64,000 nucleotides of DNA. Origin: Azoarcus sp. Aa7 (GTDB taxonomy: Bacteria; Pseudomonadota; Gammaproteobacteria; Burkholderiales; Rhodocyclaceae). This document shows positions 1-64,000 of this stretch, piece after piece. The DNA lies in contig NZ_QVLR01000006.1 of assembly GCF_014822185.1 (NCBI RefSeq), forward strand, positions 62,001 to 126,000. The letters are read 5' to 3'. The notes under the pieces were generated by a model. It did not search any database. It worked only from the letters and a program-made list of their open reading frames with translations, and was not told where the DNA came from. The stretch's first letter is position 1. Each line of letters begins with the position of its first letter. A program made the translations under genes and the position numbers.

Positions 1-444
1 ATCACCCACCCGGGGGCCGTCGTTGTCGTCGCAGTTCTGCCTGACGGTCGCCTTCTGTTTGAACGGCAGTTCCGTTATCCCCTCCGTCGTGCCTTTTTGG
101 AATTGCCTGCCGGCAAGATCGATGCGGGTGAGGATCTGCTCGCTTGCGCCCGACGCGAGTTGCGCGAGGAGACGGGCTACGAGGCCGGTCGATGGCAATA
201 CCTCGGGGTCATGCACCCGTGTATCGGTTACTCGGATGAGCGCATCGAGATATTCCTGGCCCGTGATCTGACCCACGTAGGCGACGCGCTCGATGATGGC
301 GAATTCCTCGAGGTCCTGACGTTCTCGGTCGATGAGGCGATTCGTGGGGTGATGGAAGGCGCGATTACCGATGCGAAGACGATCACGGCCTTGTTCCGGG
401 CCTTGCCCGGGCTGGGAGTTGCCATTTCGGCGGCGGCACCGTAG
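1..444 (+). CDS. Nudix hydrolase, ADP-ribose pyrophosphatase type (5' end outside window)
   Basis: The reading frame is open from base 1, so the start lies upstream of the window. The visible 147 residues contain a complete Nudix box, G-X5-E-X7-REL-X-EE-X-G (residues about 38-60, key part RELREETGY), which binds the divalent metal and cleaves nucleoside diphosphates linked to another moiety. The preceding beta strands (GAVVVVAVL) and the residues after the box (GYSDERIEIFLA) match the ADP-ribose pyrophosphatase/NudF branch of the family. The exact substrate cannot be read from sequence. The gene ends before a two-way terminator shared with nrdJ. Confidence 0.85.
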   Translation: MTHPGAVVVVAVLPDGRLLFERQFRYPLRRAFLELPAGKIDAGEDLLACARRELREETGYEAGRWQYLGVMHPCIGYSDERIEIFLARDLTHVGDALDDGEFLEVLTFSVDEAIRGVMEGAITDAKTITALFRALPGLGVAISAAAP

Positions 445-533
445 CTGCAGCACGCTGGGTCGGGGTTTGGCCCGGTGCGGGAATCCGAGCCCCGGCGGGA
501 ACGTGGCGGCTGGGTTGGATAGGTCGGCTGCAT

Positions 534-565
534 AAAAAACGCGAACCACATGGTTCGCGTTTTTT
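534..565. terminator. Two-way Rho-independent terminator between Nudix gene and nrdJ
   Basis: Perfect inverted repeat with arms at 534-548 and 551-565. The GC part is cgcgaacc/ggttcgcg, flanked by A6 on one side and T6 on the other, so it can stop transcription from both the plus-strand Nudix gene and the minus-strand nrdJ. Confidence 0.85.
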
Positions 566-599
566 ACATCGGGCGTCCGCGCGGACGCCCTGGTGCCGG

Positions 600-3467
600 T
601 CAGCCGCAGGTGCCGACCGCGCCGCATGCGGTGCAGAAATCGCAGCCGTCCTTGCGGATCACCGAGTGGTTGCCGCATTCGGAGCAGAGCCCGCCCTGCA
701 TGACCTTCGGATCGCTGTTCTCGCGCGGGGCTTCGAGAATGCCCATCTCGCGCACCGGATAGCCTTGCTCGTCGAGCACGCCGAGCATCGCGTAGCGGTG
801 GATGATGAGTTGTGCCATGTAGGCCACGGTGCTCGGGTAGTTCTGCTGGCGGCGGGTGCCCGGGACGAAGGCCATGAAGTCGCCCAGCGGCTCGGGGTAG
901 TTGAGCAGCTTGCGCAGCTTCATGCCGACCCATGCCGGATCCATGACGCGCATGTCGAGGGACAGGATGCGGGTAAGACCGTCGAGTGCGCGCGGATAGT
1001 TGCCGGACAGCCATACCGAGTACGGGCGGGTGACGCCGTCGGGCAGGGTGATCTCCTTCAGGCCGAGGACGAAGTCTTCGGCGGTGGCCGGGTTGGCGAT
1101 ATCGACGGTCCAGGACAGCGTGCCGTCGGTGCCGGTCTTGGGTTCCTGCAGGCTGAAGAGGGTGTCGAGCACCGGGGTCGGCGTGTCATTCACCTCGAGG
1201 GCGCCGAGTTTCTCGCAACGGTAGCGCACCACCTGGGCGAAAGCGGAGACCACGCCCGGGAACATGGTCTTCTCGCCGTGCGGCGGGAAGGGCATTTCGA
1301 AGGACTTCTCGCCGATCGTGCGTGCCAGGGTTTCGAGCTTGAGCTTCAGCCAGCCGCGGTCGTTTGCGCGCATGTCCATCGACAAGGTCTTGGCGACGGC
1401 GCCGAGGCCGCGCGGCTGGTCAGCGCCGTTGACCCACACTTCGAACGGGAAGGAGCCACCGTTGTTGCCGACCTGGCCGACGAAGAGGGCGAAGTCGCCG
1501 GTCGGGGTGCCGAGCATGTAGGTCCAGGCCATGTTCCCGTCCGGCAGCTCCGGGCGGCCAGGCCAGCGCAGGCTGGAGAGGACGGGGGCGGGCAGGCTGT
1601 TGATCGACAGACGCTTATTGGGGCCGGAGAGCTCGACGTCCTGTGGCTGCTTCTGTTCCGACGACGGGGTAACGGAGAGCACCGAGCCGAGCACGGAGTT
1701 GGGACGATAGGTTGCAAGTCCCTTGAGGCCGGCTTTCCAGGCGGAGAGGTAGAGGTCCTCGAACTCGGTGTAGGGATAGTCCTCGGGGACGTTTACGGTC
1801 TTGGAGATCGAGGTGTCGACGAACGGTGCGACCGCGGCGACCATGTCCTTGTGGGCCTGCGCCGAGATTTCGAGCGCGGTGACGAAGTAGGACGGGAGGC
1901 TCGCGACGTTGCCGCCGAGGTGCTTGTACAGGCGCCACGCGTAGTCTTCGACGGCGTATTCCTTGTAGGTGCCGTCGGCCATGCGCTTGCGCCGGGTGTA
2001 GGTGTAGGAGAAGGGCGGTTCGATGCCGTTCGACGCGTTGTCCGCGAAGGCGAGCGAGATCGTGCCGGTCGGGGCGATCGACAGCAGGTGCGAGTTTCGC
2101 AGGCCGTGCTTGCGGATCTTGTCCTTGACCTCGGCCGGCAGGCGCGAAGCGAAGTTGCCGCCGGAGAGGTAGAGATCGGCGTTGAACAGCGGGAAGGCGC
2201 CACGTTCCTTGGCCAGCTCGACCGAGGCGAGGTAGGCGCGGTCGCGCATGTATTCGGAGATCTTCGCGGCGACGGTGCGGGCCTCGGGGCTGTCGTAACG
2301 CTTGCCGAGCATGATCAGGGCGTCGCCGAGGCCGGTGAAGCCGAGGCCGACGCGGCGTTTCGATTGCGCCTCGTTCGCCTGCTGCTCGAGCGGCCAGTGC
2401 GTGACGTCGAGCACGTTGTCGAGCATGCGGATGGCGACGTCGACGACCTTGCCGAAGGCCGCGTAGTCGAAGTCGGCCTTGTCGGTGAAGGGGTTCTTCA
2501 CGAAGGGCGTGAGGTTGATCGAGCCGAGGTCGCAGCAGCCATAGGGAGGCAGGGGCTGTTCGGCGCAGGGGTTGGTCGCCTCGATGGTTTCGCAGTAGTA
2601 CAGGTTGTTGTCCTGATTCATGCGGTCGAGGAACAGGATGCCCGGCTCGGCGTGGTCGTAGGTCGATCGCATGATCTGGTCCCACAGCTCGCGCGCGCGC
2701 AGCTTGCGGTACACCCACAGGCCGTCGTCGCGCTGGTAGGCGCCGGCGGCCTTGAGATCGTCGATCGGTTCGGCCTTGTGCGCGAGCTCGACATCGGTGT
2801 CGGTGTCGACGGCCTCCATGAAGGCATCGGTGACGCCCACGGAGATGTTGAAGTTCGTCAGGTCGCCGTGGTCCTTGGCGTGGATGAACTCCTCGATATC
2901 GGGGTGATCGCAGCGCAGCACGCCCATCTGGGCGCCGCGGCGCGCGCCGGCGGACTCGACCGTCTCGCACGAGCGGTCGAAGACGCGCATGTAGGACACG
3001 GGGCCGGAAGCGTTGGAGAGGGTGCCCTTCACGAGGGCGCCCTTCGGACGGATGCTGGAGAAGTCGTAGCCGACGCCGCCGCCGCGGCGCATCGTCTCGG
3101 CGGCTTGGGCAAGCGCGGTGTAGATGCCGGGGCGGCCATCCACCGCTTCGGAGACGGAATCGCCGACCGGCTGGACAAAGCAGTTGATCAGGGTTGCCTG
3201 CAGCTTGGTGCCGGCGGCGCTGTTGATGCGGCCTGCGGGGACGAAGCCTTTTTCCTGGGCTTCGAGGAACTTCGCTTCCCAGTGGGCGCGCTTTTCTTCA
3301 GCCTCGACGGCAGCGAGGGCCCGCGCCACGCGCGCGCGGACTTCGGAGACGCTCTGCTCGTCGTCCTTGGCATATTTTTCGATGAGAACTTCGCCCGAGA
3401 TTTCCTGCGGGGCGAGTGTCGAGGCGTCGGCCTTGCCTTTGGCCTGAGAATTGATCGTCGTGCTCAT
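600..3467 (-). CDS. nrdJ: Adenosylcobalamin-dependent (class II) ribonucleoside-diphosphate reductase
   Basis: Reduces ribonucleotides to deoxyribonucleotides using a radical generated from adenosylcobalamin, so it needs no oxygen and no activase. The 955-residue protein has the expected cysteines: C96 in LINCFVQP (redox pair), the radical cysteine in [10 protein letters not shown] near residue 300, and its partner in [10 protein letters not shown]. Two tandem TSCPD-like modules follow (about 640-770 and 790-900), the first after the stretch [10 protein letters not shown]. The protein ends in a zinc-ribbon-like tail with CSEC, CTAC and a terminal CG, suitable for recharging the active site. 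The start ATG has only a weak upstream purine run. A NrdR-like dyad lies about 150 bp upstream. Class II enzymes suit organisms that alternate between aerobic and anoxic growth. Confidence 0.93.
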
Positions 3468-3573
3468 GGTCTTTTTGAGTCCGTGTGTGAGTCCGTTCGA
3501 TGGTGTGTGGTTCGGGGTGAAGAATAGCTCGCGAAAGTTGATTTTGCAAAAAAATAAAAACGTTAAATAACAA

Positions 3574-3587
3574 CAAGTTAATACTTG
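3574..3587. promoter_or_regulatory. Inverted repeat CAAGT-TAAT-ACTTG upstream of nrdJ
   Basis: Perfect 5-bp arms around TAAT, centred about 40 bp from the better NrdR-like dyad at 3615-3626. NrdR sites usually come in pairs on the same helix face, and 40 bp is close to four turns, so this may be a degenerate second box. The similarity to the NrdR consensus is weak. Confidence 0.3.
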
Positions 3588-3612
3588 ATGCGGTATGTCA
3601 ATATCTGCGTTG

Positions 3613-3628
3613 TCACTATATCTAGTAG
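3613..3628. promoter_or_regulatory. NrdR-box-like dyad upstream of nrdJ
   Basis: The sequence TCACTATATCTAGTAG contains the perfect dyad ACTA-TATC-TAGT and resembles the NrdR consensus (ACACWATATATWGTGT). NrdR is the ATP/dATP-responsive repressor of ribonucleotide reductase genes. It lies about 150 bp upstream of the nrdJ start on the minus strand, in the AT-rich stretch expected to hold the promoter. Confidence 0.5.
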
Positions 3629-3812
3629 TCTTTTTGGATGGCTCTCGGAGCTGAAAGTCGCGCCCGCAAAGGGTTTCGGCGCGGTGTCCGGATGCGTCGG
3701 GTGGTGGGCGTCCCGAAGGAGGGGGCAGAAATATTTGTGTCCTTCCCTACGACGCACCGCAGCATCACTTACTGCTAAGATTCTTGCATAGAGCATGCTC
3801 CGGAGTTTGCCC

Positions 3813-5606
3813 ATGCAAGATGCCGAGCGGATAGCAGCACAGGCGGTCGAGCGCCACCGGCGAGAACCTTCGCAACTGCTGCAGATTCTTGTTGAAACGC
3901 AGGACGGCATCGGCCATTTGCCGGCGGCGTCGCTGACGCGCATTGCCGACCTGCTCGACTTGCCGCGTTCACGCGTGGAAGGTGTGGCCGGGTTCTACAG
4001 CTTCCTGTACACCGAGCCTGTCGGTCGTTACCGCATCCTCTTTTCCGACAACATCATCGACCGGATGCTGGGCAGTCGCGGGCTGATGGAGAGCCTTTGC
4101 CGCCGGCTGGAGGTGGCGCCGGGAGAGGTCTCGGCAGGCGGGGCGGCGAGCGTCGACACGACGTCGTGCACGGGCATGGGCGATCAGGGGCCGGCAATCC
4201 TGGTCAATGGGCTTGCCGTGACGCGACTCGACGAGGGGCGCGTCGAGCGCATCGCATCGCTGGTACGTGCCGGCACGCCTTTGGTCGAGTGGCCCGCGGA
4301 GTATTTTCGCGTCGATGACAACATTCGGCGGCGCGGCGCCTTGCTCGGGGAGGACTTCGTTCCCGGTGCGGCGCTGCAGGCGGCGATGGCGCGCGGGCGG
4401 CAGGGCTGGCTCGAGGAAATGCGCATTTCCGGGTTGCGCGGGCGTGGCGGGGCGGGCTTCACGACAGCGGTGAAATGGCTGGCCTGTCGCGATGCGCCGG
4501 GCACCGACAAGGTCGTGGTGTGCAACGCGGACGAAGGCGAGCCGGGCACGTTCAAGGATCGCGTGCTGCTCGCGAGCCAGGCGGAGCGCATCTTCGAGGG
4601 GATGACTCTCGCGGCGTGGGCGACGGGCGCGCGGCAGGGCTTGCTGTATCTGCGGGGCGAGTATCGCTATCTGCTGAAGCACCTGCGGGCCGTGCTGGCC
4701 CTGCGGCGTGCCGTGGGACTTCTCGGGGCGCGGATCCTCGGCGAAGGGGGATTCGACTTCGATATCGACATCCATCTGGGCGCCGGGGCCTATGTGTGCG
4801 GCGAGGAAACGGCCTTGCTCGAATCGCTCGAAGGCAAGCGCGGCACGCCGCGGATCAGGCCGCCGTTCCCGGTCACGCACGGTTATCTCGGACGTCCGAC
4901 GGTGGTGAACAACGTCGAGACGCTGGCGAAGACCACGCTGATCGCCCTGCAGGGCGGTGCGGCCTTCGCGGCGACGGGCACGCCGCAGTCGACGGGCACG
5001 AAGCTTCTTTCGATCTCGGGAGACTGCGCGTATCCCGGGGTGTACGAGTATCCCTTCGGCGTGACGATCGAGCACGTGCTCGAGGACTGCGGCGCGCACG
5101 ATCCGCAGGTCGTGCAGGTGGGCGGCGCGTCGGGCGTGACGATCGCGGGCCACGAGTTCCACCGGCGTATCGCGTTCGAGGACGTGCCGACGGCCGGGGC
5201 CTTCATGGTGTTCGACGGACGCCGCGACCCGTTCGAGATGGCGCGCAATTTTGTGCATTTCTTCGCGCACGAGAGTTGCGGGTTCTGCACGCCGTGCCGC
5301 GTCGGGACGGCCTTGCTCAAGGGCTACATGGACAAGCTCGCGAGCGGGAAGGGGGCGAAGATGGATCTGGCCGACATCGAGTGGCTGGACCGGCTGCTGA
5401 AGAACGCGAGTCATTGCGGGCTCGGGTCCAGCGCGCCGAATCCGGTGATCGACACGCTGATCAAGTTCCGGCCTGCCTACGAGCGGCGGCTCGTTTCGCT
5501 CGACTTCAAGCCGGCGTTCGATCTCGATGCGGCGCTCGAAACGGCGCGCCGCATGACCGGCCGGGACGATCCGGCCGCGCACCTGGACTGGCGGGAGGAG
5601 GTTTAG
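3813..5606 (+). CDS. hoxF: NAD-reducing [NiFe] hydrogenase, diaphorase subunit HoxF
   Basis: Carries the FMN and NAD(H) site of the bidirectional hydrogenase and passes electrons to HoxU. Domain order is a NuoE/HoxE-like N-terminal region (about 1-150), then the NuoF-like flavoprotein: FMN/NAD-binding glycine-rich loops (GLRGRGGAGFTT and, further on, GAGAYVCGEETAL) and a C-terminal 4Fe-4S motif SCGFCTPCRVGT with a downstream cysteine. I chose ATG 3813 over the upstream ATG 3795 because GGAG at 3800-3803 is spaced 7 bases from 3813 while the first ATG lacks a ribosome site. The resulting 597 residues match the HoxF family length. First gene of hoxFUYHW. Confidence 0.92.
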   Translation: MQDAERIAAQAVERHRREPSQLLQILVETQDGIGHLPAASLTRIADLLDLPRSRVEGVAGFYSFLYTEPVGRYRILFSDNIIDRMLGSRGLMESLCRRLEVAPGEVSAGGAASVDTTSCTGMGDQGPAILVNGLAVTRLDEGRVERIASLVRAGTPLVEWPAEYFRVDDNIRRRGALLGEDFVPGAALQAAMARGRQGWLEEMRISGLRGRGGAGFTTAVKWLACRDAPGTDKVVVCNADEGEPGTFKDRVLLASQAERIFEGMTLAAWATGARQGLLYLRGEYRYLLKHLRAVLALRRAVGLLGARILGEGGFDFDIDIHLGAGAYVCGEETALLESLEGKRGTPRIRPPFPVTHGYLGRPTVVNNVETLAKTTLIALQGGAAFAATGTPQSTGTKLLSISGDCAYPGVYEYPFGVTIEHVLEDCGAHDPQVVQVGGASGVTIAGHEFHRRIAFEDVPTAGAFMVFDGRRDPFEMARNFVHFFAHESCGFCTPCRVGTALLKGYMDKLASGKGAKMDLADIEWLDRLLKNASHCGLGSSAPNPVIDTLIKFRPAYERRLVSLDFKPAFDLDAALETARRMTGRDDPAAHLDWREEV

Positions 5607-5608
5607 CG

Positions 5609-6313
5609 ATGGGCGGGAAGTTCCTGTTCGACGGCCGGCCGGTTCCGTTCGAGGAAGGCCAGACGATACTCCAGGCCGCGCGCGCGGCCGGTCACTATAT
5701 TCCGCATCTGTGCTGGCATCCGGATTTTCCGCCGCACGGCTCGTGCAAGCTGTGCATCGTGAAGGTCGGCGGGCGCCATGTTTCGTCCTGCGCATTGCCG
5801 GCGCGCGACGGGATGGAGGTGGAAAGCAACACGCCGGAGATCAACGGCGAACGGCGCGCGCTACTGCAGATGCTGTTCGTCGAGGGCAACCACTTCTGTC
5901 CTTCGTGCGAGAAGAGCGGCAACTGCCAGCTGCAGGCACTGGCCTACGAGCTGGACATGAGCAGCGCGCGTTTTGCACACTTCTATCCGGACCGTCCGGT
6001 GGATGCGTCGCATCCCGACGTGCTGCTGGATTTCAATCGCTGCATCTTCTGCGAGCTGTGCGTGCGGGCGTCGCGGGACGTGGATCACAAGGGCGTGTTC
6101 GCGCTGACCGATCGCGGCATCCGCAAGCATCTGGTCGTGAATGCGGAGTCGGGGCGGCTTGCCGATACGGACTTCGCGGTGAGCGACCGGGCCGCGGACA
6201 TTTGCCCCGTCGGCGTGATCCTGCACAAGCGGGTGGGTTTCGCGCTGCCGATCGGCGAGCGCAAGTACGACGAGGCCTCGATCTGCACGGTTGCGATGGA
6301 GAAGGGCGAATGA
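5609..6313 (+). CDS. hoxU: NAD-reducing hydrogenase, electron-transfer subunit HoxU
   Basis: Iron-sulfur subunit linking HoxF to the HoxYH hydrogenase module. The 234-residue length is that of characterised HoxU. The N-terminal 2Fe-2S ferredoxin fold carries CWHPDFPPHGSCKLC, followed by the His-plus-three-Cys cluster segment (HFCPSCEKSGNC) and a 4Fe-4S segment (CIFCELCVRAS, with CPVG downstream). The start follows the hoxF stop by two bases and is preceded by GGGAGGAGG inside the end of hoxF, so translation is probably coupled. Its stop overlaps the hoxY start in ATGA. Confidence 0.93.
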   Translation: MGGKFLFDGRPVPFEEGQTILQAARAAGHYIPHLCWHPDFPPHGSCKLCIVKVGGRHVSSCALPARDGMEVESNTPEINGERRALLQMLFVEGNHFCPSCEKSGNCQLQALAYELDMSSARFAHFYPDRPVDASHPDVLLDFNRCIFCELCVRASRDVDHKGVFALTDRGIRKHLVVNAESGRLADTDFAVSDRAADICPVGVILHKRVGFALPIGERKYDEASICTVAMEKGE

Positions 6314-6864
6314 GCGACAGCATCGGTATGCCTCGCGTGCGTGTTGCGACCACCTCGCTGGCGGGGTGCTTCGGTTGCCACATGTCCTTCCTCGACATGG
6401 ACGAGCGCCTGTTCGAGCTGGTGAAGGTCGTCGAGTTCGACCGCTCGCCGCTGACCGACATCAAGCATTGCGGGCCTTGCGATATCGGCCTGATCGAGGG
6501 GGGCGTGTGCAACGCCGAGAATGTGCACGTGCTGCGCGAGTTCCGCCGCAACTGCAAGACGCTGGTCGCGGTCGGCGCGTGCGCGATCAATGGCGGTCTG
6601 CCGGCACAGCGCAATCATCTCGATCTCGGCGACTGCCTGCAGCAGGTGTACGTGAAGCGCGACGGCATCGAGGAGGGGGGCGTTCCGGACGATCCGGAAC
6701 TGCCGCTGCTGCTCGACCGGGTCCACCCGATTCACGAGGTGGTGCGGGTCGATTACTTCATACCGGGATGTCCGCCGTCGGGCGAAGCGATCTGGAAGTT
6801 CCTGACCGACCTGATCGGCGGTCGGACGCCGCGCCTGGCGCATCCCTTGTTGCGTTTCGATTGA
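6310..6864 (+). CDS. hoxY: NAD-reducing hydrogenase, small subunit HoxY
   Basis: Small subunit of the hydrogenase module, holding the proximal 4Fe-4S cluster next to the NiFe site. Cluster cysteines lie in AGCFGCHMSFLD near the N terminus, in GACAINGG and in IPGCPPSG. At 184 residues it is short and lacks the Tat signal of membrane-bound hydrogenase small subunits, which fits a soluble cytoplasmic enzyme. It overlaps hoxU by four bases. Confidence 0.93.
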   Translation: MSDSIGMPRVRVATTSLAGCFGCHMSFLDMDERLFELVKVVEFDRSPLTDIKHCGPCDIGLIEGGVCNAENVHVLREFRRNCKTLVAVGACAINGGLPAQRNHLDLGDCLQQVYVKRDGIEEGGVPDDPELPLLLDRVHPIHEVVRVDYFIPGCPPSGEAIWKFLTDLIGGRTPRLAHPLLRFD

Positions 6865-6872
6865 GGTCTCGC

Positions 6873-8333
6873 ATGGATTCGTCGCTTGAAACCGCTGCCG
6901 ACAGGGAGCATCTGCGCCGGGTCGTGATCGACCCGGTGTCGCGGGTCGAAGGGCACGGCAAGGTGACGCTGCTGCTCGACGAAGACGACCATGTCCGCGA
7001 GGCGCGTCTCCACATCGTGGAGTTCCGCGGCTTCGAGGTGTTCATCCAGGGGCGCCCGTACTGGGAGGTGCCGGTGATGGTGCAGCGCCTGTGCGGCATC
7101 TGTCCCGTCAGCCATCACCTTGCGGCATCGAAGGCGATGGACCGCGTGCTGGGCATTCCGGTCACGCGTTCGGCCGAGAAGCTGCGCCGCCTGATGCATT
7201 ACGGGCAGATCCTGCAGTCGCACGCATTGCACTTCTTCCACCTGTCGTCGCCGGACCTGCTGTTCGGCTTCGAGTCCGAAGTCGGCAAGCGCAACATCGT
7301 CGGTGTCGCCGCGGCCTACCCGGAGGTGGCGCGGCAGGGGGTGCTGCTGCGGAAATTCGGGCAGGAGGTGATCCGCGCGACGGCCGGCAAGCGCATCCAC
7401 GGTACCGGCTCGGTTCCGGGCGGAATGAACCGGCACCTCGCGGTGGAGGACAGGGACGCGTTGCGCGCGGAGATCGACCACATGGTGGAGTGGAGCCGCG
7501 CGGCGGTCGAGTTGGTGAAGCGGCTGCATCGGGCCGATCCCGCCCTGTACGACGAGTTCGGGCGGTTCCGCGCCAACGTGATGAGCCTCGTGCGGGCCGA
7601 CGGGGCGATGGATCTGTATCACGGGGCTTTGCGCTTCCGCGATGCGGACGGAAAGATCCTGGTGGACAAGGTGCCCGACCAGTCGTACCGCAGCCTCATC
7701 CGGGAGCAGGTCAAGCCCTGGAGCTACATGAAGTTCCCTTACCTGCAGCAGCTGGGGCCGGACGAGGGGTGGTACCAGGTGGGGCCGCTCGCGCGGGTGC
7801 AGAACTGCGATTTCATTCCGACGCCGCTGGCCGAGGCCGAGCGCCGCGAGTTCATCGATCACGGCCGAGGCGAACCGGTCAGGGCGACGCTGGCCTATCA
7901 CTGGGCGCGGATGATCGAGATGCTGCATGCAGCGGAAACGATCCGCGACCTGCTGGGGGACGGCGACCTGCTCGAGGGCGCGCTGCTGGCGGATGGCGAG
8001 CGCGGGAACGAGGGGGTCGGCATCATCGAGGCGCCGCGCGGAACGCTGATCCATCATTATCAGGTCGGTGACGACGACCTCGTCACGATGTGCAACCTGA
8101 TCGTGTCGACGACGCACAACAACCAGGCGATGAACACCGCGGTGCGGGAAGTCGCGCGTCGCTACCTGGACGGGCGGAAGCTGACGGAGGGCTTGCTCAA
8201 TCACATCGAGGTGGCGATCCGGGCTTACGACCCGTGCCTGTCCTGCGCGACCCACGCGCTGGGCAAGATGCCGCTGATGCTGGAACTGGCGGATGCCGGC
8301 GGGGAGGTCGTGGATCGGGTGGTGCGTGACTGA
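6873..8333 (+). CDS. hoxH: NAD-reducing hydrogenase, large subunit HoxH
   Basis: Catalytic subunit that binds the NiFe(CN)2CO centre. The four nickel ligands are visible: RLCGIC (C74, C77) near the N terminus and DPCLSCATH (C455, C458) near the C terminus. A 25-residue extension follows the final histidine of that motif (H461), the peptide removed by the dedicated endoprotease once nickel is inserted, so the precursor is intact. The length of 486 residues is normal for HoxH. The gene overlaps the start of hoxW by eight bases, which links it to its own maturation enzyme. Confidence 0.95.
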   Translation: MDSSLETAADREHLRRVVIDPVSRVEGHGKVTLLLDEDDHVREARLHIVEFRGFEVFIQGRPYWEVPVMVQRLCGICPVSHHLAASKAMDRVLGIPVTRSAEKLRRLMHYGQILQSHALHFFHLSSPDLLFGFESEVGKRNIVGVAAAYPEVARQGVLLRKFGQEVIRATAGKRIHGTGSVPGGMNRHLAVEDRDALRAEIDHMVEWSRAAVELVKRLHRADPALYDEFGRFRANVMSLVRADGAMDLYHGALRFRDADGKILVDKVPDQSYRSLIREQVKPWSYMKFPYLQQLGPDEGWYQVGPLARVQNCDFIPTPLAEAERREFIDHGRGEPVRATLAYHWARMIEMLHAAETIRDLLGDGDLLEGALLADGERGNEGVGIIEAPRGTLIHHYQVGDDDLVTMCNLIVSTTHNNQAMNTAVREVARRYLDGRKLTEGLLNHIEVAIRAYDPCLSCATHALGKMPLMLELADAGGEVVDRVVRD

Positions 8334-8850
8334 TTCCGGCCGGCTGGTCGTTTTCGTCACCGGCAACGAGTCGCGCGGGGACGATGCGGCCGGGCCGCTG
8401 TTATTGCAGCGGTTCGAGGGCGACCTGCCTGCGGGTGCGCGAGTCGTCTGCGAGTTTCAGCTCCAGGTCGAGCATGCGCTGGAGCTGCGCGGCGCCGATC
8501 TGGCGCTGTTCGTCGATGCGGCCTGCGGCTTGGAGACGCCGTTCGAATTCGGCGAGGCGCACGGGAAAGGGCCGGTCTCGAGTTTTTCCCATGCGCTGTC
8601 GCCTGCGGCGGTGCTGGACGTGTTCCGCCGCATCGAGGGGGCGGAGCCGCCCCCGGCCTTCATTCTGGGGATATGCGCCACCCGGTTCGAGTTGGGCGAG
8701 GGCTTGTCGGCGCTCGCCGAGGAAGCGGTGGAGGCGGCCCTTCCATTCGCCCGGGAGCTGTTCGAGGTGCCGCAGCCGGACCGCTGGCGTGCGGTGGCTC
8801 AGGCGCGTGCGCGTTCGTTGCCGAGGTTCGGGAAGAAGAGCGCGGTGTAG
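8326..8850 (+). CDS. hoxW: HoxH-specific hydrogenase maturation endoprotease HoxW
   Basis: Member of the HybD/HycI/HoxW peptidase family that cuts the C-terminal extension from the nickel-loaded large subunit. The N-terminal signature GNESRGDDAAG and an acidic residue in LFVDAACG match the metal-binding residues of the family. GTG 8326, overlapping the hoxH stop, gives a 174-residue protein of typical size; the upstream ATG at 8293 would add residues unlike the family. Its 3' end overlaps the convergent HDOD gene by 52 bp. Confidence 0.85.
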   Translation: MTDSGRLVVFVTGNESRGDDAAGPLLLQRFEGDLPAGARVVCEFQLQVEHALELRGADLALFVDAACGLETPFEFGEAHGKGPVSSFSHALSPAAVLDVFRRIEGAEPPPAFILGICATRFELGEGLSALAEEAVEAALPFARELFEVPQPDRWRAVAQARARSLPRFGKKSAV

Positions 8851-9668
8851 GCCGACAGGTCGAGTTCGGCGCTTTCACGGATGTGGCGCAGGCTGGCCGG
8901 CTCCATTTCGAGCAGGGTCCAGATCGTGGGGTCCATGCGCTCTGCCGCGGCGGTGCTCGATTCGTTTTCCTGGTCGGCTTCGGCAATGCGCGCGGCTACG
9001 TGCACCATCGCCGCCTCGTAGACGTAGTCGCCACCGAGGCGCGGAACGGTCTGTGCTCCGATGATGTCCACGAAGCTCGTCGGCAGGCGCCAGTGTGCCA
9101 TCAGCGCGGCGCCGACCTCGGCGTGGTCGCAGCCGACGATGCGGCGCTCAGCCTCGTGCAGCGGTTCGCGGGTGCCGGCCGCGACGGTACGCGCTTCGTG
9201 CGCGAGTTCCGGCACCGTCTGGTACATCACCAGATGACCGATGTCGGACAGCATTCCGATGACGAACAGCCGTTCGACTCCGATCATGCCCTGGTTCCGT
9301 CCGATTTCGCGTGCAGCGAGGCCGCGCATGACACTTCCGCGCCAGAAGCGCGGCATGTCGAGGTGGCGGGGCGCGAACAGGGAAAAGGCGCCGCTCACCG
9401 ATATGGCCAGCACGAGGTCGTGCACCTGCTGGATGCCGAGAACCGTCACGGCGCGCGAGATGGTGTCGATCTTCCCGCCGTAACCGTAGAAGGCGCTGTT
9501 GGCAAGGCGCAGCAGGCTGGAGGTGATTGCTGGATCGGCGCTGATGGCGTGAGCGACGCTGCCGGCCGACCCCGTCGGCGCGTCGAGTTCATCGCGAATG
9601 CGCAGATACACGGTCGGCAGCGATGCGAGTGATATGACGTTGGCGACAAGTTCCTGGGCGGAATGCAT
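8799..9668 (-). CDS. HDOD-domain signalling protein
   Basis: A 289-residue protein made almost entirely of an HDOD domain, a metal-dependent-phosphohydrolase-like fold that usually lacks catalysis and acts in signal output. Recognisable features are the DPAITSSLLRLANSAFYG segment, the conserved AVTVLGIQQVHDLVL helix and GMLSDIGHLVMY in place of the catalytic HD. Start ATG 9668 was chosen because the HDOD homology begins shortly after MHSAQELVANV; the longer open frame upstream is a shadow. The 3' end overlaps hoxW on the other strand. Confidence 0.85.
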   Translation of the reverse strand: MHSAQELVANVISLASLPTVYLRIRDELDAPTGSAGSVAHAISADPAITSSLLRLANSAFYGYGGKIDTISRAVTVLGIQQVHDLVLAISVSGAFSLFAPRHLDMPRFWRGSVMRGLAAREIGRNQGMIGVERLFVIGMLSDIGHLVMYQTVPELAHEARTVAAGTREPLHEAERRIVGCDHAEVGAALMAHWRLPTSFVDIIGAQTVPRLGGDYVYEAAMVHVAARIAEADQENESSTAAAERMDPTIWTLLEMEPASLRHIRESAELDLSAYTALFFPNLGNERARA

Positions 9669-9691
9669 GACGGTGGTCCGAGGGGGCGTGT

Positions 9692-10504
9692 TCAAGGGGC
9701 GCCGGTCGGTGGCGGGGCGTCGCCGGCAGGGGCGACGAGGTCGCGGTAGGCGTGCCAGCTGGCATGGCCGACGATGGGCATCAGTACCACCAGCCCGAGA
9801 TGGAAGCTGAGGAATCCGATTATAGTCAGTATGACTATGAGCGAGGCCCACACGATCATCGCGCCGGGGTTGCGGGCAAGGGCGCCGATGCTGGCGAGCA
9901 TCGAGGTGATGGCATCCTGGTTGCGGTCGAGCATGAGGGGAACGGAAATCACGCTCGCGGCGAAGACGATGCAGGCGAACAGCAGGCCGACGCTGAAATA
10001 GACGAGCAGGAACTCGAGATTCTCGAGCGTCACGAGCTGGTTGAGAAAGCCGCTGAGGTTGGGGAGTTCGTTGGTGTAGAAGAGGGCGAAGATGACCAGC
10101 GAAGCACGTGCCCAGACGAGGAAGACCACGCCGAGGACGACCGCGAATATGCCTATGTTGCCGGCGTTGCGCCGCCACACGGTGAGCGTCGGCAGCAGGG
10201 CGCAGGCCTGTCCTTCTTCGTGCCTGCGACTGATCTCGTACAGGCCCATCGCGAGGAAGGGACCGAGCAGCAGGAATCCTGACGTCATCGCGGCGGTGTA
10301 TTCGTAGGCGTGCTCGAACACCATCGTGACGAGCAGGCCCATCGCCGCGAAGCAGAAGCCGTAGAACAGGCTGGGAATCGGACAGGCGCGGAAGTCGCCT
10401 ATCCCGCGCCCGATCCAGCGCAGGGGGGCGCCCACATCGACTTCGCGGACAGTCGGAAAGACTGGTTCTTCCGCTGCCGTACCCGTATCGTCCTGCTGCG
10501 ACAT
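9692..10504 (-). CDS. DUF2189-family integral membrane protein
   Basis: 270 residues with about six hydrophobic segments (for example FYGFCFAAMGLLVTMVF, FAVVLGVVFLVWARASLVIF, IVWASLIVILTIIGFLSF) after a short acidic cytosolic N terminus. The motif GHASWHAYRDLV at the end is the family hallmark. DUF2189 proteins are common in alpha- and betaproteobacteria and have no assigned function. The gene lies 23 bp upstream of the HDOD gene on the same strand, so they may be cotranscribed. Confidence 0.8.
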   Translation of the reverse strand: MSQQDDTGTAAEEPVFPTVREVDVGAPLRWIGRGIGDFRACPIPSLFYGFCFAAMGLLVTMVFEHAYEYTAAMTSGFLLLGPFLAMGLYEISRRHEEGQACALLPTLTVWRRNAGNIGIFAVVLGVVFLVWARASLVIFALFYTNELPNLSGFLNQLVTLENLEFLLVYFSVGLLFACIVFAASVISVPLMLDRNQDAITSMLASIGALARNPGAMIVWASLIVILTIIGFLSFHLGLVVLMPIVGHASWHAYRDLVAPAGDAPPPTGAP

Positions 10505-10564
10505 GGCTCTCTCCTGTTGGGGGTCTTGTCGTGCGGCAGCGAACGGGGCTTCCCTGTTGTTGTG

Positions 10565-11374
10565 TTATGCGCTGGTGAGGAAGCCTCGCATGGCATCGCC
10601 GACCGCATCGGGCGCTTCGGCCATCATCGCATGACCGGCGCCTTTGATCACTATCATACGCGCGCCGCCGGGAACCTTGGCGAGCGCTTCCTGCAAAGGC
10701 TTGACGGCCTTTCGGGGCGTCATCTGGTCGCGTTCGCCGCACAGCATCGCGCACGGGATGGCGATGTGCGCTGCGGCGTCGAGGCCGCCCAGGTAGGCAT
10801 TGCACGCAGCGAGGTCGTTTGCGAGCACGCCGTCGCGCTGGCGTTCCATCAGGCGTTGGTTGAGGCCGGTGAGGGAAACGCCGGGGACGGGGCTCGCGCC
10901 GAGCTGCGAGGCGGGCGTGTAGGACCACTGGTTGATCATGCCGTGCGCGGCAGCGCGCGCGTGCGCGGCGGCTTCGAGGAGCGGTGGCGCGACGGGCATC
11001 GGTGCGACGCTGCCGATCAGGATGAGTTTCGTGATGCGCGCCGGAGCCTGCGCGGCCGTCTGGAGGGCGACGAGCGAACCCATGCTGTGGCCGGCAATGG
11101 CGGTGTGGACGACGCCCGCGGCGTCGAGCAGGGCCTCGACCCAGTCCGCGAGGGCCTCGATGGTGGTCAGCGGGCTGCCCTGCGAGCGGCCGTGGCCGGG
11201 GAGGTCGGGGGCGAGCACGGCGAAGCCGTGGTGTGCGAGCTGGCGGGCCTGGTAGTTCCAGACGCTGTGGTCGTGGCCGGCACCGTGGATCAGGACGACG
11301 ACGGGCTGTTGGCGATCGAAGGGGCGGCCGCCGGTGTAGAGGTAGGCGGGTGTGTCGTTGACGCTCAGTTCCAT
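10565..11374 (-). CDS. Alpha/beta-fold hydrolase
   Basis: 269-residue single-domain hydrolase. The nucleophile elbow is GHSMGS, the oxyanion segment is IHGAGHDHSVW, and a C-terminal GAGHAMM supplies the catalytic histidine; an Asp in GERDQMTP completes the triad. The substrate is not evident. It sits three bases downstream of the sulfhydrylase gene on the same strand, so the two are probably cotranscribed, but a shared pathway cannot be shown from sequence. Confidence 0.85.
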   Translation of the reverse strand: MELSVNDTPAYLYTGGRPFDRQQPVVVLIHGAGHDHSVWNYQARQLAHHGFAVLAPDLPGHGRSQGSPLTTIEALADWVEALLDAAGVVHTAIAGHSMGSLVALQTAAQAPARITKLILIGSVAPMPVAPPLLEAAAHARAAAHGMINQWSYTPASQLGASPVPGVSLTGLNQRLMERQRDGVLANDLAACNAYLGGLDAAAHIAIPCAMLCGERDQMTPRKAVKPLQEALAKVPGGARMIVIKGAGHAMMAEAPDAVGDAMRGFLTSA

Positions 11375-11377
11375 GGC

Positions 11378-12682
11378 TTAACCCTGCTCGACACGGCTGG
11401 CGGCGTAGAGGCCGCGGTTGAGGTCTTCGATGAGGTCATCGACGCTTTCGAGTCCGACCGACAGGCGCACGGTGCCCTCGCCGATGCCCGCGGCGGCGAG
11501 GTCCTGCGCGGACATGCGGAAATGGGTGGTGCTCGCGGGGTGGATCACGAGGGACTTGGCGTCGCCGACGTTGGCCAGATGCGAGAACACACGCAGGCCC
11601 TCGATGAAGGCGCGGCCGGCGGCGCGGCCGCCTTTCAGTTCGAAGGACAGCACCGAGCCGGCACCGTCGGGCAGCAGGCGGGCGGCGAGCGTGTGGTCGC
11701 GGTGGTTGGCGAGGCCGGGCCAGGCGACCTGCGCGACGAGCGGATGGGCCGCGAGGTGTTCCGCGACCTTGCGTGCGTTGGCGACGTGGGCGCGCATGCG
11801 CAGCGGCAGGGTTTCCATGCCTTGCAGGATCTGGAAGGCGTTCATCGGCGACAGGCAGGCGCCGAAATCGCGCAGGCCCTCGCGCCGCGCGCGCAGCAGG
11901 AAGGCGGCGATGGGCGATTCCTCGGCGAAGTCCATGCCGTGGAAGCCGTCGTAGGGTTCGGTGAGCGTCGGGAAGAGGCCGGAGGCTTCCCAGTCGAAGC
12001 GCCCGCCGTCGACGAGCAGGCCGCCGACCGCGACGCCGTGGCCGCCGAGGAACTTGGTCGCCGAATGCAGCACGAGGTCGGCGCCGAGTGCCAGCGGGCG
12101 CTGCAGGCAGGGGGTGACGAGGGTCGCGTCGACCAGCAGGGGCACGCGATGGGCGTGTGCGATGTCGGCGACCGCGGGGATGTCGAGCACGTCCAGGCCT
12201 GGATTGCCGAGTGATTCGCCGAAGAAGAGGCGCGTCTCGGGACGGACAGCGGTGCGCCAGGCGTCCGGGTCGTGCGGGTCGACGAAGGTGGTGGTGATGC
12301 CGAAGCGCGGCAGCGTGTAGGCGAGCAGGTTGTGCGAGCCGCCGTACAGCGCGTGCGAGGCCACGATGTGGCCACCGGCGCCCATCAGCGTGGTGATCGC
12401 CAGGTGCAGGGCGGCCTGTCCGCTCGCGACGGCGATCGCGCCGACCCCGCCTTCGAGGGCGGCGATGCGTTCCTCGAGCATCGCGTTGGTCGGGTTGGAG
12501 ATGCGCGTATAGACGTGGCCGGGGCGTTCGAGGTTGAACAGCGCCGCGGCGTGGTCGGTGTCGGGGAAGACGTAGCTGGTGGTGAAGTAGATCGGGGCGG
12601 CGCGGGCGCCGAAGGCGGGGTCGGGAGACTGGCCTGCGTGGAGCGCGAGGGTTTCGGGTCCGAAGGTCTTGGGCTGGGTCAT
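11378..12682 (-). CDS. PLP-dependent O-acetylhomoserine sulfhydrylase (MetY type)
   Basis: Cys/Met-metabolism PLP enzyme of 434 residues. The PLP lysine lies in [12 protein letters not shown], the substrate-binding tyrosine and arginine in VYTRISNPT, and the C terminus has [16 protein letters not shown]. The length and the long insert after the lysine resemble O-acetylhomoserine sulfhydrylases, which make homocysteine from O-acetylhomoserine and sulfide, rather than cystathionine gamma-synthases of about 390 residues. MetZ or methionine gamma-lyase activity cannot be excluded. Confidence 0.8.
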
Positions 12683-12719
12683 CGGCGGTGCGGTTTCCTG
12701 TCCTCGGGGCGAGCGGGGC

Positions 12720-12935
12720 TCACGCCAGTTCGTTGGGGTCGAGCATGCGCTGGATGACGGAGATGCGGTCCTTGAGGGCGAGCTTGCGCTTCTTCAGGCG
12801 GCGCAGCAGCAGTTCGTCTTCCTGCGGGGAGTCCTGCAGACGCGAGATGGCGTCGTCGAGGTCGCGGTGCTCGTTGCGGAGTTCCGTGAGCCGGATCTGC
12901 AGGCTGGTGACGTGGTCGAAGGCTTCCTCGGTCAT
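12720..12935 (-). CDS. YdcH-like small coiled-coil protein (DUF465)
   Basis: 71 residues, highly charged and predicted helical, ending in the DUF465 pattern LKKRKLALKDRISVIQRML. The family is widespread in proteobacteria and of unknown function. Start ATG 12935 is preceded by AGG at six bases; the open frame continues upstream to 12965 but those residues do not resemble the family. Confidence 0.8.
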   Translation of the reverse strand: MTEEAFDHVTSLQIRLTELRNEHRDLDDAISRLQDSPQEDELLLRRLKKRKLALKDRISVIQRMLDPNELA

Positions 12936-13073
12936 CGGGGACCTGCTCGGGCTGGGCGTGTGCACGCCGTTGGAGGGATGTTCAGACCGGCAATCTTATG
13001 CGCCGCGCGGGGCAATGACAACTTGCTGCGCAGCATGGCCGTGCGATCCTTGGACGGCACCGCGTGCCGTGCC

Positions 13074-14657
13074 TCAGGCGGTTGGTGATGGTTCCTTGCG
13101 CACGACGGCAATCGGGGCGGCGGAACGCGCCTTGTCGGCCTGCAGGTCCGCGCCGAGCAGGGCCTTCAGTCCCGCCGGTTGGCGCGGGTGCGTGGGGAAG
13201 TCGCGCCGGGCGGCTTCGAGCTGGGCGCGGTTGGCGCTGAAGTAGCGGGCTGCCTGGATCACGTGCGGGAGGTTCCTGATCAGGTGCCAAAGACTCCAGC
13301 GGTGTTCCCACAGGCGGCGGGCGAAGCGGCGGCGGTAGCCCTTGCTGTCGTAGAAGCGGCGGACGTGCCAGTTGTAGAGGGCGTCCATCTCTTCGCGCGA
13401 GGCGAAGCCTTCGGGACGGTAGACGAAGTTGAGGCAGTTCATCAGGCGCCAGTCTTCGCGGAAGTCGCCGCTGCTGCCGTCGGCGCATTCGTCCCAGATC
13501 GGCGCGCCGTACATGGGGCTGAACTTGGTCATGTTCATCTCGTCGAGGTCCAGCGAGAGGATGAAGTCGCTGGTCGCGTGCAGCGTCTGCGGGGTCTCCC
13601 CGGGCAGGCCGAAGATGAAGAGGCCCTTGGCGCGCAGGCCCGCGGCGTGGATCTTGCGGACGGTGTCGCGCACTGCGTCGAGGGTGACGCCGGCCTTGTG
13701 GCGTTCCATCATCGCCGGATCGGCCGATTCGATACCGAGGGAGACCATCAGCGCGCCGGCGCGCTTGAGCTGGTGAAGCATCTCTGCCGAGGTGTGGCCG
13801 GTGCGGATGGCGCAGTTGAACTGCATGCCTAGCGGCTTTTCGATGAGCAGGCGGCACAGTTCGTCGACGCGCTTGCGGCTGGCGGTGAACAGGTCGTCGT
13901 AGAAATTGATGTGATGGACGCCGAACGTGTCGCGCAGGTGTTTCATGTGCGCGTAGATGTACGCGGCCGAATTGACCTTGTAGAGGCGCTCGAACACGGT
14001 GCGGTCGCAGAACGAGCAGGTGTAGGGGCAGCCGCGCGAGGTGATCATCGTGGCGCCGTGGCGTTTCGCGTACGAGAAGAGCGGCAGGTGGTAGCCGGCG
14101 GGGAAGCCGGCGAGCTTTTCGTAGGCGGGGAAGGGCAGTTCGTCGAGATCGAGGATGCGCGGCCGCCGCGGGTTGGCGACGATGCGCGGGCCGTCGCGCC
14201 ACACGAGGTTGTCGATCGTGGCGGGGGGTTTTCCATCGGCGAGGTCGAGCAGGGGGCCTTCGCCCTCGCCGATGCACAGGTAGTCGATTTCGGGGAAGTG
14301 TTCGAGCAGCGGTGCGCCGATCGATGAGGCGTGGACGTTGCCGAGGACGATGCGGGCGTCAGGCCGCTGGCGCCGGATGCTTGCCGCGATGTCGACGGCG
14401 TCCATGAACGCCGAGGTCGTCGCCGAGAAGCCCACGAGTTCGGGATCGGTGGAAAGGATGGCGTCGACGTTGGCTTCGATGCCGGGCGGCGCGAACGGGC
14501 CTAGGCAGTCGTGGACGGCGGTTTCGTGGCCGTGCTTGTCCAGCCAGGCCGCGAGCGACAGGATGCCGATCGGCGCCATGCGGTTCGCCAGCACCGAGAA
14601 ATCGGGTTGTCCGGGTACGAAGTTGAAGCCGGCGGGATGGACGAGGGTAACGCGCAC
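13074..14657 (-). CDS. B12-binding-domain radical SAM protein
   Basis: 527 residues with an N-terminal cobalamin-binding Rossmann-like domain (about 1-160, VGFSATTSAFMDAVDIAASIR and IVLGNVHASS) and a radical SAM core carrying CPYTCSFC (C-X3-C-X2-C, about residue 205). Class B radical SAM enzymes of this layout perform methyl transfers or ring rearrangements in hopanoid, bacteriochlorophyll and natural-product pathways. The typical DxHxxG cobalamin ligand is not evident, so cobalamin may bind base-off without a protein ligand. The target is unknown and neighbours do not help. With nrdJ it suggests reliance on cobalamin. Confidence 0.82.
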   Translation of the reverse strand: MRVTLVHPAGFNFVPGQPDFSVLANRMAPIGILSLAAWLDKHGHETAVHDCLGPFAPPGIEANVDAILSTDPELVGFSATTSAFMDAVDIAASIRRQRPDARIVLGNVHASSIGAPLLEHFPEIDYLCIGEGEGPLLDLADGKPPATIDNLVWRDGPRIVANPRRPRILDLDELPFPAYEKLAGFPAGYHLPLFSYAKRHGATMITSRGCPYTCSFCDRTVFERLYKVNSAAYIYAHMKHLRDTFGVHHINFYDDLFTASRKRVDELCRLLIEKPLGMQFNCAIRTGHTSAEMLHQLKRAGALMVSLGIESADPAMMERHKAGVTLDAVRDTVRKIHAAGLRAKGLFIFGLPGETPQTLHATSDFILSLDLDEMNMTKFSPMYGAPIWDECADGSSGDFREDWRLMNCLNFVYRPEGFASREEMDALYNWHVRRFYDSKGYRRRFARRLWEHRWSLWHLIRNLPHVIQAARYFSANRAQLEAARRDFPTHPRQPAGLKALLGADLQADKARSAAPIAVVRKEPSPTA

Positions 14658-14665
14658 GGGGGGCG

Positions 14666-15526
14666 TCAGCCGCAGAGCGCAGCCAGGATCAGCTGGCGGT
14701 TTTCGCGGGTGGATTCAAGCAGATGGTCGAGATCCCGCTGGTCGATGCCGGGCACGGACGGATCGGGGCGGTCGGTGCGGTGCCCAAGGCCCAGGAGCTT
14801 GTCGAAGGGATTCGGCGTGTCGACGGCGTGGGTTGCGACGAAGAGGATCGCAGCGAGGTTCGCGGGGGGCCATGAGCCGGTGCAGGGGATGCCGTGTTCG
14901 AAGGCGTCGAGGATCTCTTCCGGCAGTTCGAACACTTCGAGCACCGATCGGCTGATGCGTGTGTTCCAGACGGTGACGAATTCGGCAAAGCGCGGAAGGT
15001 CTTCGGCGAGGGCGGGATAGTCGGCAGCGCGGGCCAGCAGCAGGAACTGCCCGATGTTGGCCATCATGCCGGCGAACATCGCGGTGTCCGGATTGACGAC
15101 GCGCAGCTCGCGGGCGAGGGCGCAGGACCAGGCGGCGACATCGACCGAGTGCATCCACAGCCCCGAGGCGATCGTGCGCATTTTCGGCGAGCGGTGGTCC
15201 TGTGCGAGCTGCTCGGCCGCCACGGCGAAGGCGAGGCAGCGCAGTGACGCAAGGCCGATGCGACGCACGGCATCGGCGACGTTGGTGATGGGGGTGGCGT
15301 AGGGGTTGAGTGCGACGGCGTTCGCCATGCGCACGGTCTTGGCGCTGAGAACGGGTTCGGTCTTGACCGCGGCGGCGATCTCTTCGAGCGAGGACGCTGG
15401 GCTGTCGGCGAGTCGCTTGATGCGCAGCGAAACGTCGAGGGAGGTCGGGAAGCTGAGATGGCCTTCGGCAATTTCGGCCTCGATCTGCTCGCCGAATGCT
15501 TGTGCCTGAGATTCGAAATCCTTCAT
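14666..15526 (-). CDS. HDOD-domain signalling protein
   Basis: 286 residues; the HDOD domain spans about 20-220 (SSLEEIAAAVKTEPVLSAKTVRMANA, then AVRRIGLASLRCLAFAVAA). It is paralogous to the protein at 8799-9668 but clearly divergent. Start ATG 15526 follows a plausible GGGAT purine stretch, and the homology begins close to it. It is the middle gene of a minus-strand run from the HD-GYP gene to the radical SAM gene. Confidence 0.82.
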   Translation of the reverse strand: MKDFESQAQAFGEQIEAEIAEGHLSFPTSLDVSLRIKRLADSPASSLEEIAAAVKTEPVLSAKTVRMANAVALNPYATPITNVADAVRRIGLASLRCLAFAVAAEQLAQDHRSPKMRTIASGLWMHSVDVAAWSCALARELRVVNPDTAMFAGMMANIGQFLLLARAADYPALAEDLPRFAEFVTVWNTRISRSVLEVFELPEEILDAFEHGIPCTGSWPPANLAAILFVATHAVDTPNPFDKLLGLGHRTDRPDPSVPGIDQRDLDHLLESTRENRQLILAALCG

Positions 15527-15612
15527 CGCGATCCCGGATGTATGTTGTGCGTGAAAGTTTACCCTGCCTGGACTTCGGTCCGGAGTTCGTCGCGACGGGG
15601 TCCTGTCTGCGG

Positions 15613-16884
15613 TCAGGCGGTCGCGGGCGTGCTGCTGCCGTCGAGTGCGCGAATCAGTGGTGCGAGTCGTTCGAGGGGGGCTCCTTCGGTTTGCGCTTCG
15701 GCGCGAAGGTGCAGGTTGCGCGCGAGGTTGCGCATGCGCCATTCGATTTCGCGGATCACGAGATTGATTTCGGCGATGAGTTCGCCGTCGAGGTTGCCGG
15801 CGCCGAGCGAATCGGCCTCCATGACCCCGGTGGAGCGCAGCGATTTGAGCAGGTTGTGGAGCAGGGCGAGCGCATTGGTGGCCGTATGCCGCACGAAGGG
15901 CGTCGGGGCCTGTGCAATCAGCGATTCGGCCTCCGCCATGGCGGCGTTGATGCGTCGGCAGCTTGCCTGGACGCGTGCGTTGAAGCCCCCCTCCGGCGTT
16001 GTCCCGAACACGTCGTCGCCATTGCGCAAGGCTTGCGTGATGACCGCGACCGCATCGTGGTCGAATTCTTCGGGAACGATGCGCAGCGCCAGCGAGGCGC
16101 GCAGGGCGGCGCCGTCGTCGCCGCGTGACAGGATGGCGCCGACGGAATCGGCGACGGCGAGCCACGCACCGAGCCGGCTGTGCCCGCTGCGGTCTACCTG
16201 GTTCGGGTAGCCGCTGCCGTCGAGGCGTTCGTGATGGTGCGCGACGCACTGGCCTACAGCGGCCGGCAGTGTAGTGAGTTCGGCGATGAGGAGTTGGCCC
16301 ACGCGCGGGTGGCTTGCCACGTGCTTCCACTCTGCGGGTTCGAGCCGGTAACTGTCGCGCAGGTAGTCGGGGTTGATGTACATCTCGCCGAGGTCGTGCA
16401 CCAGGGCCGCCATCAGCAGGAGCTGGGCATCGTGATCGGTCGCATTCAGGCGCGCGGCGATTCCGGCGCAGATGATCACCGTGGTCTGCGCATGCTTGAA
16501 GCTGCTGCTGCCCTTGGCATGCGCAGTGGTGAGCAGAAGGCGCAGCGGTTGGGGGAGCGGCACGTTGCGCATGCCGTTGATGAGTCCGATTGCGTCGCGA
16601 TTGGCGATGCGGGCGAGCAGCGGATTCTGTTCGATGTGTGCCATGCATGCACTGGCGACATCGCCGAATGCGACGGCGCCCTCGACGGCAAGGGTCGTTT
16701 CGAGCGGCTTCGCGAGTTTGCGGCGCAGGAGCTTTTCCTGCAGGTCGGCGGAAACGGGCTTGCCCTTTGCCCAGAGCTTGGTCCCGCGTTCGTCGTAGAT
16801 GTCTTCCGCAGCTTCAACCGTCCGCGTTTCCGCGAGTTCGACGATGCGTTCCAGGCAGTGCTGGTTGACCGAATTGAATAGCAT
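15613..16884 (-). CDS. HD-GYP domain protein, probable c-di-GMP phosphodiesterase
   Basis: 423 residues. The central HD-GYP domain has the catalytic HD in AALVHDLGEMYINPDYL and the GYP signature in HHHERLDGSGYPNQV, followed by ADSVGAIL where many family members have ADVYDAL. These residues bind metals and hydrolyse cyclic di-GMP. There is no receiver or PAS domain; the N-terminal 120 residues are an uncharacterised helical region and the C-terminal 130 form another helical segment. ATG 16884 is the first start consistent with protein-like composition. Confidence 0.82.
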   Translation of the reverse strand: MLFNSVNQHCLERIVELAETRTVEAAEDIYDERGTKLWAKGKPVSADLQEKLLRRKLAKPLETTLAVEGAVAFGDVASACMAHIEQNPLLARIANRDAIGLINGMRNVPLPQPLRLLLTTAHAKGSSSFKHAQTTVIICAGIAARLNATDHDAQLLLMAALVHDLGEMYINPDYLRDSYRLEPAEWKHVASHPRVGQLLIAELTTLPAAVGQCVAHHHERLDGSGYPNQVDRSGHSRLGAWLAVADSVGAILSRGDDGAALRASLALRIVPEEFDHDAVAVITQALRNGDDVFGTTPEGGFNARVQASCRRINAAMAEAESLIAQAPTPFVRHTATNALALLHNLLKSLRSTGVMEADSLGAGNLDGELIAEINLVIREIEWRMRNLARNLHLRAEAQTEGAPLERLAPLIRALDGSSTPATA

Positions 16885-17238
16885 GATGTGCTCGTCCTGG
16901 CGGCAGTGCCGGCGGCCGCTATGCGGCCGGCAAGATACCGGCGGGATTCTGGGCGCTTGCAGCCGGGCAATCAATAGGTGATTTTGCCCCCCCCCGTGCC
17001 GTGCGCCCGCCGGTGCGGCGATCAGAGGCTGAAAGCGGCTCCGATCGCCGCGACGCCCGGATGCGGGGAGGGGGTACGAGAATTTCCGGTCCTGTGACGA
17101 ATGCATGGTGTGACCATGTATTCTTGATGCGGATCACGTACTTTTCCGGTAATTCTCCATACGCTTATATCGCCTGCATGCCCCGCGCCGGATTCATGTG
17201 TATTGGATCTCCGGCGACGGCCCGAAGGCGTGCGGATC
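16885..17238. other. Control region upstream of the chemoreceptor gene
   Basis: 354 bp without a gene. It holds a homopolymeric C9 run near 16986-16995, a 15-bp dyad CATGGT-GTG-ACCATG at 17104-17118, an imperfect inverted repeat pairing 17078-17089 with 17146-17157 (11 of 12 bases), and the FNR-like box listed separately. TTATAT at 17165-17170 is a candidate -10 box for the plus-strand gene. Confidence 0.5.
17124..17137. promoter_or_regulatory. FNR/ANR-type binding site upstream of chemoreceptor
   Basis: TTGAT-GCGG-ATCAC matches the FNR/ANR/Dnr consensus TTGATNNNNATCAA at nine of ten conserved bases. Its centre is about 46 bp from the start site expected for the TTATAT hexamer at 17165-17170, near the position used for class II activation. 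It would place the receptor under low-oxygen or nitrogen-oxide control. Confidence 0.55.
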
Positions 17239-19272
17239 ATGTTTGTGGAGCGGATCGTGAAAGTACTTTTTGCACCTGCAGTGGGGCTGATGAATCGCTG
17301 CAGTTACCCGGTGAAGTTCGGCCTGCTGGGCCTGATCATCCTGGTGGCCTTTGCCAGCCTGATGCTGACGCTGGCGCGCCAGTTGAACGCGACGATCGAG
17401 CGGACGGAGCGCGAGCTCGTGGCTTCGGAGCTGTCGCGGCCGATCTCCAGGGCGGTCGAATTGATGCAGCAGCACCGCGGCCTGTCGTCGGCGATGCTCG
17501 GGGGGCTGGAGAGTGCCAAGGCGAAGCGCGCAGAGAAGGTCGTCGAGGTCGATCGTGCGCTCGAGACGCTGGAGGCGGCGCTTCCGCAGTCGGTGCGCAA
17601 CAGCGGGTGGAGCGACATCCGCTCGCGCTGGAGTGCGCTGAAGCAGGAGGGGCTGAAGCTGAGCCAGCCCGAGAATTTCCTGACGCACACGCGGCTGATC
17701 GACAATCTGCTGGATTTCCAGATCGCGGTCGCGGACGAGTACGGGCTGACCTTCGATCCGCAGCAGGACAGCTACTACCTGATGTCGACGGCAGTGATCC
17801 GCATGCCCTACCTGCTGGAGCGCACGGGGCAGTTGCGCGCGAGGGGGGCGGGAGCGCTCGCGCGTGGCACGATCGACGATGCGGGCAAGCTCGACATCAG
17901 CGTGCTCGCGGGGGACGTGACCGAGGCGGTGAGCGATCTTGAGACCAACATCCGCAAGATCGTCGCTCAGCGGCCGGATCTCGGGCAGCGGCTGGAATCG
18001 TCGCTCGCGGAAATGAACGGCAAGCTCGCGACGGTGAGCGGAGTGGTGCGCCAGATCCTGGCCGGTGACCTGCAGGGCACGTCGTCGTCGGCCTACTTCG
18101 GGATGGCGACCGAGGCGATCACGGTGGGCTACCGGCAGATGAACGAAATCCTGCTGCCGACGCTGGACGAACTGTTGCGGCAGCGGATCGCCGAGGCGCA
18201 GCGCGTGCTGTATTTCAACATCGCCGTGCTGGTGGTCGTCGCCGTTGCGATCGCCTATCTCTCGATCGGCGTGTATCTGTCGATCATGGGCAGCGTGAAG
18301 CGGCTTGCCGAAGGTAGCCATCGGCTGGCGGCCGGTGACCTGACGACGGCGATCAGGCTGCAGGCACGCGACGAGCTGCACGTGATCGCGGACAGCTTCA
18401 ACGACATGGCGTCGACGATGTGCCGCCTGATCACGAGCATCCAGAGCAATTCCGGCCAGGTGGCGGAGACGGCGCGCGGCATGGTGGCGTCGGCGCGCCA
18501 GATCGACACCGCGTCGCAGCGGCAGAGCGAGGCGGCGTCCAGCATGGCGGCAGCGGTGGAGGAGATGACGGTGGGGATCGACCACATCGCCGGCAACGCG
18601 TCCAACGCCAACGAGCTCGCGCGACGCTCGGGCAAGCTGTCGGGCGAAGGGGGCGAGATCGTCGAGTCGGTGGTCGCGGACATCGGGGAGATCGCGCGCG
18701 CCGTGTCCGGGTCAGCCGATACCATTACCGAGCTGGACCGCAGTTCGGAACGGATTTCGGCGATCGTGAACGTGATCAAGGAGATCGCCGACCAGACGAA
18801 CCTGCTGGCGCTGAACGCGGCGATCGAGGCCGCTCGTGCGGGCGAGCAGGGGCGCGGCTTCGCGGTGGTGGCGGACGAGGTGCGCAAGCTGGCCGAGCGC
18901 ACGACGCATTCGACGAAGGAGATCGCGCAGATGGTCGGGGCGATTCAGCGCGATGCGCGCGATGCCGTGGAGAGCATGCAGGGTGGCGTGACGCAGGTGA
19001 ATGCGGGCGTTGCGCGCGCCCAGCAGGCGGGGACGGCGATGTCGAGCATTCGCGACGAGGCCGGTCGCGTGGTGGACACGGTGGCCGAGATTTCCGATGC
19101 CTTGCGCGAGCAGAGCGTGGCCTCGACGGAGATCGCGCGCAACGTCGAAACGATCGCGCGCATGGCTGAGGAGAATAGCGCGATTGCGGTCGAGAGCCAC
19201 CGCACGGCGGATCGGCTGGAAAGCCTGGCGGGCAGCCTGCTTGCGGACGTGAGCCGCTTCAAGGTGGCCTGA
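17239..19272 (+). CDS. Methyl-accepting chemotaxis protein with NIT-like sensor region
   Basis: 677-residue chemoreceptor. TM1 lies at about 20-50, the periplasmic region contains [19 protein letters not shown], which resembles the start of the NIT (nitrate/nitrite sensing) fold, and TM2 lies near residue 335 ([18 protein letters not shown]). A HAMP domain and the cytoplasmic signalling tip follow, with [19 protein letters not shown] and [14 protein letters not shown]. There is no C-terminal CheR-tether pentapeptide. ATG 17239 precedes the first membrane segment closely. The FNR-like box upstream agrees with a role in nitrate, nitrite or redox taxis, though the ligand is inferred. Confidence 0.88.
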
Positions 19273-19287
19273 GGGCGTTTCACCCGT

Positions 19288-20310
19288 TCATGCGTGGATG
19301 GGGGGCGTGGCCTGGCGCAGGGTGTCCGAAGGCAGTTCGCCGAACATCGCGCGGTAGTCCGACGCGAAGTGCGACAGGTGCCAGAAGCCCCAGCGCGCCG
19401 CGATGTCGGCGATCTGATGGCTGGCGGGGTCGGCCGCCTTGAGTTCGCGGCGTACGCCGTTGAGGCGCAGTGCGCGCAGGAAGCTGACGGGGTTCAGGTT
19501 GAGGATGTCCTGGAAGCTGTACTGCAGCGTGCGGCGCGACACCCGCAAGTCGGTGCATAGGTCGGCAACCGTGATCGGTTCGTCGATGTGGGCACGCATG
19601 TATTCACGGGCGCGGTCGACGATGAGCTGGCGCGTGCGGCAGGGGGTGGCCGGGCGCGGCGTGTCCTCGCGCGGCGTGATGGCGGCGACGATGCTGCCGT
19701 AGATCGCCTGTTCGAGGCCCTTGCGCATCTGCGGGTGGCGCAGCAGGTCGGGGGTGGCCTCGAGGCTGGCGAGCACCGTGAGGAGAAAGGCGCGCAGCGT
19801 CGCGGCCTGGTCGGCTGTCGCGGGGATGATCCGCCGCTTGCCGATTTCGGCTTCCATATCCCGGTGTTCGACGCGGAAGGCGTAATCGGTGAAGGCTTCA
19901 ATGTCGGTCGTCACGGCGACGATGTCGTGCAGGCGCGGGGTGCGGTAGTCGAGGTCTTCCCCGCCCTTGAGCGTGATGATGGAGTCGAGCTCGCACGGTT
20001 CGCCGCAATACCAGCCGGTGCCGTCGATTTCGACCGGCACGCCGATCGTGCGCGAGCCTTCCCATGAGGTGCCGATCTCGTGCACGACCTGCGTGGTCCG
20101 TTCGCGGAACACCTGGACATTGTCGAACCAGAATTCGTCGAATCGGCCCGTGAAGGTACCGGCCGAAAGCTGGTCGTAGCGCTGATTCCAGTGCTGCAGG
20201 CAGGCTGCGTGGTCGTCTGCGTCGCGTGTGTCGAGGTGCACGACGGAATAGGCGTCGTCGCCCGCAGTGCGCGCGCTCCTTTCGCGCCCAGCGAGGGTGT
20301 GAGCGTTCAT
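19288..20310 (-). CDS. qhpR: AraC-family regulator, probable activator of the amine dehydrogenase operon
   Basis: 340 residues. The C-terminal AraC DNA-binding domain (about 235-335) has two helix-turn-helix units (ITVADLCTDLRVSRRTLQYSF and IADIAARWGFWHLSHFASDYRAMFG, then ELPSDTLRQ). The N-terminal 200 residues have no clear cupin motif and form the effector region. It is transcribed away from the 14-gene run that includes qhpADCBFE, the same relation as QhpR in Paracoccus, where the regulator activates the operon in the presence of primary amines. The name rests on family plus position. Confidence 0.75.
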   Translation of the reverse strand: MNAHTLAGRERSARTAGDDAYSVVHLDTRDADDHAACLQHWNQRYDQLSAGTFTGRFDEFWFDNVQVFRERTTQVVHEIGTSWEGSRTIGVPVEIDGTGWYCGEPCELDSIITLKGGEDLDYRTPRLHDIVAVTTDIEAFTDYAFRVEHRDMEAEIGKRRIIPATADQAATLRAFLLTVLASLEATPDLLRHPQMRKGLEQAIYGSIVAAITPREDTPRPATPCRTRQLIVDRAREYMRAHIDEPITVADLCTDLRVSRRTLQYSFQDILNLNPVSFLRALRLNGVRRELKAADPASHQIADIAARWGFWHLSHFASDYRAMFGELPSDTLRQATPPIHA

Positions 20311-20619
20311 TTTCCGATTGTCTCCTGACCGGAAAGTGCCGTTGATTGTAGTTATGGCTTTAATTGTTGTTTTTTAACACTAATACAAAAGCTGGATGCG
20401 GAACAGTGAAATTTTCTTGCTGCGCCGCAATGTCTCTCCGGTCTGCATGCTTCGTTTCGATGCATCGGTGCGAATTGCCAATTTCGGATAACGGTTCGTG
20501 AAGGTCCCTTCCTAGAATCGCCTCCATCGGTCGTCGTGCCAGCGTGGAGGCGCGGACGCACGGCAACCGGACAAAAAGCCGAAATTACGGCGCATCACAC
20601 CAAGTGAGGAGACGACAAC
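20311..20619. other. Divergent control region between qhpR and the qhp-linked operon
   Basis: 309 bp without a gene. The regulator-proximal part (20340-20400) is AT-rich. On the plus strand TAGAAT at 20513-20518 is a candidate -10 element with no clear -35, as expected for an activator-dependent promoter. The dyad GAAGG-TC-CCTTC at 20500-20511 lies just upstream of that hexamer. GAGGAG 14 bases before ATG 20620 is the probable ribosome site. No FNR box or sigma-54 element was found. Confidence 0.45.
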
Positions 20620-21999
20620 ATGACTACAAGGACGAGGATGTCACCTCGCCTCGGGCTTATCTGCATCGCCGTTGCCGCAGTGCTGGGCAGCGGGGCGGTG
20701 CGGGCGGCGGCGACCGAGGCCGAGGCGGCGACGCTGGGCAAGAGCCTGACACCGATCGGCGCCGAGGCGGGGGCGAGCAAGGATGGCGCGATCCCGGCGT
20801 GGACGGGCGGGATGACTCAGGTGCCTTCGGGCTGGAAGCCGGGGCGTCTCGATCCCTTCAAGGACGACAAGCCGCTGTTTTCGATCGATGCGACCAACGC
20901 CGACAAGTACGCGGACAAGCTGTCTGCCGGCCAGATGGCGTTGATCAAGGCGTACAAGGGCTACCGCATGGACGTCTATCCGAGCCGGCGCAGCTGCCCG
21001 GTGCCGGATTTCGTCGCGGCGCAGACGAAGAAGAACGCGACGGCCGCGAAGCTTGGCGCCGACGGCTGGCAGCTCGAGCAGGTGTTCGGGGCGGGTGTGC
21101 CGTTCGCGGTGCCGAAGAGCGGCGCGGAGGCGATGTGGAACTACAAGCTGCGCTACACGGGCCTCGGCCGTCGCGCACAGATCTCGGCCCTGATGCCGGA
21201 GAAGGACGGTAGCTACGTCGAGAACAAGCAGTGGGCGTACGAGATGTATCCGTTCAACGATCCGAAGGTGACCGGGCCGGCGGACGTCGGCGGGGTCGAG
21301 TCGAAGCTGCTGTATGACGTGCTGACGCCGCCGTCGCGTGCGGGCGAGGGTTACCTGATCCACGCCTACATCGACAAGCCGCAGGATGCGTGGATCTACT
21401 TCCCTGGTCAGCGCCGCGTGCGCCGTTCGCCGACCTTCGCGTACGACAACCCGATCGCCGGTTTCGACAACCTGTATTTCGTCGACCAGATCAACATGTT
21501 TACCGGCGCGCTCGACCGCTACGACTACAAGCTGGTGGGCAAGAAGGAGATGTACGTGCCGTACAACTCCTACAAGCTGATCGACAAGAAGCAGAAGTTC
21601 AAGGACATGCTCGGACCCGAGTATGTCAACCGCGACCTGATGCGCTACGAGGCGCACCGCGTATGGGTCGTCGAGGCGACGGTGAAGGCCGACAAGCGCC
21701 ATTCCTTCGCGAAGCGGGTGTTTCACTTCGACGAGGATTCGTGGGCGCTGCTGCAGGTGGATATGTACGACGCGAAGGGCAACTTGTGGCGCGTGCAGGA
21801 AGGCAGCCTGTGGGCCGCGCCTGACGTCGGTGCGTGCATGGCCTACGAGACCCAGATGTACGACCTGGTCGCGCGCCGCTACGTGGTCGACAACTGGACC
21901 GCCGAAGGCGAAGTGCTGGACCTGACGGCGGCGAAGGACGGCCGCGTGACGGCAGCGAACTTCACCCAGGACGAAATGCGCCGCCGCGGCGAGCGCTGA
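20620..21999 (+). CDS. DUF1329 periplasmic lipid-handling-like protein
   Basis: 459 residues with a Sec signal peptide (about 1-30, GLICIAVAAVLGSGAVRAAA). The DUF1329 family adopts a LolA/LolB-like fold and is nearly always encoded beside DUF1302 and an RND/MMPL exporter, as here. A carrier role for hydrophobic molecules between the exporter and the outer membrane is inferred from fold and context. First gene of the plus-strand run, 28 bp upstream of the DUF1302 gene. Confidence 0.85.
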   Translation: MTTRTRMSPRLGLICIAVAAVLGSGAVRAAATEAEAATLGKSLTPIGAEAGASKDGAIPAWTGGMTQVPSGWKPGRLDPFKDDKPLFSIDATNADKYADKLSAGQMALIKAYKGYRMDVYPSRRSCPVPDFVAAQTKKNATAAKLGADGWQLEQVFGAGVPFAVPKSGAEAMWNYKLRYTGLGRRAQISALMPEKDGSYVENKQWAYEMYPFNDPKVTGPADVGGVESKLLYDVLTPPSRAGEGYLIHAYIDKPQDAWIYFPGQRRVRRSPTFAYDNPIAGFDNLYFVDQINMFTGALDRYDYKLVGKKEMYVPYNSYKLIDKKQKFKDMLGPEYVNRDLMRYEAHRVWVVEATVKADKRHSFAKRVFHFDEDSWALLQVDMYDAKGNLWRVQEGSLWAAPDVGACMAYETQMYDLVARRYVVDNWTAEGEVLDLTAAKDGRVTAANFTQDEMRRRGER

Positions 22000-22026
22000 C
22001 CACAGCCCACTCAAGGGAGAATCTCG

Positions 22027-23829
22027 ATGAAAACAAGGACGATTTCGCATCGTCGGGGCGCGCTCGCGCCGTCGATTCTGGCTGTGGCGGTCGCAGCGGC
22101 GTGCTGGTCGCCGGCGAGCCATGCGTTCCGCTTCGGTTCCGAGGAGGGGATCTCGGGGAGTTTCGACAGCACGGTTTCGTACGGCGTGATGAGCCGCCTG
22201 CAGTCGGCGGGCTGCAAGACGCTCGGCAACGACAGCGGCGGTTGCAACAACGGCACGAACAACGAGCTGTCGCAGGTGTACAACCTGGGCAACGGCCTGG
22301 GTTACGCGAATGCCGACTTCAACTACACGAACTTCGATGACGGCAACCTGAACTACAAGAAGGGGGACATCGTCTCGGCGGTGCTGAAGGGCACGCATGA
22401 CCTGTCGCTGAAGTACCCGGGCGGCTGGAGCGCGCTGGCGCGTTTCAACTGGTTCGTCGATACGAAGTCGGACGATACGCGGCGGACCTCGGTCGCCGAC
22501 GAGGCCTCCGGCGAGATGACGGTGCTCGACCTGTGGGTTGCGAAGACGTTCAGCCTGGGCGACCAGCCGGGCAAGGTGAAGTTCGGCAATCAGGTGATTT
22601 CCTGGGGCGAGGACATCTTCATCCTCGGCGGCGTGAACCAGATCAACGCGATCGACCTGCAGAAGTTCCACGTGCCGGGGACGCAGTTGAAGGAGATCTT
22701 CATCCCCGCGCCGATGTTGTCGGCCTCGCTGGGGCTGACCGAGAAGCTCGGCGTCGAGGGCTACTACCAGTTCGGCTGGAACGGCTTCAAGTTCGACCCG
22801 GTCGGCACCTTTTTCTCGGCGGCCGACGTGCTGGGCAAGGGGCGGCGCGTGGCCTACGTGCCGACCAGCATCGCGGAGGACTTCTTCGGGCCGGGCGCGT
22901 GCGCCGGGCTGCCGAACGGACGCTGCGGGGACGATAACGGGCTGTCGGACGCGGACTCGGTCGCGGCAGGGCTGGCGCTGCCTTACCTGGGCACGAACAA
23001 GCCGAAGAAGACGGGCCAGTACGGTGTGAACTTCCGCTACAACGCGGAGGAGATCGACACCGAGTTCGCCTTCACCTACCAGCGCTACCACGACAAGCTG
23101 CCCTTCCTCGGCTTCACCGGCAACAACCTCGGCGCGGTGACGGGCTACTTCATCGCCTATGGCGAGGACAAGGACCTGTACGCGATCTCGGCCAACACCA
23201 AGCTCGCCAACATCGCGGTCGGGGCGGAGCTGTCGTACCGGCCGAACGACAGCGTCGGTGTCGACCCGACGGTGCCTTTCGGCAACATCTTCGGCGGGCC
23301 GTCGAGCAAGTTCAGCATCTACGAGCACGGCAGCCATCCGGGCTTCGTCGAGGAGGAGAAGTACCAGTTCCACCTGACGGGCTTCTACACGTTCTCGCAT
23401 AACGACCCGCTCGGCGGCGTCGCGAAGGCGCTGGGGGCGACGGACGGCTTCATCCTGGCCGAGGCGGCGGTGGCGCATTACCCGGGGCTCGACACGAGCG
23501 GGGTGACGCCGTACTTCCTGCCGAACTATGCGCTGCCGGACAAGACGTCGTGGGGTTACGTCGTGGAGGCGGCGCTGAACTACCCGAACGTCGGGGGCTC
23601 GGGCGTGACGCTGACGCCGCAGATCGACTGGTACCACGACGTCGATGGCACGACGCCGAACGGGCTGCCCTTCGTCGAAGGCCGCAAGGCGCTGACGCTG
23701 TCGCTGTTCGCGAACTACCGCGATGCGTGGAAGGGGGCGATCCAGTGGGTGACGTTCTACGGCGGCGGCGCCAACAACCTGATGCGTGACCGGGACTTCC
23801 TCTCGGCAAGCGTTTCGTACTCGTTCTGA
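22027..23829 (+). CDS. DUF1302 outer-membrane beta-barrel-like protein
   Basis: 600 residues with a signal peptide (about 1-37, ending ASHA) followed by the family motif FRFGSEEGISGSFDSTVSYG. The body is rich in alternating aromatic and polar strands and the protein ends in VSYSF, a terminal aromatic residue typical of outer-membrane barrels. DUF1302 proteins are thought to form the outer-membrane component of export systems with DUF1329 and MMPL transporters. A GGGAGA site at 22015-22020 precedes ATG 22027. Confidence 0.85.
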   Translation: MKTRTISHRRGALAPSILAVAVAAACWSPASHAFRFGSEEGISGSFDSTVSYGVMSRLQSAGCKTLGNDSGGCNNGTNNELSQVYNLGNGLGYANADFNYTNFDDGNLNYKKGDIVSAVLKGTHDLSLKYPGGWSALARFNWFVDTKSDDTRRTSVADEASGEMTVLDLWVAKTFSLGDQPGKVKFGNQVISWGEDIFILGGVNQINAIDLQKFHVPGTQLKEIFIPAPMLSASLGLTEKLGVEGYYQFGWNGFKFDPVGTFFSAADVLGKGRRVAYVPTSIAEDFFGPGACAGLPNGRCGDDNGLSDADSVAAGLALPYLGTNKPKKTGQYGVNFRYNAEEIDTEFAFTYQRYHDKLPFLGFTGNNLGAVTGYFIAYGEDKDLYAISANTKLANIAVGAELSYRPNDSVGVDPTVPFGNIFGGPSSKFSIYEHGSHPGFVEEEKYQFHLTGFYTFSHNDPLGGVAKALGATDGFILAEAAVAHYPGLDTSGVTPYFLPNYALPDKTSWGYVVEAALNYPNVGGSGVTLTPQIDWYHDVDGTTPNGLPFVEGRKALTLSLFANYRDAWKGAIQWVTFYGGGANNLMRDRDFLSASVSYSF

Positions 23830-23890
23830 TGCAAGCGCCGGCGCTGCGGAGGCGTGACGTCCGCAGCGCCGGCATAACGGATACCCCGAC

Positions 23891-26254
23891 ATGATCGAGA
23901 AACTGGTGCTGGCGATGCAGCGCGTGTGCTTCAGGCACCGCCTGCCGATCCTGCTCGCGCTGCTCGGCTTTACCGCGGTGATGGCGCTGTTCGCGTCGCG
24001 CCTCGAGATGAGCGCGGGCTTCGACAAGCAGTTGCCGCAAAACCACGAATACATCCAGACCTTCAACCAGTATCGCGATGTGCTGTTCGGCGCGAACCGC
24101 ATCATCGTGACCGTCGAGGCGAAGAACGGCGACATCTGGAACGAGAAGGCACTGACCAAGCTTTACGACGTGACGCAGGCGTTGTTCTTCATGAAGGGCG
24201 TCGACCGGCGCACGGTGACCTCGTTGTGGACGCCGAACACCCGCGCGGTGCAGATCACCGAGGAGGGCATGAAGGCGGAGGACGTGATCGGCGGCGACGT
24301 GACGGTGAAGGCGCTGACGCCCGAGAACATTACCGCGATCCGCGAGCGCACGATCGTGGGCGGTTTCATCGGCAGCCTGGTCGCGAACGACTCGTCTTCG
24401 GCGATGGTGGTCGCGGAGCTCGCCGACCCCGATCCGCAGACCGGCGCGCGGCTGGATTACTCGGAGTTCAGCCAGCGGCTGGAGCGCGAAGTGCGCGATG
24501 CGTTCAGTGACGACGACATCCGTATCCGCATCATCGGCTTCGCGAAGCAGATGGGCGACATCTCGGAAGGGGCGACCAGCGTCATCGAGTTTTTCGCGCT
24601 GGCCTTCCTGCTGACGGCGGCCGCCGTCTATTGGTACACCCGTTCGTGGATGCTGACCGTCTTGCCGCTGGTGTGCTCGCTGGTGTCGGTGGTGTGGCAG
24701 TTCGGCACGATCACGCTGCTGGGCTTCGGGCTGGATCCGCTGGCGATCCTGGTGCCCTTCCTGGTGTTCGCGATCGGCGTGTCGCACGGCATCCAGCAGG
24801 TGAATTACATCGCGAAGGAAGTCATCAACGGCGCCGACGGCTACACCGCGGCAAGCCGCAGTTTCACCGGACTGCTGGTGCCGGGGACGCTGGCGCTGAT
24901 CACGGCCTTCGTCGGTTTCGCGACGCTGGTGCTGGTGCCGATTCCGATGATCCGCGAGCTGGCGATCACGGCGTCGGTCGGTGTGGCGTACAAGATCGTT
25001 ACGAACCTGATCATGCTGCCGGTGGTGGCGAGCTACTTCCGCTTCGACGATGCCTTCGTGCTGCGTGCGAGCAAGGTCGAAGGGCTGCGCAATCGCATGA
25101 TGGCGTCCATCGGCGTGCATATCGCGAATCCTCGCAATGCGGCGATCGGGACGCTGGTGTGCCTCGCGCTGATGGCGGTGGCGGTATGGCAGAGCCAGGG
25201 GCGGCACGTCGGCCACGTGCTGCCGGGCGCGCCGGAGCTGCATGACGATTCGCGCTACAACCAGGACGTCGAGGCCGTCGTCGCCCGCTACGCGCTGGGG
25301 CTGGACATGCTGACGGTGGTCGTCGAGACGCCCGCGGACGGCTGCTACCGCCACGATGTGATGAGTCATCTCGACCGCCTGAGCTGGTATATGGGGAACG
25401 TGCCGGGCGTGCTGTCGGCGCAGTCGCTGCCGGGGATGACCAAGCTCGCGGCGTCCGGCGTGAATGAGGGCAACCCGAAGTGGGCCGCATTGCCGCAGGA
25501 AGAGCTGACGCTGGGCGAGGCGGTGCGCCAGGTGCCGGAAGGGATGCGCCTCTTCAACGCGGATTGCACGCTGCTGCCGGTGAACCTCTATCTCGCCGAC
25601 CACAAGGCTTCGACGATCAAGGAAGTCGTCGCCGCGGTGAAGCACTTCCGCGAGACCCAGCCTTTTCCGGGCGTGACCGTGCGGCTCGCGAGCGGGAATG
25701 CGGGCGTGCAGGCGGCGACCAACGAGATCGTGGAGCATTCCGAACTGCCGATGATGCTCTATGTGTACGCCACGATCCTGGTGCTGGTGTTCGCGGTGTA
25801 TCGCGACTGGCGCGCGATGGTGGCGTGCTGCGTGCCGCTGACGCTCGCGACCTTCCTCGGCTACTGGTTCATGAAGGAGCTCGACATCGGCCTGACGGTC
25901 GCGACGCTGCCGGTGATGGTGCTGGCGGTGGGGATCGGCGTCGATTACGCGTTCTACATCTACAACCGGCTGCAGATGCACCTGGCGCACGGCGAGGACA
26001 TCGTCACGGCGTTCAAGCAGGCCCTGCGCGAGATCGGCGTGGCGACCGTGTTCACCGCGGTGACGCTGTCGATCGGGGTGGCGACGTGGTCCTTCTCGGC
26101 GCTGAAGTTCCAGGCCGACATGGGGATGCTGCTGACCTTCATGTTCATGATGAACATGATCATGGCGATCACACTGCTGCCGGCGCTGGCGGTGACGATT
26201 GACGTGCTGATCCCGCGCCGCGGTCCGGTGCGCGCGCCGCTGATGGCTCACTGA
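23891..26254 (+). CDS. RND/MMPL family transporter (HAE3-like)
   Basis: 787-residue inner-membrane transporter. It has the RND plan: TM1 near residues 15-35, a first periplasmic loop, a block of five membrane helices (about 235-400, starting at FFALAFLLTAAAVYW), a second single helix and loop, and a last block (about 620-780, including VATLPVMVLAVGIGVDYAFYIYNRL). GIGVDYA carries the Asp expected for proton relay. The size and the partners DUF1302/DUF1329 fit the hydrophobe-export HAE3 branch. No periplasmic adaptor or TolC homologue lies nearby. Confidence 0.88.
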   Translation: MIEKLVLAMQRVCFRHRLPILLALLGFTAVMALFASRLEMSAGFDKQLPQNHEYIQTFNQYRDVLFGANRIIVTVEAKNGDIWNEKALTKLYDVTQALFFMKGVDRRTVTSLWTPNTRAVQITEEGMKAEDVIGGDVTVKALTPENITAIRERTIVGGFIGSLVANDSSSAMVVAELADPDPQTGARLDYSEFSQRLEREVRDAFSDDDIRIRIIGFAKQMGDISEGATSVIEFFALAFLLTAAAVYWYTRSWMLTVLPLVCSLVSVVWQFGTITLLGFGLDPLAILVPFLVFAIGVSHGIQQVNYIAKEVINGADGYTAASRSFTGLLVPGTLALITAFVGFATLVLVPIPMIRELAITASVGVAYKIVTNLIMLPVVASYFRFDDAFVLRASKVEGLRNRMMASIGVHIANPRNAAIGTLVCLALMAVAVWQSQGRHVGHVLPGAPELHDDSRYNQDVEAVVARYALGLDMLTVVVETPADGCYRHDVMSHLDRLSWYMGNVPGVLSAQSLPGMTKLAASGVNEGNPKWAALPQEELTLGEAVRQVPEGMRLFNADCTLLPVNLYLADHKASTIKEVVAAVKHFRETQPFPGVTVRLASGNAGVQAATNEIVEHSELPMMLYVYATILVLVFAVYRDWRAMVACCVPLTLATFLGYWFMKELDIGLTVATLPVMVLAVGIGVDYAFYIYNRLQMHLAHGEDIVTAFKQALREIGVATVFTAVTLSIGVATWSFSALKFQADMGMLLTFMFMMNMIMAITLLPALAVTIDVLIPRRGPVRAPLMAH

Positions 26255-26266
26255 GGGGAACCCGAG

Positions 26267-27235
26267 ATGAAATCCATGCAAATCGGGCGGACCCTGGTCG
26301 GCCTGTGCCTGGTGGCGAGTGCCGCGGTGTTCGCGGCTGGCCCGGCGGATGCCGCCAAGGTGCCGGCCCCGGCAATGAAGGCGCGGCTGGCGGCGAAGGT
26401 GCCGGTGACGGGACTCGTGCGCGCGGGCAATGCGCTCGTCGCGGTGGGCGACTACGGCACGATCGTGCGCTCGACCGACGAGGGCAAGACCTGGCAGCAG
26501 GCCGAGGTGCCGGTCAGTCTATTGCTGACGGCGGTGCATTTCGTCGATGAAAGCCGCGGCTGGGCGGTAGGGCACGGTGGCGTGATCCTCGCGACGAGTG
26601 ACGGCGGTGCGAACTGGCAGTTGCAGGCGACGCTCGACGACAAGCCGGTGCTGCTGTCGGTGCATTTTACCGATGCGCAGCGCGGTTACGCAGTCGGGGC
26701 CTACGGCGCGGCCTTCGCCACGAGCGACGGCGGGCGTAACTGGGCGTTGATGGCGGTTGGTAGCGGGCATGACGCGGACTTGCACCTCAACCACCTCTTC
26801 TCGACGCACGACGGCAAGCTCTTCCTCGCCGCCGAAACCGGGCTCGCGTTCCGCTCCTCCGACCGCGGTGCAACCTGGACGAAGCTCGCGACGGGTGTGT
26901 CGGGATCGCTGTGGAGCGGGCTCGAACGCGGCGATGGCGAGGTTGTGCTGCTGGGCATGAGCGGCAAGGTGATCGCGAGCCGCGACGGCGGCAACAGCTG
27001 GCAGGTACGCGAGACCGGCACCGAGCAGTCGCTGACCTCGGGGCTTGCGCTCGCGAACGGCGGGCTGATCGTCGTCGGGGCCGGCGGTGTGGTGCTGCGG
27101 AGCAGCGGCGGCGGTCCGCTGCAGCTCGAGATCCGTCCCGATCGGCAGAACCTCGCGGCCGTGATGGCGGCCCCGACCGGGGCAGTCGTCGTCGCCGGAC
27201 AACTCGGCGTCGAGCGCCTTGCGCCTGCCCGATAA
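26267..27235 (+). CDS. Ycf48-like beta-propeller protein
   Basis: 322 residues with a signal peptide (about 1-29) and repeats of the Ycf48/BNR type, such as GDYGTIVRSTDEGKTWQQ, GHGGVILATSDGGANWQL and GAYGAAFATSDGGRNWAL. They predict a periplasmic propeller. In non-photosynthetic bacteria Ycf48-like genes recur in the DUF1302/DUF1329/RND group, where they may help assemble or cap the exporter. It starts 12 bp after the RND gene, preceded by GAGGGGA. Confidence 0.85.
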   Translation: MKSMQIGRTLVGLCLVASAAVFAAGPADAAKVPAPAMKARLAAKVPVTGLVRAGNALVAVGDYGTIVRSTDEGKTWQQAEVPVSLLLTAVHFVDESRGWAVGHGGVILATSDGGANWQLQATLDDKPVLLSVHFTDAQRGYAVGAYGAAFATSDGGRNWALMAVGSGHDADLHLNHLFSTHDGKLFLAAETGLAFRSSDRGATWTKLATGVSGSLWSGLERGDGEVVLLGMSGKVIASRDGGNSWQVRETGTEQSLTSGLALANGGLIVVGAGGVVLRSSGGGPLQLEIRPDRQNLAAVMAAPTGAVVVAGQLGVERLAPAR

Positions 27236-27261
27236 GAAGCAACGACAACGGAGACCCCCGC

Positions 27262-27741
27262 ATGCTGACCAAACTGATGGCCCTGCTGTCCGGCGAACTG
27301 CAGGCCGAAGGGCTGGAGACCGGACCGTTCGAACGCCGCCACATCGCCGTCGCGGTGCTGCTGCTGGAAGCGATGTACATCGATCACCGCACCAGCGAGC
27401 GTGAGCACACTGCGATTACGCGGCTGCTGCGCGAGCACTTCGCGCTGCCCGAGGAGGCCGCGCAGCAGCTCGTCGCGGTCGCCGACGAGCGCTTCGCCGA
27501 GGTGCTCGACGACTGGGAATTCGCGGAAGCCGTGCGTTCGGGCTTCAACGCTGCCGAGCGGCGCGAGGTGCTGACGATGCTGTGGGAGGTCGCCTATGCG
27601 GACGGCGATCTCGTGCGGCTCGAGGATCGCCTGGTGTCGCGGCTCGCGAAGCAGCTCGATCTCGATCCCGAGGCCGTCGACGCGGCTCGCGCGACCGCAG
27701 TGGCGCGGGCCGGGTTGATCGACGACGGGCCCGGCGGCTGA
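27262..27741 (+). CDS. TerB-like small helical protein
   Basis: 159 residues, all helical and acidic, matching TerB/COG4103: a first helical unit around FERRHIAVAVLLLEAMYIDHR and a second around LTMLWEVAYADGDLVRLEDRLVSRLAKQL. TerB-like domains bind metals and act at the membrane or as co-chaperones; the YADG acidic motif is the metal site in relatives. No signal peptide, so cytoplasmic. It lies between the export module and the dehydrogenase genes; a role in this system is unknown. Confidence 0.75.
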   Translation: MLTKLMALLSGELQAEGLETGPFERRHIAVAVLLLEAMYIDHRTSEREHTAITRLLREHFALPEEAAQQLVAVADERFAEVLDDWEFAEAVRSGFNAAERREVLTMLWEVAYADGDLVRLEDRLVSRLAKQLDLDPEAVDAARATAVARAGLIDDGPGG

Positions 27742-27824
27742 ACCCGCAATGTCCGCCGGCTGGCATACCGGCGCGGGCGGACGCAATGCAAACACCAATA
27801 CGACAACACAGAGGAGACAGATTC

Positions 27825-29327
27825 ATGGAGCGTTACCACGGACAACTGCTGAGCGAAGGCACGCGGCGCTTTCTGGAGCGCCCGCGGCGCATGCTGATCG
27901 GCGCGGAGTGGGTCGAGGCGGCGAGCGGCGAGACACTGGCGGTGATCGATCCGGCCAACGGCGAGAAATTCGCCAGCGTGCCGGCAGGCGCTGCGGCGGA
28001 CATCGACCGTGCCGTCGCTGCGGCGCGCCGTGCCTTCGAATCGGGTGATTGGCCGAAGATGCGCCCGGTGGACCGCGAGCGCCTGCTGCTGAAGTTCGCC
28101 GATCTCGTAGAAGCGAACGCGCAGGAGTTGGCCGAGATCGAGTCGCTCGACAACGGCAAGCCGGTGACGATGGCGCGCCACGTGGATGTTGCGCTGGTGG
28201 TGGACTTCCTGCGCTACATGGCGGGCTGGGCGACCAAGATCGAAGGTTCGACGATGGACGTGTCGGTGCCGCTCATCCGCGACCGCGAGTTCTTCGGCTT
28301 CACGCGGCGCGAGCCGGTGGGGGTGGTCGGCGCGATCATCCCGTGGAACTTCCCGCTGCTGATGGCGGCGTGGAAGGTCGCGCCGGCACTGGCGACGGGC
28401 TGCACGATGGTGTTGAAACCGGCCGAGGAGACGCCGCTGTCCGCGCTGCGCTTTGCTGAACTGGCGCTCGAGGCGGGTTACCCGGCGGGCGTACTGAACG
28501 TCGTGACCGGCCTCGGCCATACGGCGGGCGCGGCGCTCGCGTCGCACAAGGGCGTCGAGAAGGTCGCCTTTACCGGCTCGACCGAGATCGGCAAGCTCGT
28601 CGGCAAGGCCGCGCTCGACAACATGACGCGCGTGTCGCTGGAGCTCGGCGGCAAGAGCCCGGTGATCGTGCTCGACGACGCGGACGTGAGTCAGGCCGCG
28701 GCGGGCGCCGCGCAGGCGATCTTCTTCAACCAGGGCCAGGTTTGCACGGCAGGCTCGCGCCTCTTCGTGCACAAGAGCCGCTTCGATGAAGTTGTCGAGG
28801 GGCTGGCGGGCATCGCGGCGGGCATGAAGCTCGGCGCCGGCATCGACCCGGCCACGCAGATCGGCCCGCTGGTGTCGGCGACGCAGCAGAAGCGCGTGCT
28901 GGGCTACATCGAGAGCGGTTTTGCGGAAGGCGCCCGGGCGGCGACCGGCGGTGCGGCGGGCGAGGGCGCAGGCTACTTCGTGAAACCGACCGTGCTGGTC
29001 GATACCTCCGACGACATGAAAGTCGTGCGCGAGGAAATCTTCGGGCCGGTCGTCGTCGCGATGCCCTACGACGATCTGGACGAAGTCGCGCGCCGTGCGA
29101 ACGACACGCCCTACGGCCTCGCGGCGAGCATCTGGTCGAACGACCTGTCGCGCGTGCATCGCCTGATCCCGAAGATCCAGGCCGGCACCGTGTGGGTGAA
29201 CTGCCACAACATCCTCGACAACGCGATGCCCTTCGGCGGCTTCAAGCAGTCCGGCATCGGGCGCGAGATGGGGCGCGCGGTGCTCGATCTGTACACCGAG
29301 TCCAAGTCCGTGATCATGGCGCTGTGA
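27825..29327 (+). CDS. NAD(P)-dependent aldehyde dehydrogenase, probable partner of the amine dehydrogenase
   Basis: 500-residue aldehyde dehydrogenase. The catalytic cysteine lies in FFNQGQVCTAGSRL, the general base Glu in LELGGKSPVIV, the cofactor segment is FTGSTEIGK and the entry motif is IIPWNFPLLM. Primary amine oxidation by the qhp enzyme releases aldehyde in the periplasm, and this cytoplasmic enzyme (no signal peptide) would oxidise it to the acid after uptake. Sequence resembles phenylacetaldehyde/betaine aldehyde dehydrogenases, but the substrate cannot be fixed. A GAGGAGA site lies at 27811-27817. Confidence 0.85.
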   Translation: MERYHGQLLSEGTRRFLERPRRMLIGAEWVEAASGETLAVIDPANGEKFASVPAGAAADIDRAVAAARRAFESGDWPKMRPVDRERLLLKFADLVEANAQELAEIESLDNGKPVTMARHVDVALVVDFLRYMAGWATKIEGSTMDVSVPLIRDREFFGFTRREPVGVVGAIIPWNFPLLMAAWKVAPALATGCTMVLKPAEETPLSALRFAELALEAGYPAGVLNVVTGLGHTAGAALASHKGVEKVAFTGSTEIGKLVGKAALDNMTRVSLELGGKSPVIVLDDADVSQAAAGAAQAIFFNQGQVCTAGSRLFVHKSRFDEVVEGLAGIAAGMKLGAGIDPATQIGPLVSATQQKRVLGYIESGFAEGARAATGGAAGEGAGYFVKPTVLVDTSDDMKVVREEIFGPVVVAMPYDDLDEVARRANDTPYGLAASIWSNDLSRVHRLIPKIQAGTVWVNCHNILDNAMPFGGFKQSGIGREMGRAVLDLYTESKSVIMAL

Positions 29328-29394
29328 GTGCGGGGCGCCGCCTCGTGGCCATTGAGGGGGCTGCGCATTTCCTCACCGGAGAGTGGAGACAGAA

Positions 29395-31002
29395 GTGAAG
29401 CCTGAGACAAGAAAACGTAGGCGCAGCCACCTGCGCATCGCCGGCGCAGTGGCGCTGGCGCTGGGAATCGCCGGCGCGGTGCCCGCGCGTGCAGCCACCG
29501 ATCCGGGCCGTGACGTGATCGACAAGAAGTGTGCGAGCTGTCACCTCGAGGACGGCAAGCTCACGCGCATCCCGGAGATCCGCAAGTCGCCCGAAGGCTG
29601 GGACATGACCGTCGTGCGCATGGGCATCTGGCACAAGGTCGAGCTGACGGCGGACGAGCGCCGCGCGGTGGTGAAATACCTCGCCGACCGGCAGGGCCTC
29701 GCGCCGTCGGAGAGCGCGGCGTTCCGCTTCCTGACCGAGCGGCGGCCGAACATGCAGGACGCGCCGCCCGACGACGAGCTCGCACAGATGTGTGCCCGTT
29801 GCCACAGCTACGGCCGGGTCGCGCTGCAGCGGCGCGACGAGGACGAGTGGAGGAAGCTGATGCATACCCACCTCGGTCAGTTTCCGAGCGCGGAATACTC
29901 GGCGCTCGGGCGTGACCGCAACTGGTGGGAGATCGCCCGCGACAAGATGCCGGGGCGGCTTGCCGGCCTGTATCCGAAGAACACCGACGCGTGGCGCGAC
30001 TGGAGTCGCGCGAAGCACCGCCCGGCCGATGGGAGCTGGGTCGTCGCCGGCGAGCGGCCGGGCTGGGGGCCCTACACCGGCACGATGACGGCCCGTGCGA
30101 AGGGCAAGGACCAGTACGAGGTCAGCTACGAGTTCCGCTTCGGCGCCGGCAATACGGTGCGCGGCCACGGCGAGGCGGTGATCTACACCGGCTACGAATG
30201 GCGCGGCTCGGCAAAGCTTGGCAACGAGGACACGCGCTCGATCTTCGCACTCAACGAGGACGGCTCGCGCATCGACGGGCGGTGGTTCCTGAAGGGGGCC
30301 GACGAGATCGGTGCAACGTTCGAGGCGGTGCGCGCGGACAAGTCCGCGAAGAATGCGCTCGTGTCGGTGAGCCCGTCGATGCTGCGTGCGGGCGACACGG
30401 CGACTGTGACGCTCGCGGGCGCCGGGCTCGATCCGAAGGTCGACCTCGGGCCGGGCGTGGAGGTCGTCGAATGGCTCGGCAAGTCCGCTGAGGAATTGAA
30501 GCTTCGCGTGAAGGTCGCGGCCGATGCGACGTCGGGGCTGCGCAAGATCGCCGTCGGCGGGCGCGAGTCCGACAGGACGGTTGCCGTGTATCGCCAGATC
30601 GACTCGGTGCGCGTCGAGCCGGCCTTCGGCATCGCGCGCGTCGGCGGCGGCACGAATCCGCCGGTCTCCGCGCAGTTCGATGCCGTGGCCTTCCTCGACG
30701 GCGCGGACGGCAAGTCCGGCACCGACGACGACGTGCGCCTGGGTAGCGTTCCGGCGAAGTGGTCGACCGAGCCCTTCGACGAGCGCGCCAAGCACGACGA
30801 GGACCTGAAGTTCGCCGGCCACATGGAGCCGCACGGCCAGTTCCTGCCGTCCTTCGCCGGGCCGAACCCCAACCGCCGCGGCCTCAATAACGTCGGCAAC
30901 CTGTCGGTCGTCGCGACCGTTGCGGACGGCGGGCGCTCGCTGAACGCGAAAGGCCAGTTGGTCGTCACCGTGCAGCGCTGGAACCCGACGCCGCTGCGCT
31001 GA
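29395..31002 (+). CDS. qhpA: Quinohemoprotein amine dehydrogenase, alpha (dihaem) subunit
   Basis: 535 residues. A signal peptide (about 1-34, ending ARA-A) directs it to the periplasm. Two c-type haem sites are present, CASCH (C46, C49, H50) and CARCH (C133, C136, H137), in the N-terminal cytochrome domain, followed by beta-rich domains as in the Paracoccus and Pseudomonas enzymes. The haems take electrons from the CTQ of the gamma subunit and pass them to a soluble cytochrome c or cupredoxin. GTG 29395 with GGAGA upstream is the likely start. First qhp structural gene, 67 bp after the aldehyde dehydrogenase. Confidence 0.93.
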   Translation: MKPETRKRRRSHLRIAGAVALALGIAGAVPARAATDPGRDVIDKKCASCHLEDGKLTRIPEIRKSPEGWDMTVVRMGIWHKVELTADERRAVVKYLADRQGLAPSESAAFRFLTERRPNMQDAPPDDELAQMCARCHSYGRVALQRRDEDEWRKLMHTHLGQFPSAEYSALGRDRNWWEIARDKMPGRLAGLYPKNTDAWRDWSRAKHRPADGSWVVAGERPGWGPYTGTMTARAKGKDQYEVSYEFRFGAGNTVRGHGEAVIYTGYEWRGSAKLGNEDTRSIFALNEDGSRIDGRWFLKGADEIGATFEAVRADKSAKNALVSVSPSMLRAGDTATVTLAGAGLDPKVDLGPGVEVVEWLGKSAEELKLRVKVAADATSGLRKIAVGGRESDRTVAVYRQIDSVRVEPAFGIARVGGGTNPPVSAQFDAVAFLDGADGKSGTDDDVRLGSVPAKWSTEPFDERAKHDEDLKFAGHMEPHGQFLPSFAGPNPNRRGLNNVGNLSVVATVADGGRSLNAKGQLVVTVQRWNPTPLR

Positions 31003-31021
31003 GGGCAAAGGAGAAGAGACA

Positions 31022-32452
31022 ATGACTACAACATTGCAGGTACAACCCCACAATTACCGCGCGATCCGCAAGGGCGACCGGCAGGTGCTGCTGCACGTGC
31101 CGACGACCTCGATCTTCGAGCTCGACCCGGCCGCGTCCGATCTGCTCGGGTTGTTCGAGGCGAGCCCGGCGGTCAGCGCGGACGACATCCAGTCGCGCTT
31201 CGACGGCCGCTACACGCCCGCCGAACTGTGCGACAGCCTCTCCGACTTCATCGACCTCGGCATCGTCGCGCCGCAGCCCAAGCACTACGAGATCCCGGCC
31301 CGCGTCGTCGAGCGTTCGCCGTTGAAGACCCTGGTGCTGACGCTCACCACCGGCTGCAACCTCGGTTGCAGCTACTGTTACCGCGAGGACCTGACCTCGC
31401 CGAAGAACTCGTCGGTGATGGACTTCCAGACCGGCTCGCGCTCCATCGACCTGCTGATGGAGGAGGCGAGTGAGCAGAACCGCGTCGGCATCGTGTTCTT
31501 CGGCGGCGAGCCGCTGACGCGCATCGCGGTCATCCGCGACCTCGTCGAGTATGCCGAGGAGAAGGCCGCGGCGGTCGGCAAGGAAATCGATTTCTCGCTG
31601 ACGACCAACGCGACGCTGCTCACCGACGAGATCATCGCCTTCCTCGACGCGCACCGCTTCGGCATCACCATCAGCATCGACGGCGACCAGGCGCAGCACG
31701 ACCGCCATCGCCGCACGATCGCCGGCGGCGGCACCTACAAGACGGTCGCGATGCGCGTGAAGCGCCTGCTCGAACGCTACCAGTCCAAGCCCGTCGGCGC
31801 CCGCGTCACGCTCGCGTCCGGCAACCTCGACGTCGCCGGCATCTACAAACACCTGCACGACGAACTCGGTTTCTTCGAGGTCGGCTTCGCGCCGGCGACG
31901 GCCGGACCGGATTCACCGGTGGGCCTGACCCGGGAAGAGCTCGACACCGTCTTCGAAGCCTTCAAGGCGCTCGGCCGCGAGTACGTGTCCGAGGCCAAGC
32001 GCGGCAAGCGTCACGGCTTCGGCAATATGCAGCAGCTGATGACCGACCTGTGGATGGGTACGCGCAAAGTCCTGCCCTGCGGTGCCGGCGTCGGCCTGCT
32101 CGCGGTCGGCACCAGCGGCAAGATCTCGCTGTGCCACCGCTTCACCGGCTCCGAGCTCGAGACCTTCGGCGACGTCACGAGCGGCATCGAACGCGAGTCG
32201 CTTTCGACGTTCATGACCCGTGCGCAAGCCCCACACAGCGCCTGCCAGGTCTGCCCCGCGCGCAGCCTGTGCGCAGGCGGCTGCTACCACGAATCCTATT
32301 CGCGTAGCGGCGACCCCTTCCAGCCGACCTTCGAGTACTGCGACCAGATCCGCGAATGGACCGCGTTCGGCCTCGAAGCCTTCGGCGACATCGCGCTCGC
32401 CAATCCGGCGTTCTTCAATGGCGCCATCGAACAAAGGAGTGCCCTGCAATGA
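31022..32452 (+). CDS. qhpD: Radical SAM/SPASM maturase of the amine dehydrogenase gamma subunit
   Basis: 476 residues. The radical SAM cluster motif is CNLGCSYC (C112, C116, C119), and a SPASM region provides auxiliary clusters ([29 protein letters not shown] and a final YCDQ). The N-terminal 90 residues form a PqqD-like leader-recognition segment. In Paracoccus QhpD makes the three intrapeptidyl Cys-to-Asp/Glu thioether bridges in QhpC. The stop overlaps the qhpC start in ATGA, so enzyme and substrate peptide are translationally coupled. Confidence 0.94.
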
Positions 32453-32769
32453 AACGACTGCGAGCCCTGAACCACAAGGCGCACCTGATCGAGCAGGCGG
32501 CCAGCGACGGCCACCGCGAGGAAGTCCAGCTGATGAGCAGCGTCGTCGGCTGCACGACGACCTTCGACCCCGGCTGGGAGGTCGATGCCTTCGGCGGGCT
32601 GGCCAGCCTGTGCCAGCCGATGGAGGCGGATCTCTACGGCTGCACCGACCCGTGCTGGTGGCCGGCGCAGCTCGCCGACAGCCTGAACACCGCGCGCGAC
32701 TGGACCGACGGCAAGAATTCGGCGCTGCGCGACTGGCGCGAACTGCAGACCCTGTTCCCGGGAGACTGA
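32449..32769 (+). CDS. qhpC: Quinohemoprotein amine dehydrogenase, gamma subunit (CTQ-bearing)
   Basis: 106-residue precursor with a leader of about 28 residues and no Sec signal, as in the known system. All crosslink residues are present: thioether pairs C35-E44, C55-D61 and C69-D77, and the cofactor pair C65-W71 that becomes cysteine tryptophylquinone. Intervals equal those of the Paracoccus protein (Cys7-Glu16, Cys27-Asp33, Cys41-Asp49, Cys37-Trp43). W71 must also gain two oxygens to become the quinone, the step normally ascribed to QhpG, which is missing here. Confidence 0.95.
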
Positions 32770-32772
32770 GCG

Positions 32773-33870
32773 ATGAGGATCCTGCCCATCAATAAGGCGC
32801 GCATGGCCTTGCTCGCGCTGTGTTGCGCCGCCGCTTCGCTGCCGGCGGTTGCGGCCGAATACCTGCTGACCGTCACGCGGCCGAACAACCTGCACATCGT
32901 CGACCCGGCCAAGCGCGAAGTCCTGCGCACGATCACGCTGCCGGGCGACGGGATCCCCGGTGCGGTCGCGGTGCCCAAGGACGGCAAGACCGCCTACGTG
33001 CTGACGAACCGCATGGAAAGCGTCGTCGGCGTCGACCTCGATACCGGCAAGCCGGTCTTCCGCGCCGATTTCTCGACGCCGCAGCGTCGCGTGAAGGGTT
33101 TCTTCGCGATCGCCGTGAGCGAAGACGGCAAGGAGCTGTATGCGCACCAGGCGCCGGTGCAGCTCGGGCGCTCGGAGTACAAGGTCGAGGACACTTACAT
33201 CGCGGTCTTCGACACCGCCGACGGCATGAACGCCAAGCCCCGCCGCACCTTCCCGGCGCCGCGCCGCATCACCGTGATGGCCGCGACCGGCAAGCCCGAC
33301 CACCTCGTCGCGCTGGGCTGGGACATGTACCTCTTCAACACGAAGACCGGCAAGATGGAACAGACCTTCCCGCTGCGCCACTGGAACCGCCCCGGCATCG
33401 CGGAGCCGGATACGCTCGCGATGTGGGGCACCTTCGAGCAGGCGCGCGCGGTGTCGACGCCGTACTTCGTGGCGAAGACCGATGTGCCGCCCGACTCGCC
33501 CGAGGCCTTCAAGGCCGGCATCGCGGTGTTCGACCTCGACGCCGAAACGCTGAAGGTGAAGGAGTTCGAGAACGCGACGACGGTGATGTTCTCGTCCGTG
33601 ATCAACCCGGTCAAGCGCAACGAGGCCTTCCTCGTGATGAACCAGCTGACCAAGGTCGATACCGAGACCGGCCAGGTCCTCAAGCGCAAGGAGCTCGAAC
33701 AGACCTTCTACACCATCAACATCTCCGGCGACGGCAAGGAGCTTTACGTCGGTGGCGCGCTCGACAAGGTCGCGATCTACGATGCGGATACGTTCGAGAA
33801 GAAGGGCGAGATCACGATGCCGGGCGGTGCCGACCAGTCGATCGGCTGGATGCGCGTGGTGAAGCGCTGA
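32773..33870 (+). CDS. qhpB: Quinohemoprotein amine dehydrogenase, beta subunit
   Basis: 365 residues with a signal peptide (about 1-28, ALLALCCAAASLPAVAA). The remainder is a seven-bladed beta-propeller with repeating units such as HIVDPAKREVLRTI, VGVDLDTGKPVF and YVGGALDKVAIYD. In the crystal structures of this enzyme class the beta propeller packs over the gamma subunit and shapes the substrate pocket. It follows qhpC by three bases and precedes the transporter gene by ten. Confidence 0.93.
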   Translation: MRILPINKARMALLALCCAAASLPAVAAEYLLTVTRPNNLHIVDPAKREVLRTITLPGDGIPGAVAVPKDGKTAYVLTNRMESVVGVDLDTGKPVFRADFSTPQRRVKGFFAIAVSEDGKELYAHQAPVQLGRSEYKVEDTYIAVFDTADGMNAKPRRTFPAPRRITVMAATGKPDHLVALGWDMYLFNTKTGKMEQTFPLRHWNRPGIAEPDTLAMWGTFEQARAVSTPYFVAKTDVPPDSPEAFKAGIAVFDLDAETLKVKEFENATTVMFSSVINPVKRNEAFLVMNQLTKVDTETGQVLKRKELEQTFYTINISGDGKELYVGGALDKVAIYDADTFEKKGEITMPGGADQSIGWMRVVKR

Positions 33871-33880
33871 GGGCAGGGCG

Positions 33881-35599
33881 GTGATCGGGCTGCGCGCGGA
33901 TCGTTCCCTGCCCCTGCAGGCCCTCGGCTGGGCCCTGCCGCTGGTACGCGAACGCGCCGGGGCGGTCGCGGGCGTCGTCGCCCTGTCCTGCATCGGCTCG
34001 GCCGCGGCGCTGCTGCCGCCCTACCTCATGCAACGCCTCGTCGACGAAGGCATCGTCGGCGGCAAGGTCGATCTCGTGCTGCAGCTCTGCGCGGCCTTCC
34101 TCGTCCTGATGCTCGGCGGCGTGCTCGTCGAGACGCTGTCCCGCCTCACCTACCTGAAGCTCTCCGCGCATGTCCTCTTCGGCCTGCGCGAGCAGGTCTG
34201 GCGGCACCTGCAGACGCTCGCGCCGACCTATTACGCCCGCACCCGCGGCGGCGAGATCCTGTCGCGGCTCGACGGCGACGTCGCCGAGGTGCAACGTTTC
34301 GCCCTCGATGCGCCGATGGCGCTGCTGAACGGTGCGTTCTCGCTGGTGGTCGCATTGGTACTGATGCTGTCGCTGAGTCCCGTCCTCACCGCGCTCGTGT
34401 TCGCGCTTGTGCCGCTTCAGGTTGCGGCGCTGATGTTCTCTCGCCCGTGGCTGGAAAAGAGCACGCAGGCCCTGCGCAAAGAGAGCGCCGTGATGTCGAG
34501 CTTCTTCGTCGAATCGTTGCGCGCGATGAAGTTCATCCAGGCATCCAATGCCGCCCGCCGACAGGAGGCGGGCCTGCGCGCGCACCATGGCGACTACTTC
34601 GCCGCGCTGCGCCGCTCGCAGCTCGCCTCGCTCGGCGCGGGGGGCCTGCAGCGCGTGCTGTCCGGCCTCGGCGTGCTGCTGGTGTTCGCGGTCGGCGGAT
34701 CGCTGGCGGCGGGCGGGGAGCTGTCGGTTGGCGTCGTCGTCGCCTTCATCGCCTACACGACGCGTGCCGCGGGGCCGCTGCAGACGCTGGCGGGCGTGTT
34801 CATGGGTTGGCAGCGCGCGAAAGTGAGCCTGCAGCGCATCCTGGAACTCGCTGCGGAACAGCCGACCGTCGCTTCGCCGGCGCAGCCCGTCCCGCTCGCG
34901 CAGCCGGTCCGCGGCGAGTTGCGGCTCGACGCCGTGCGCTTCGGCTATGGCGCCGAGGCAGTGCTCGAGGGCGCGACGCTCGACGTGCCGGCCGGCACCA
35001 AGCTCGCCCTCGTCGGCGCGTCCGGTGCGGGCAAGTCGACGCTGATCGATCTCCTGCAACGCCATTACGACCCGCAGGCCGGGCGGCTGCTCCTCGACGG
35101 CGTGCGCCTCGATCTGCTCGACCTCGTCGAGCTGCGCCGCGAGGTCGTCGTCGTCGATCAGGAACCGGTGCTGATGCCCGGCAGCGTCCGCGACAACCTG
35201 CGCTTCGTCGCCCCTGAGGCCGATGAGCCGGCGCTGCTGCGCGCGCTCGACCTTGCCGGTCTCGCGAACTTCGCCCACGCCGGCGGCCTCGACAAGCCTG
35301 TCGGCGCATCGGCTTCCGCGCTGTCGCGCGGCGAGCGCCTGCGCATCGCGCTCGCCCGCGCGATCCTGCAGGACCCGGCGGTGCTGATCCTCGATGAGAC
35401 GACCTCCGGACTGGATCTGCCGGTCGCGCAGGCGATCATCGCCGCGGTAGATCGCGTCTTCGTCGGTCGCACCCGCATCGTCATCACCCACAACCTCGCG
35501 TCCGTCGGCGCGGTCGACCGCGTCGTCGAGCTGCGCGACGGCCGGCTCGTCGAGCCCGAGCCGGCCCGGCCCGCCGCACCGCTATTGAGGGTCGTATGA
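33881..35599 (+). CDS. qhpF: ABC transporter (fused membrane and ATPase domains) of the qhp system
   Basis: 572-residue half-transporter: about six membrane helices (roughly 30-300) and an ATPase domain with Walker A GASGAGKST, signature LSRGERL and Walker B VLILDETTSG, followed by a switch histidine in ITHN. In Paracoccus QhpF is needed to move the processed, crosslinked gamma subunit to the periplasm. The signature reads LSRGE rather than LSGGQ, an accepted variant. The start is GTG 33881 and its stop overlaps qhpE in ATGA. Confidence 0.9.
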   Translation: MIGLRADRSLPLQALGWALPLVRERAGAVAGVVALSCIGSAAALLPPYLMQRLVDEGIVGGKVDLVLQLCAAFLVLMLGGVLVETLSRLTYLKLSAHVLFGLREQVWRHLQTLAPTYYARTRGGEILSRLDGDVAEVQRFALDAPMALLNGAFSLVVALVLMLSLSPVLTALVFALVPLQVAALMFSRPWLEKSTQALRKESAVMSSFFVESLRAMKFIQASNAARRQEAGLRAHHGDYFAALRRSQLASLGAGGLQRVLSGLGVLLVFAVGGSLAAGGELSVGVVVAFIAYTTRAAGPLQTLAGVFMGWQRAKVSLQRILELAAEQPTVASPAQPVPLAQPVRGELRLDAVRFGYGAEAVLEGATLDVPAGTKLALVGASGAGKSTLIDLLQRHYDPQAGRLLLDGVRLDLLDLVELRREVVVVDQEPVLMPGSVRDNLRFVAPEADEPALLRALDLAGLANFAHAGGLDKPVGASASALSRGERLRIALARAILQDPAVLILDETTSGLDLPVAQAIIAAVDRVFVGRTRIVITHNLASVGAVDRVVELRDGRLVEPEPARPAAPLLRVV

Positions 35600-36291
35600 G
35601 CGTGACAATCGGCATCATCGACGGCGGCTTCATCGGCGTACCCTCGCAAGCACTGCATCGGGCGGCGAGCTTCATTCCCGCCGCCGACGGAAGCGTCGGT
35701 CGCGAGCCTGCAGGCGGTCGCCCGCTGCCGCACGGCGAAGCGGTGGCCGCGCTCGTGCTCGAGGCGGCACCCGCGGCCCGTCTCATCGACGCGCGCATCG
35801 CGTCGCACCGGCATGCGCCGTCGCCGGCCATGGTCGCCGCGGCGATCGAGTGGTGTGCGGACGAGGGCGCGCGCGTCGTCAACCTCAGCCTCGGCCTGCT
35901 CGAAGACCGCACGGTGCTGCGCGAAGCCTGCGCACGCGCGCTCGCGCACGGCGTCGTGCTCGTCGCGGCGGCGCCTGTGCGCGGCACGCCGGTCTTCCCT
36001 GCGGCCTATCCCGGCGTGCTCGCCGTCAGCGGCGATGCGCGCTGCGCGCCCGGACAGTGGTCGCTACTCAAGGGCGAGACGTCGGGCGGTGCCGGCTGGG
36101 GCTGTTCCCCTGCCGGACCGGGGAAGACGGCCGGAGGCGCGAGCATGGCGACGGCGCGCTTCACCGGCATCGTTGCCCGTCTTTGCCTGCAATACCCTGC
36201 CGCGGACCCACAAGGGCTCGCGGATCACCTCGCCGCCCGCGCCAGCTGGCATGGGCGGGAACACAAGAGAATCGCGGAGATCGATTCATGA
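35596..36291 (+). CDS. qhpE: Subtilisin-like serine protease removing the QhpC leader
   Basis: 231 residues, compact subtilase fold with the full triad: D9 in GIIDGG, H46 in LPHGEAVA and S183 in GGASMATA. No signal peptide or propeptide, so it is cytoplasmic. In Paracoccus QhpE cuts the leader peptide from the crosslinked gamma subunit. It overlaps qhpF by four bases and the next gene, a U32-family gene, by four bases, so all three are probably translated as a coupled set. Confidence 0.9.
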   Translation: MSVTIGIIDGGFIGVPSQALHRAASFIPAADGSVGREPAGGRPLPHGEAVAALVLEAAPAARLIDARIASHRHAPSPAMVAAAIEWCADEGARVVNLSLGLLEDRTVLREACARALAHGVVLVAAAPVRGTPVFPAAYPGVLAVSGDARCAPGQWSLLKGETSGGAGWGCSPAGPGKTAGGASMATARFTGIVARLCLQYPAADPQGLADHLAARASWHGREHKRIAEIDS

Positions 36292-37190
36292 CAAGCACAC
36301 AGCACACCCCCACCCCCGACAGCACTACCCGACCGATCGAACTGGGCTTCGCGCTCGTCGACGAACGCGAACTCGCTGCCTTCGCGCACCACGACCGCCT
36401 CACGCGCGACGACTACCTCGACCAGCTCGGCGAAGCCCGCGACTACGTCACCGTGCCCGACGGCGCCGAGCCGACGCACTTCTTCCTCGGCAGCGAGTTC
36501 TGCGAACACCTGCTGCCGAGCGTCGAGTCCATCGACCGCGCCGTCGCGCTGTGCGAACGCTGGGGCCTCGCCTTCGGCCTCGTCACGCCGATCGCCTGCG
36601 ACGGCCTCTTCGACCCATTGCGCGCCGCGCTCGCGCGCCTGCCGGCGGGCTCCGAAGTCACCGTCAACGACTGGGGCGTCGCGCGCCTCGTGCAGCGGGA
36701 GTTTCCCGACCTGCGCCCGGTCGCGGGGCGGCTCCTCGGCAAGATGCTGAAGGACCCGCGGCTGCCGTCCGCGACCTGGGCGCGCATGTACCCCAACGGC
36801 CTGCGCGCCGGCCCCTTCCGCGACATCCTCGACGGGCTGGGCATCGGCCGCCTGGAGCTCGACTTCCCGCCCTTCGGCGCGGCCGACATGTACGCCGGCA
36901 TCGACTTTCCGGTCGGCGTGCGCGCGCCCTACGGTTACATCGCCAAGGGGCGCATCTGCAAGCTCGGCTCGCTGTCGCTCGACACGCCGGAAAAATTCTC
37001 GCCCGGCCACAAGTGTCGCCGTGAATGCCTCGGCTTCAACGAGGTCGGCGCACGTCCCGGCACGCACGAACTCCATACCTCGCAGCGCGGCAACACGATG
37101 TACTACCGCCACGCCGCGGGCATGGCCGCAGCAGTCGCCGAGGCCGTCAGGAACGGCTGGGTCAACCGCATCGTCCTGTCCGGAGCCTGA
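36288..37190 (+). CDS. U32-family protein, UbiV-like iron-sulfur hydroxylase candidate
   Basis: 300 residues of the peptidase-U32 fold, not a known qhp gene. Cysteines at 72 (FLGSEFCEHLL), 224 (GRICKLG), 243 and 247 (HKCRREC) reproduce the UbiV arrangement of one early cysteine, one about 150 residues later, then C-X3-C. In UbiV these bind a 4Fe-4S cluster. UbiU-UbiV together hydroxylate ubiquinone precursors without oxygen. The gene overlaps qhpE by four bases and is followed by a UbiU-like gene. I infer that the pair hydroxylates the QhpC tryptophan instead of the missing QhpG. A general ubiquinone role is the main alternative, but the operon position argues against it. Confidence 0.75.
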   Translation: MTSTQHTPTPDSTTRPIELGFALVDERELAAFAHHDRLTRDDYLDQLGEARDYVTVPDGAEPTHFFLGSEFCEHLLPSVESIDRAVALCERWGLAFGLVTPIACDGLFDPLRAALARLPAGSEVTVNDWGVARLVQREFPDLRPVAGRLLGKMLKDPRLPSATWARMYPNGLRAGPFRDILDGLGIGRLELDFPPFGAADMYAGIDFPVGVRAPYGYIAKGRICKLGSLSLDTPEKFSPGHKCRRECLGFNEVGARPGTHELHTSQRGNTMYYRHAAGMAAAVAEAVRNGWVNRIVLSGA

Positions 37191-37191
37191 C

Positions 37192-38238
37192 ATGAAGATT
37201 ACCGCCCCCATCAGCACCCCTGCCGAAGTCGAACCGCTGGTGCGCGCCGGCGCGCGCGAACTCTACTGCGGCGTCGTGCCGCCGGACTGGATCCAGCGCT
37301 TCAACACTTCCGGCGTGAATCGCCGCGTGTTCGGCAACCTCAACGGCTACGCCGACCTCGAACGCGTCGTCGACAAGGCCACCGCGCTCGACGCCGAAGT
37401 CTTCCTCGTCCTCAACGCGCAGCAATACGGCGAACAGCACCTCGACGCGCTCACCGAGATCGGCGCGCGTTTCCGCAGCATCGGCGGCAAGGCCGCGATC
37501 GTCGCCGACATTTCGCTGATCGCCTCGCTCGCCGCGAACGTGCCGGACCTCGACATCCACGTGAGTTCCGTGGCGACCTGCCGCAACGTCGAATCCGCGC
37601 GCTTCTTCGCCGCGCTCGGCGCCAACCGCATCATCCTGCCGCGCGATGTCACGGTCGCCGAGATCGCCGCGATCACGACCGAGTTGCCCGAACTCGACGT
37701 CGAAGCCTTCGTGCTCAACGACGGCTGCGTGTTCGAAGAGGGCGCCTGCCACACGGTGCATCTGCCGATGAACAAGGGCGGGCCGATCTGTATCGACAAC
37801 TACCAGTTCGAATACCAAGCCACCGGCGGCGGCCAGCCGCACGAGCGCGCGCTGCGCCGCCTCGAACAGAACGACCTCGATTACAAGCGCTGGCTCTGGT
37901 ACCGCTTCGGCAACGGCTTCTCGGTCGCACCCAACGGCTATCCGTGGGGACCCTGCGGCACCTGTGCGATGCCCGCGATGCACGCGGCGGGCGTGCATTC
38001 GGTGAAGATCGCCGGCCGCGAGGGCGCGAGCGAGCGCAAGATCAAGAGCGTCGAACTCGTCGCCCGCGTGCTGGAGCGGATCGAGGCGGGCGAGCCGGAA
38101 CACGCGGTGCGCGAGTTTGCCGTCGGTCTGCGCGACGCACCGAGCCACTGCGCCAGCGGCTACATGTGCTACTACCCCGAGGTGAGGAGCCGGCAGGCGA
38201 CCGGTGATGCCGAAGGAAAGGTTCTGACGGCCGTCTGA
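37192..38238 (+). CDS. U32-family protein, UbiU-like iron-sulfur hydroxylase candidate
   Basis: 348 residues. Candidate cluster cysteines are C179 and C186 (NDGCVFEEGACHT, the C-X6-C spacing of UbiU), C200 (GPICID) and C255/C258 (GPCGTC). The segment DIHVSSVATCRNVESARFF and RIILPRDVTVAEI are family-typical barrel strands. It starts one base after the preceding UbiV-like gene and closes the operon. Further cysteines at 320 and 326 (HCASGYMC) may be structural. A protease role is unlikely because U32 proteins with this pattern are iron-sulfur oxygen-transfer enzymes. The substrate is inferred, not shown. Confidence 0.75.
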   Translation: MKITAPISTPAEVEPLVRAGARELYCGVVPPDWIQRFNTSGVNRRVFGNLNGYADLERVVDKATALDAEVFLVLNAQQYGEQHLDALTEIGARFRSIGGKAAIVADISLIASLAANVPDLDIHVSSVATCRNVESARFFAALGANRIILPRDVTVAEIAAITTELPELDVEAFVLNDGCVFEEGACHTVHLPMNKGGPICIDNYQFEYQATGGGQPHERALRRLEQNDLDYKRWLWYRFGNGFSVAPNGYPWGPCGTCAMPAMHAAGVHSVKIAGREGASERKIKSVELVARVLERIEAGEPEHAVREFAVGLRDAPSHCASGYMCYYPEVRSRQATGDAEGKVLTAV

Positions 38239-38254
38239 AGCGGCGGGCCGGTCG

Positions 38255-38324
38255 AAAAAAAGCCCGAGCTCTGGAGGGGCTCGGGCTGGAATCCACACCA
38301 AAGGAGGAGAGGGTGGAGGAGACA
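38255..38324 (-). ncRNA. Anti-SD small RNA, copy A
   Basis: About 70 nt on the minus strand. It contains CUCCUCC complementary to GGAGGAG at 38315-38321 and 38303-38309, the shared block TTTGGTGTGGAT (as DNA), and a terminator with arms 38261-38269 and 38279-38287 followed by seven Ts. This is the most divergent copy: two extra bases between the CUCCUCC motifs, a CAACTG start instead of GAACCG, and no conserved upstream box. It lies just beyond the end of the qhp-linked operon and points towards it. Confidence 0.75.
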
Positions 38325-38330
38325 GTTGAA

Positions 38331-38359
38331 ATACTAAACCAAATAGGTGCGTAGTTCAA
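38331..38359 (-). promoter_or_regulatory. Sigma-70-like promoter of small RNA copy A
   Basis: On the minus strand: -35 TTGAAC (38359-38354), 17-bp spacer, -10 TAGTAT (38336-38331). Expected start site near 38324. Confidence 0.65.
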
Positions 38360-38580
38360 TAATAAGCCTGTGATATTTTCTCATGCGGTGATTTACGGGA
38401 CAAATGACCGGCATCGCGCCGGTCGCGGGTAACGGACCATATTGCACAGCCCCCGCTGTCGTGCCGAACCTTGCGTCCCGGATCCGGCTGCCTGCCCCAC
38501 CGGATGAATTGCGCACCCCGGCGCAAATGACCGACCCCGCAAGTCGTTGATCAGCCCCGCCAGCACCTATCGACCGGCGA

Positions 38581-38650
38581 AAAAGAAAAAGCCCGGACGT
38601 TTGACGGTCCGGGCTTAAATCCACACCAAAGGAGGAGGGTGGAGGAGACG
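38581..38650 (-). ncRNA. Anti-SD small RNA, copy B
   Basis: About 70 nt on the minus strand, starting near GAACCG. Two CUCCUCC motifs (complements of 38641-38647 and 38631-38637), then TTTGGTGTGGAT and a terminator with 10-bp arms 38589-38598 and 38607-38616, followed by a T-rich tail. UCCAC and GUGGA on either side of the second motif can pair, which would present CCUCCUCC in a hairpin loop. Its terminator arms (GCCCGGAC/GTCCGGGC) differ from copies A, D and E (GCCCGAGC/GCTCGGGC) while keeping all pairs. Confidence 0.85.
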
Positions 38651-38656
38651 GTTCAA

Positions 38657-38685
38657 ATCTTAACGACCGTGCTTGTGCATTGCAA
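38657..38685 (-). promoter_or_regulatory. Sigma-70-like promoter of small RNA copy B
   Basis: -35 TTGCAA (38685-38680), 17-bp spacer, -10 TAAGAT (38662-38657) on the minus strand. An A/T tract and an AAATTTGT-ACG-ACAAATTT palindrome (38688-38706) lie just upstream of -35, and GATCAG (plus strand) at 38717-38722 is at the same distance as in copies C and D. Confidence 0.75.
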
Positions 38686-38875
38686 TAAATTTGTACGACA
38701 AATTTTTTTATCGCAGGATCAGGCGCGCGAATGCTCCGTAATGGCGGCCATGCTCCCGGTCAGTCAGCGGAACGAATGCACGCGGGTGCCGCCGAGTTTG
38801 GCGCGCGATGTTCCAGGGACGGGGCTGGTGCCGATCGTGTTCCGGCCATGGCTGCCGAAGGCTCGGGCGCCGAAA

Positions 38876-38942
38876 AAGAAAAAGCCCGGACGTTTGACGG
38901 TCCGGGCTAAATCCACACCAAAGGAGGAGGGTGGAGGAGACG
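38876..38942 (-). ncRNA. Anti-SD small RNA, copy C
   Basis: About 67 nt on the minus strand. CUCCUCC motifs complement 38933-38939 and 38923-38929; TTTGGTGTGGAT follows; terminator arms at 38883-38891 and 38900-38908 with T5-C-T5 after them. Nearly identical to copy B in the transcribed part, but the promoter spacer and the sequence between the copies differ, so the two are not simply a recent tandem duplication. Confidence 0.85.
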
Positions 38943-38948
38943 GTTCAA

Positions 38949-38977
38949 ATACTAGCGAACCGGCTTGTGCGACGCAA
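38949..38977 (-). promoter_or_regulatory. Sigma-70-like promoter of small RNA copy C
   Basis: -35 TTGCGT (38977-38972), 17-bp spacer, -10 TAGTAT (38954-38949) on the minus strand. The dyad TTGCGTCGCACAA overlaps the -35 box. ACAAAT at 38990-38995 and GATCAG at 39009-39014 (plus strand) keep the spacing seen in copies B and D. Confidence 0.8.
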
Positions 38978-39056
38978 TAATAATGCACTACAAATTTTTC
39001 TATGCGTCGATCAGATCTCCGTATGGACTAGTAGTGACGCGGATTTTTTGCCGAGT

Positions 39057-39086
39057 CTTATACAAGACTTGAATTGTGCGTCGCAA
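39057..39086 (-). promoter_or_regulatory. Solitary promoter-like copy of the small RNA promoter motif
   Basis: Minus strand TTGCGACGCACAA (39086-39074) followed by TATAAG (39062-39057), giving 18 bp between boxes, or GTATAA with 17 bp. It has the same dyad at -35 as the small RNA promoters but no CUCCUCC body or terminator follows before copy C. It may be a remnant, or may drive a transcript running into copy C. Confidence 0.35.
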
Positions 39087-39142
39087 CAATAATCGTCATT
39101 CCCTTGCGGGGCGCCCCCGTGTCCCGCGGGTTCGTCGTCGGG

Positions 39143-40561
39143 TCAGGCCAGCCCGACCAGCGCGCGCGGCTGCGTGAGCACTTCGGGCTTCAGGATCTCG
39201 TCGAGCTGAGCCCTCGTGAGCAGCCCCTTGTCGAGCACCAGCTCATACACGCTGTGCCCGCCGACGAGCGCTTCCTGCGCGATGCCGGTGGCGTTGGCGT
39301 AGCCGATGTAGGGGTTCAGCGCCGTCACGAGGCCGATCGAGTTCTCGACGCTCCTGCGCAGGAACTCGCGATTCACGGTGATGCCCCTGACACAGCGCTC
39401 GGCCAGCGTCAGGCAGCCCGCGCGCAGATGGGTGACGCTCTTGAACAGGCTGTGGGCGATGATCGGCTCGAAGGCGTTCAGCTGCAGCTGGCCGGCTTCC
39501 GCGGCAAAGGAGATCGTCATGTCGTTGCCGATCACCTCGTAGGCGATCTGGTTCACGACTTCCGGGATCACCGGATTCACCTTGCCCGGCATGATCGACG
39601 AGCCGGCCTGGCGTGCCGGCAGGTTGATCTCGCCAAAGCCCGCGCGCGGCCCCGAGGACAGCAGGCGCAGATCGTTGCACACCTTCGAGAGCTTGACCGC
39701 GACGCGCTTGAGCACGCCCGACAGCTGCACGAAGCTGCCGCAGTCCTGCGTCGCCTCGACCAGGTTCGGCGCCGTCAGCACCGGGATGCCGGTGATCTCC
39801 GCGAGGTGGCGGCGGACCAGTGCGGCGTAGTCTGGGTGGGCGTTGATGCCCGTGCCGATCGCCGTGGCGCCCAGGTTGATCTCGCAGATCAGCAGCACCG
39901 CCTCCTTCAGCCGCTCGATGTCCTCGCCGAGCATCACCACGTAGGTCGAGAACTCCTGTCCGACCGTCATCGGCACCGCGTCCTGTAGCTGCGTGCGCCC
40001 CATCTTCAGCACGTCCGCGAATTCGACCGCCTTCTCGTGGAACGCGGCGCGCAGTACGTCCATCGCCTCGATCAGGCGCAGGATCCCTTCGTAGCCGGCC
40101 AGCTTCAGCGCCGTCGGATAGACGTCGTTGGTGCTCTGGCTCATGTTCACGTGCTCGTTCGGGTGCAGGCGGGCGTAGTCGCCCTTCGCGTGGCCCAGCA
40201 ACTCCAGCGCCCGGTTCGCGATCACTTCGTTCGCGTTCATGTTTGTCGAGGTCCCGGCGCCGCCCTGGATCACGTCCACGACGAAGTGCTCGTGCAGCGC
40301 CCCGGCGCGGATCTCCTCGCAGGCGCGGACGATCGCGTCGGTGCGTTCGGAATCCAGCAGGCCGAGTTCGCTGTTGGTCAGTGCTGCGGCCTGCTTGATC
40401 GCGGCGAGCGCGCGCACGAGGTCGGGATAGATCGAGATCGGCGTGCCGGTGATCGGGAAATTCTCGACCGCGCGCAGCGTATGGACGCCGTAGTAGGCGT
40501 CGGCGGACAGGGAGCGATCCCCCAGGAGATCGTGTTCGATACGTTGTGTTGTCTGCGACAT
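39143..40561 (-). CDS. aspA: Aspartate ammonia-lyase
   Basis: 472-residue member of the fumarase/aspartase superfamily, converting aspartate to fumarate and ammonia reversibly. The signature loop GSSIMPGKVNPV (catalytic Ser), the GRTQLQDAVPMT segment and STNDVYPTALKL are all present; the N-terminal YYGVHTLRAVENF and GGAGTSTNMN favour aspartase over class II fumarase. It is flanked by small RNA copies on both sides and is divergent from a LysR regulator 162 bp away, which may control it. Confidence 0.88.
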   Translation of the reverse strand: MSQTTQRIEHDLLGDRSLSADAYYGVHTLRAVENFPITGTPISIYPDLVRALAAIKQAAALTNSELGLLDSERTDAIVRACEEIRAGALHEHFVVDVIQGGAGTSTNMNANEVIANRALELLGHAKGDYARLHPNEHVNMSQSTNDVYPTALKLAGYEGILRLIEAMDVLRAAFHEKAVEFADVLKMGRTQLQDAVPMTVGQEFSTYVVMLGEDIERLKEAVLLICEINLGATAIGTGINAHPDYAALVRRHLAEITGIPVLTAPNLVEATQDCGSFVQLSGVLKRVAVKLSKVCNDLRLLSSGPRAGFGEINLPARQAGSSIMPGKVNPVIPEVVNQIAYEVIGNDMTISFAAEAGQLQLNAFEPIIAHSLFKSVTHLRAGCLTLAERCVRGITVNREFLRRSVENSIGLVTALNPYIGYANATGIAQEALVGGHSVYELVLDKGLLTRAQLDEILKPEVLTQPRALVGLA

Positions 40562-40723
40562 GTTTCCTCCGATGTGTGGTGCGACGCATGGATGCTACGG
40601 ATCGCCAAAGGATTGCGTGTCGCGTCATGCAAAAAACGCATAACATCCCCAAGGAACCCGAATAGGGGGCGCGCGGCGGCGACTCGCGGATGCCGCCGGA
40701 CGAACACCGCAGGAGCGTGGAAC

Positions 40724-41635
40724 ATGCAGATAAAGTGGATCGAGGACTTCCTGACGCTCACCGACGCGCGCGCGTTTTCGCGCGCCGCGGAACGCCGCAA
40801 CGTCTCCCAGCCCACCTTCAGCCGCCACATCCAGGCGCTGGAAGACTGGCTCGGCGTAGAACTGATCGACCGCCGCGCGCAGGGGGTGCATCTCACTGCC
40901 GCCGGGCGGATCTTCCGTGGCTTTGCCGCGGACATCCTGCGGCGCACCTACGACATGCGCACCGTGCTGCGCGGGCAGTCGCCCGGCAACGTCGACACCG
41001 TGCGCTTCTCGGTCGCGCACACGCTGTCGCTGACGTTCTTCCCGCGCTGGCTGGGGCAGCTCAAGGAAGCGCTGGGCAACGTCGTCGCGCGCGTCGGTGC
41101 GGTGAATGTGCCCGAAGGGGCGAGCGCGCTGATAGAAGGTGCCACCGACCTCCTCATCGCCTATCACCATCCGCAGCTGCCGATGCTGCTCGACCCGGTG
41201 CGCTTTCCCTACATCGCGCTCGCCACCGACCGCATGCTGCCCCTGTCGGCGCCGCGCACTGACGGCCGCCCGCGCTACAAGCTGCCCGGCAGGGCCGAGG
41301 CGGTGGTGCCCTTCCTCGCCTATTCGTCAGGCACCTACCTCGGGCACGTGGTCGAGATGATCCTGCTCGGCGCGAACGAACGCTGCCATTTCGACCGCTC
41401 CTTCGACACCCACATGTCTGAGGCGCTCAAGGCGATGGTGCTCGAAGGGCACGGGCTCGGCTGGCTGCCGGAAAGCTGCGTCGGCCGCGAACTCGCGGAA
41501 GGGCGCCTGGTGGAAGCCGGCCCCGCGCTGTGGACCTGCCCGTTGGAGGTGCGCCTGCACCGCGCCGCGGACAACAGCAATCCGATGGTGGACAGGATCT
41601 GGGCGCTGCTGAACACGCCGCCGCGGGCGGCCTGA
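40724..41635 (+). CDS. LysR-family transcriptional regulator
   Basis: 303 residues. The N-terminal winged helix-turn-helix (about 1-60) reads FLTLTDARAFSRAAERRNVSQ and PTFSRHIQALEDWLG; the rest is the effector-binding domain. It differs from the usual LysR opening by an extra early IKWIEDFL and a TFSR helix, common in betaproteobacterial relatives. AGGAG at 40711-40715 supports ATG 40724. Divergent orientation to aspA suggests local control of aspartate use. Confidence 0.85.
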   Translation: MQIKWIEDFLTLTDARAFSRAAERRNVSQPTFSRHIQALEDWLGVELIDRRAQGVHLTAAGRIFRGFAADILRRTYDMRTVLRGQSPGNVDTVRFSVAHTLSLTFFPRWLGQLKEALGNVVARVGAVNVPEGASALIEGATDLLIAYHHPQLPMLLDPVRFPYIALATDRMLPLSAPRTDGRPRYKLPGRAEAVVPFLAYSSGTYLGHVVEMILLGANERCHFDRSFDTHMSEALKAMVLEGHGLGWLPESCVGRELAEGRLVEAGPALWTCPLEVRLHRAADNSNPMVDRIWALLNTPPRAA

Positions 41636-41654
41636 AGACCCCTGCGGACGCAGA

Positions 41655-41722
41655 AAAGAAAAAGCCCGAGCGGCTGAGGCTCGGGCTTAAATCCACACCA
41701 AAGGAGGAGGGTGGAGGAGACG
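41655..41722 (-). ncRNA. Anti-SD small RNA, copy D
   Basis: About 68 nt on the minus strand. CUCCUCC motifs complement 41713-41719 and 41703-41709, then TTTGGTGTGGAT and a terminator with 10-bp arms 41662-41671 and 41679-41688 plus a T-rich tail. It lies 20 bp beyond the stop of the convergent LysR gene, and its stem may also terminate that gene poorly, lacking a U tract in that direction. Confidence 0.85.
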
Positions 41723-41728
41723 GTTCAA

Positions 41729-41757
41729 AGCATACGGTACCGTATGCTGCGACGCAA
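41729..41757 (-). promoter_or_regulatory. Sigma-70-like promoter of small RNA copy D with an 18-bp palindrome
   Basis: -35 TTGCGT (41757-41752), 17-bp spacer, -10 TATGCT (41734-41729) on the minus strand. The spacer and the -10 box lie in the perfect palindrome GCATACGGTACCGTATGC (41730-41747), absent from the other copies. ACAAAT at 41770-41775 and GATCAG at 41789-41794 (plus strand) are in register with copies B and C. Confidence 0.75.
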
Positions 41758-41856
41758 TAAGCTTGTCCTACAAATGTTTTTATCGCGCGATCAGAATTCC
41801 CTATGTAACGGCAGGGCAACGCATCCGGGGCGCGAAATCGCCGAGGGCCGGCGGAA

Positions 41857-41926
41857 AAGAAAAAAGCCCGAGCACGGTTACGGGCTCGGGCTAAATCCAC
41901 ACCAAAGGAGGAGGGTGGAGGAGACG
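41857..41926 (-). ncRNA. Anti-SD small RNA, copy E
   Basis: About 70 nt on the minus strand. CUCCUCC motifs complement 41917-41923 and 41907-41913, then TTTGGTGTGGAT. Terminator arms 41865-41873 and 41884-41892 enclose a ten-base loop unlike those of the other copies, followed by T6-C-T4. It is the most upstream copy in the direction of transcription. Confidence 0.85.
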
Positions 41927-41932
41927 GTTCAA

Positions 41933-41961
41933 ACTCTATTGGAAGGGCTTGTGCGATGCAA
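41933..41961 (-). promoter_or_regulatory. Sigma-70-like promoter of small RNA copy E
   Basis: -35 TTGCAT (41961-41956), 17-bp spacer, -10 TAGAGT (41938-41933) on the minus strand. An AT-rich tract (41975-41992) follows upstream; GATAAC at 41993 takes the position of GATCAG in the other copies. Confidence 0.7.
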
Positions 41962-42190
41962 CATGTTCAGTCCCAAAATATTTTTATATTCTGATAACAT
42001 GGTTAAATAATACATAAAAATCAATAACGTGTGCGGGCGGTGCGATGCGTTTGGTATGTTGCGCTGCGATGCCGAGAGGTGGTGCGCAGGACGAAATGGC
42101 CCGTTGCGCCGCCGTCCGTCTGGCGACCCGGTCGATTATGTCGCGGATGGCCCGCACCCCAAGGCGCCGGGAAAGGGCACGCGTGCGCGT
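41962..42190. other. Intergenic region upstream of small RNA copy E
   Basis: The first 70 bp are AT-rich and hold the upstream promoter element of copy E. From 42030 to 42190 the base composition returns to GC-rich; I see no credible gene, terminator or repeat there. Confidence 0.4.
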
Positions 42191-43015
42191 TCAGGGCAGC
42201 AGCGACGAGACGAGCGAGAATTCGTTGAGCGCGGCCAAGACTCGCGCCTGAGAATCCGGCCCGCCATTGCCGAGCGAGGCGAGGGTGAGGAGGTCGCTGA
42301 GGTTCTGGAAGCCGCTCTGCGAGGCATCGCTGCTGCCGTCGAACAGGCCGAGCGTCAGCTGCAGGGACGAGAACTGGAGCTGCGCCGCGAGCAGCGAGGT
42401 CACGCCGTTGTTCGACGCGGTGAATTCCGTTGCCACCGTGGCGAATGCGTCGGCCGCCCGCGCAAGCAGGGAGAAGCTGCCTTCTGGATCCGCCTCGAAT
42501 GCCGCGTGCAGCGCCTCCAGGTCGATGCTCAGGCTGCCGCCGGCGCCGGGAAACAGCGCTGGCCGCAGTTCGATCCCGAGGTCCGACAGCTGTGTGAGGG
42601 TCGAATCACCGTTGTCGAAAGCCTCGTCGACGCGCGCCTGCAGGTCGGCGGACAACTGCGCCGCGGGCGAGGAAGTCGGGACGGTGCCGAACAGGAAGTT
42701 CACTTCGCCGAGGCTGCCCTGCAGGTTGTTGAAGCTGTCGACGAAATACTGCGTTTCGGCCACGAGACTGCCGAAGTCGGTGCCGAAATTCTGCCCGATA
42801 CCGCTGTTCGACGATCCGGGGCGCAGCACGGAGAGGCGGTTTTCGAAGTTCACAACGGCAGACAGGAGCTGGCCGAAACTCGACAGATCGACGATCGTCG
42901 AGGAGCCCGAGAACAGCGACAAACTGGCCGCCGTCGCGGCGAAATTCGTCGAAACGGGACGAAGGGCGCTCGTGCCGAAGAGGCTGAGCGGCGAATTCAG
43001 GGGCAGGATGCTCAC
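42191..43015 (-). CDS. FliD C-terminal-like protein of unknown role
   Basis: 274 residues, rich in Ser, Leu and Asn, without signal peptide or cysteine. The segment LTQLSDLGIELRPALFP, then GSLSIDLEALHAAFEADP, resembles the FliD_C domain of the flagellar filament cap (SLSDIGI...GxLxLDxxxLxxAL), and FGSLVAETQYFVDSFNNLQGSL resembles the coiled segment before it. The FliD N-terminal domain is absent and no flagellar gene is nearby, so this is a lone relative, function unknown. GTG 43015 is preceded by GGAG at eight bases; the upstream open frame is not protein-like. Confidence 0.6.
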   Translation of the reverse strand: MSILPLNSPLSLFGTSALRPVSTNFAATAASLSLFSGSSTIVDLSSFGQLLSAVVNFENRLSVLRPGSSNSGIGQNFGTDFGSLVAETQYFVDSFNNLQGSLGEVNFLFGTVPTSSPAAQLSADLQARVDEAFDNGDSTLTQLSDLGIELRPALFPGAGGSLSIDLEALHAAFEADPEGSFSLLARAADAFATVATEFTASNNGVTSLLAAQLQFSSLQLTLGLFDGSSDASQSGFQNLSDLLTLASLGNGGPDSQARVLAALNEFSLVSSLLP

Positions 43016-43292
43016 GTGGCGGACTCCCGCGCGCTGCGGCGATCCGCAGCGGATCGCATCCCTTGGAGTGCTCGTGCTCGTCGGAGGTTTCCCGCGCGGG
43101 CTCCCGTGCGCACGAAAGAACGTGTCGTTGGGGTTGCGCCCGATGCCCCGGGGCGCGACCTGCGGGTATCGTTCGGGGTGCGTCCGGGCGTGGTGAGTGC
43201 ACGGCGCCCCCGCATCCGTCGCCGCGGACGCGGCCCGATGCGCCCGGAACCTGACCAGAACAACAACGAAGAACGACGAGGAACAGAACAAT

Positions 43293-44261
43293 ATGAACCG
43301 ACCCCGACTCATCGTCACCCGCCGCTGGCCTGCCGAGGTCGAGCGCGCGCTCGCCGAGCGCTTCGACGTGCGCCTCAACGCCGACGATCACCCCTTCACG
43401 CGCGACGAGATGCGCACGGCGCTGGTCTCGTGCGACGCGCTGCTCGCCACCGTCTCCGACCGCATCGACGCCGACGTGCTCGGCACGGCCCCGGGCGCGA
43501 AGCTGATCGCCAATTACGGCGTCGGCTACAGCCACATCGACATCGACGCCGCCAGGGCCTTGGGGATCGCGGTGACGAACACCCCCGACGTCCTCACCGA
43601 CTGCACCGCCGACCTCGCGATCACGCTGATGCTGATGGTCGCCCGGCGTGCGGGCGAGGGCGAGCGCGAAGTGCGCAGCGGCAACTGGACCGGCTGGCGC
43701 CCGACGCACATGATCGGCGCGAAGGTGAGCGGCACGACGCTCGGCCTCATCGGCATGGGCCGCATCGCGCGTGCGGTCGCGATGCGTGCGCAGCACGGCT
43801 TCGGCATGAAGATCGTGTTTTTCAACCGCAGCCGCGTGCCGCCCGAAACGCTCGCCGGGCTCGACGCGCGGCAGTGCGACTCGGTCGAGGAAGTCCTGGC
43901 CGAGGCGGATTTCGTCTCCCTGCATTGCCCGGGCGGCGCGGCGACGCGCCACCTGATCAACCGCGAACGCCTCGCGCTGATGGGGCCCGGCGCCTTCCTG
44001 ATCAACACCGCGCGCGGCGAAGTCGTCGACGAGGCGGCGCTGGTCGATGCGCTGCGCAACGGCACGATCGCCGGTGCGGGCCTCGACGTGTTCGAAGCGG
44101 AACCGAAAGTCAGCGAGGGCCTGCTCGCACTGGAAAACGTCGTCCTGTTGCCGCACCTCGGCAGCGCCACGCGCGAGACGCGCGTCGGCATGGGCATGCG
44201 CGTGCTCGACAACGTCGAGGCCTTCTTCGCCGGCCGCACGCCGCCCGATCGCGTCGTCTGA
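43293..44261 (+). CDS. D-2-hydroxyacid dehydrogenase, glyoxylate/hydroxypyruvate reductase type
   Basis: 322 residues. NAD(P)-binding loop GLIGMGRIARAVA; catalytic residues in NTARGEVVDEAAL (Arg region), a Glu in DVFEAEPKV and His in LPHLGSATRETR. The order and spacing match GyaR-type glyoxylate reductases, which convert glyoxylate to glycolate or hydroxypyruvate to D-glycerate. Start ATG 43293 gives MNRPRLIVTRRWP at the usual family beginning. A small membrane protein gene follows after ten bases. Confidence 0.88.
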   Translation: MNRPRLIVTRRWPAEVERALAERFDVRLNADDHPFTRDEMRTALVSCDALLATVSDRIDADVLGTAPGAKLIANYGVGYSHIDIDAARALGIAVTNTPDVLTDCTADLAITLMLMVARRAGEGEREVRSGNWTGWRPTHMIGAKVSGTTLGLIGMGRIARAVAMRAQHGFGMKIVFFNRSRVPPETLAGLDARQCDSVEEVLAEADFVSLHCPGGAATRHLINRERLALMGPGAFLINTARGEVVDEAALVDALRNGTIAGAGLDVFEAEPKVSEGLLALENVVLLPHLGSATRETRVGMGMRVLDNVEAFFAGRTPPDRVV

Positions 44262-44271
44262 AGGGGCGGCC

Positions 44272-44511
44272 GTGAAGCTCTCCCGCCTGTTTCAGCCGCG
44301 CAATCCGGCCTTCTGGGTGATGATCGCGTTCAACGTCCTGTCATCGCTGTTCGCGTGGATCCTGCGCACTTACCCCCTCAACACCCTCGGCCTTGCCGTG
44401 GTCGCCGGCCTCGCCCTTGCGAACGCGCTACTCGGGATGTGGTTTGCATGGCGGCTCGTGCGCGATGATGGCGACAGTGGCGGCAAGGGTGGCGCGGGCC
44501 GCGGCATGTGA
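44272..44511 (+). CDS. Small membrane protein, function unknown
   Basis: 79 residues starting at GTG 44272, with two predicted membrane helices (FWVMIAFNVLSSLFAWIL and LGLAVVAGLALANALLGMWFAW) and a glycine-rich charged tail. No family recognised. Ten bases separate it from the hydroxyacid dehydrogenase stop, so it is probably cotranscribed. Confidence 0.6.
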   Translation: MKLSRLFQPRNPAFWVMIAFNVLSSLFAWILRTYPLNTLGLAVVAGLALANALLGMWFAWRLVRDDGDSGGKGGAGRGM

Positions 44512-44595
44512 CGCGCATCGCCGCTGCAGGAATCGCTATCATGTGCGCCTTGTGCGGTCCCCGCGACCGCGCCCGACACACCACCGGAGAACCTT

Positions 44596-45966
44596 ATGGC
44601 TTCAGCCCATGACAACGTCAGCATGGCGGTGTTCTGCGACTTCGAGAACGTCGCGCTCGGCGTGCGCGACGCGAAATACGAGAAATTCGACATCAAGCCG
44701 GTGCTCGAACGCCTGCTGCTCAAGGGCAGCATCGTCGTGAAGAAAGCCTATTGCGACTGGGAGCGCTACAAGGGCTTCAAGGCCGTGATGCACGAGGCCA
44801 ACTTCGAGCTGATCGAGATCCCGCACGTACGCCAGTCGGGCAAGAACTCCGCCGACATCCGCCTCGTCGTCGATGCGCTCGACCTGTGCTACACGAAATC
44901 GCACGTCGACACCTTCGTCATCATCAGCGGCGACTCCGACTTCTCCCCGCTGGTGTCCAAGCTGCGCGAGAACGCCAAGCAGGTCATCGGCGTCGGCGTG
45001 AAGCAATCGACCTCCGACCTGCTGATCGCCAACTGCGACGAATTCATCTTCTACGACGACCTCGTGCGCGAGAGCCAGCGCGCGGCCAAGCGCGAAACGC
45101 GCGAAGCCCAGCCTGCGACGAAGCGCTCGCCGGAAGAGGAAAAACACCGCAAGGACGAGGTCGAGGCGCGCAAGCGCAAGGCCATCAACATCGCCGTCGA
45201 GACCTTCGACGCGCTGGTGGCCGAGCGCGGCGACAGCGGCGTGCGCATCTGGGCATCGATGCTCAAGGAGGCCATCAAGCGCCGCAAACCCGACTTCAAC
45301 GAGTCGTACTACGGCTTCCGCGCCTTCGGCAACCTGCTCGAGGAGGCGCAGGCGCGCGGCCTGCTCGAGTTCGGCCGCGACGAGAAATCGGGCGCCTACG
45401 TGTATCGCGGCAACCGCGCGGGAACGGCGGAAGCGGTTGCCGAGGCGTCCGCGGCCGTGGAGCAGGGAGCCGCGGTCGAGGCAGTGCAGGCCGTCACTGA
45501 ACCGGCGCCAGGCGAAGCCGCGGCCGCGGGCGAAGAGACGGTCGCGCGGCACGAATCGCGCCGCAAGCGCGGCGGACGCAAATCGGCAGCAAAGAAGGCG
45601 GAAGCCGCGACGGCCGCCGAGGCACCCGAAGCGGCTGCACCCGAAGCCGCAGCGGCGAAGCCGGAAGCGGTGCAGCCCGAGCTGCCGGTTGTCGTAGCGC
45701 CCGCAGCGGAGCATCCCGAAGCGCCGAAAGCGGACGCTGCGAAGGCCGGAGGCCGGAAGCCGCGCCGCGGCAAGGCGCAGACGGCCAAGGTGGAGCCCGC
45801 GAAACCCGAGGCAACACAACCTGTCCCTGCTGCCGTCGCTCCCGAGGCGGCGCCCGCGGTCGAGCCTGCGGGTGCCTCGCCCGTGGAAGAAGTTCCGGCC
45901 AAACCCGCGCGCAAGGGCGCTTCCCGCAGCCGTCGTCCGCGCAAGACCGAGACGCCGCAGACCTGA
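44596..45966 (+). CDS. NYN-domain (LabA/DUF88) nuclease-like protein with OST-HTH/LOTUS domain
   Basis: 456 residues in three parts. The NYN domain (about 1-155) has the PIN-like acidic residues in FCDFENVALG, KNSADIRLVVDALD and ISGDSDFSPLV, expected to bind metal for RNA cleavage. An OST-HTH/LOTUS domain (about 195-275, RIWASMLKEAIKRRKPDFNESYYGF) probably binds RNA. The last 180 residues are a low-complexity Ala/Glu/Pro/Lys tail, probably disordered. The combination suggests RNA processing or decay; the target is unknown. Confidence 0.85.
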   Translation: MASAHDNVSMAVFCDFENVALGVRDAKYEKFDIKPVLERLLLKGSIVVKKAYCDWERYKGFKAVMHEANFELIEIPHVRQSGKNSADIRLVVDALDLCYTKSHVDTFVIISGDSDFSPLVSKLRENAKQVIGVGVKQSTSDLLIANCDEFIFYDDLVRESQRAAKRETREAQPATKRSPEEEKHRKDEVEARKRKAINIAVETFDALVAERGDSGVRIWASMLKEAIKRRKPDFNESYYGFRAFGNLLEEAQARGLLEFGRDEKSGAYVYRGNRAGTAEAVAEASAAVEQGAAVEAVQAVTEPAPGEAAAAGEETVARHESRRKRGGRKSAAKKAEAATAAEAPEAAAPEAAAAKPEAVQPELPVVVAPAAEHPEAPKADAAKAGGRKPRRGKAQTAKVEPAKPEATQPVPAAVAPEAAPAVEPAGASPVEEVPAKPARKGASRSRRPRKTETPQT

Positions 45967-46140
45967 CCCGTGGCGCCCGTCGGCATCGCTGACGGGCAGG
46001 CGGCGACGCCTGCCCGGGACGATGCGGGGCGCCGGTATTTCTGCACATCGGGCAAGCAACGGGGACCATACAATCGGCATCATCCCGGCGTCCGGTTCGA
46101 GACGACCGCACCGCCGCATGCTCAAGGGTGAGGCTCCCCG

Positions 46141-48360
46141 ATGACATCCCAGCTCCTCAACGCGCAGATCGCGACCGCTTTCGGCACGAGCGGGAACGCT
46201 CCGCTCCGGACGGTCCTCGATGCGCTCCAGGCGGCCGGTCTTTCCGACCTTGCGGCGAACCTCGTCAACCTGCTGGTCGAGATCGAGGATACCTACAATC
46301 GGCACGCCGAGGTCGAACGGCGGGCCGAGAAGGCCCGGCGTCTCGTGGACTGCCTCGACCTGACCGGCGACGTGCTGTGCGAGTGGGATCTCGTCTCGCG
46401 CAAGATCAAGCAATCATCGGCCTGGCAGAGGCGCTTCGGCATCATCGACGGCGCCCCGGTGCGGAGCATCGAGGACTGGCACGCCTGGATCCTCCCGGAC
46501 GATCGCGCAATGGTGGGCGAGCGGCTCAACACCGTGCTGCAGCGGCGTGCGCCGCTGATGGAGATCGAGCACCGCATGCTGGACCAGGACGACGGGTGGC
46601 GCTGGTGGCTTCTGCGCTGCCGCGTCACAGCGCGGGATGGCGAAGGCAAGCCCACGCGGCTTCTCGTCCTGCACCGCGACGTCACCGAGCAGAAGCGGTC
46701 CGAGGCAGCGCTCCTGCGCGCGAAGGAGGAGGCTGAAACGGCCAACCGCGCGCGTGGAGCCTTTCTCGCGAACATGAGTCACGAGATCCGCACGCCGATG
46801 AATGCGGTCGTCGGCATGACCGAACTCGTGCTCGATACGGCGCTCGACGACGTGCAGCGCGGCTATCTGGAGACCGTCAAGTCGTCCGCCGACGCCCTGC
46901 TCACGATCATCGACGACGTCCTGGACCTGTCCAAGATCGAAGCCGGCCGTCTCGAACTCGAATCCGTCGTGTTCCCGCTGCGCAATGTCGTGGGCGACAC
47001 CATCCGCGGGCTCGCGGTTTCGGCCCATCGCAAGGGGCTGGAGGTGCTGCTCGACGTCGCGCCGGACGTTCCCGATCGACTGTACGGCGACCCCACGCGC
47101 TTGCGCCAGATTCTCTCCAATCTCGTCGGCAACGCGATCAAGTTTACCGAACGGGGTGAAGTCGCCGTGGAAGTCAGCAAGCTGCGGCACAGCGGCATGT
47201 CCCTTTACCTGCAGTTCGTCGTCCGCGACACCGGCGTCGGTATCGCGCCGGAACTCCACGAACAGATCTTCGACGCCTTCATGCAGGGCGACCCGTCTAC
47301 GGCGCGGCGCTTCGGTGGCACGGGCCTCGGCCTCGCGATCACGAACCGGCTCGTCAAGCTGATGGACGGCCAGATCTGGCTCGAGAGCGAGCCGGGCGGG
47401 GGCAGCACCTTCTACTTCACGTCCCGTGTGGCCGCCGATCCCAATGCTGCCGCACCGTCGTTCGAGCTGCCCGCGTGGCTGAAAGGCCGCACGGCACTGG
47501 TCATCGACGATTGTCCCCACGCCCTCGCGCTCATCGCACGCATGCTGCAGCGGATCGGGCTGGAGGTCGACACGACCGACGATGCGGCCCGCGTCCCGGC
47601 ACTCGTCGCCGAGCGGACCAGTGCGGGCCGGCCCTATGACATCCTCCTGGCCGACGGCGGCATGCCGCCGCCGGGCGGGCTCGCGCTTGCGCAGGACTTC
47701 GACAACGTTCTGCTGTTGCTGGCAAACCATGCGCAGCGACAGGAGCTCGCGCGCAGCGGCACGGTGCCGTCGCTAACCCATCTCGTCAAGCCGGTGTTCG
47801 AGGACAACCTGTTCGACGCCCTGCGCGCCGCATTCGACGTCGCGGACCTGCAGCGGCTGGAACTGGAGCGCTTCACTGTCGATGAAGCCGCGGCGATGGC
47901 GCTCGATGCGTCCGACGCGCTCAATGTACTGTTGGTCGAGGACACGCCCGTCAACCAGACGCTTGCCGTGCAGTTGCTGACCAGGGCGGGGCACCGCGTC
48001 ACCGTTGCGAACAACGGAGCCGAGGCGCTCGACTGGTTCGAGCAGCAGCCGTTCGACCTCATCCTGATGGACCTGCAGATGCCGCTCATCGACGGCATGG
48101 AAGCCACCGGGAAGATCCGCGCCCGCGAAGCAAGCCGGAGCTGGGCCGTCGGCGAGGGTCAGCGGCAGTGCTACATCGCTGCAATGACTGCCCACGCGAT
48201 GCACGGAGACCGCGAACGCTGCCTTGCCGCCGGAATGGACGACTACATCTCCAAGCCCATCCGCCGTCAGGCGCTGAATGAATTGCTCAAGCGCGCGATC
48301 GAGCATCGCAGAGCACCCACGGGTGACCTGAACGTCCTGCTGCAGAACTGGACGGGCTGA
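46141..48360 (+). CDS. Hybrid sensor histidine kinase with two receiver domains
   Basis: 739 residues, soluble. A helical N terminus with a PAS-like domain (about 85-190) precedes the HisKA dimerisation domain with phosphoacceptor His in FLANMSHEIRTPMNAV and a HATPase domain (N box NLVGNAIKFTE, G boxes DTGVGIA and GGTGLGLAI). A first, short receiver (about 450-570, VIDDCP and ILLADGGMP) is divergent; a canonical one follows (about 595-715, LLVEDTPVN, LMDLQMP, ISKP). An Hpt protein and an HD-GYP response regulator converge on it immediately downstream, forming a likely phosphorelay. Confidence 0.9.
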   Translation: MTSQLLNAQIATAFGTSGNAPLRTVLDALQAAGLSDLAANLVNLLVEIEDTYNRHAEVERRAEKARRLVDCLDLTGDVLCEWDLVSRKIKQSSAWQRRFGIIDGAPVRSIEDWHAWILPDDRAMVGERLNTVLQRRAPLMEIEHRMLDQDDGWRWWLLRCRVTARDGEGKPTRLLVLHRDVTEQKRSEAALLRAKEEAETANRARGAFLANMSHEIRTPMNAVVGMTELVLDTALDDVQRGYLETVKSSADALLTIIDDVLDLSKIEAGRLELESVVFPLRNVVGDTIRGLAVSAHRKGLEVLLDVAPDVPDRLYGDPTRLRQILSNLVGNAIKFTERGEVAVEVSKLRHSGMSLYLQFVVRDTGVGIAPELHEQIFDAFMQGDPSTARRFGGTGLGLAITNRLVKLMDGQIWLESEPGGGSTFYFTSRVAADPNAAAPSFELPAWLKGRTALVIDDCPHALALIARMLQRIGLEVDTTDDAARVPALVAERTSAGRPYDILLADGGMPPPGGLALAQDFDNVLLLLANHAQRQELARSGTVPSLTHLVKPVFEDNLFDALRAAFDVADLQRLELERFTVDEAAAMALDASDALNVLLVEDTPVNQTLAVQLLTRAGHRVTVANNGAEALDWFEQQPFDLILMDLQMPLIDGMEATGKIRAREASRSWAVGEGQRQCYIAAMTAHAMHGDRERCLAAGMDDYISKPIRRQALNELLKRAIEHRRAPTGDLNVLLQNWTG

Positions 48361-48367
48361 GGTGCTG

Positions 48368-48706
48368 CTACAAGGCCTGCAGCTCCGCGCACAACCGGGC
48401 GAGGAGTCGGTCGATCTCGCCCAGTCGCCCGACTGCCGACTTGAAGTCGTCCGCCCTCGACGCCTCCTCCAACGCTTCCACGGTGCGAATCAGCGCTGCG
48501 GCACCGAAGTTTTCTGCCGACCCCTTGAGACTGTGACCGGCGCGGATCACCATCGAGACGTCGCGGTCGGCGAGGGCGGTGCGAAGGTCGGCAAGCAGGC
48601 GCGGCGCATCCTCGACGAAGGTCGCGGCAACGACCCGCAGGATCTCGACATCGTTGCCGAGGTTGTCTAGCGTCGAACGAAGGTCGAACAGCGGTTCACC
48701 GTTCAT
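48368..48706 (-). CDS. Histidine phosphotransfer (Hpt) domain protein
   Basis: 112 residues forming a single Hpt four-helix bundle with phosphoacceptor His in VIRAGHSLKGSAENFGAA. It would relay phosphate between the hybrid kinase (convergent, 7 bp away) and a response regulator. ATG 48706 gives a protein that starts MNGEPLFDL and overlaps the upstream regulator gene by 11 bp; the longer frame upstream lies inside that gene and is not real. Confidence 0.88.
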   Translation of the reverse strand: MNGEPLFDLRSTLDNLGNDVEILRVVAATFVEDAPRLLADLRTALADRDVSMVIRAGHSLKGSAENFGAAALIRTVEALEEASRADDFKSAVGRLGEIDRLLARLCAELQAL

Positions 48707-49769
48707 TGTCCGGTTCCGGGGCCGCGGCAGGTTCCTCCTCGTCCACGAAGCGTTCGCGGATCTCCAGCACCTCGTCCCAGACGGCGAGGAAGGCATCCAC
48801 GCACGCGGGGTCGAAATGCGCACCCCGGCTCCCGCACAGATAGTCGCGCGCCTCGTCGAGCGACCACGCACGCTTGTACGGGCGCGCCGAGGTCAGCGCG
48901 TCGAACACGTCGGCCACCGCGACGATCCTGCCTTCGACAGGGATTGCGTCCCTGGCGAGGCCTCGGGGGTAGCCCGAGCCGTCGAACTTCTCGTGATGAT
49001 GCAGCGCGATCGAGGCGGCCATCTGGATCGCATGCGAGCTGCTTTCGCGCAGGATCTCGTACCCGATCTGCGTGTGCTGCTTCATGATCTCGAACTCTTC
49101 CGGGCTGTGCCGGCCGGGTTTGAGCAGGATGTGGTCGGGGGTCCCGAGCTTGCCGACGTCATGCATCGGTGCCGCATGCAGCAGCATTTCGGCGAAATCG
49201 GGCGGAAGGCCCATCTGCACCGCGATGAGCTGAGCGTAATGGGCCATACGCAGGATGTGCGTGCCGGTCTCCGGATCGCGGCACTCCGCCGCGCGCGCCA
49301 GCCGCACGATAGTCTCGCGCTCCCGGTCGTGAATCTCCGCGACGGCGCGCCGCACTTCCTCGGCCAGCCACGTGGCGCGGTCGGCCAGGGCCCGCTGGCT
49401 GCGCCGCAGCGCGAGCATGTTCCTGACGCGCGCAAGGAACTCCATGCGGTCGACGGGTTTGTTGAGGAAATCCACGCCACCTTCGTCGAGTGCCGCGTAA
49501 CGGACGCTCTTCTCATGGTCCGCGGTCACCATCAGGATCGGCAGACTGTCGTGCCGTGGTTCGCGCCTTACGTGACGGATGAACTCCAGGCCGTCGAGTT
49601 TCGGCATCAGGTAATCCACGATGACCAGATCGGGGTCATTCTCGAGGCACCAGTCGAGTCCCGAGCCCGAATCCGCGAAAGGGATGGGCTGGCAGCCGTC
49701 CAGTCGCTGGACGAGCATGCGCATCAACTCGAGGTTGGTCGGGGTGTCGTCGACAATGACGACGTTCAT
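48696..49769 (-). CDS. Response regulator with HD-GYP output (c-di-GMP phosphodiesterase)
   Basis: 357 residues. Receiver domain (1-120) with acidic pocket VDDTPTN, phosphoacceptor in LVIVDYLMPKLDG and Lys in FLNKPV. HD-GYP domain (about 150-330) with MHDVGKLGTPDHILLKPG and HHHEKFDGSGYPRGL, plus ADVFDALTS, the full RpfG-like active site. Phosphorylation is expected to control cyclic di-GMP breakdown. Overlaps the Hpt gene, so phosphotransfer partner and regulator are coexpressed. Confidence 0.9.
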   Translation of the reverse strand: MNVVIVDDTPTNLELMRMLVQRLDGCQPIPFADSGSGLDWCLENDPDLVIVDYLMPKLDGLEFIRHVRREPRHDSLPILMVTADHEKSVRYAALDEGGVDFLNKPVDRMEFLARVRNMLALRRSQRALADRATWLAEEVRRAVAEIHDRERETIVRLARAAECRDPETGTHILRMAHYAQLIAVQMGLPPDFAEMLLHAAPMHDVGKLGTPDHILLKPGRHSPEEFEIMKQHTQIGYEILRESSSHAIQMAASIALHHHEKFDGSGYPRGLARDAIPVEGRIVAVADVFDALTSARPYKRAWSLDEARDYLCGSRGAHFDPACVDAFLAVWDEVLEIRERFVDEEEPAAAPEPDNER

Positions 49770-49914
49770 GGCGGGATCCTGGGTGGGAGTGGTGGCGATG
49801 AGCCCGAAACTACCGTGAACCTGCTTTGGCCGCCGTGCAACGCCTCACGCTCGATCGCGGAATGGCGGATTCCGGATGAATAGCGTGGGCGAGCCGCCCC
49901 ACTCCCGGCGGGCC

Positions 49915-50568
49915 TCAGCCGAGCGTCGCGTTTGCGAGCTTTGCGCCGAAGCCGATGAACAGCCCGCCGACCCCGCCGGTCGCCGCCGCGGACAAGCGCC
50001 GGCGACGGCGGAACTGCGCCGCGAGGTGCGCGCCGCCGAAGATCAGCGCCGACAGGTAGATCGCGCTGCACACCTGCACGATCGTGCCCAGGATCGCGAA
50101 CGACAGCACGGGGTAGGCGTAGCCGGGATCGACGAACTGGATGAAGAAGGACACGAAGAACAGGATCGCCTTCGGGTTCATCAGGCTGATCACCAGCGCG
50201 GTGCGGAAGGGCCGCGTCGCATCGGCGGGCGCCTGCTCGGGTGCTGCCGTGCCGGCCGCCTTGTCGCGCCAGCCGGTGATCGCCGAGCGCAACAGCGTGA
50301 GACCCATCCACGCGAGGTAGGCGGCGCCGGCGTACTTCAGCACCATGAACAATGCGGGTGTCGTCTGCAGCAGCGACGCGACGCCCGTCGCGGAGAGCAC
50401 CATCAGCACGGTGTCTCCGACGAAGATGCCGCACGCGCCGCGATAGCCCGCCGCAATGCCGAGGCGCGAGGCGACCGACATCACGTACAGCGAGTTCGGC
50501 CCAGGCAGCAGCACGATGAAAATCGTGCCGAGGATGAAGGTCGTCAGGTCGGTTACGCCGTAGAACAT
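49915..50568 (-). CDS. LysE/RhtB-family amino-acid exporter (LeuE type)
   Basis: 217 residues with about six membrane helices. The N-terminal signature FIVLLPGPNSLYVMSVASRLG and the SLMNPKAILFFVSFF helix are typical of LysE/RhtB exporters, and the overall pattern is closest to the leucine exporter LeuE. Monocistronic as far as seen. Confidence 0.85.
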   Translation of the reverse strand: MFYGVTDLTTFILGTIFIVLLPGPNSLYVMSVASRLGIAAGYRGACGIFVGDTVLMVLSATGVASLLQTTPALFMVLKYAGAAYLAWMGLTLLRSAITGWRDKAAGTAAPEQAPADATRPFRTALVISLMNPKAILFFVSFFIQFVDPGYAYPVLSFAILGTIVQVCSAIYLSALIFGGAHLAAQFRRRRRLSAAATGGVGGLFIGFGAKLANATLG

Positions 50569-50622
50569 GATCCAGGTCTCCGCCGGTGGGCCGTCAATCT
50601 TAACGCGTTCCCGCTGCGAAGT

Positions 50623-50937
50623 TCATTCGCGCGCGCGACAGTTTTCGTACAGGCCGGCACCCTGCATGTCCACGCGCGCCGTGTCTCCCCGGCGCCACAG
50701 CGTCAGGGCCCCGCACCCATAGCGTTCGCCGCTGCCCTCGGTGGCCTCCTTCATCAGTCCGAAGCGCATTCCGTCGATGTCGATCGTCGCATCGCCCCAC
50801 GGATGGTAGGCGACCGAAAAGCCCTTGCCCGCATCGCAGGCGTAGGCGACGGGGCGTGCTGCGGGCGGCGTCTGCGCACAACCCGCAAGCAATGCGGCGA
50901 TGAGGAGGGCGGGGAGGGCAATCGTGCGGGCGGTCAT
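50623..50937 (-). CDS. MliC-like lipoprotein (C-type lysozyme inhibitor family)
   Basis: 104 residues. A lipoprotein signal with lipobox LLAGC at the start, then a domain with YACDAGKGFSVAYHP, FGLMKEATEGSGERYG and the paired terminal cysteine in YENCRA, the MliC/PliC plan. Members bind and inhibit C-type lysozyme at the cell envelope. The second pair of cysteines (YGCG, ENC) suggests a disulfide. Confidence 0.75.
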   Translation of the reverse strand: MTARTIALPALLIAALLAGCAQTPPAARPVAYACDAGKGFSVAYHPWGDATIDIDGMRFGLMKEATEGSGERYGCGALTLWRRGDTARVDMQGAGLYENCRARE

Positions 50938-51022
50938 GAGAAATTCCTGCGGGGGTCACGCGAGCGGCGTGGAAAAGGGGGGCATCGTTTCGTGGCGGTG
51001 CGGCCGGGCACGGTCCCAGGGG

Positions 51023-51472
51023 TCAGGTTGCCGGCGCGATGCGCATCGGGATGGTGACCGGACCGTCATTGACGAGGTGTACCCGCATTTCCGCCGCGAA
51101 CTCGCCGGTCCCGACCTGCTCGTGGGCCTTGCGCGCCTCGGCGACGAAATGCTCGTACAGCGCGCGCCCTTCGTCCGGTGCCGCCGCATTCGTGAAGCTC
51201 GGCCGGTTTCCGCCCGTGGTGTCTGCCGCGAGGGTGAACTGGCTGACGATCAGCAACCCGCCCTGCACGTCCTGCACGGAGCGGTTCATCTTGCCGGCCT
51301 CGTCGGAAAAGATCCGCAGCTTCAGGATCTTGCCCAGCAGCTTGTCCGCTTCCGCGCGACGATCGCCGCGTTCCGCGCACACCAGCACCAGCAGGCCATG
51401 ACCGATCGCGCCGGTAATCCTCCCGTCCACCACCACGCGTGCTTCCGACACGCGCTGCACCACTGCCAACAT
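51023..51472 (-). CDS. dtd: D-aminoacyl-tRNA deacylase
   Basis: 149 residues, standard length. Removes D-amino acids and glycine from mischarged tRNA. The catalytic motifs SQFTLAADT and GNRPSF and the GP-containing C-terminal motif VNDGPVTIP (cross-subunit Gly-Pro) are present. The start [13 protein letters not shown] is typical. Confidence 0.93.
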
Positions 51473-51553
51473 CAGCTTCGCTCCCTCGCATCCGGCGGGC
51501 CCCGGCGCCCGCCGCGCAACCTTAACTGCCGTGCCCCGCCGTCACAAGCGCGG

Positions 51554-51994
51554 TCAGAGTTCGTGACTGCGCGCCCAGTGCGCGATCGCACCTGCATTCA
51601 TCGCGCCGGACTGCCGCGCCACTTCCTGCCCGTTGCGGAACAGGATCATCGTCGGGATGCTACGGATCCCGAAGCGCGCGGCGAGCTCCTGCTCTTCTTC
51701 CGTATTCAGCTTGGCGAGGCGCATCTGCGGTTCGAGCATGCGTGCGGCCTCCTCGAAGGCCGGCGCCATCATGCGGCACGGGCCGCACCATGGCGCCCAG
51801 AAATCCACCAGCACCGGCAGGTCGCTGCGCTCGACCTGGAGCGAAAAATTGTTGGCGTCCAGCGTCAGCGACTTGCGCGCGAACAGCGGCGCGTGGCACT
51901 TGCCGCAGTTCGGCTCGTCGTTCATGCGCGCCGCCGGCACCCGGTTCAGCGCGTCGCAGTGCGGACAGGGCAGAGTCAGGGTATCGACCGACAT
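51554..51994 (-). CDS. trxC: Thioredoxin 2
   Basis: 146 residues. An N-terminal zinc ribbon (CPHCDALN and CGKCHAP) precedes a thioredoxin domain with the active site WAPWCGPCRMM. This layout defines TrxC, an oxidative-stress thioredoxin. I chose the second of two adjacent ATG codons (51994) because GGAG lies six bases upstream of it. Confidence 0.92.
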   Translation of the reverse strand: MSVDTLTLPCPHCDALNRVPAARMNDEPNCGKCHAPLFARKSLTLDANNFSLQVERSDLPVLVDFWAPWCGPCRMMAPAFEEAARMLEPQMRLAKLNTEEEQELAARFGIRSIPTMILFRNGQEVARQSGAMNAGAIAHWARSHEL

Positions 51995-52046
51995 CATCAA
52001 CTCCATTGCCGGCGGATCTGCTGCCCGCCGGATCGATTTCAGCTGT

Positions 52047-52622
52047 TTACAGCGGTTTCGTTGCGACGATGGCGCCGCGGATCTGACCTTCACTGTAGCC
52101 TGTCGCACGGTCCTGCGGGTAATGCTCGGCCAGGCGTGCCTTCACTGCCGCCGTGAGTTTGTCCTCGGGGCCGTGACAGTTCAGGCACAGGGGCTGTGTC
52201 GGCAGGGCCTTGGCGTAGCGGAACGCGCGCGTGCCGTTAGCCTGCTCGACCATCTCGCCCTTTTCCAGTTTTGCCGGATTCTCGCCCGCCGCTGCGCGGC
52301 GATCGAACTCCTCGAGCATCTTGCGCTCCCATGCGTCCGGCGTCGCGCGCTGGGGATTGCGCGTCTTCAGGGTCACGCGCTTCAACTGCCAGCCGGTGCT
52401 CGCGACGATTTCCTTGGCCATCTTCGGCGCCATGTCGCGGCATACGGGAATCGCCCCTTCAGGGCCGCTCCTGGCAATCTCCTCGTTGAGCGCCGTCACG
52501 AGCCGTGGCGGCAGGCTCGTCGCCGCCGCACGTGCCTCGGTCATCAGCGCGAGCTCCTCGGCGAAGGCGGGCAGGGCCGCACTCGCAATTGCGGCCGCCA
52601 AGGCCAACCGTACTATCCTCAT
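52047..52622 (-). CDS. DUF3365 (Tll0287-like) periplasmic haem protein
   Basis: 191 residues with a signal peptide (about 1-22). The DUF3365 domain carries one c-type haem site, CLNCHG, near residue 150. Relatives are redox- or gas-sensing haem domains. The ribosome site GAGGAG is six bases before ATG 52622; the ATG two codons upstream (52628) directly abuts it and is less likely. Confidence 0.8.
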   Translation of the reverse strand: MRIVRLALAAAIASAALPAFAEELALMTEARAAATSLPPRLVTALNEEIARSGPEGAIPVCRDMAPKMAKEIVASTGWQLKRVTLKTRNPQRATPDAWERKMLEEFDRRAAAGENPAKLEKGEMVEQANGTRAFRYAKALPTQPLCLNCHGPEDKLTAAVKARLAEHYPQDRATGYSEGQIRGAIVATKPL

Positions 52623-52775
52623 CGCCATCTCCTCTAAAATAAAAGCAAACGCTTATATTACTGCGGAAGATGCGTGCGTGGACCGGTCGCCACGATGGAG
52701 CCGTGTGTTCCTGCCGGGCCGGCAGCCGGCCGTCGCGTGTCCGGCGCTCCATGCACGGTGCCGAACGCGGCGGCG

Positions 52776-53561
52776 TCACGCCTCGCCGAAGACGTAGGCG
52801 TCCATCGCCAGCATGCCGTAGCGCACGTCGGCGGCGGCGAGGCGTCGTGCGCCGGCGTCCGCTCCGGCGGCGCCGCGGGCGAACATCAGCGGCATCAGGT
52901 GTTCGTCCGTCGGGTGGGCGCGCTCGGCATGGGGCGCGAGCCGCCGGTAGTCGAGCAGGGCGTCGACGTCGCCGGCAGCCAGCGTGTCGGCGATCCATTG
53001 CGCGAAGGCGCTGACGTAAGGCGTGGTCCCCGCTGCGGCGCCCGTGAACTCGTACAGGTTGTGCGTGAGGCTGCCCGAGCCGACGATGAGGACGCCTTCG
53101 TCGCGCAGCGGGGAAAGCGCCCGCCCGAGAGCATGGAACCAGCTCGCCGGGCGGCGCCCCGGCATCGAGATCTGCACGACCGGCACGGCGGCATCCGGAT
53201 ACATGTGTCGCAGGGGTACCCACGCGCCGTGATCCAGCCCGCGACGCGGGTCCGCAAGCGCATCCACGCCCGCGGCGGCGAGCAGCCCGATCGCGCGGGC
53301 GGCGAGCGCCGGATCGCCGGGCGCCGGGTAGCGCAAGCCGTACAGGGGCGCCGGGAATCCGCCGAAATCGTGGATCGTCTCCGGCCGGTCGCTCGCCGTC
53401 AGGCTCACGGCCGGACTCATCCAGTGGGGCGAGGCGATGAGGATCGCGCGGGGCGTGGGAAGCGCCAGCGCAAGGGCTGCAAGTTCGCGTCCGGCCTCTC
53501 CCGGCTCCAGTGCGAAGGTCGGCGCTCCGTGGGAAACGAAGAGGGTGGGCATCGTGCTCAT
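52776..53561 (-). CDS. DODA-type extradiol aromatic ring-opening dioxygenase
   Basis: 261 residues of the LigB/DODA family, related to E. coli YgiD. Metal-binding histidines are in FVSHGAPTF (His about 10), ASPHWMSP, LDHGAWVPL and THNLYEF. Family members open catechol-type rings such as DOPA, but many bacterial copies have unknown substrates. ATG 53561 follows GGAGACCAC. The longer upstream frame is not supported. Confidence 0.82.
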   Translation of the reverse strand: MSTMPTLFVSHGAPTFALEPGEAGRELAALALALPTPRAILIASPHWMSPAVSLTASDRPETIHDFGGFPAPLYGLRYPAPGDPALAARAIGLLAAAGVDALADPRRGLDHGAWVPLRHMYPDAAVPVVQISMPGRRPASWFHALGRALSPLRDEGVLIVGSGSLTHNLYEFTGAAAGTTPYVSAFAQWIADTLAAGDVDALLDYRRLAPHAERAHPTDEHLMPLMFARGAAGADAGARRLAAADVRYGMLAMDAYVFGEA

Positions 53562-53818
53562 GTGGTCTCCATTGCGTGTCGCGGGTGCCATTCCTGCATG
53601 GCCTCGTTGACAGCAGTCTATGGAGCTCCCGCGGGCCGATAAACCGGCACCGGCGGCACGCACTGTTCGTTCATTTGCAACAATCGTTCGATTACTGTTG
53701 TTCGGACGGTCATCCCGTTTTCGCCGACACGCTTTCCGCGTTGCACAATCGCGCCGTGCTTTTATGGTATCGTGGCCGGATCTCACGGGTCCGGACCCTT
53801 ACCTCAATCGCAATACGA

Positions 53819-54745
53819 ATGACGCTTCTTTCGCTGATCGTTGCGCTGCTGCTCGAGCAGGTACGGCCGTTGCCGGTGCGGCAAATCGTTCTGGATCCGC
53901 TTCATCGCCTGTCGGGCTTCCTCGTCGAACGCTTCAACGACGGCCAGGCCCGCAACGGCTTGGTCGCGTGGCTGCTGCTCGTCGTTTCGCTGGTCGCGGG
54001 CGGTGCGCTCGCCTTCTTTCTGTTGTGGCTCGTCCATCCGCTGCTGGCGGTGGTCTTCAACATCGCGGTGCTCTATCTGACGATGGGCTTCCGTCAGGAA
54101 AGCCATTTCTTCACGGACATCCATCTCGCCCTGCGCATGGGCGAACTCGACCGTGCGCGTTCGCTGCTGGGGGAATGGCGCGGCGGGCAGTACGTCGGCG
54201 CGAGTTCCAGCGAAGTCGCGCGGCTGGCCATCGAGGAAGGGCTCGTCGCCGCTCACCGCAACGTGTTCGGCGTGATCTTCTGGTTCATCGTCCTGCCGGG
54301 GCCGAGCGGTGCCCTGCTGTACCGTCTTGCGCGCTTTCTCGGCGAGGAGTGGGGCGGGCGCAACGATGCCGAGTTCGGCCAGTTCGGGCGCTTCGCACGC
54401 AAGGCTTTCGAAGTGATCGACTGGCTGCCCGCGCGCCTGACCGCCGCATCGTTCTCGGTGGTGGGCGACTTCGAGGACGCCGTATTCTGCTGGCGCACGC
54501 AGGCGATGCTCTGGGCCGACAGGGCGTCCGGTATACTTATCGCGGCAGGTGCGGGTGCGCTCGGTGTGCGCCTCGGCATGCCAGTCCATGAATCCGGCGA
54601 GATCGTCGAACGACCGGAAATGGGTGTCGGTGAAGAAGCCGATGCCGACTACATGCAGAGCACCGTGGGCCTGATCTGGCGCGCGCTGGTGCTTTGCTTG
54701 CTGATGCTGGCCCTGCTGGTGATTGCCGGCTGGGTTGGTGCCTAA
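53819..54745 (+). CDS. CobD/CbiB-AmpE-like membrane protein
   Basis: 308 residues with four membrane segments (N-terminal SLIVALLLEQ, then LVAWLLLVVSLVAGGALAFFLL, VIFWFIVLPGPSGALLY and a C-terminal VLCLLMLALLVIAGW). The GALLYRLARFL and WLPARLTAASF segments match CobD/CbiB and AmpE relatives. Annotated in betaproteobacteria as a CobD-like protein, but involvement in cobalamin synthesis is unproven. Followed 19 bp later by the thiolase gene. Confidence 0.75.
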   Translation: MTLLSLIVALLLEQVRPLPVRQIVLDPLHRLSGFLVERFNDGQARNGLVAWLLLVVSLVAGGALAFFLLWLVHPLLAVVFNIAVLYLTMGFRQESHFFTDIHLALRMGELDRARSLLGEWRGGQYVGASSSEVARLAIEEGLVAAHRNVFGVIFWFIVLPGPSGALLYRLARFLGEEWGGRNDAEFGQFGRFARKAFEVIDWLPARLTAASFSVVGDFEDAVFCWRTQAMLWADRASGILIAAGAGALGVRLGMPVHESGEIVERPEMGVGEEADADYMQSTVGLIWRALVLCLLMLALLVIAGWVGA

Positions 54746-54764
54746 CATCCAGGAGGGAGCACAG

Positions 54765-55946
54765 ATGGCGAATCGTGAAGTAGTGGTTTTGAGCGCAGTC
54801 CGTTCGGCCGTGGGCGGTTTCGGCGGATCGCTGAAGGACATGGAGCCGGCTGAGCTGGGTGGTGTGGTCGTCAAGGAAGCGATCGCCCGCGCCGGCGTCG
54901 ATCCGAAGCAGGTGACCTTCGCCACTGTCGGCAACTGCATCCCGACCGAATCGCGCTACGCTTATGTCGCGCGCGTCGCGACGATCCAGGGCGGCATGTC
55001 GATGGATTCGGTGGCTTTCGCCGTCAACCGTCTGTGCGGCTCGGCGCAGCAGGCCATCGTCAACTCCGCCCAGGCGATCATGCTCGGTGATGCCGACTTT
55101 GCGATCGGCGGCGGTGTCGAAGTAATGTCGCGCGGCGCCTATCTGCTGCCCGCACTGCGTAACGGCGCCCGCATGGGTGACGCCAAGGCCATCGACGCGA
55201 TGGTATCGGTACTGACCGACCCGTTCGGGGTCGGCCACATGGGCATCACCGCGGAGAACCTGACCTCCAAGTGGAGCATCAGCCGCGAGGATCAGGACGC
55301 CTTCGCGCTCGAGTCGCAGAACCGTGCCGCAGCGGCGATCGCCGAAGGCCGTTTCAAGAGCCAGATCGTTCCGATCACCTTCGAGACCCGCAAGGGCCCG
55401 GTCGTGTTCGACACCGACGAGCATCCGCGCATGACCACCATGGAAGCGCTGGGCAAGATGAAGCCCGCGTTCAAGAAGGACGGTTCGGTCACCGCCGGTA
55501 ACGCTTCCGGCATCAACGACGCAGCAGCCTTCCTGGTGCTGGCCGACGCTGCCAAGGCTGCCGCCGGCGGCCACAAGCCGATCGCGCGCCTGGTTGCCTA
55601 CGCGATCGCCGGCGTTCCCAACGACGTCATGGGTGAAGGCCCGATCCCGGCCTCCAAGCTCGCGCTGCAGCGTGCCGGCCTGTCGCTGGACAAGATCGAC
55701 GTGATCGAATCCAACGAAGCCTTCGCTGCGCAGTCGATTGCGGTGAACAAGGGGCTCGAGCTCGATCCGAAGAAGACCAATCCGAACGGTGGCGCGATCG
55801 CGCTGGGTCACCCGGTCGGTGCGACCGGCGGCGTCATCATCACCAAGCTGCTGCACGAGCTGATCCGTACCAATGGTCGCTACGGCATGGCGACGATGTG
55901 CATCGGCGGCGGCCAGGGCATCACGACGATCTGGGAACGCATCTGA
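54765..55946 (+). CDS. Acetyl-CoA C-acyltransferase (BktB-like thiolase)
   Basis: 393 residues, typical biosynthetic thiolase length. Nucleophile Cys in NRLCGSAQQAI, the histidine in GHPVGATG and the second cysteine in CIGGGQG are all present. Overall pattern resembles BktB and other betaproteobacterial acetoacetyl-CoA/beta-ketothiolases that condense acyl-CoA for beta-oxidation or PHA precursors. A strong site AGGAGGGAG (54751-54759) precedes ATG 54765. A terminator follows. Confidence 0.9.
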   Translation: MANREVVVLSAVRSAVGGFGGSLKDMEPAELGGVVVKEAIARAGVDPKQVTFATVGNCIPTESRYAYVARVATIQGGMSMDSVAFAVNRLCGSAQQAIVNSAQAIMLGDADFAIGGGVEVMSRGAYLLPALRNGARMGDAKAIDAMVSVLTDPFGVGHMGITAENLTSKWSISREDQDAFALESQNRAAAAIAEGRFKSQIVPITFETRKGPVVFDTDEHPRMTTMEALGKMKPAFKKDGSVTAGNASGINDAAAFLVLADAAKAAAGGHKPIARLVAYAIAGVPNDVMGEGPIPASKLALQRAGLSLDKIDVIESNEAFAAQSIAVNKGLELDPKKTNPNGGAIALGHPVGATGGVIITKLLHELIRTNGRYGMATMCIGGGQGITTIWERI

Positions 55947-55966
55947 CGTTCTGCTGATCAGCTAAG

Positions 55967-55992
55967 AAAAAACCCGCTTCGGCGGGTTTTTT
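55967..55992. terminator. Two-way Rho-independent terminator between thiolase and rsgA
   Basis: Arms at 55967-55977 and 55982-55992 around a TTCG tetraloop, with A6 and T6 on the outer sides. Serves the plus-strand thiolase gene and the minus-strand rsgA gene. Confidence 0.92.
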
Positions 55993-56019
55993 CATTTCCG
56001 GGTGGTCGTTTCGGAGCGC

Positions 56020-56952
56020 TTACCAGCCTTGCGATTGACGCTTGGCTTCCTTGATCTCGTTGCGAATCATCCGGTAATGCTCGAAGCGGCGCACGTCGAT
56101 CGCGCCCGCCTCGATGGCAGCGCGCAGGGCGCAGCCAGGTTCGGATTCGTGCTGACAGTCGCGGAAACGGCAGTCGCCGAGGTGGCCCTGGAACTCGACG
56201 AAGCTCGCAGCGAGTTCGTCGGGTGTGAGGTGGGCAAGGCCGAAGGCCTGCAGACCGGGGCTGTCGATCAGCCAGCCGCCGTCGAGTGGATACAGCCGGG
56301 CGAAGGTGGTCGTGTGCTTGCCGCTGTTGAGCGCTTCCGAGATCTCGCGCGTCGCTGCGCGGGCTTCCGGGATCAGGGCGTTGGTGAGTGTCGACTTCCC
56401 CATGCCCGACTGGCCGACGAAGATGCTGCGCTGGCCGGCGAGATACGGCCGCAGGCCGTCGGCGCCGGCGCGTGCGCTCAGTTCGACTACCTCGTAGCCG
56501 AGCTTTTCGAAGGGGGCGAGCATGCGGCGGGCGGCGGGCAGGGACTCGGCGAGGTCGGCCTTGTTGAGGACGATCAGGGTCTTGAGGTGCTGGCTTTCGG
56601 CCGCCGCGATGCAGCGCGAGATCAGCAGGTCCGAGAACCCGGGCTCCGTTGCGGTCACCAGCACGACCTGGCTGAGGTTCGCGGCGATGAGTTTTTCGCG
56701 GAATGCGTCCGAGCGCCACAGCAGGTTCCGCCGCGGCTTGAGCGCCGTGATGACGCCCTGGTCGCTGCCCGTGGCTTCGATCTCGACTTCGTCGCCGCAC
56801 GCGAAGGTGCTTTTCTTGCCGCGCGGGTAGCACTTGAGCCGGCTTTCATCCTGCCCGGCCTGTCCCGCGACGACGACCTCGTAATGGCGGCCGAAGGCGG
56901 CGACGATCACGCCTTCGAGTGTCGTGCCGCGGTTCTGTCGGGGTTTGCTCAC
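56020..56952 (-). CDS. rsgA: Ribosome small subunit-dependent GTPase A
   Basis: 310 residues. An OB domain at the N terminus, a circularly permuted GTPase with NKAD (G4) before GQSGMGKST (G1) and DSPGLQAFG (G3), and a zinc finger CRFRDCQHESEPGC. It helps late 30S subunit maturation. The protein overlaps no neighbour; the M48 protease gene lies 13 bp upstream. Confidence 0.94.
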   Translation of the reverse strand: MSKPRQNRGTTLEGVIVAAFGRHYEVVVAGQAGQDESRLKCYPRGKKSTFACGDEVEIEATGSDQGVITALKPRRNLLWRSDAFREKLIAANLSQVVLVTATEPGFSDLLISRCIAAAESQHLKTLIVLNKADLAESLPAARRMLAPFEKLGYEVVELSARAGADGLRPYLAGQRSIFVGQSGMGKSTLTNALIPEARAATREISEALNSGKHTTTFARLYPLDGGWLIDSPGLQAFGLAHLTPDELAASFVEFQGHLGDCRFRDCQHESEPGCALRAAIEAGAIDVRRFEHYRMIRNEIKEAKRQSQGW

Positions 56953-56965
56953 GAAATGCCGGGTC

Positions 56966-58237
56966 TCAACTGGGGGCGCGCAGGCGTGCGACGCGCAGCG
57001 CGGCCGGGGGGTGGGAGTCGAAGAAGCTCGAGTACAGCGGGTCGGGCGTGAGCGTGGAGGCGTTGTCGCGGTAGAGCTTCACGAGCGCCTGCGCAAGGTC
57101 GGCGGCGCGTGTCTGTTGTGCGGCGTACGCGTCGGCCTCGAATTCATGCACCCGCGACCAGTAGCTCATCAGCGGGGCGGCCGGGAAGGTGAAGCAGGGC
57201 AGGGCCAGTGCGAACAGGGCCAGTGCGACGGCGGTGCCGGCCGATGCGGGGGCGACGCCCAGTCCGGCGAAGAACCACGCCTGTCCCATCAGCCAGCCGA
57301 GCAGCCACAGAAGGCCGAGGCTCGCCGCGGAGATGACCGCGAGGCGCTTCCAGATGTGGCGGTGGTGAAAATGCCCGAGTTCGTGGGCCAGTACGGCCTC
57401 GACTTCCTCGGGCCTGAGCTTTTCCAGCAGCGTATCGAAGAACACGATGCGCTTGGCCGCGCCGAAGCCCGTGAAGTAGGCATTGCCGTGCGCCGAACGG
57501 CGCGAGCCGTCCATCACGAAGAGGCCGCGGGAACGGAAGCCGCAGCGCGTCAGCAGGGCCTCGACGCGTGCCTTCAGGGCTTCGTCCGCGAGTGGCGTGA
57601 ACTTGTTGAATAGTGGCGCGATGAAGGTCGGCCAGATGAAGAGCGCCAGCAGGTTGAACGCGAGCCAGAAGAGCCACACCCACAGCCACCAGCGCTCGCC
57701 CATGGCGCCCATCAGCCACAGCACGGCGGCGAGGAGGGGCAGTCCGATCAGCGCGGCGAGCATCGTTTCGCGGGCGAGGTCGGCCAGGTACAGGCCGGGT
57801 GTCATGCGGTTGAAGCCGAAGCGCTTCTCGATGCCGAAGGTGCGATAGAGCGCGAACGGGAGCTCGATGACCCAGCCCGCGATGCCGAGCGCCGCGAGCA
57901 GGGCAATGCCGTGCGCGAGCGTTCCGGCTGCGAAAATTCCGGCTGCGAAAATTCCGGCGAGCAGGTCGTGGATGGCCTGCAGGCCGCCGCCGAGGGTGAG
58001 GGCGAGCACGTAGGCCGTGCCGACGGCGGCATCGATGGTGCCGAGCTGCATCCGCGCGGCGGTGTAGTCCGCCGCCTTGCGATGCGACTCCAGACCGATC
58101 GACTCGGCGAACGGAGGCGGCACGGCTTCCCGGTGCGCGCGCACGTGCCGGATCTGGCGCATCATGAGCACGAGCCTGGCGAGCAGGGTCAGTGTGGCGG
58201 CGGCGAGGAACAGGGACGAGAAGGCTTGCGGGGACAT
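56966..58237 (-). CDS. M48-family membrane metalloprotease (Ste24-like)
   Basis: 423 residues with several membrane helices and the zinc motif HELGHFHH (HExxH) near residue 290, with a downstream Glu in EFEADAYAA. It belongs to the Ste24/CAAX-protease group of M48 rather than the HtpX group. Near residue 95 the duplication [12 protein letters not shown] comes from a direct repeat of 15 bp in the DNA (57930-57960), in a membrane segment. Confidence 0.9.
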
Positions 58238-58311
58238 TCGGCGAGTGGAGTGGGCGGGCGGGAAGGCATCTATGCCACAATCGCGCCTTTGCTCAAGCGG
58301 GGCGGACGATT

Positions 58312-58863
58312 ATGGCACAGGATCAGAATCACCTCATCTGGCTGGACATGGAAATGACCGGCCTGGAGCCTGATACCGATCGCATCATCGAGATCGCGAT
58401 CGTGATCACCGATTCGCAGCTCAACACCGTTGCGGAAGCGCCCGTGATCGCGGTGCATCAGCCCGACAGTGCGCTCGACCGGATGGATCAATGGAACCGC
58501 GACACGCACGGCAAGTCCGGCCTGACCGACCGCGTGAAGGCGTCGATGATCGGCGAGGCGGATGCCGAGGCGCAGATGCTCGCCTTCCTGCAGCAGTATG
58601 TGCCGGCGCGCAGCTCGCCGATGTGCGGTAACTCGGTGTGCCAGGATCGCCGCTTCCTCGCCCGCTACATGCCGCAGCTCGAGGCGTGGTTCCATTACCG
58701 CAACCTCGACGTGTCGACGCTGAAGGAACTCGCGCGCCGGTGGCGTCCGGAGGTCTACAAGGGCGTCGTCAAGAAGGGCAAGCACGAGGCGCTGTCGGAC
58801 ATTTACGAATCGATCGGCGAATTGCGCCACTATCGCGACAACTTCCTGCGTCTCGAAGGCTGA
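58312..58863 (+). CDS. orn: Oligoribonuclease
   Basis: 183 residues, DEDDh exonuclease that degrades 2- to 5-mer RNA and pGpG, thereby also finishing cyclic di-GMP turnover by HD-GYP proteins. Motifs: [11 protein letters not shown] (ExoI), the central [10 protein letters not shown] and the late HEALSDI with catalytic His and Asp. ATG 58312 gives the standard start [12 protein letters not shown]. Confidence 0.95.
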
Positions 58864-58924
58864 GCGGTTTGCAGCATCCGCGCGCCCCTGGCCGGCGCGC
58901 GGCATCGCCGGGTGCGGTCCGGGC

Positions 58925-60577
58925 TCAGTCGCGCCGGTACAGGCGGAAGATTTCCCGCTGTCGTCCCCCGCCGCGGCGGAACTCCCAGATCTGCTGCCAT
59001 TCCTGCGCCGGTTTCTGAGTGTTGCTGCGATCGTCGAAGACCAGCAGGAAGCCGCACGGCGTCTCGTTGTTGATGACCCGCTCGGGCCGGATTCCGGCGA
59101 AGTAATGGAAGGAGGCGCGCTGGCTGGCGGACAGACCCATCATCGCGACGCAGTCCTGGCGCTCGCCTGCCAGCGCAATCTTCAGCGACGTGGCGGCCGG
59201 ACGGTAGCTGCGGTCATGGTCGAACCAAGGCTTGAGCAGCGCGATCGCGAGGCACCACAGCATCGTCATCCCGAGCGCCCAGTTGGTCGGCGCGCGGTTC
59301 GGCGAGCGCGGCAGCCGCCACACCAGCAGCACCCACGCCGAGATGATGACGATGCCGGTGATCGCCGATATCTCCGGCGCGCGCACGGCGAAATCGGGCG
59401 CGACGCGCACGAGGTGGCGCGCCAGGCCGGGCGGCCACAGGAAGACCTGCGCGCTCCACGCGATCCACACGAGCAGTGCGAAGACGCCGAAGGTCATGAT
59501 GCCGAACCAGTCGAACGCGTTCGCCGCGCCGCGGCGCAGGGTCGGTACGCCGGACGCCGCGAGCAGCGCGAGCGGCGGCACGAGTGGCAGCATCGACGCC
59601 GGACTGAGGCTGCCGTTCAGGATGATCCAGGTCAGGGTGAGCACGAGAGCGGCGATCGGCAGCAGCGAGGACACGCGCAACAGATGGCGGCGCGTGCGCC
59701 ACAGCGACCACAGCGTGATGGGCCACAGCGGCCAGGCGAACCAGCCGAGGAGTTCGGCGAGACGCGTGAGCTCGTTGCCGCTCATCGCTTCTGCCCATAG
59801 GTTGCGCCACTCGGTGCGCCACCACTGCGCGAGCAGGTCGGGGGACTGGTAATGCAGCACCAGCGGCCACAGCGCCGACGCGCCGATCGCGAGGCTCAGG
59901 CCGATGATCAACCCGCTGCTGGCGCGCGGGTTGCGGCATTCGGGGCTGCAGGCGATGACGACGAGGAAGAGCGGCAGCGTGAGCAGGATGCCCGGCAGGC
60001 CGCCGGCGAGGAAGGCGAGGGCGGCACCCAGACCGGCCTGGACGCCGCCGAGCACCGGGCGGGTCGGGATGTGCGAGAGGCCCGCCAGCGCGAGCGCCTG
60101 CATCGCCATCAGCGCGATCATCGGCTGCGTTTCATGCGCGTGCAGCACCAGGCCCAGCGTGCCGAGGGTCAGCAGGGCCGCGGGGGTGCGTGTCTCGCGG
60201 CCGTAGAGACGGGTCGCCGCGCGCGCGATCCAGAAGATCGCCAGGGCCGTGAACAGCGTGGTCGCGAGCCGGGCCCCGTCGTGCAGGGGCAGGAGCGGGG
60301 CGAGCAGGCGCGCGAACGCCGCGCCGGTCCAGTAGTAGAGCGGCGGAAAATCCGTTTCGGGCTGACCGGCGATCGCAGGGAACAGCAGGTGGTTCCCCTG
60401 CAGCATTTCCAGGATCGGGCCAAAATGGCGCGCGTCGTCGCCGCGCCAAGGGTCGTGGCCGGTCAGTCCGGTGAGCAGGTACAGGGCGATGAGCAGCGCA
60501 AGGCCGGTCGCACCGTACAGATGCCGCCGGATCGTTGAGGTCCGGAAGGATTCTCCAGTCATGTCATGTTGCGCCAT
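58925..60577 (-). CDS. GT39/ArnT-like membrane glycosyltransferase
   Basis: 550 residues with at least ten membrane helices and a luminal acidic motif near the N terminus, GHDPWRGDDARHF, followed by ETDFPPLYYW, the pattern of GT39/ArnT polyprenyl-phosphate-sugar transferases. Probably modifies lipid A or a surface glycan. Acceptor and donor are unknown. The start could also be ATG 60562, five codons later. Confidence 0.82.
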   Translation of the reverse strand: MAQHDMTGESFRTSTIRRHLYGATGLALLIALYLLTGLTGHDPWRGDDARHFGPILEMLQGNHLLFPAIAGQPETDFPPLYYWTGAAFARLLAPLLPLHDGARLATTLFTALAIFWIARAATRLYGRETRTPAALLTLGTLGLVLHAHETQPMIALMAMQALALAGLSHIPTRPVLGGVQAGLGAALAFLAGGLPGILLTLPLFLVVIACSPECRNPRASSGLIIGLSLAIGASALWPLVLHYQSPDLLAQWWRTEWRNLWAEAMSGNELTRLAELLGWFAWPLWPITLWSLWRTRRHLLRVSSLLPIAALVLTLTWIILNGSLSPASMLPLVPPLALLAASGVPTLRRGAANAFDWFGIMTFGVFALLVWIAWSAQVFLWPPGLARHLVRVAPDFAVRAPEISAITGIVIISAWVLLVWRLPRSPNRAPTNWALGMTMLWCLAIALLKPWFDHDRSYRPAATSLKIALAGERQDCVAMMGLSASQRASFHYFAGIRPERVINNETPCGFLLVFDDRSNTQKPAQEWQQIWEFRRGGGRQREIFRLYRRD

Positions 60578-60656
60578 CCGTCATTGTGCGGAGGCGTCCG
60601 AACGTCGGGTGCGGAATTCTAGCCGGAGCGGGCAGCCGCGCCGTGTTTCGAGGAAC

Positions 60657-60684
60657 AAAAAAGGCAGCCGAAGCTGCCTTTTTT
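60657..60684. terminator. Rho-independent terminator of rpmE
   Basis: Stem GGCAGC/GCTGCC (60663-60668 and 60673-60678) with CGAA loop and A6/T6 on the outer sides, so it can act in both directions. Confidence 0.9.
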
Positions 60685-60705
60685 GCCGTGACCGGAAGCC
60701 GGGGT

Positions 60706-60924
60706 TCAGCCAAGGCGCTGAACGCTGCCGTATTTCTGGCGGAAACGCTCGACGCGACCGGCGGTGTCGACGATCTTCTGCTTGCCGGTGTAGAAGGGGT
60801 GGCAGGCAGCGCACACTTCGACGTGCAGCACGGGCTTGCCCAGCGTCGAACGGGTTTCGAAGGCATTGCCGCAGGAGCAGGTGACCTGGACGGCTTTGTA
60901 ATTCGGGTGGATATCCGCTTTCAT
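60706..60924 (-). CDS. rpmE: 50S ribosomal protein bL31
   Basis: 72 residues, zinc-binding form with CSCG and CAAC motifs (four cysteines), which distinguishes it from the zinc-free paralogue made under zinc starvation. AAGGA precedes ATG 60924 by six bases. It ends just upstream of a strong terminator. Confidence 0.96.
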
Positions 60925-61134
60925 GGCGATTCCTTGGACAAGCGGGCGGTGAATGTGGCCGCCCTGATAACGGGTGGAAACCGGGAATTATCCTTGATCG
61001 GCCGCGACAAGGCAAGTGAGGCGGGGGCGCCCGGGCGGGGATGCCGCTGGTGCTGGTGGTGGGCAGGCGTCACCACCATGTTCGCCCGGATCGCGGATGG
61101 GCTTACAATATCGCCCTTTTTTCAGGGAGTTGGT

Positions 61135-62109
61135 GTGCGTCTGCTGCTCGCGCCGATGGAAGGTCTGCTCGACGCCGATTTGCGCGACGTGCTCACCCGT
61201 GCCTGTCCCTACGACTGGGCCGTGAGCGAATTCGCGCGCGTGTCCGGTACGCTCCTGCCGCACCGCGTCTACCGACGCATCAGCCCCGAACTGCAGTCCG
61301 GCGGGCGGACCCGGGCGTCGGTGCCGGTACGCGTGCAACTGCTGGGCTCGGATCCCGCCTGCCTTGCCGACAATGCGGCGCATCTCGCCGAACTCGCCCC
61401 TCCTGGCATCGACCTCAATTTCGGCTGCCCGGCCCCGACGGTGAACCGCCATCGCGGCGGAGCCGTACTGCTCGACGAACCGGAACTCCTCCATCGCATC
61501 GCCGCGGCCGTGCGGGCTGCCGTGCCGGCCGGGGTGCCGTTCACCGCGAAGATGCGCTTGGGCGTTGCCGACGCCTCGAAGGCCGTCGAATGTGCCCAGG
61601 CGCTCGCCGCCGGGGGCGTGGAGGGCCTGGTCGTGCATGCGCGTACCAAGCTCGACGGTTACCGTCCGCCCGCGCATTGGGTGTGGATTGCGCGCATCGC
61701 GGAGGCGGTGGATATTCCCGTCACCGCCAACGGCGAAGTGTGGTCCGAGGCGGACTGGCGGCGCTGCTGCGCCGAGAGCGGGGTTGCCGACGTGATGCTG
61801 GGGCGCGGGGCGGTCGCCGACCCCTTCCTTGCACGACGCTTGCGTGCACATGGCGGCGCGGTCGACCGCGACGCGGAGTGGGCGGAGCTGCAGCCGCTGC
61901 TCGCACTCTTCTGGCGCCGGGTTCGGGAAAGGCTGCTGCCGCAGCATTCGCCGGGTCGCCTCAAGCAGTGGCTGAACCTGCTGCGCCGCAATTATCCGCA
62001 GGCCGAGCGCCTGTTCCGCGAAGTACGCGCGGCGCGCAAGCCCCCCGAGATCGATGCCGCCCTCGTGCGCCACGGCATTGCCGCCGCAGCGCTGCCGCTG
62101 GCGGCCTGA
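61135..62109 (+). CDS. dusC: tRNA-dihydrouridine(16) synthase
   Basis: 324 residues. FMN-binding TIM barrel beginning LLLAPMEGLLD, with the catalytic cysteine in NFGCPAPTVN and late motifs VEGLVVHART and DVMLGRGAV. The C-terminal helical domain resembles DusC, which modifies U16. GTG 61135 is five bases after AGGGAG; it is the first start compatible with the family beginning. Confidence 0.88.
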   Translation: MRLLLAPMEGLLDADLRDVLTRACPYDWAVSEFARVSGTLLPHRVYRRISPELQSGGRTRASVPVRVQLLGSDPACLADNAAHLAELAPPGIDLNFGCPAPTVNRHRGGAVLLDEPELLHRIAAAVRAAVPAGVPFTAKMRLGVADASKAVECAQALAAGGVEGLVVHARTKLDGYRPPAHWVWIARIAEAVDIPVTANGEVWSEADWRRCCAESGVADVMLGRGAVADPFLARRLRAHGGAVDRDAEWAELQPLLALFWRRVRERLLPQHSPGRLKQWLNLLRRNYPQAERLFREVRAARKPPEIDAALVRHGIAAAALPLAA

Positions 62110-62123
62110 ACCGGACGAATTCG

Positions 62124-62828
62124 ATGAGTTACGCAAATTCGCGCATCCCCGAGAGCGCCCAGTCGGGCGTGCATGAGCAACTCGTGCGGCGCGTGCAGCG
62201 CCATCTCGCGGAGCCCTTCCGCAAGCCCTGCCTGGATTACAACCATGCCGCGTTCGAGGCCAGCCTCGCCGGCTGGGACCGCAACGCGCCGCTGATCCTC
62301 GATGCCGGCTGCGGGGTCGGCCACAGCACGATCCAGCTCGCGCGCGCCTTTCCCGATCACTGGGTGATCGGCGTAGATCAGTCCGCGGATCGCCTCAACC
62401 GCCGCAAGCCCTATCCCGACGCGCTGCTGCCGAAGAACATGGTCTTCGTGCGGGCGGATCTCGTCGATTACTGGCGCCTGATGAGCGATGCGGGCCTGCG
62501 GCTCGCCCGTCACTACATCCTCTATCCGAACCCGTGGCCCAAGATCGGTCACCTGGCGCGCCGCTGGCACGCTCATCCCGTGTTCCCTTTCATTCCGCGA
62601 CTGGGTGGCGTGCTCGAATGCCGCACGAACTGGCGCGTGTACATCGAGGAATTCGCGTGTGCGCTAGCGCTGGCGACCGGCCGCGAAGTCGCCTGGGAAA
62701 CCTTCGAGGCGCCCGCGCCGCTGACGCCGTTCGAGCGCAAGTACCGGGATTCCGGCCAGACGCTTTTTCGCCTGGTCTGCGATCTCGACGCTCAGGCTTG
62801 CGCGTGGCAAGAGGATGGCGCACGCTGA
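62124..62828 (+). CDS. TrmB-like SAM-dependent methyltransferase
   Basis: 234 residues. SAM-binding loop LDAGCGVGHSTIQLA, acidic residue in VIGVDQS, and the late motif ILYPNPWPK resembling PDPWPKKRH of TrmB (tRNA G46 N7 methyltransferase). The expected basic run after this motif is replaced by IGHLARRWH, so it may be a paralogue with a different target. Lies 14 bp after dusC, consistent with a tRNA-modification pair. Confidence 0.75.
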   Translation: MSYANSRIPESAQSGVHEQLVRRVQRHLAEPFRKPCLDYNHAAFEASLAGWDRNAPLILDAGCGVGHSTIQLARAFPDHWVIGVDQSADRLNRRKPYPDALLPKNMVFVRADLVDYWRLMSDAGLRLARHYILYPNPWPKIGHLARRWHAHPVFPFIPRLGGVLECRTNWRVYIEEFACALALATGREVAWETFEAPAPLTPFERKYRDSGQTLFRLVCDLDAQACAWQEDGAR

Positions 62829-62846
62829 AAGGCATTCCGGAGACAA

Positions 62847-63575
<729 letters not shown>

Positions 63576-63603
63576 GGCGTTGCGCACGGATGCGGGGCGC
63601 GGC

Positions 63604-63933
63604 GTGAGCGACGATCACTGCACCCGCTGCGGCGCCTGTTGCGCCGCGTTTCGCGTCGACTTCCATCGTTCCGAGCTGGCCAGCGCGACCCCGGGGGGCG
63701 TACCCGACGCGATGACCGTTCCAGTGACCGGCGAGCTCGTGCGCATGCGCGGCACCGACGAGGCGCCGCCGCGCTGCGTCGCGCTCGCGGGCGAGGTCGG
63801 CAGCCGGGTCGGCTGCACGATCTATGTCGGGCGGCCGTCACCCTGTCGCGACTTCGCGCCCTACGCGGCGCTCGGCATCGGCGAGGATGCCTGCGACCGC
63901 GCGCGTCGGCGCCACGGCTTGCCGCCGCTGTGA
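63604..63933 (+). CDS. YkgJ-type cysteine-cluster protein
   Basis: 109 residues from GTG 63604. A CxxCxxCC motif (CTRCGACC) near the N terminus and later cysteines in PPRC, GCTIY and SPCRDF match the YkgJ/CxxCxxCC family, probably zinc or iron-sulfur binding. A TTG at 63580, eight codons upstream, is an alternative start. It follows the UPF0149 gene after 28 bp. Confidence 0.75.
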   Translation: MSDDHCTRCGACCAAFRVDFHRSELASATPGGVPDAMTVPVTGELVRMRGTDEAPPRCVALAGEVGSRVGCTIYVGRPSPCRDFAPYAALGIGEDACDRARRRHGLPPL

Positions 63934-64000
63934 GTCAGGGGCCGCCTGTCCGACCCGTCCTCCGTGAATCTGCAACTGCATGAATGCCTTGGGTAGAATC

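Follow-up and report, generated by a model that had tools for sequence, protein, structure and literature searches.

Introduction

QhpG is the peptidyl tryptophan dihydroxylase (PDB: 7ctq) that modifies the CTQ tryptophan of QhpC, a subunit of quinohemoprotein amine dehydrogenase (QHNDH), and it is described as taking both oxygens from O2 (PMC7876137). On that account QhpG should not serve without oxygen, and a cell that lacks QhpG or lives oxygen-free needs another route. The same source presents the tryptophylquinone maturases MauG, LodB and GoxB as heme or flavin enzymes (PMC7876137). Hydroxylation that does not use O2 is described for members of the U32 family: UbiU-UbiV are O2-independent ubiquinone hydroxylases (PMC6747719), and the RNA hydroxylases TrhP and RlhA work without O2 and depend on prephenate (PMC11574389).

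The 64,000-nucleotide stretch of the Azoarcus sp. Aa7 genome analyzed here (the window) carries a qhp operon followed by two genes, designated UV and UU, that can be compared with each of these systems. Like UbiU-UbiV, they are two adjacent genes for U32-type proteins in which the cysteines of each partner follow the order known from that system. They differ from UbiU-UbiV in being linked to qhp; UV is not detectably similar to UbiV, and UU, although clearly homologous to UbiU, lies in a separate clade, scores far below the UbiU cut-off and has extra conserved cysteines. With QhpG the pair shares a proposed substrate and operon role, hydroxylation of the CTQ tryptophan of QhpC, but QhpG is an O2-using flavoprotein from an unrelated family and was not found in the window's genome. 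MauG, LodB and GoxB, like the proposed UV-UU, help to form a tryptophylquinone from a peptidyl tryptophan and are unrelated to the pair by family name. TrhP and RlhA belong to the same U32 family, but their substrates are RNA, and TrhP of the window's genome is encoded by a separate gene. Both TrhP and RlhA act as single proteins.

Two U32-type genes directly follow a complete qhp operon

The source genome, assembled into 107 contigs with a total of 5.39 Mb and a completeness of 100, is congeneric with Aromatoleum aromaticum EbN1 (G496). The gene run at 29383-36291 of the window is qhpADCBFE, and UV and UU follow almost without a gap. All features are on the forward strand.

27825-29327, +: aldehyde dehydrogenase gene, upstream of the operon (open reading frame; start uncertain, alternative ATG at 27786)
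29383-31002, +: qhpA, alpha subunit of QHNDH (GTG start; TIGR03908, 735 bits, cut-off 274)
31022-32452, +: qhpD, radical SAM thioether maturase (TIGR03906, 744 bits, cut-off 453)
32449-32769, +: qhpC, gamma subunit (NF037958, 163 bits, cut-off 50; NCBIfam scan begun one codon upstream of the ATG)
32659-32661, +: codon of QhpC Trp71, TGG, the proposed substrate residue
32773-33870, +: qhpB, beta subunit (TIGR03907, 501 bits, cut-off 223)
33881-35599, +: qhpF, ABC exporter (ABC transporter domains in Pfam; position within the operon)
35596-36291, +: qhpE, subtilisin-like leader protease (NF049966, 239 bits, cut-off 165)
36288-37190, +: UV, divergent U32-type protein of 300 amino acids (open reading frame; cysteine order C72 / C224-X18-C243-X3-C247)
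37192-38238, +: UU, UbiU-related U32 protein of 348 amino acids (starts one base past the UV stop; C179-X6-C186-X13-C200 and C255-X2-C258)

An earlier note made from the window's sequence had described the qhp set as complete and the first U32-type gene as overlapping qhpE by four bases. Both descriptions hold: QhpA, QhpD, QhpC, QhpB and QhpE pass their NCBIfam equivalog cut-offs, QhpF is an ABC exporter, and the UV frame overlaps the qhpE stop by four bases. For QhpF, no NCBIfam family was above cut-off among the 25 listed of 183. Cys65 and Trp71 of QhpC are the CTQ residues by position, and their codons were checked. The CWW motif of QhpC is present in all 25 alignment rows (24 distinct, because L021 and L172 are one place), and all distinct rows except L163 retain the CTQ cysteine (23 of 24). 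The aldehyde dehydrogenase encoded upstream of qhpA likely performs the next catabolic step; a homologue adjoins qhp or the UV-UU pair at many loci.

UU is a distant relative of UbiU, and UV is more divergent

UU passes the Pfam U32 family (PF01136, Peptidase_U32) with 141.5 bits against a cut-off of 22.4, and UV has no PF01136 match. Comparison of the UU and UbiU profiles gave a probability of 99.7% (E = 9.2e-27), but UU reaches only 76.3 bits on the UbiU family NF047963, for which the cut-off is 440. Grouping of UU with true UbiU, which the earlier note had named as counting against its proposal, was not seen: in a quick tree with long branches, 18 UU rows formed one clade (support 100) and 15 UbiU rows another (support 98). 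The genome's own UbiU (563.5 bits, cut-off 440) and UbiV (386.5 bits, cut-off 275) are encoded on another contig (C80), away from qhp. Orthology of the pair with UbiU/UbiV was rejected on the basis of these scores, the tree and the true copies elsewhere in the genome.

For UV, neither Pfam nor NCBIfam gave a match at E ≤ 0.001, so it stays below the UbiV cut-off (NF047965 / NF011991), and the likeness to UbiV noted earlier could not be recovered by profile comparison (E = 0.18, beside E = 0.23 for UV against QhpG as a yardstick). UbiU against UbiV, the yardstick for a remote relationship, gave 46% and E = 2e-4. The UV and UU profiles matched each other with a probability of 92.6% (E = 4.6e-7), and this match is the only link of UV to the U32 family. 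Since UV has no Pfam or NCBIfam match, the term UbiV-like here refers to its cysteine order, its pairing with UU and this remote match to the UU profile. For the structural model of UU, the closest PDB fold match is the U32 protein 5d88; mean pLDDT was 76.9, with low confidence in the cysteine-bearing residues 177-203 and in residues 240-254. The UV model (mean pLDDT 82.9) gave weak barrel-like matches only. Sequence searches of the PDB returned nothing for UV and a single match for UU, at E = 0.2.

The cysteines on which the comparison with UbiV and UbiU was first based are all present as codons and are invariant: UV C72, C224, C243 and C247 and UU C179, C186, C200, C255 and C258 are cysteine in 51 of 51 aligned sequences each. 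Their order agrees with that of UbiV and UbiU, as claimed, but their spacing does not. Every one of the 51 UV sequences has the pattern CXnCX18CX3C, where UbiV has CXnCX12CX3C; UU has the CX6C of UbiU and two further cluster-type cysteines, but the spacing after CX6C differs (CX6CX13CX54C in UU, CX6CX16CX38C in UbiU). The other two UV cysteines are variable (C89 is cysteine in 16/51 sequences, C104 in 19/51). Four further UU cysteines are near-invariant (C26, C320 and C326 in 50/51, C130 in 49/51) and may hold a second cluster.

In the sampled family the pair occurs only with QhpD

Of the 395 genomes sampled from the family, 55 have QhpD (54 above cut-off) and 36 have UU (E ≤ 1e-40); all 36 lie within the 55 QhpD genomes, the two samples being taken as identical because the listed handles agree. 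Sixty-nine regions of up to 20 kb around QhpD matches were fetched and annotated. At each of the 49 distinct places (50 rows, L085 and L152 being one place), UV and UU are neighbors on one strand. Of the 50 rows, 39 have a qhp gene no more than 3 kb from UU, and in three more the distance is at most 3.7 kb. The fetched stretch contains no qhp gene in the remaining eight rows, among which L154 ends just past UV and the other seven have an aldehyde dehydrogenase gene nearby. Six of these eight pairs share a contig with qhpD, at a distance of approximately 12-30 kb (G406, G444, G491, G499, G685 and G696), and in two genomes (G433 and G708) the pair and qhpD are on different contigs. A search of plasmids with UU gave no match at E ≤ 1e-20.

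The pair covers nearly all examined qhp genomes that lack QhpG

The statement that no qhpG-type gene lies in the window was confirmed and widened to the whole genome, in which the QhpG profile gave 0 matches at E ≤ 1e-20. This profile, built from 17 rows, scores the solved QhpG (7ctq) at 526 bits and the next protein, CmlS, at 121; because of this gap, QhpG was counted at more than 150 bits. Matches at E ≤ 1e-20 were present in 39 of 65 QhpD genomes, reduced to 38 when G491, with a single match of 120.6 bits, was dropped. A diverged and an unlinked QhpG called with the profile (L066 and L143) scored 415.7 and 549.5 bits on the NCBIfam QhpG family (NF049967), for which the cut-off is 240. QhpG can be located far from qhp: in four Aromatoleum-group genomes (G440, G563, G609 and G729) it is separated from qhp by some 2 Mb or is encoded on a different contig, and the stretches fetched around it contained no qhp gene. 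A single match to PF04820 in the window's genome, of 20.7 bits (cut-off 21) over 62 positions, was not reported by the QhpG profile.

The UU and QhpG profiles were searched across the whole of the 65 QhpD genomes: 14 have UU and QhpG, 26 UU only, 24 QhpG only and one neither. Strict mutual exclusion of qhpG and the pair, which the earlier note had named as a sign of support, therefore fails, since 14 genomes carry both, and the pair could act beside QhpG in these. The association of the pair with qhp where QhpG is absent does stand, UU being present in 26 of the 27 QhpD genomes that lack QhpG; the exception, with neither gene, is an assembly in 680 contigs. When the window's own genome and four genomes found via UV were removed, the remaining 60 comprised 24 with UU only, 24 with QhpG only, 11 with both and one with neither (Fisher p = 2.2e-7, kinship ignored). 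Counted per genus, eight had the pair only, 11 QhpG only, two both and none neither (p = 2.2e-4, kinship again ignored).

On a QhpD tree of 84 rows, each trait requires at least nine changes. States were assigned per genome, so that a genome with two loci contributes two rows, and four plasmid rows were scored as QhpG only from the plasmids alone. An independent-pairs test on this tree, which has low power, gave no pairs changing the same way, one to three changing in opposite ways and four to six not differing (median p = 0.25). In a broad sample of the phylum of the window's genome, QhpD was present in 7 of 398 genomes; one of these is the source of the window, and all six others carry QhpG and lack UU.

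The pair accompanies qhp in the sampled phylum of a Desulfococcus MAG

QhpC was found in nine of 345 genomes sampled from the phylum to which an uncultured Desulfococcus MAG (G794) belongs. UU is present in all nine, or in eight of eight without the MAG, which had itself been found via UV, and QhpG was found in none of the nine (best profile matches 60 and 59 bits). The pair sits between qhpB and qhpF in seven of the nine. In G994 the contig ends just past qhpB and UU is on another contig; in G871 QhpA, QhpC and QhpB stand alone at its two QhpC loci, and UU is again on another contig. The UU frame of G970 is interrupted by a TAG before C320. UbiU above cut-off was found in none of the seven of these nine genomes that were searched for it, so ubiquinone is an unlikely target of the pair in this phylum. 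Enrichment of the pair in anaerobes, which the earlier note had named as a further sign of support, was gauged in this one phylum through dsrA. It is above cut-off in three of the nine genomes, and only these three look like sulfate reducers by this measure; the other six speak against the proposed oxygen-independent role.

Proposed role of UV-UU and alternative explanations

Several observations point in the same direction: the place of the pair in the operon, the failure to find QhpG in the window's genome, the QhpD-exclusive occurrence in the sampled family, the near-complete cover of QhpG-less genomes, the invariant cysteines and the distinction from UbiU. We consider it likely that UV-UU is a heterodimeric iron-sulfur hydroxylase of U32 type that adds both oxygens to QhpC Trp71 without using O2, a counterpart in CTQ formation of UbiU-UbiV in ubiquinone synthesis; we infer its cluster binding, dimeric state, substrate, donor and order of steps. 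This largely upholds the role that the earlier note had proposed for the pair, though not its exclusive alternation with QhpG. QhpD would make the thioether bonds in QhpC, and UV and UU, each with an iron-sulfur cluster, would then hydroxylate Trp71 in the cytoplasm. The oxygen donor would not be O2 and would probably be prephenate, the donor put forward for other hydroxylases of the U32 family (PMC11574389). QhpE would remove the QhpC leader and QhpF would export the subunit, after which the hemes of QhpA may carry the oxidation through to the quinone, a step suggested for the pathway that uses QhpG (PMC7876137).

The 14 genomes with both QhpG and the pair would also fit a role for UV-UU in a different step of QHNDH maturation, such as one of the two hydroxylations, the last oxidation or formation of the Cys-Trp bond, with an unknown enzyme doing the rest, and the four extra cysteines of UU (49-50 of 51 sequences) could mean other chemistry. 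However, UU is present in 34 of 35 qhp genomes that lack QhpG (the 27 above and eight more) and is absent from 24 of 38 QhpG genomes. This distribution suggests that the two replace one another rather than act in succession, and we regard a different step as unlikely. The remote relationship of UU to UbiU and the aldehyde dehydrogenase gene that in 11 of 50 rows is no more than 500 bases from UU could instead suggest a duplicated UbiU/UbiV that travels with qhp but has ubiquinone, or a small molecule from amine breakdown, as its target. Such a function is hard to reconcile with the true UbiU and UbiV on another contig of the window's genome, the mere 76 bits of UU on UbiU, the seven searched genomes of the MAG phylum that have the pair and no UbiU above cut-off, and the family sample, in which no UU genome falls outside the QhpD set; we judge it very improbable. 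The Pfam name of UU, Peptidase_U32, would allow the pair to be true peptidases that assist QhpE in QhpC processing, but QhpE is already encoded in the same operon and the invariant cysteine sets resemble those of the U32 iron-sulfur hydroxylases as described (PMC6747719). A peptidase role, to which we give next to no weight, was rejected on these two grounds.

If UV-UU does hydroxylate Trp71, it would explain how a protein-derived quinone is made in cells without oxygen, and the O2-independent U32 hydroxylases would widen from ubiquinone and RNA to proteins. QhpC would then offer a substrate that is soluble and amenable to genetics for dissecting the mechanism of this chemistry, and the pair would serve to mark anaerobic amine oxidation where a missing QhpG would otherwise cast doubt on QHNDH function. 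Among the open PMC papers listed, no title or abstract opening tied U32 proteins to QHNDH; a 2019 paper on the EbN1 QHNDHs (Schmitt 2019, J Bacteriol, doi 10.1128/JB.00281-19) may already discuss both genes.

We lean towards the view that UV-UU is the first U32-type, O2-independent peptidyl-tryptophan dihydroxylase acting on a protein, and that it may represent the older, anaerobic route to CTQ, with QhpG as an aerobic substitute and some facultative bacteria keeping both. The greater age is proposed because the pair accompanies all nine qhp genomes among the 345 of the MAG phylum. A. aromaticum EbN1, in which two QHNDHs reportedly initiate anaerobic aromatic-amine degradation according to the title of the 2019 study, has two qhpD loci, with the pair at both and QhpG also at one.

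QhpG and qhp loci in pair-bearing genomes

In four genomes of the Aromatoleum group (G440, G563, G609 and G729), the UV-UU pair of U32-type genes sits in the qhp operon, apart from a full-length QhpG, the O2-using tryptophan dihydroxylase, that is encoded on its own; no qhp gene was seen around this solitary QhpG in the fetched stretches of 11-19 kb (L143-L146). Two QhpA-C-B loci were observed in G871 (L170 and L171), with no QhpD, E or F at either in the fetched stretches, and UU is present in this genome on a different contig from both. In G970, UU is interrupted upstream of C320 by an in-frame TAG (L168, about 6184-6186), which may be a genuine stop codon, a sequence error or a recoded position.

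The operon of G1138 (L163) includes the UV-UU pair and encodes a variant QhpC, within the frame 5692-7440, that has Thr in place of the CTQ cysteine and retains the CWW tryptophans. The quinone is possibly formed without the Cys bond.

Other genes and repeats

Small cytochrome genes lie between qhpB and the pair in two stretches:

L167, 7209-7730: small CXXCH cytochrome
L172, 9138-9656: small CXXCH cytochrome

The L172 protein has a weak likeness to NrfH (42 bits versus a cut-off of 134). Both cytochromes may act as electron acceptors from QHNDH in their genomes.

Four U32 genes are clustered in G000:

L161 (contig C78), 4475-9448: four U32 genes inside 5 kb

None of the three that were scanned reached an NCBIfam cut-off.

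In the window, repeats flank, on both sides, a block of genes located past the operon's 3' end:

38582-39025 and 41654-42009: 152-base direct repeat, four copies

The copies are 67-78% identical to the reference copy.
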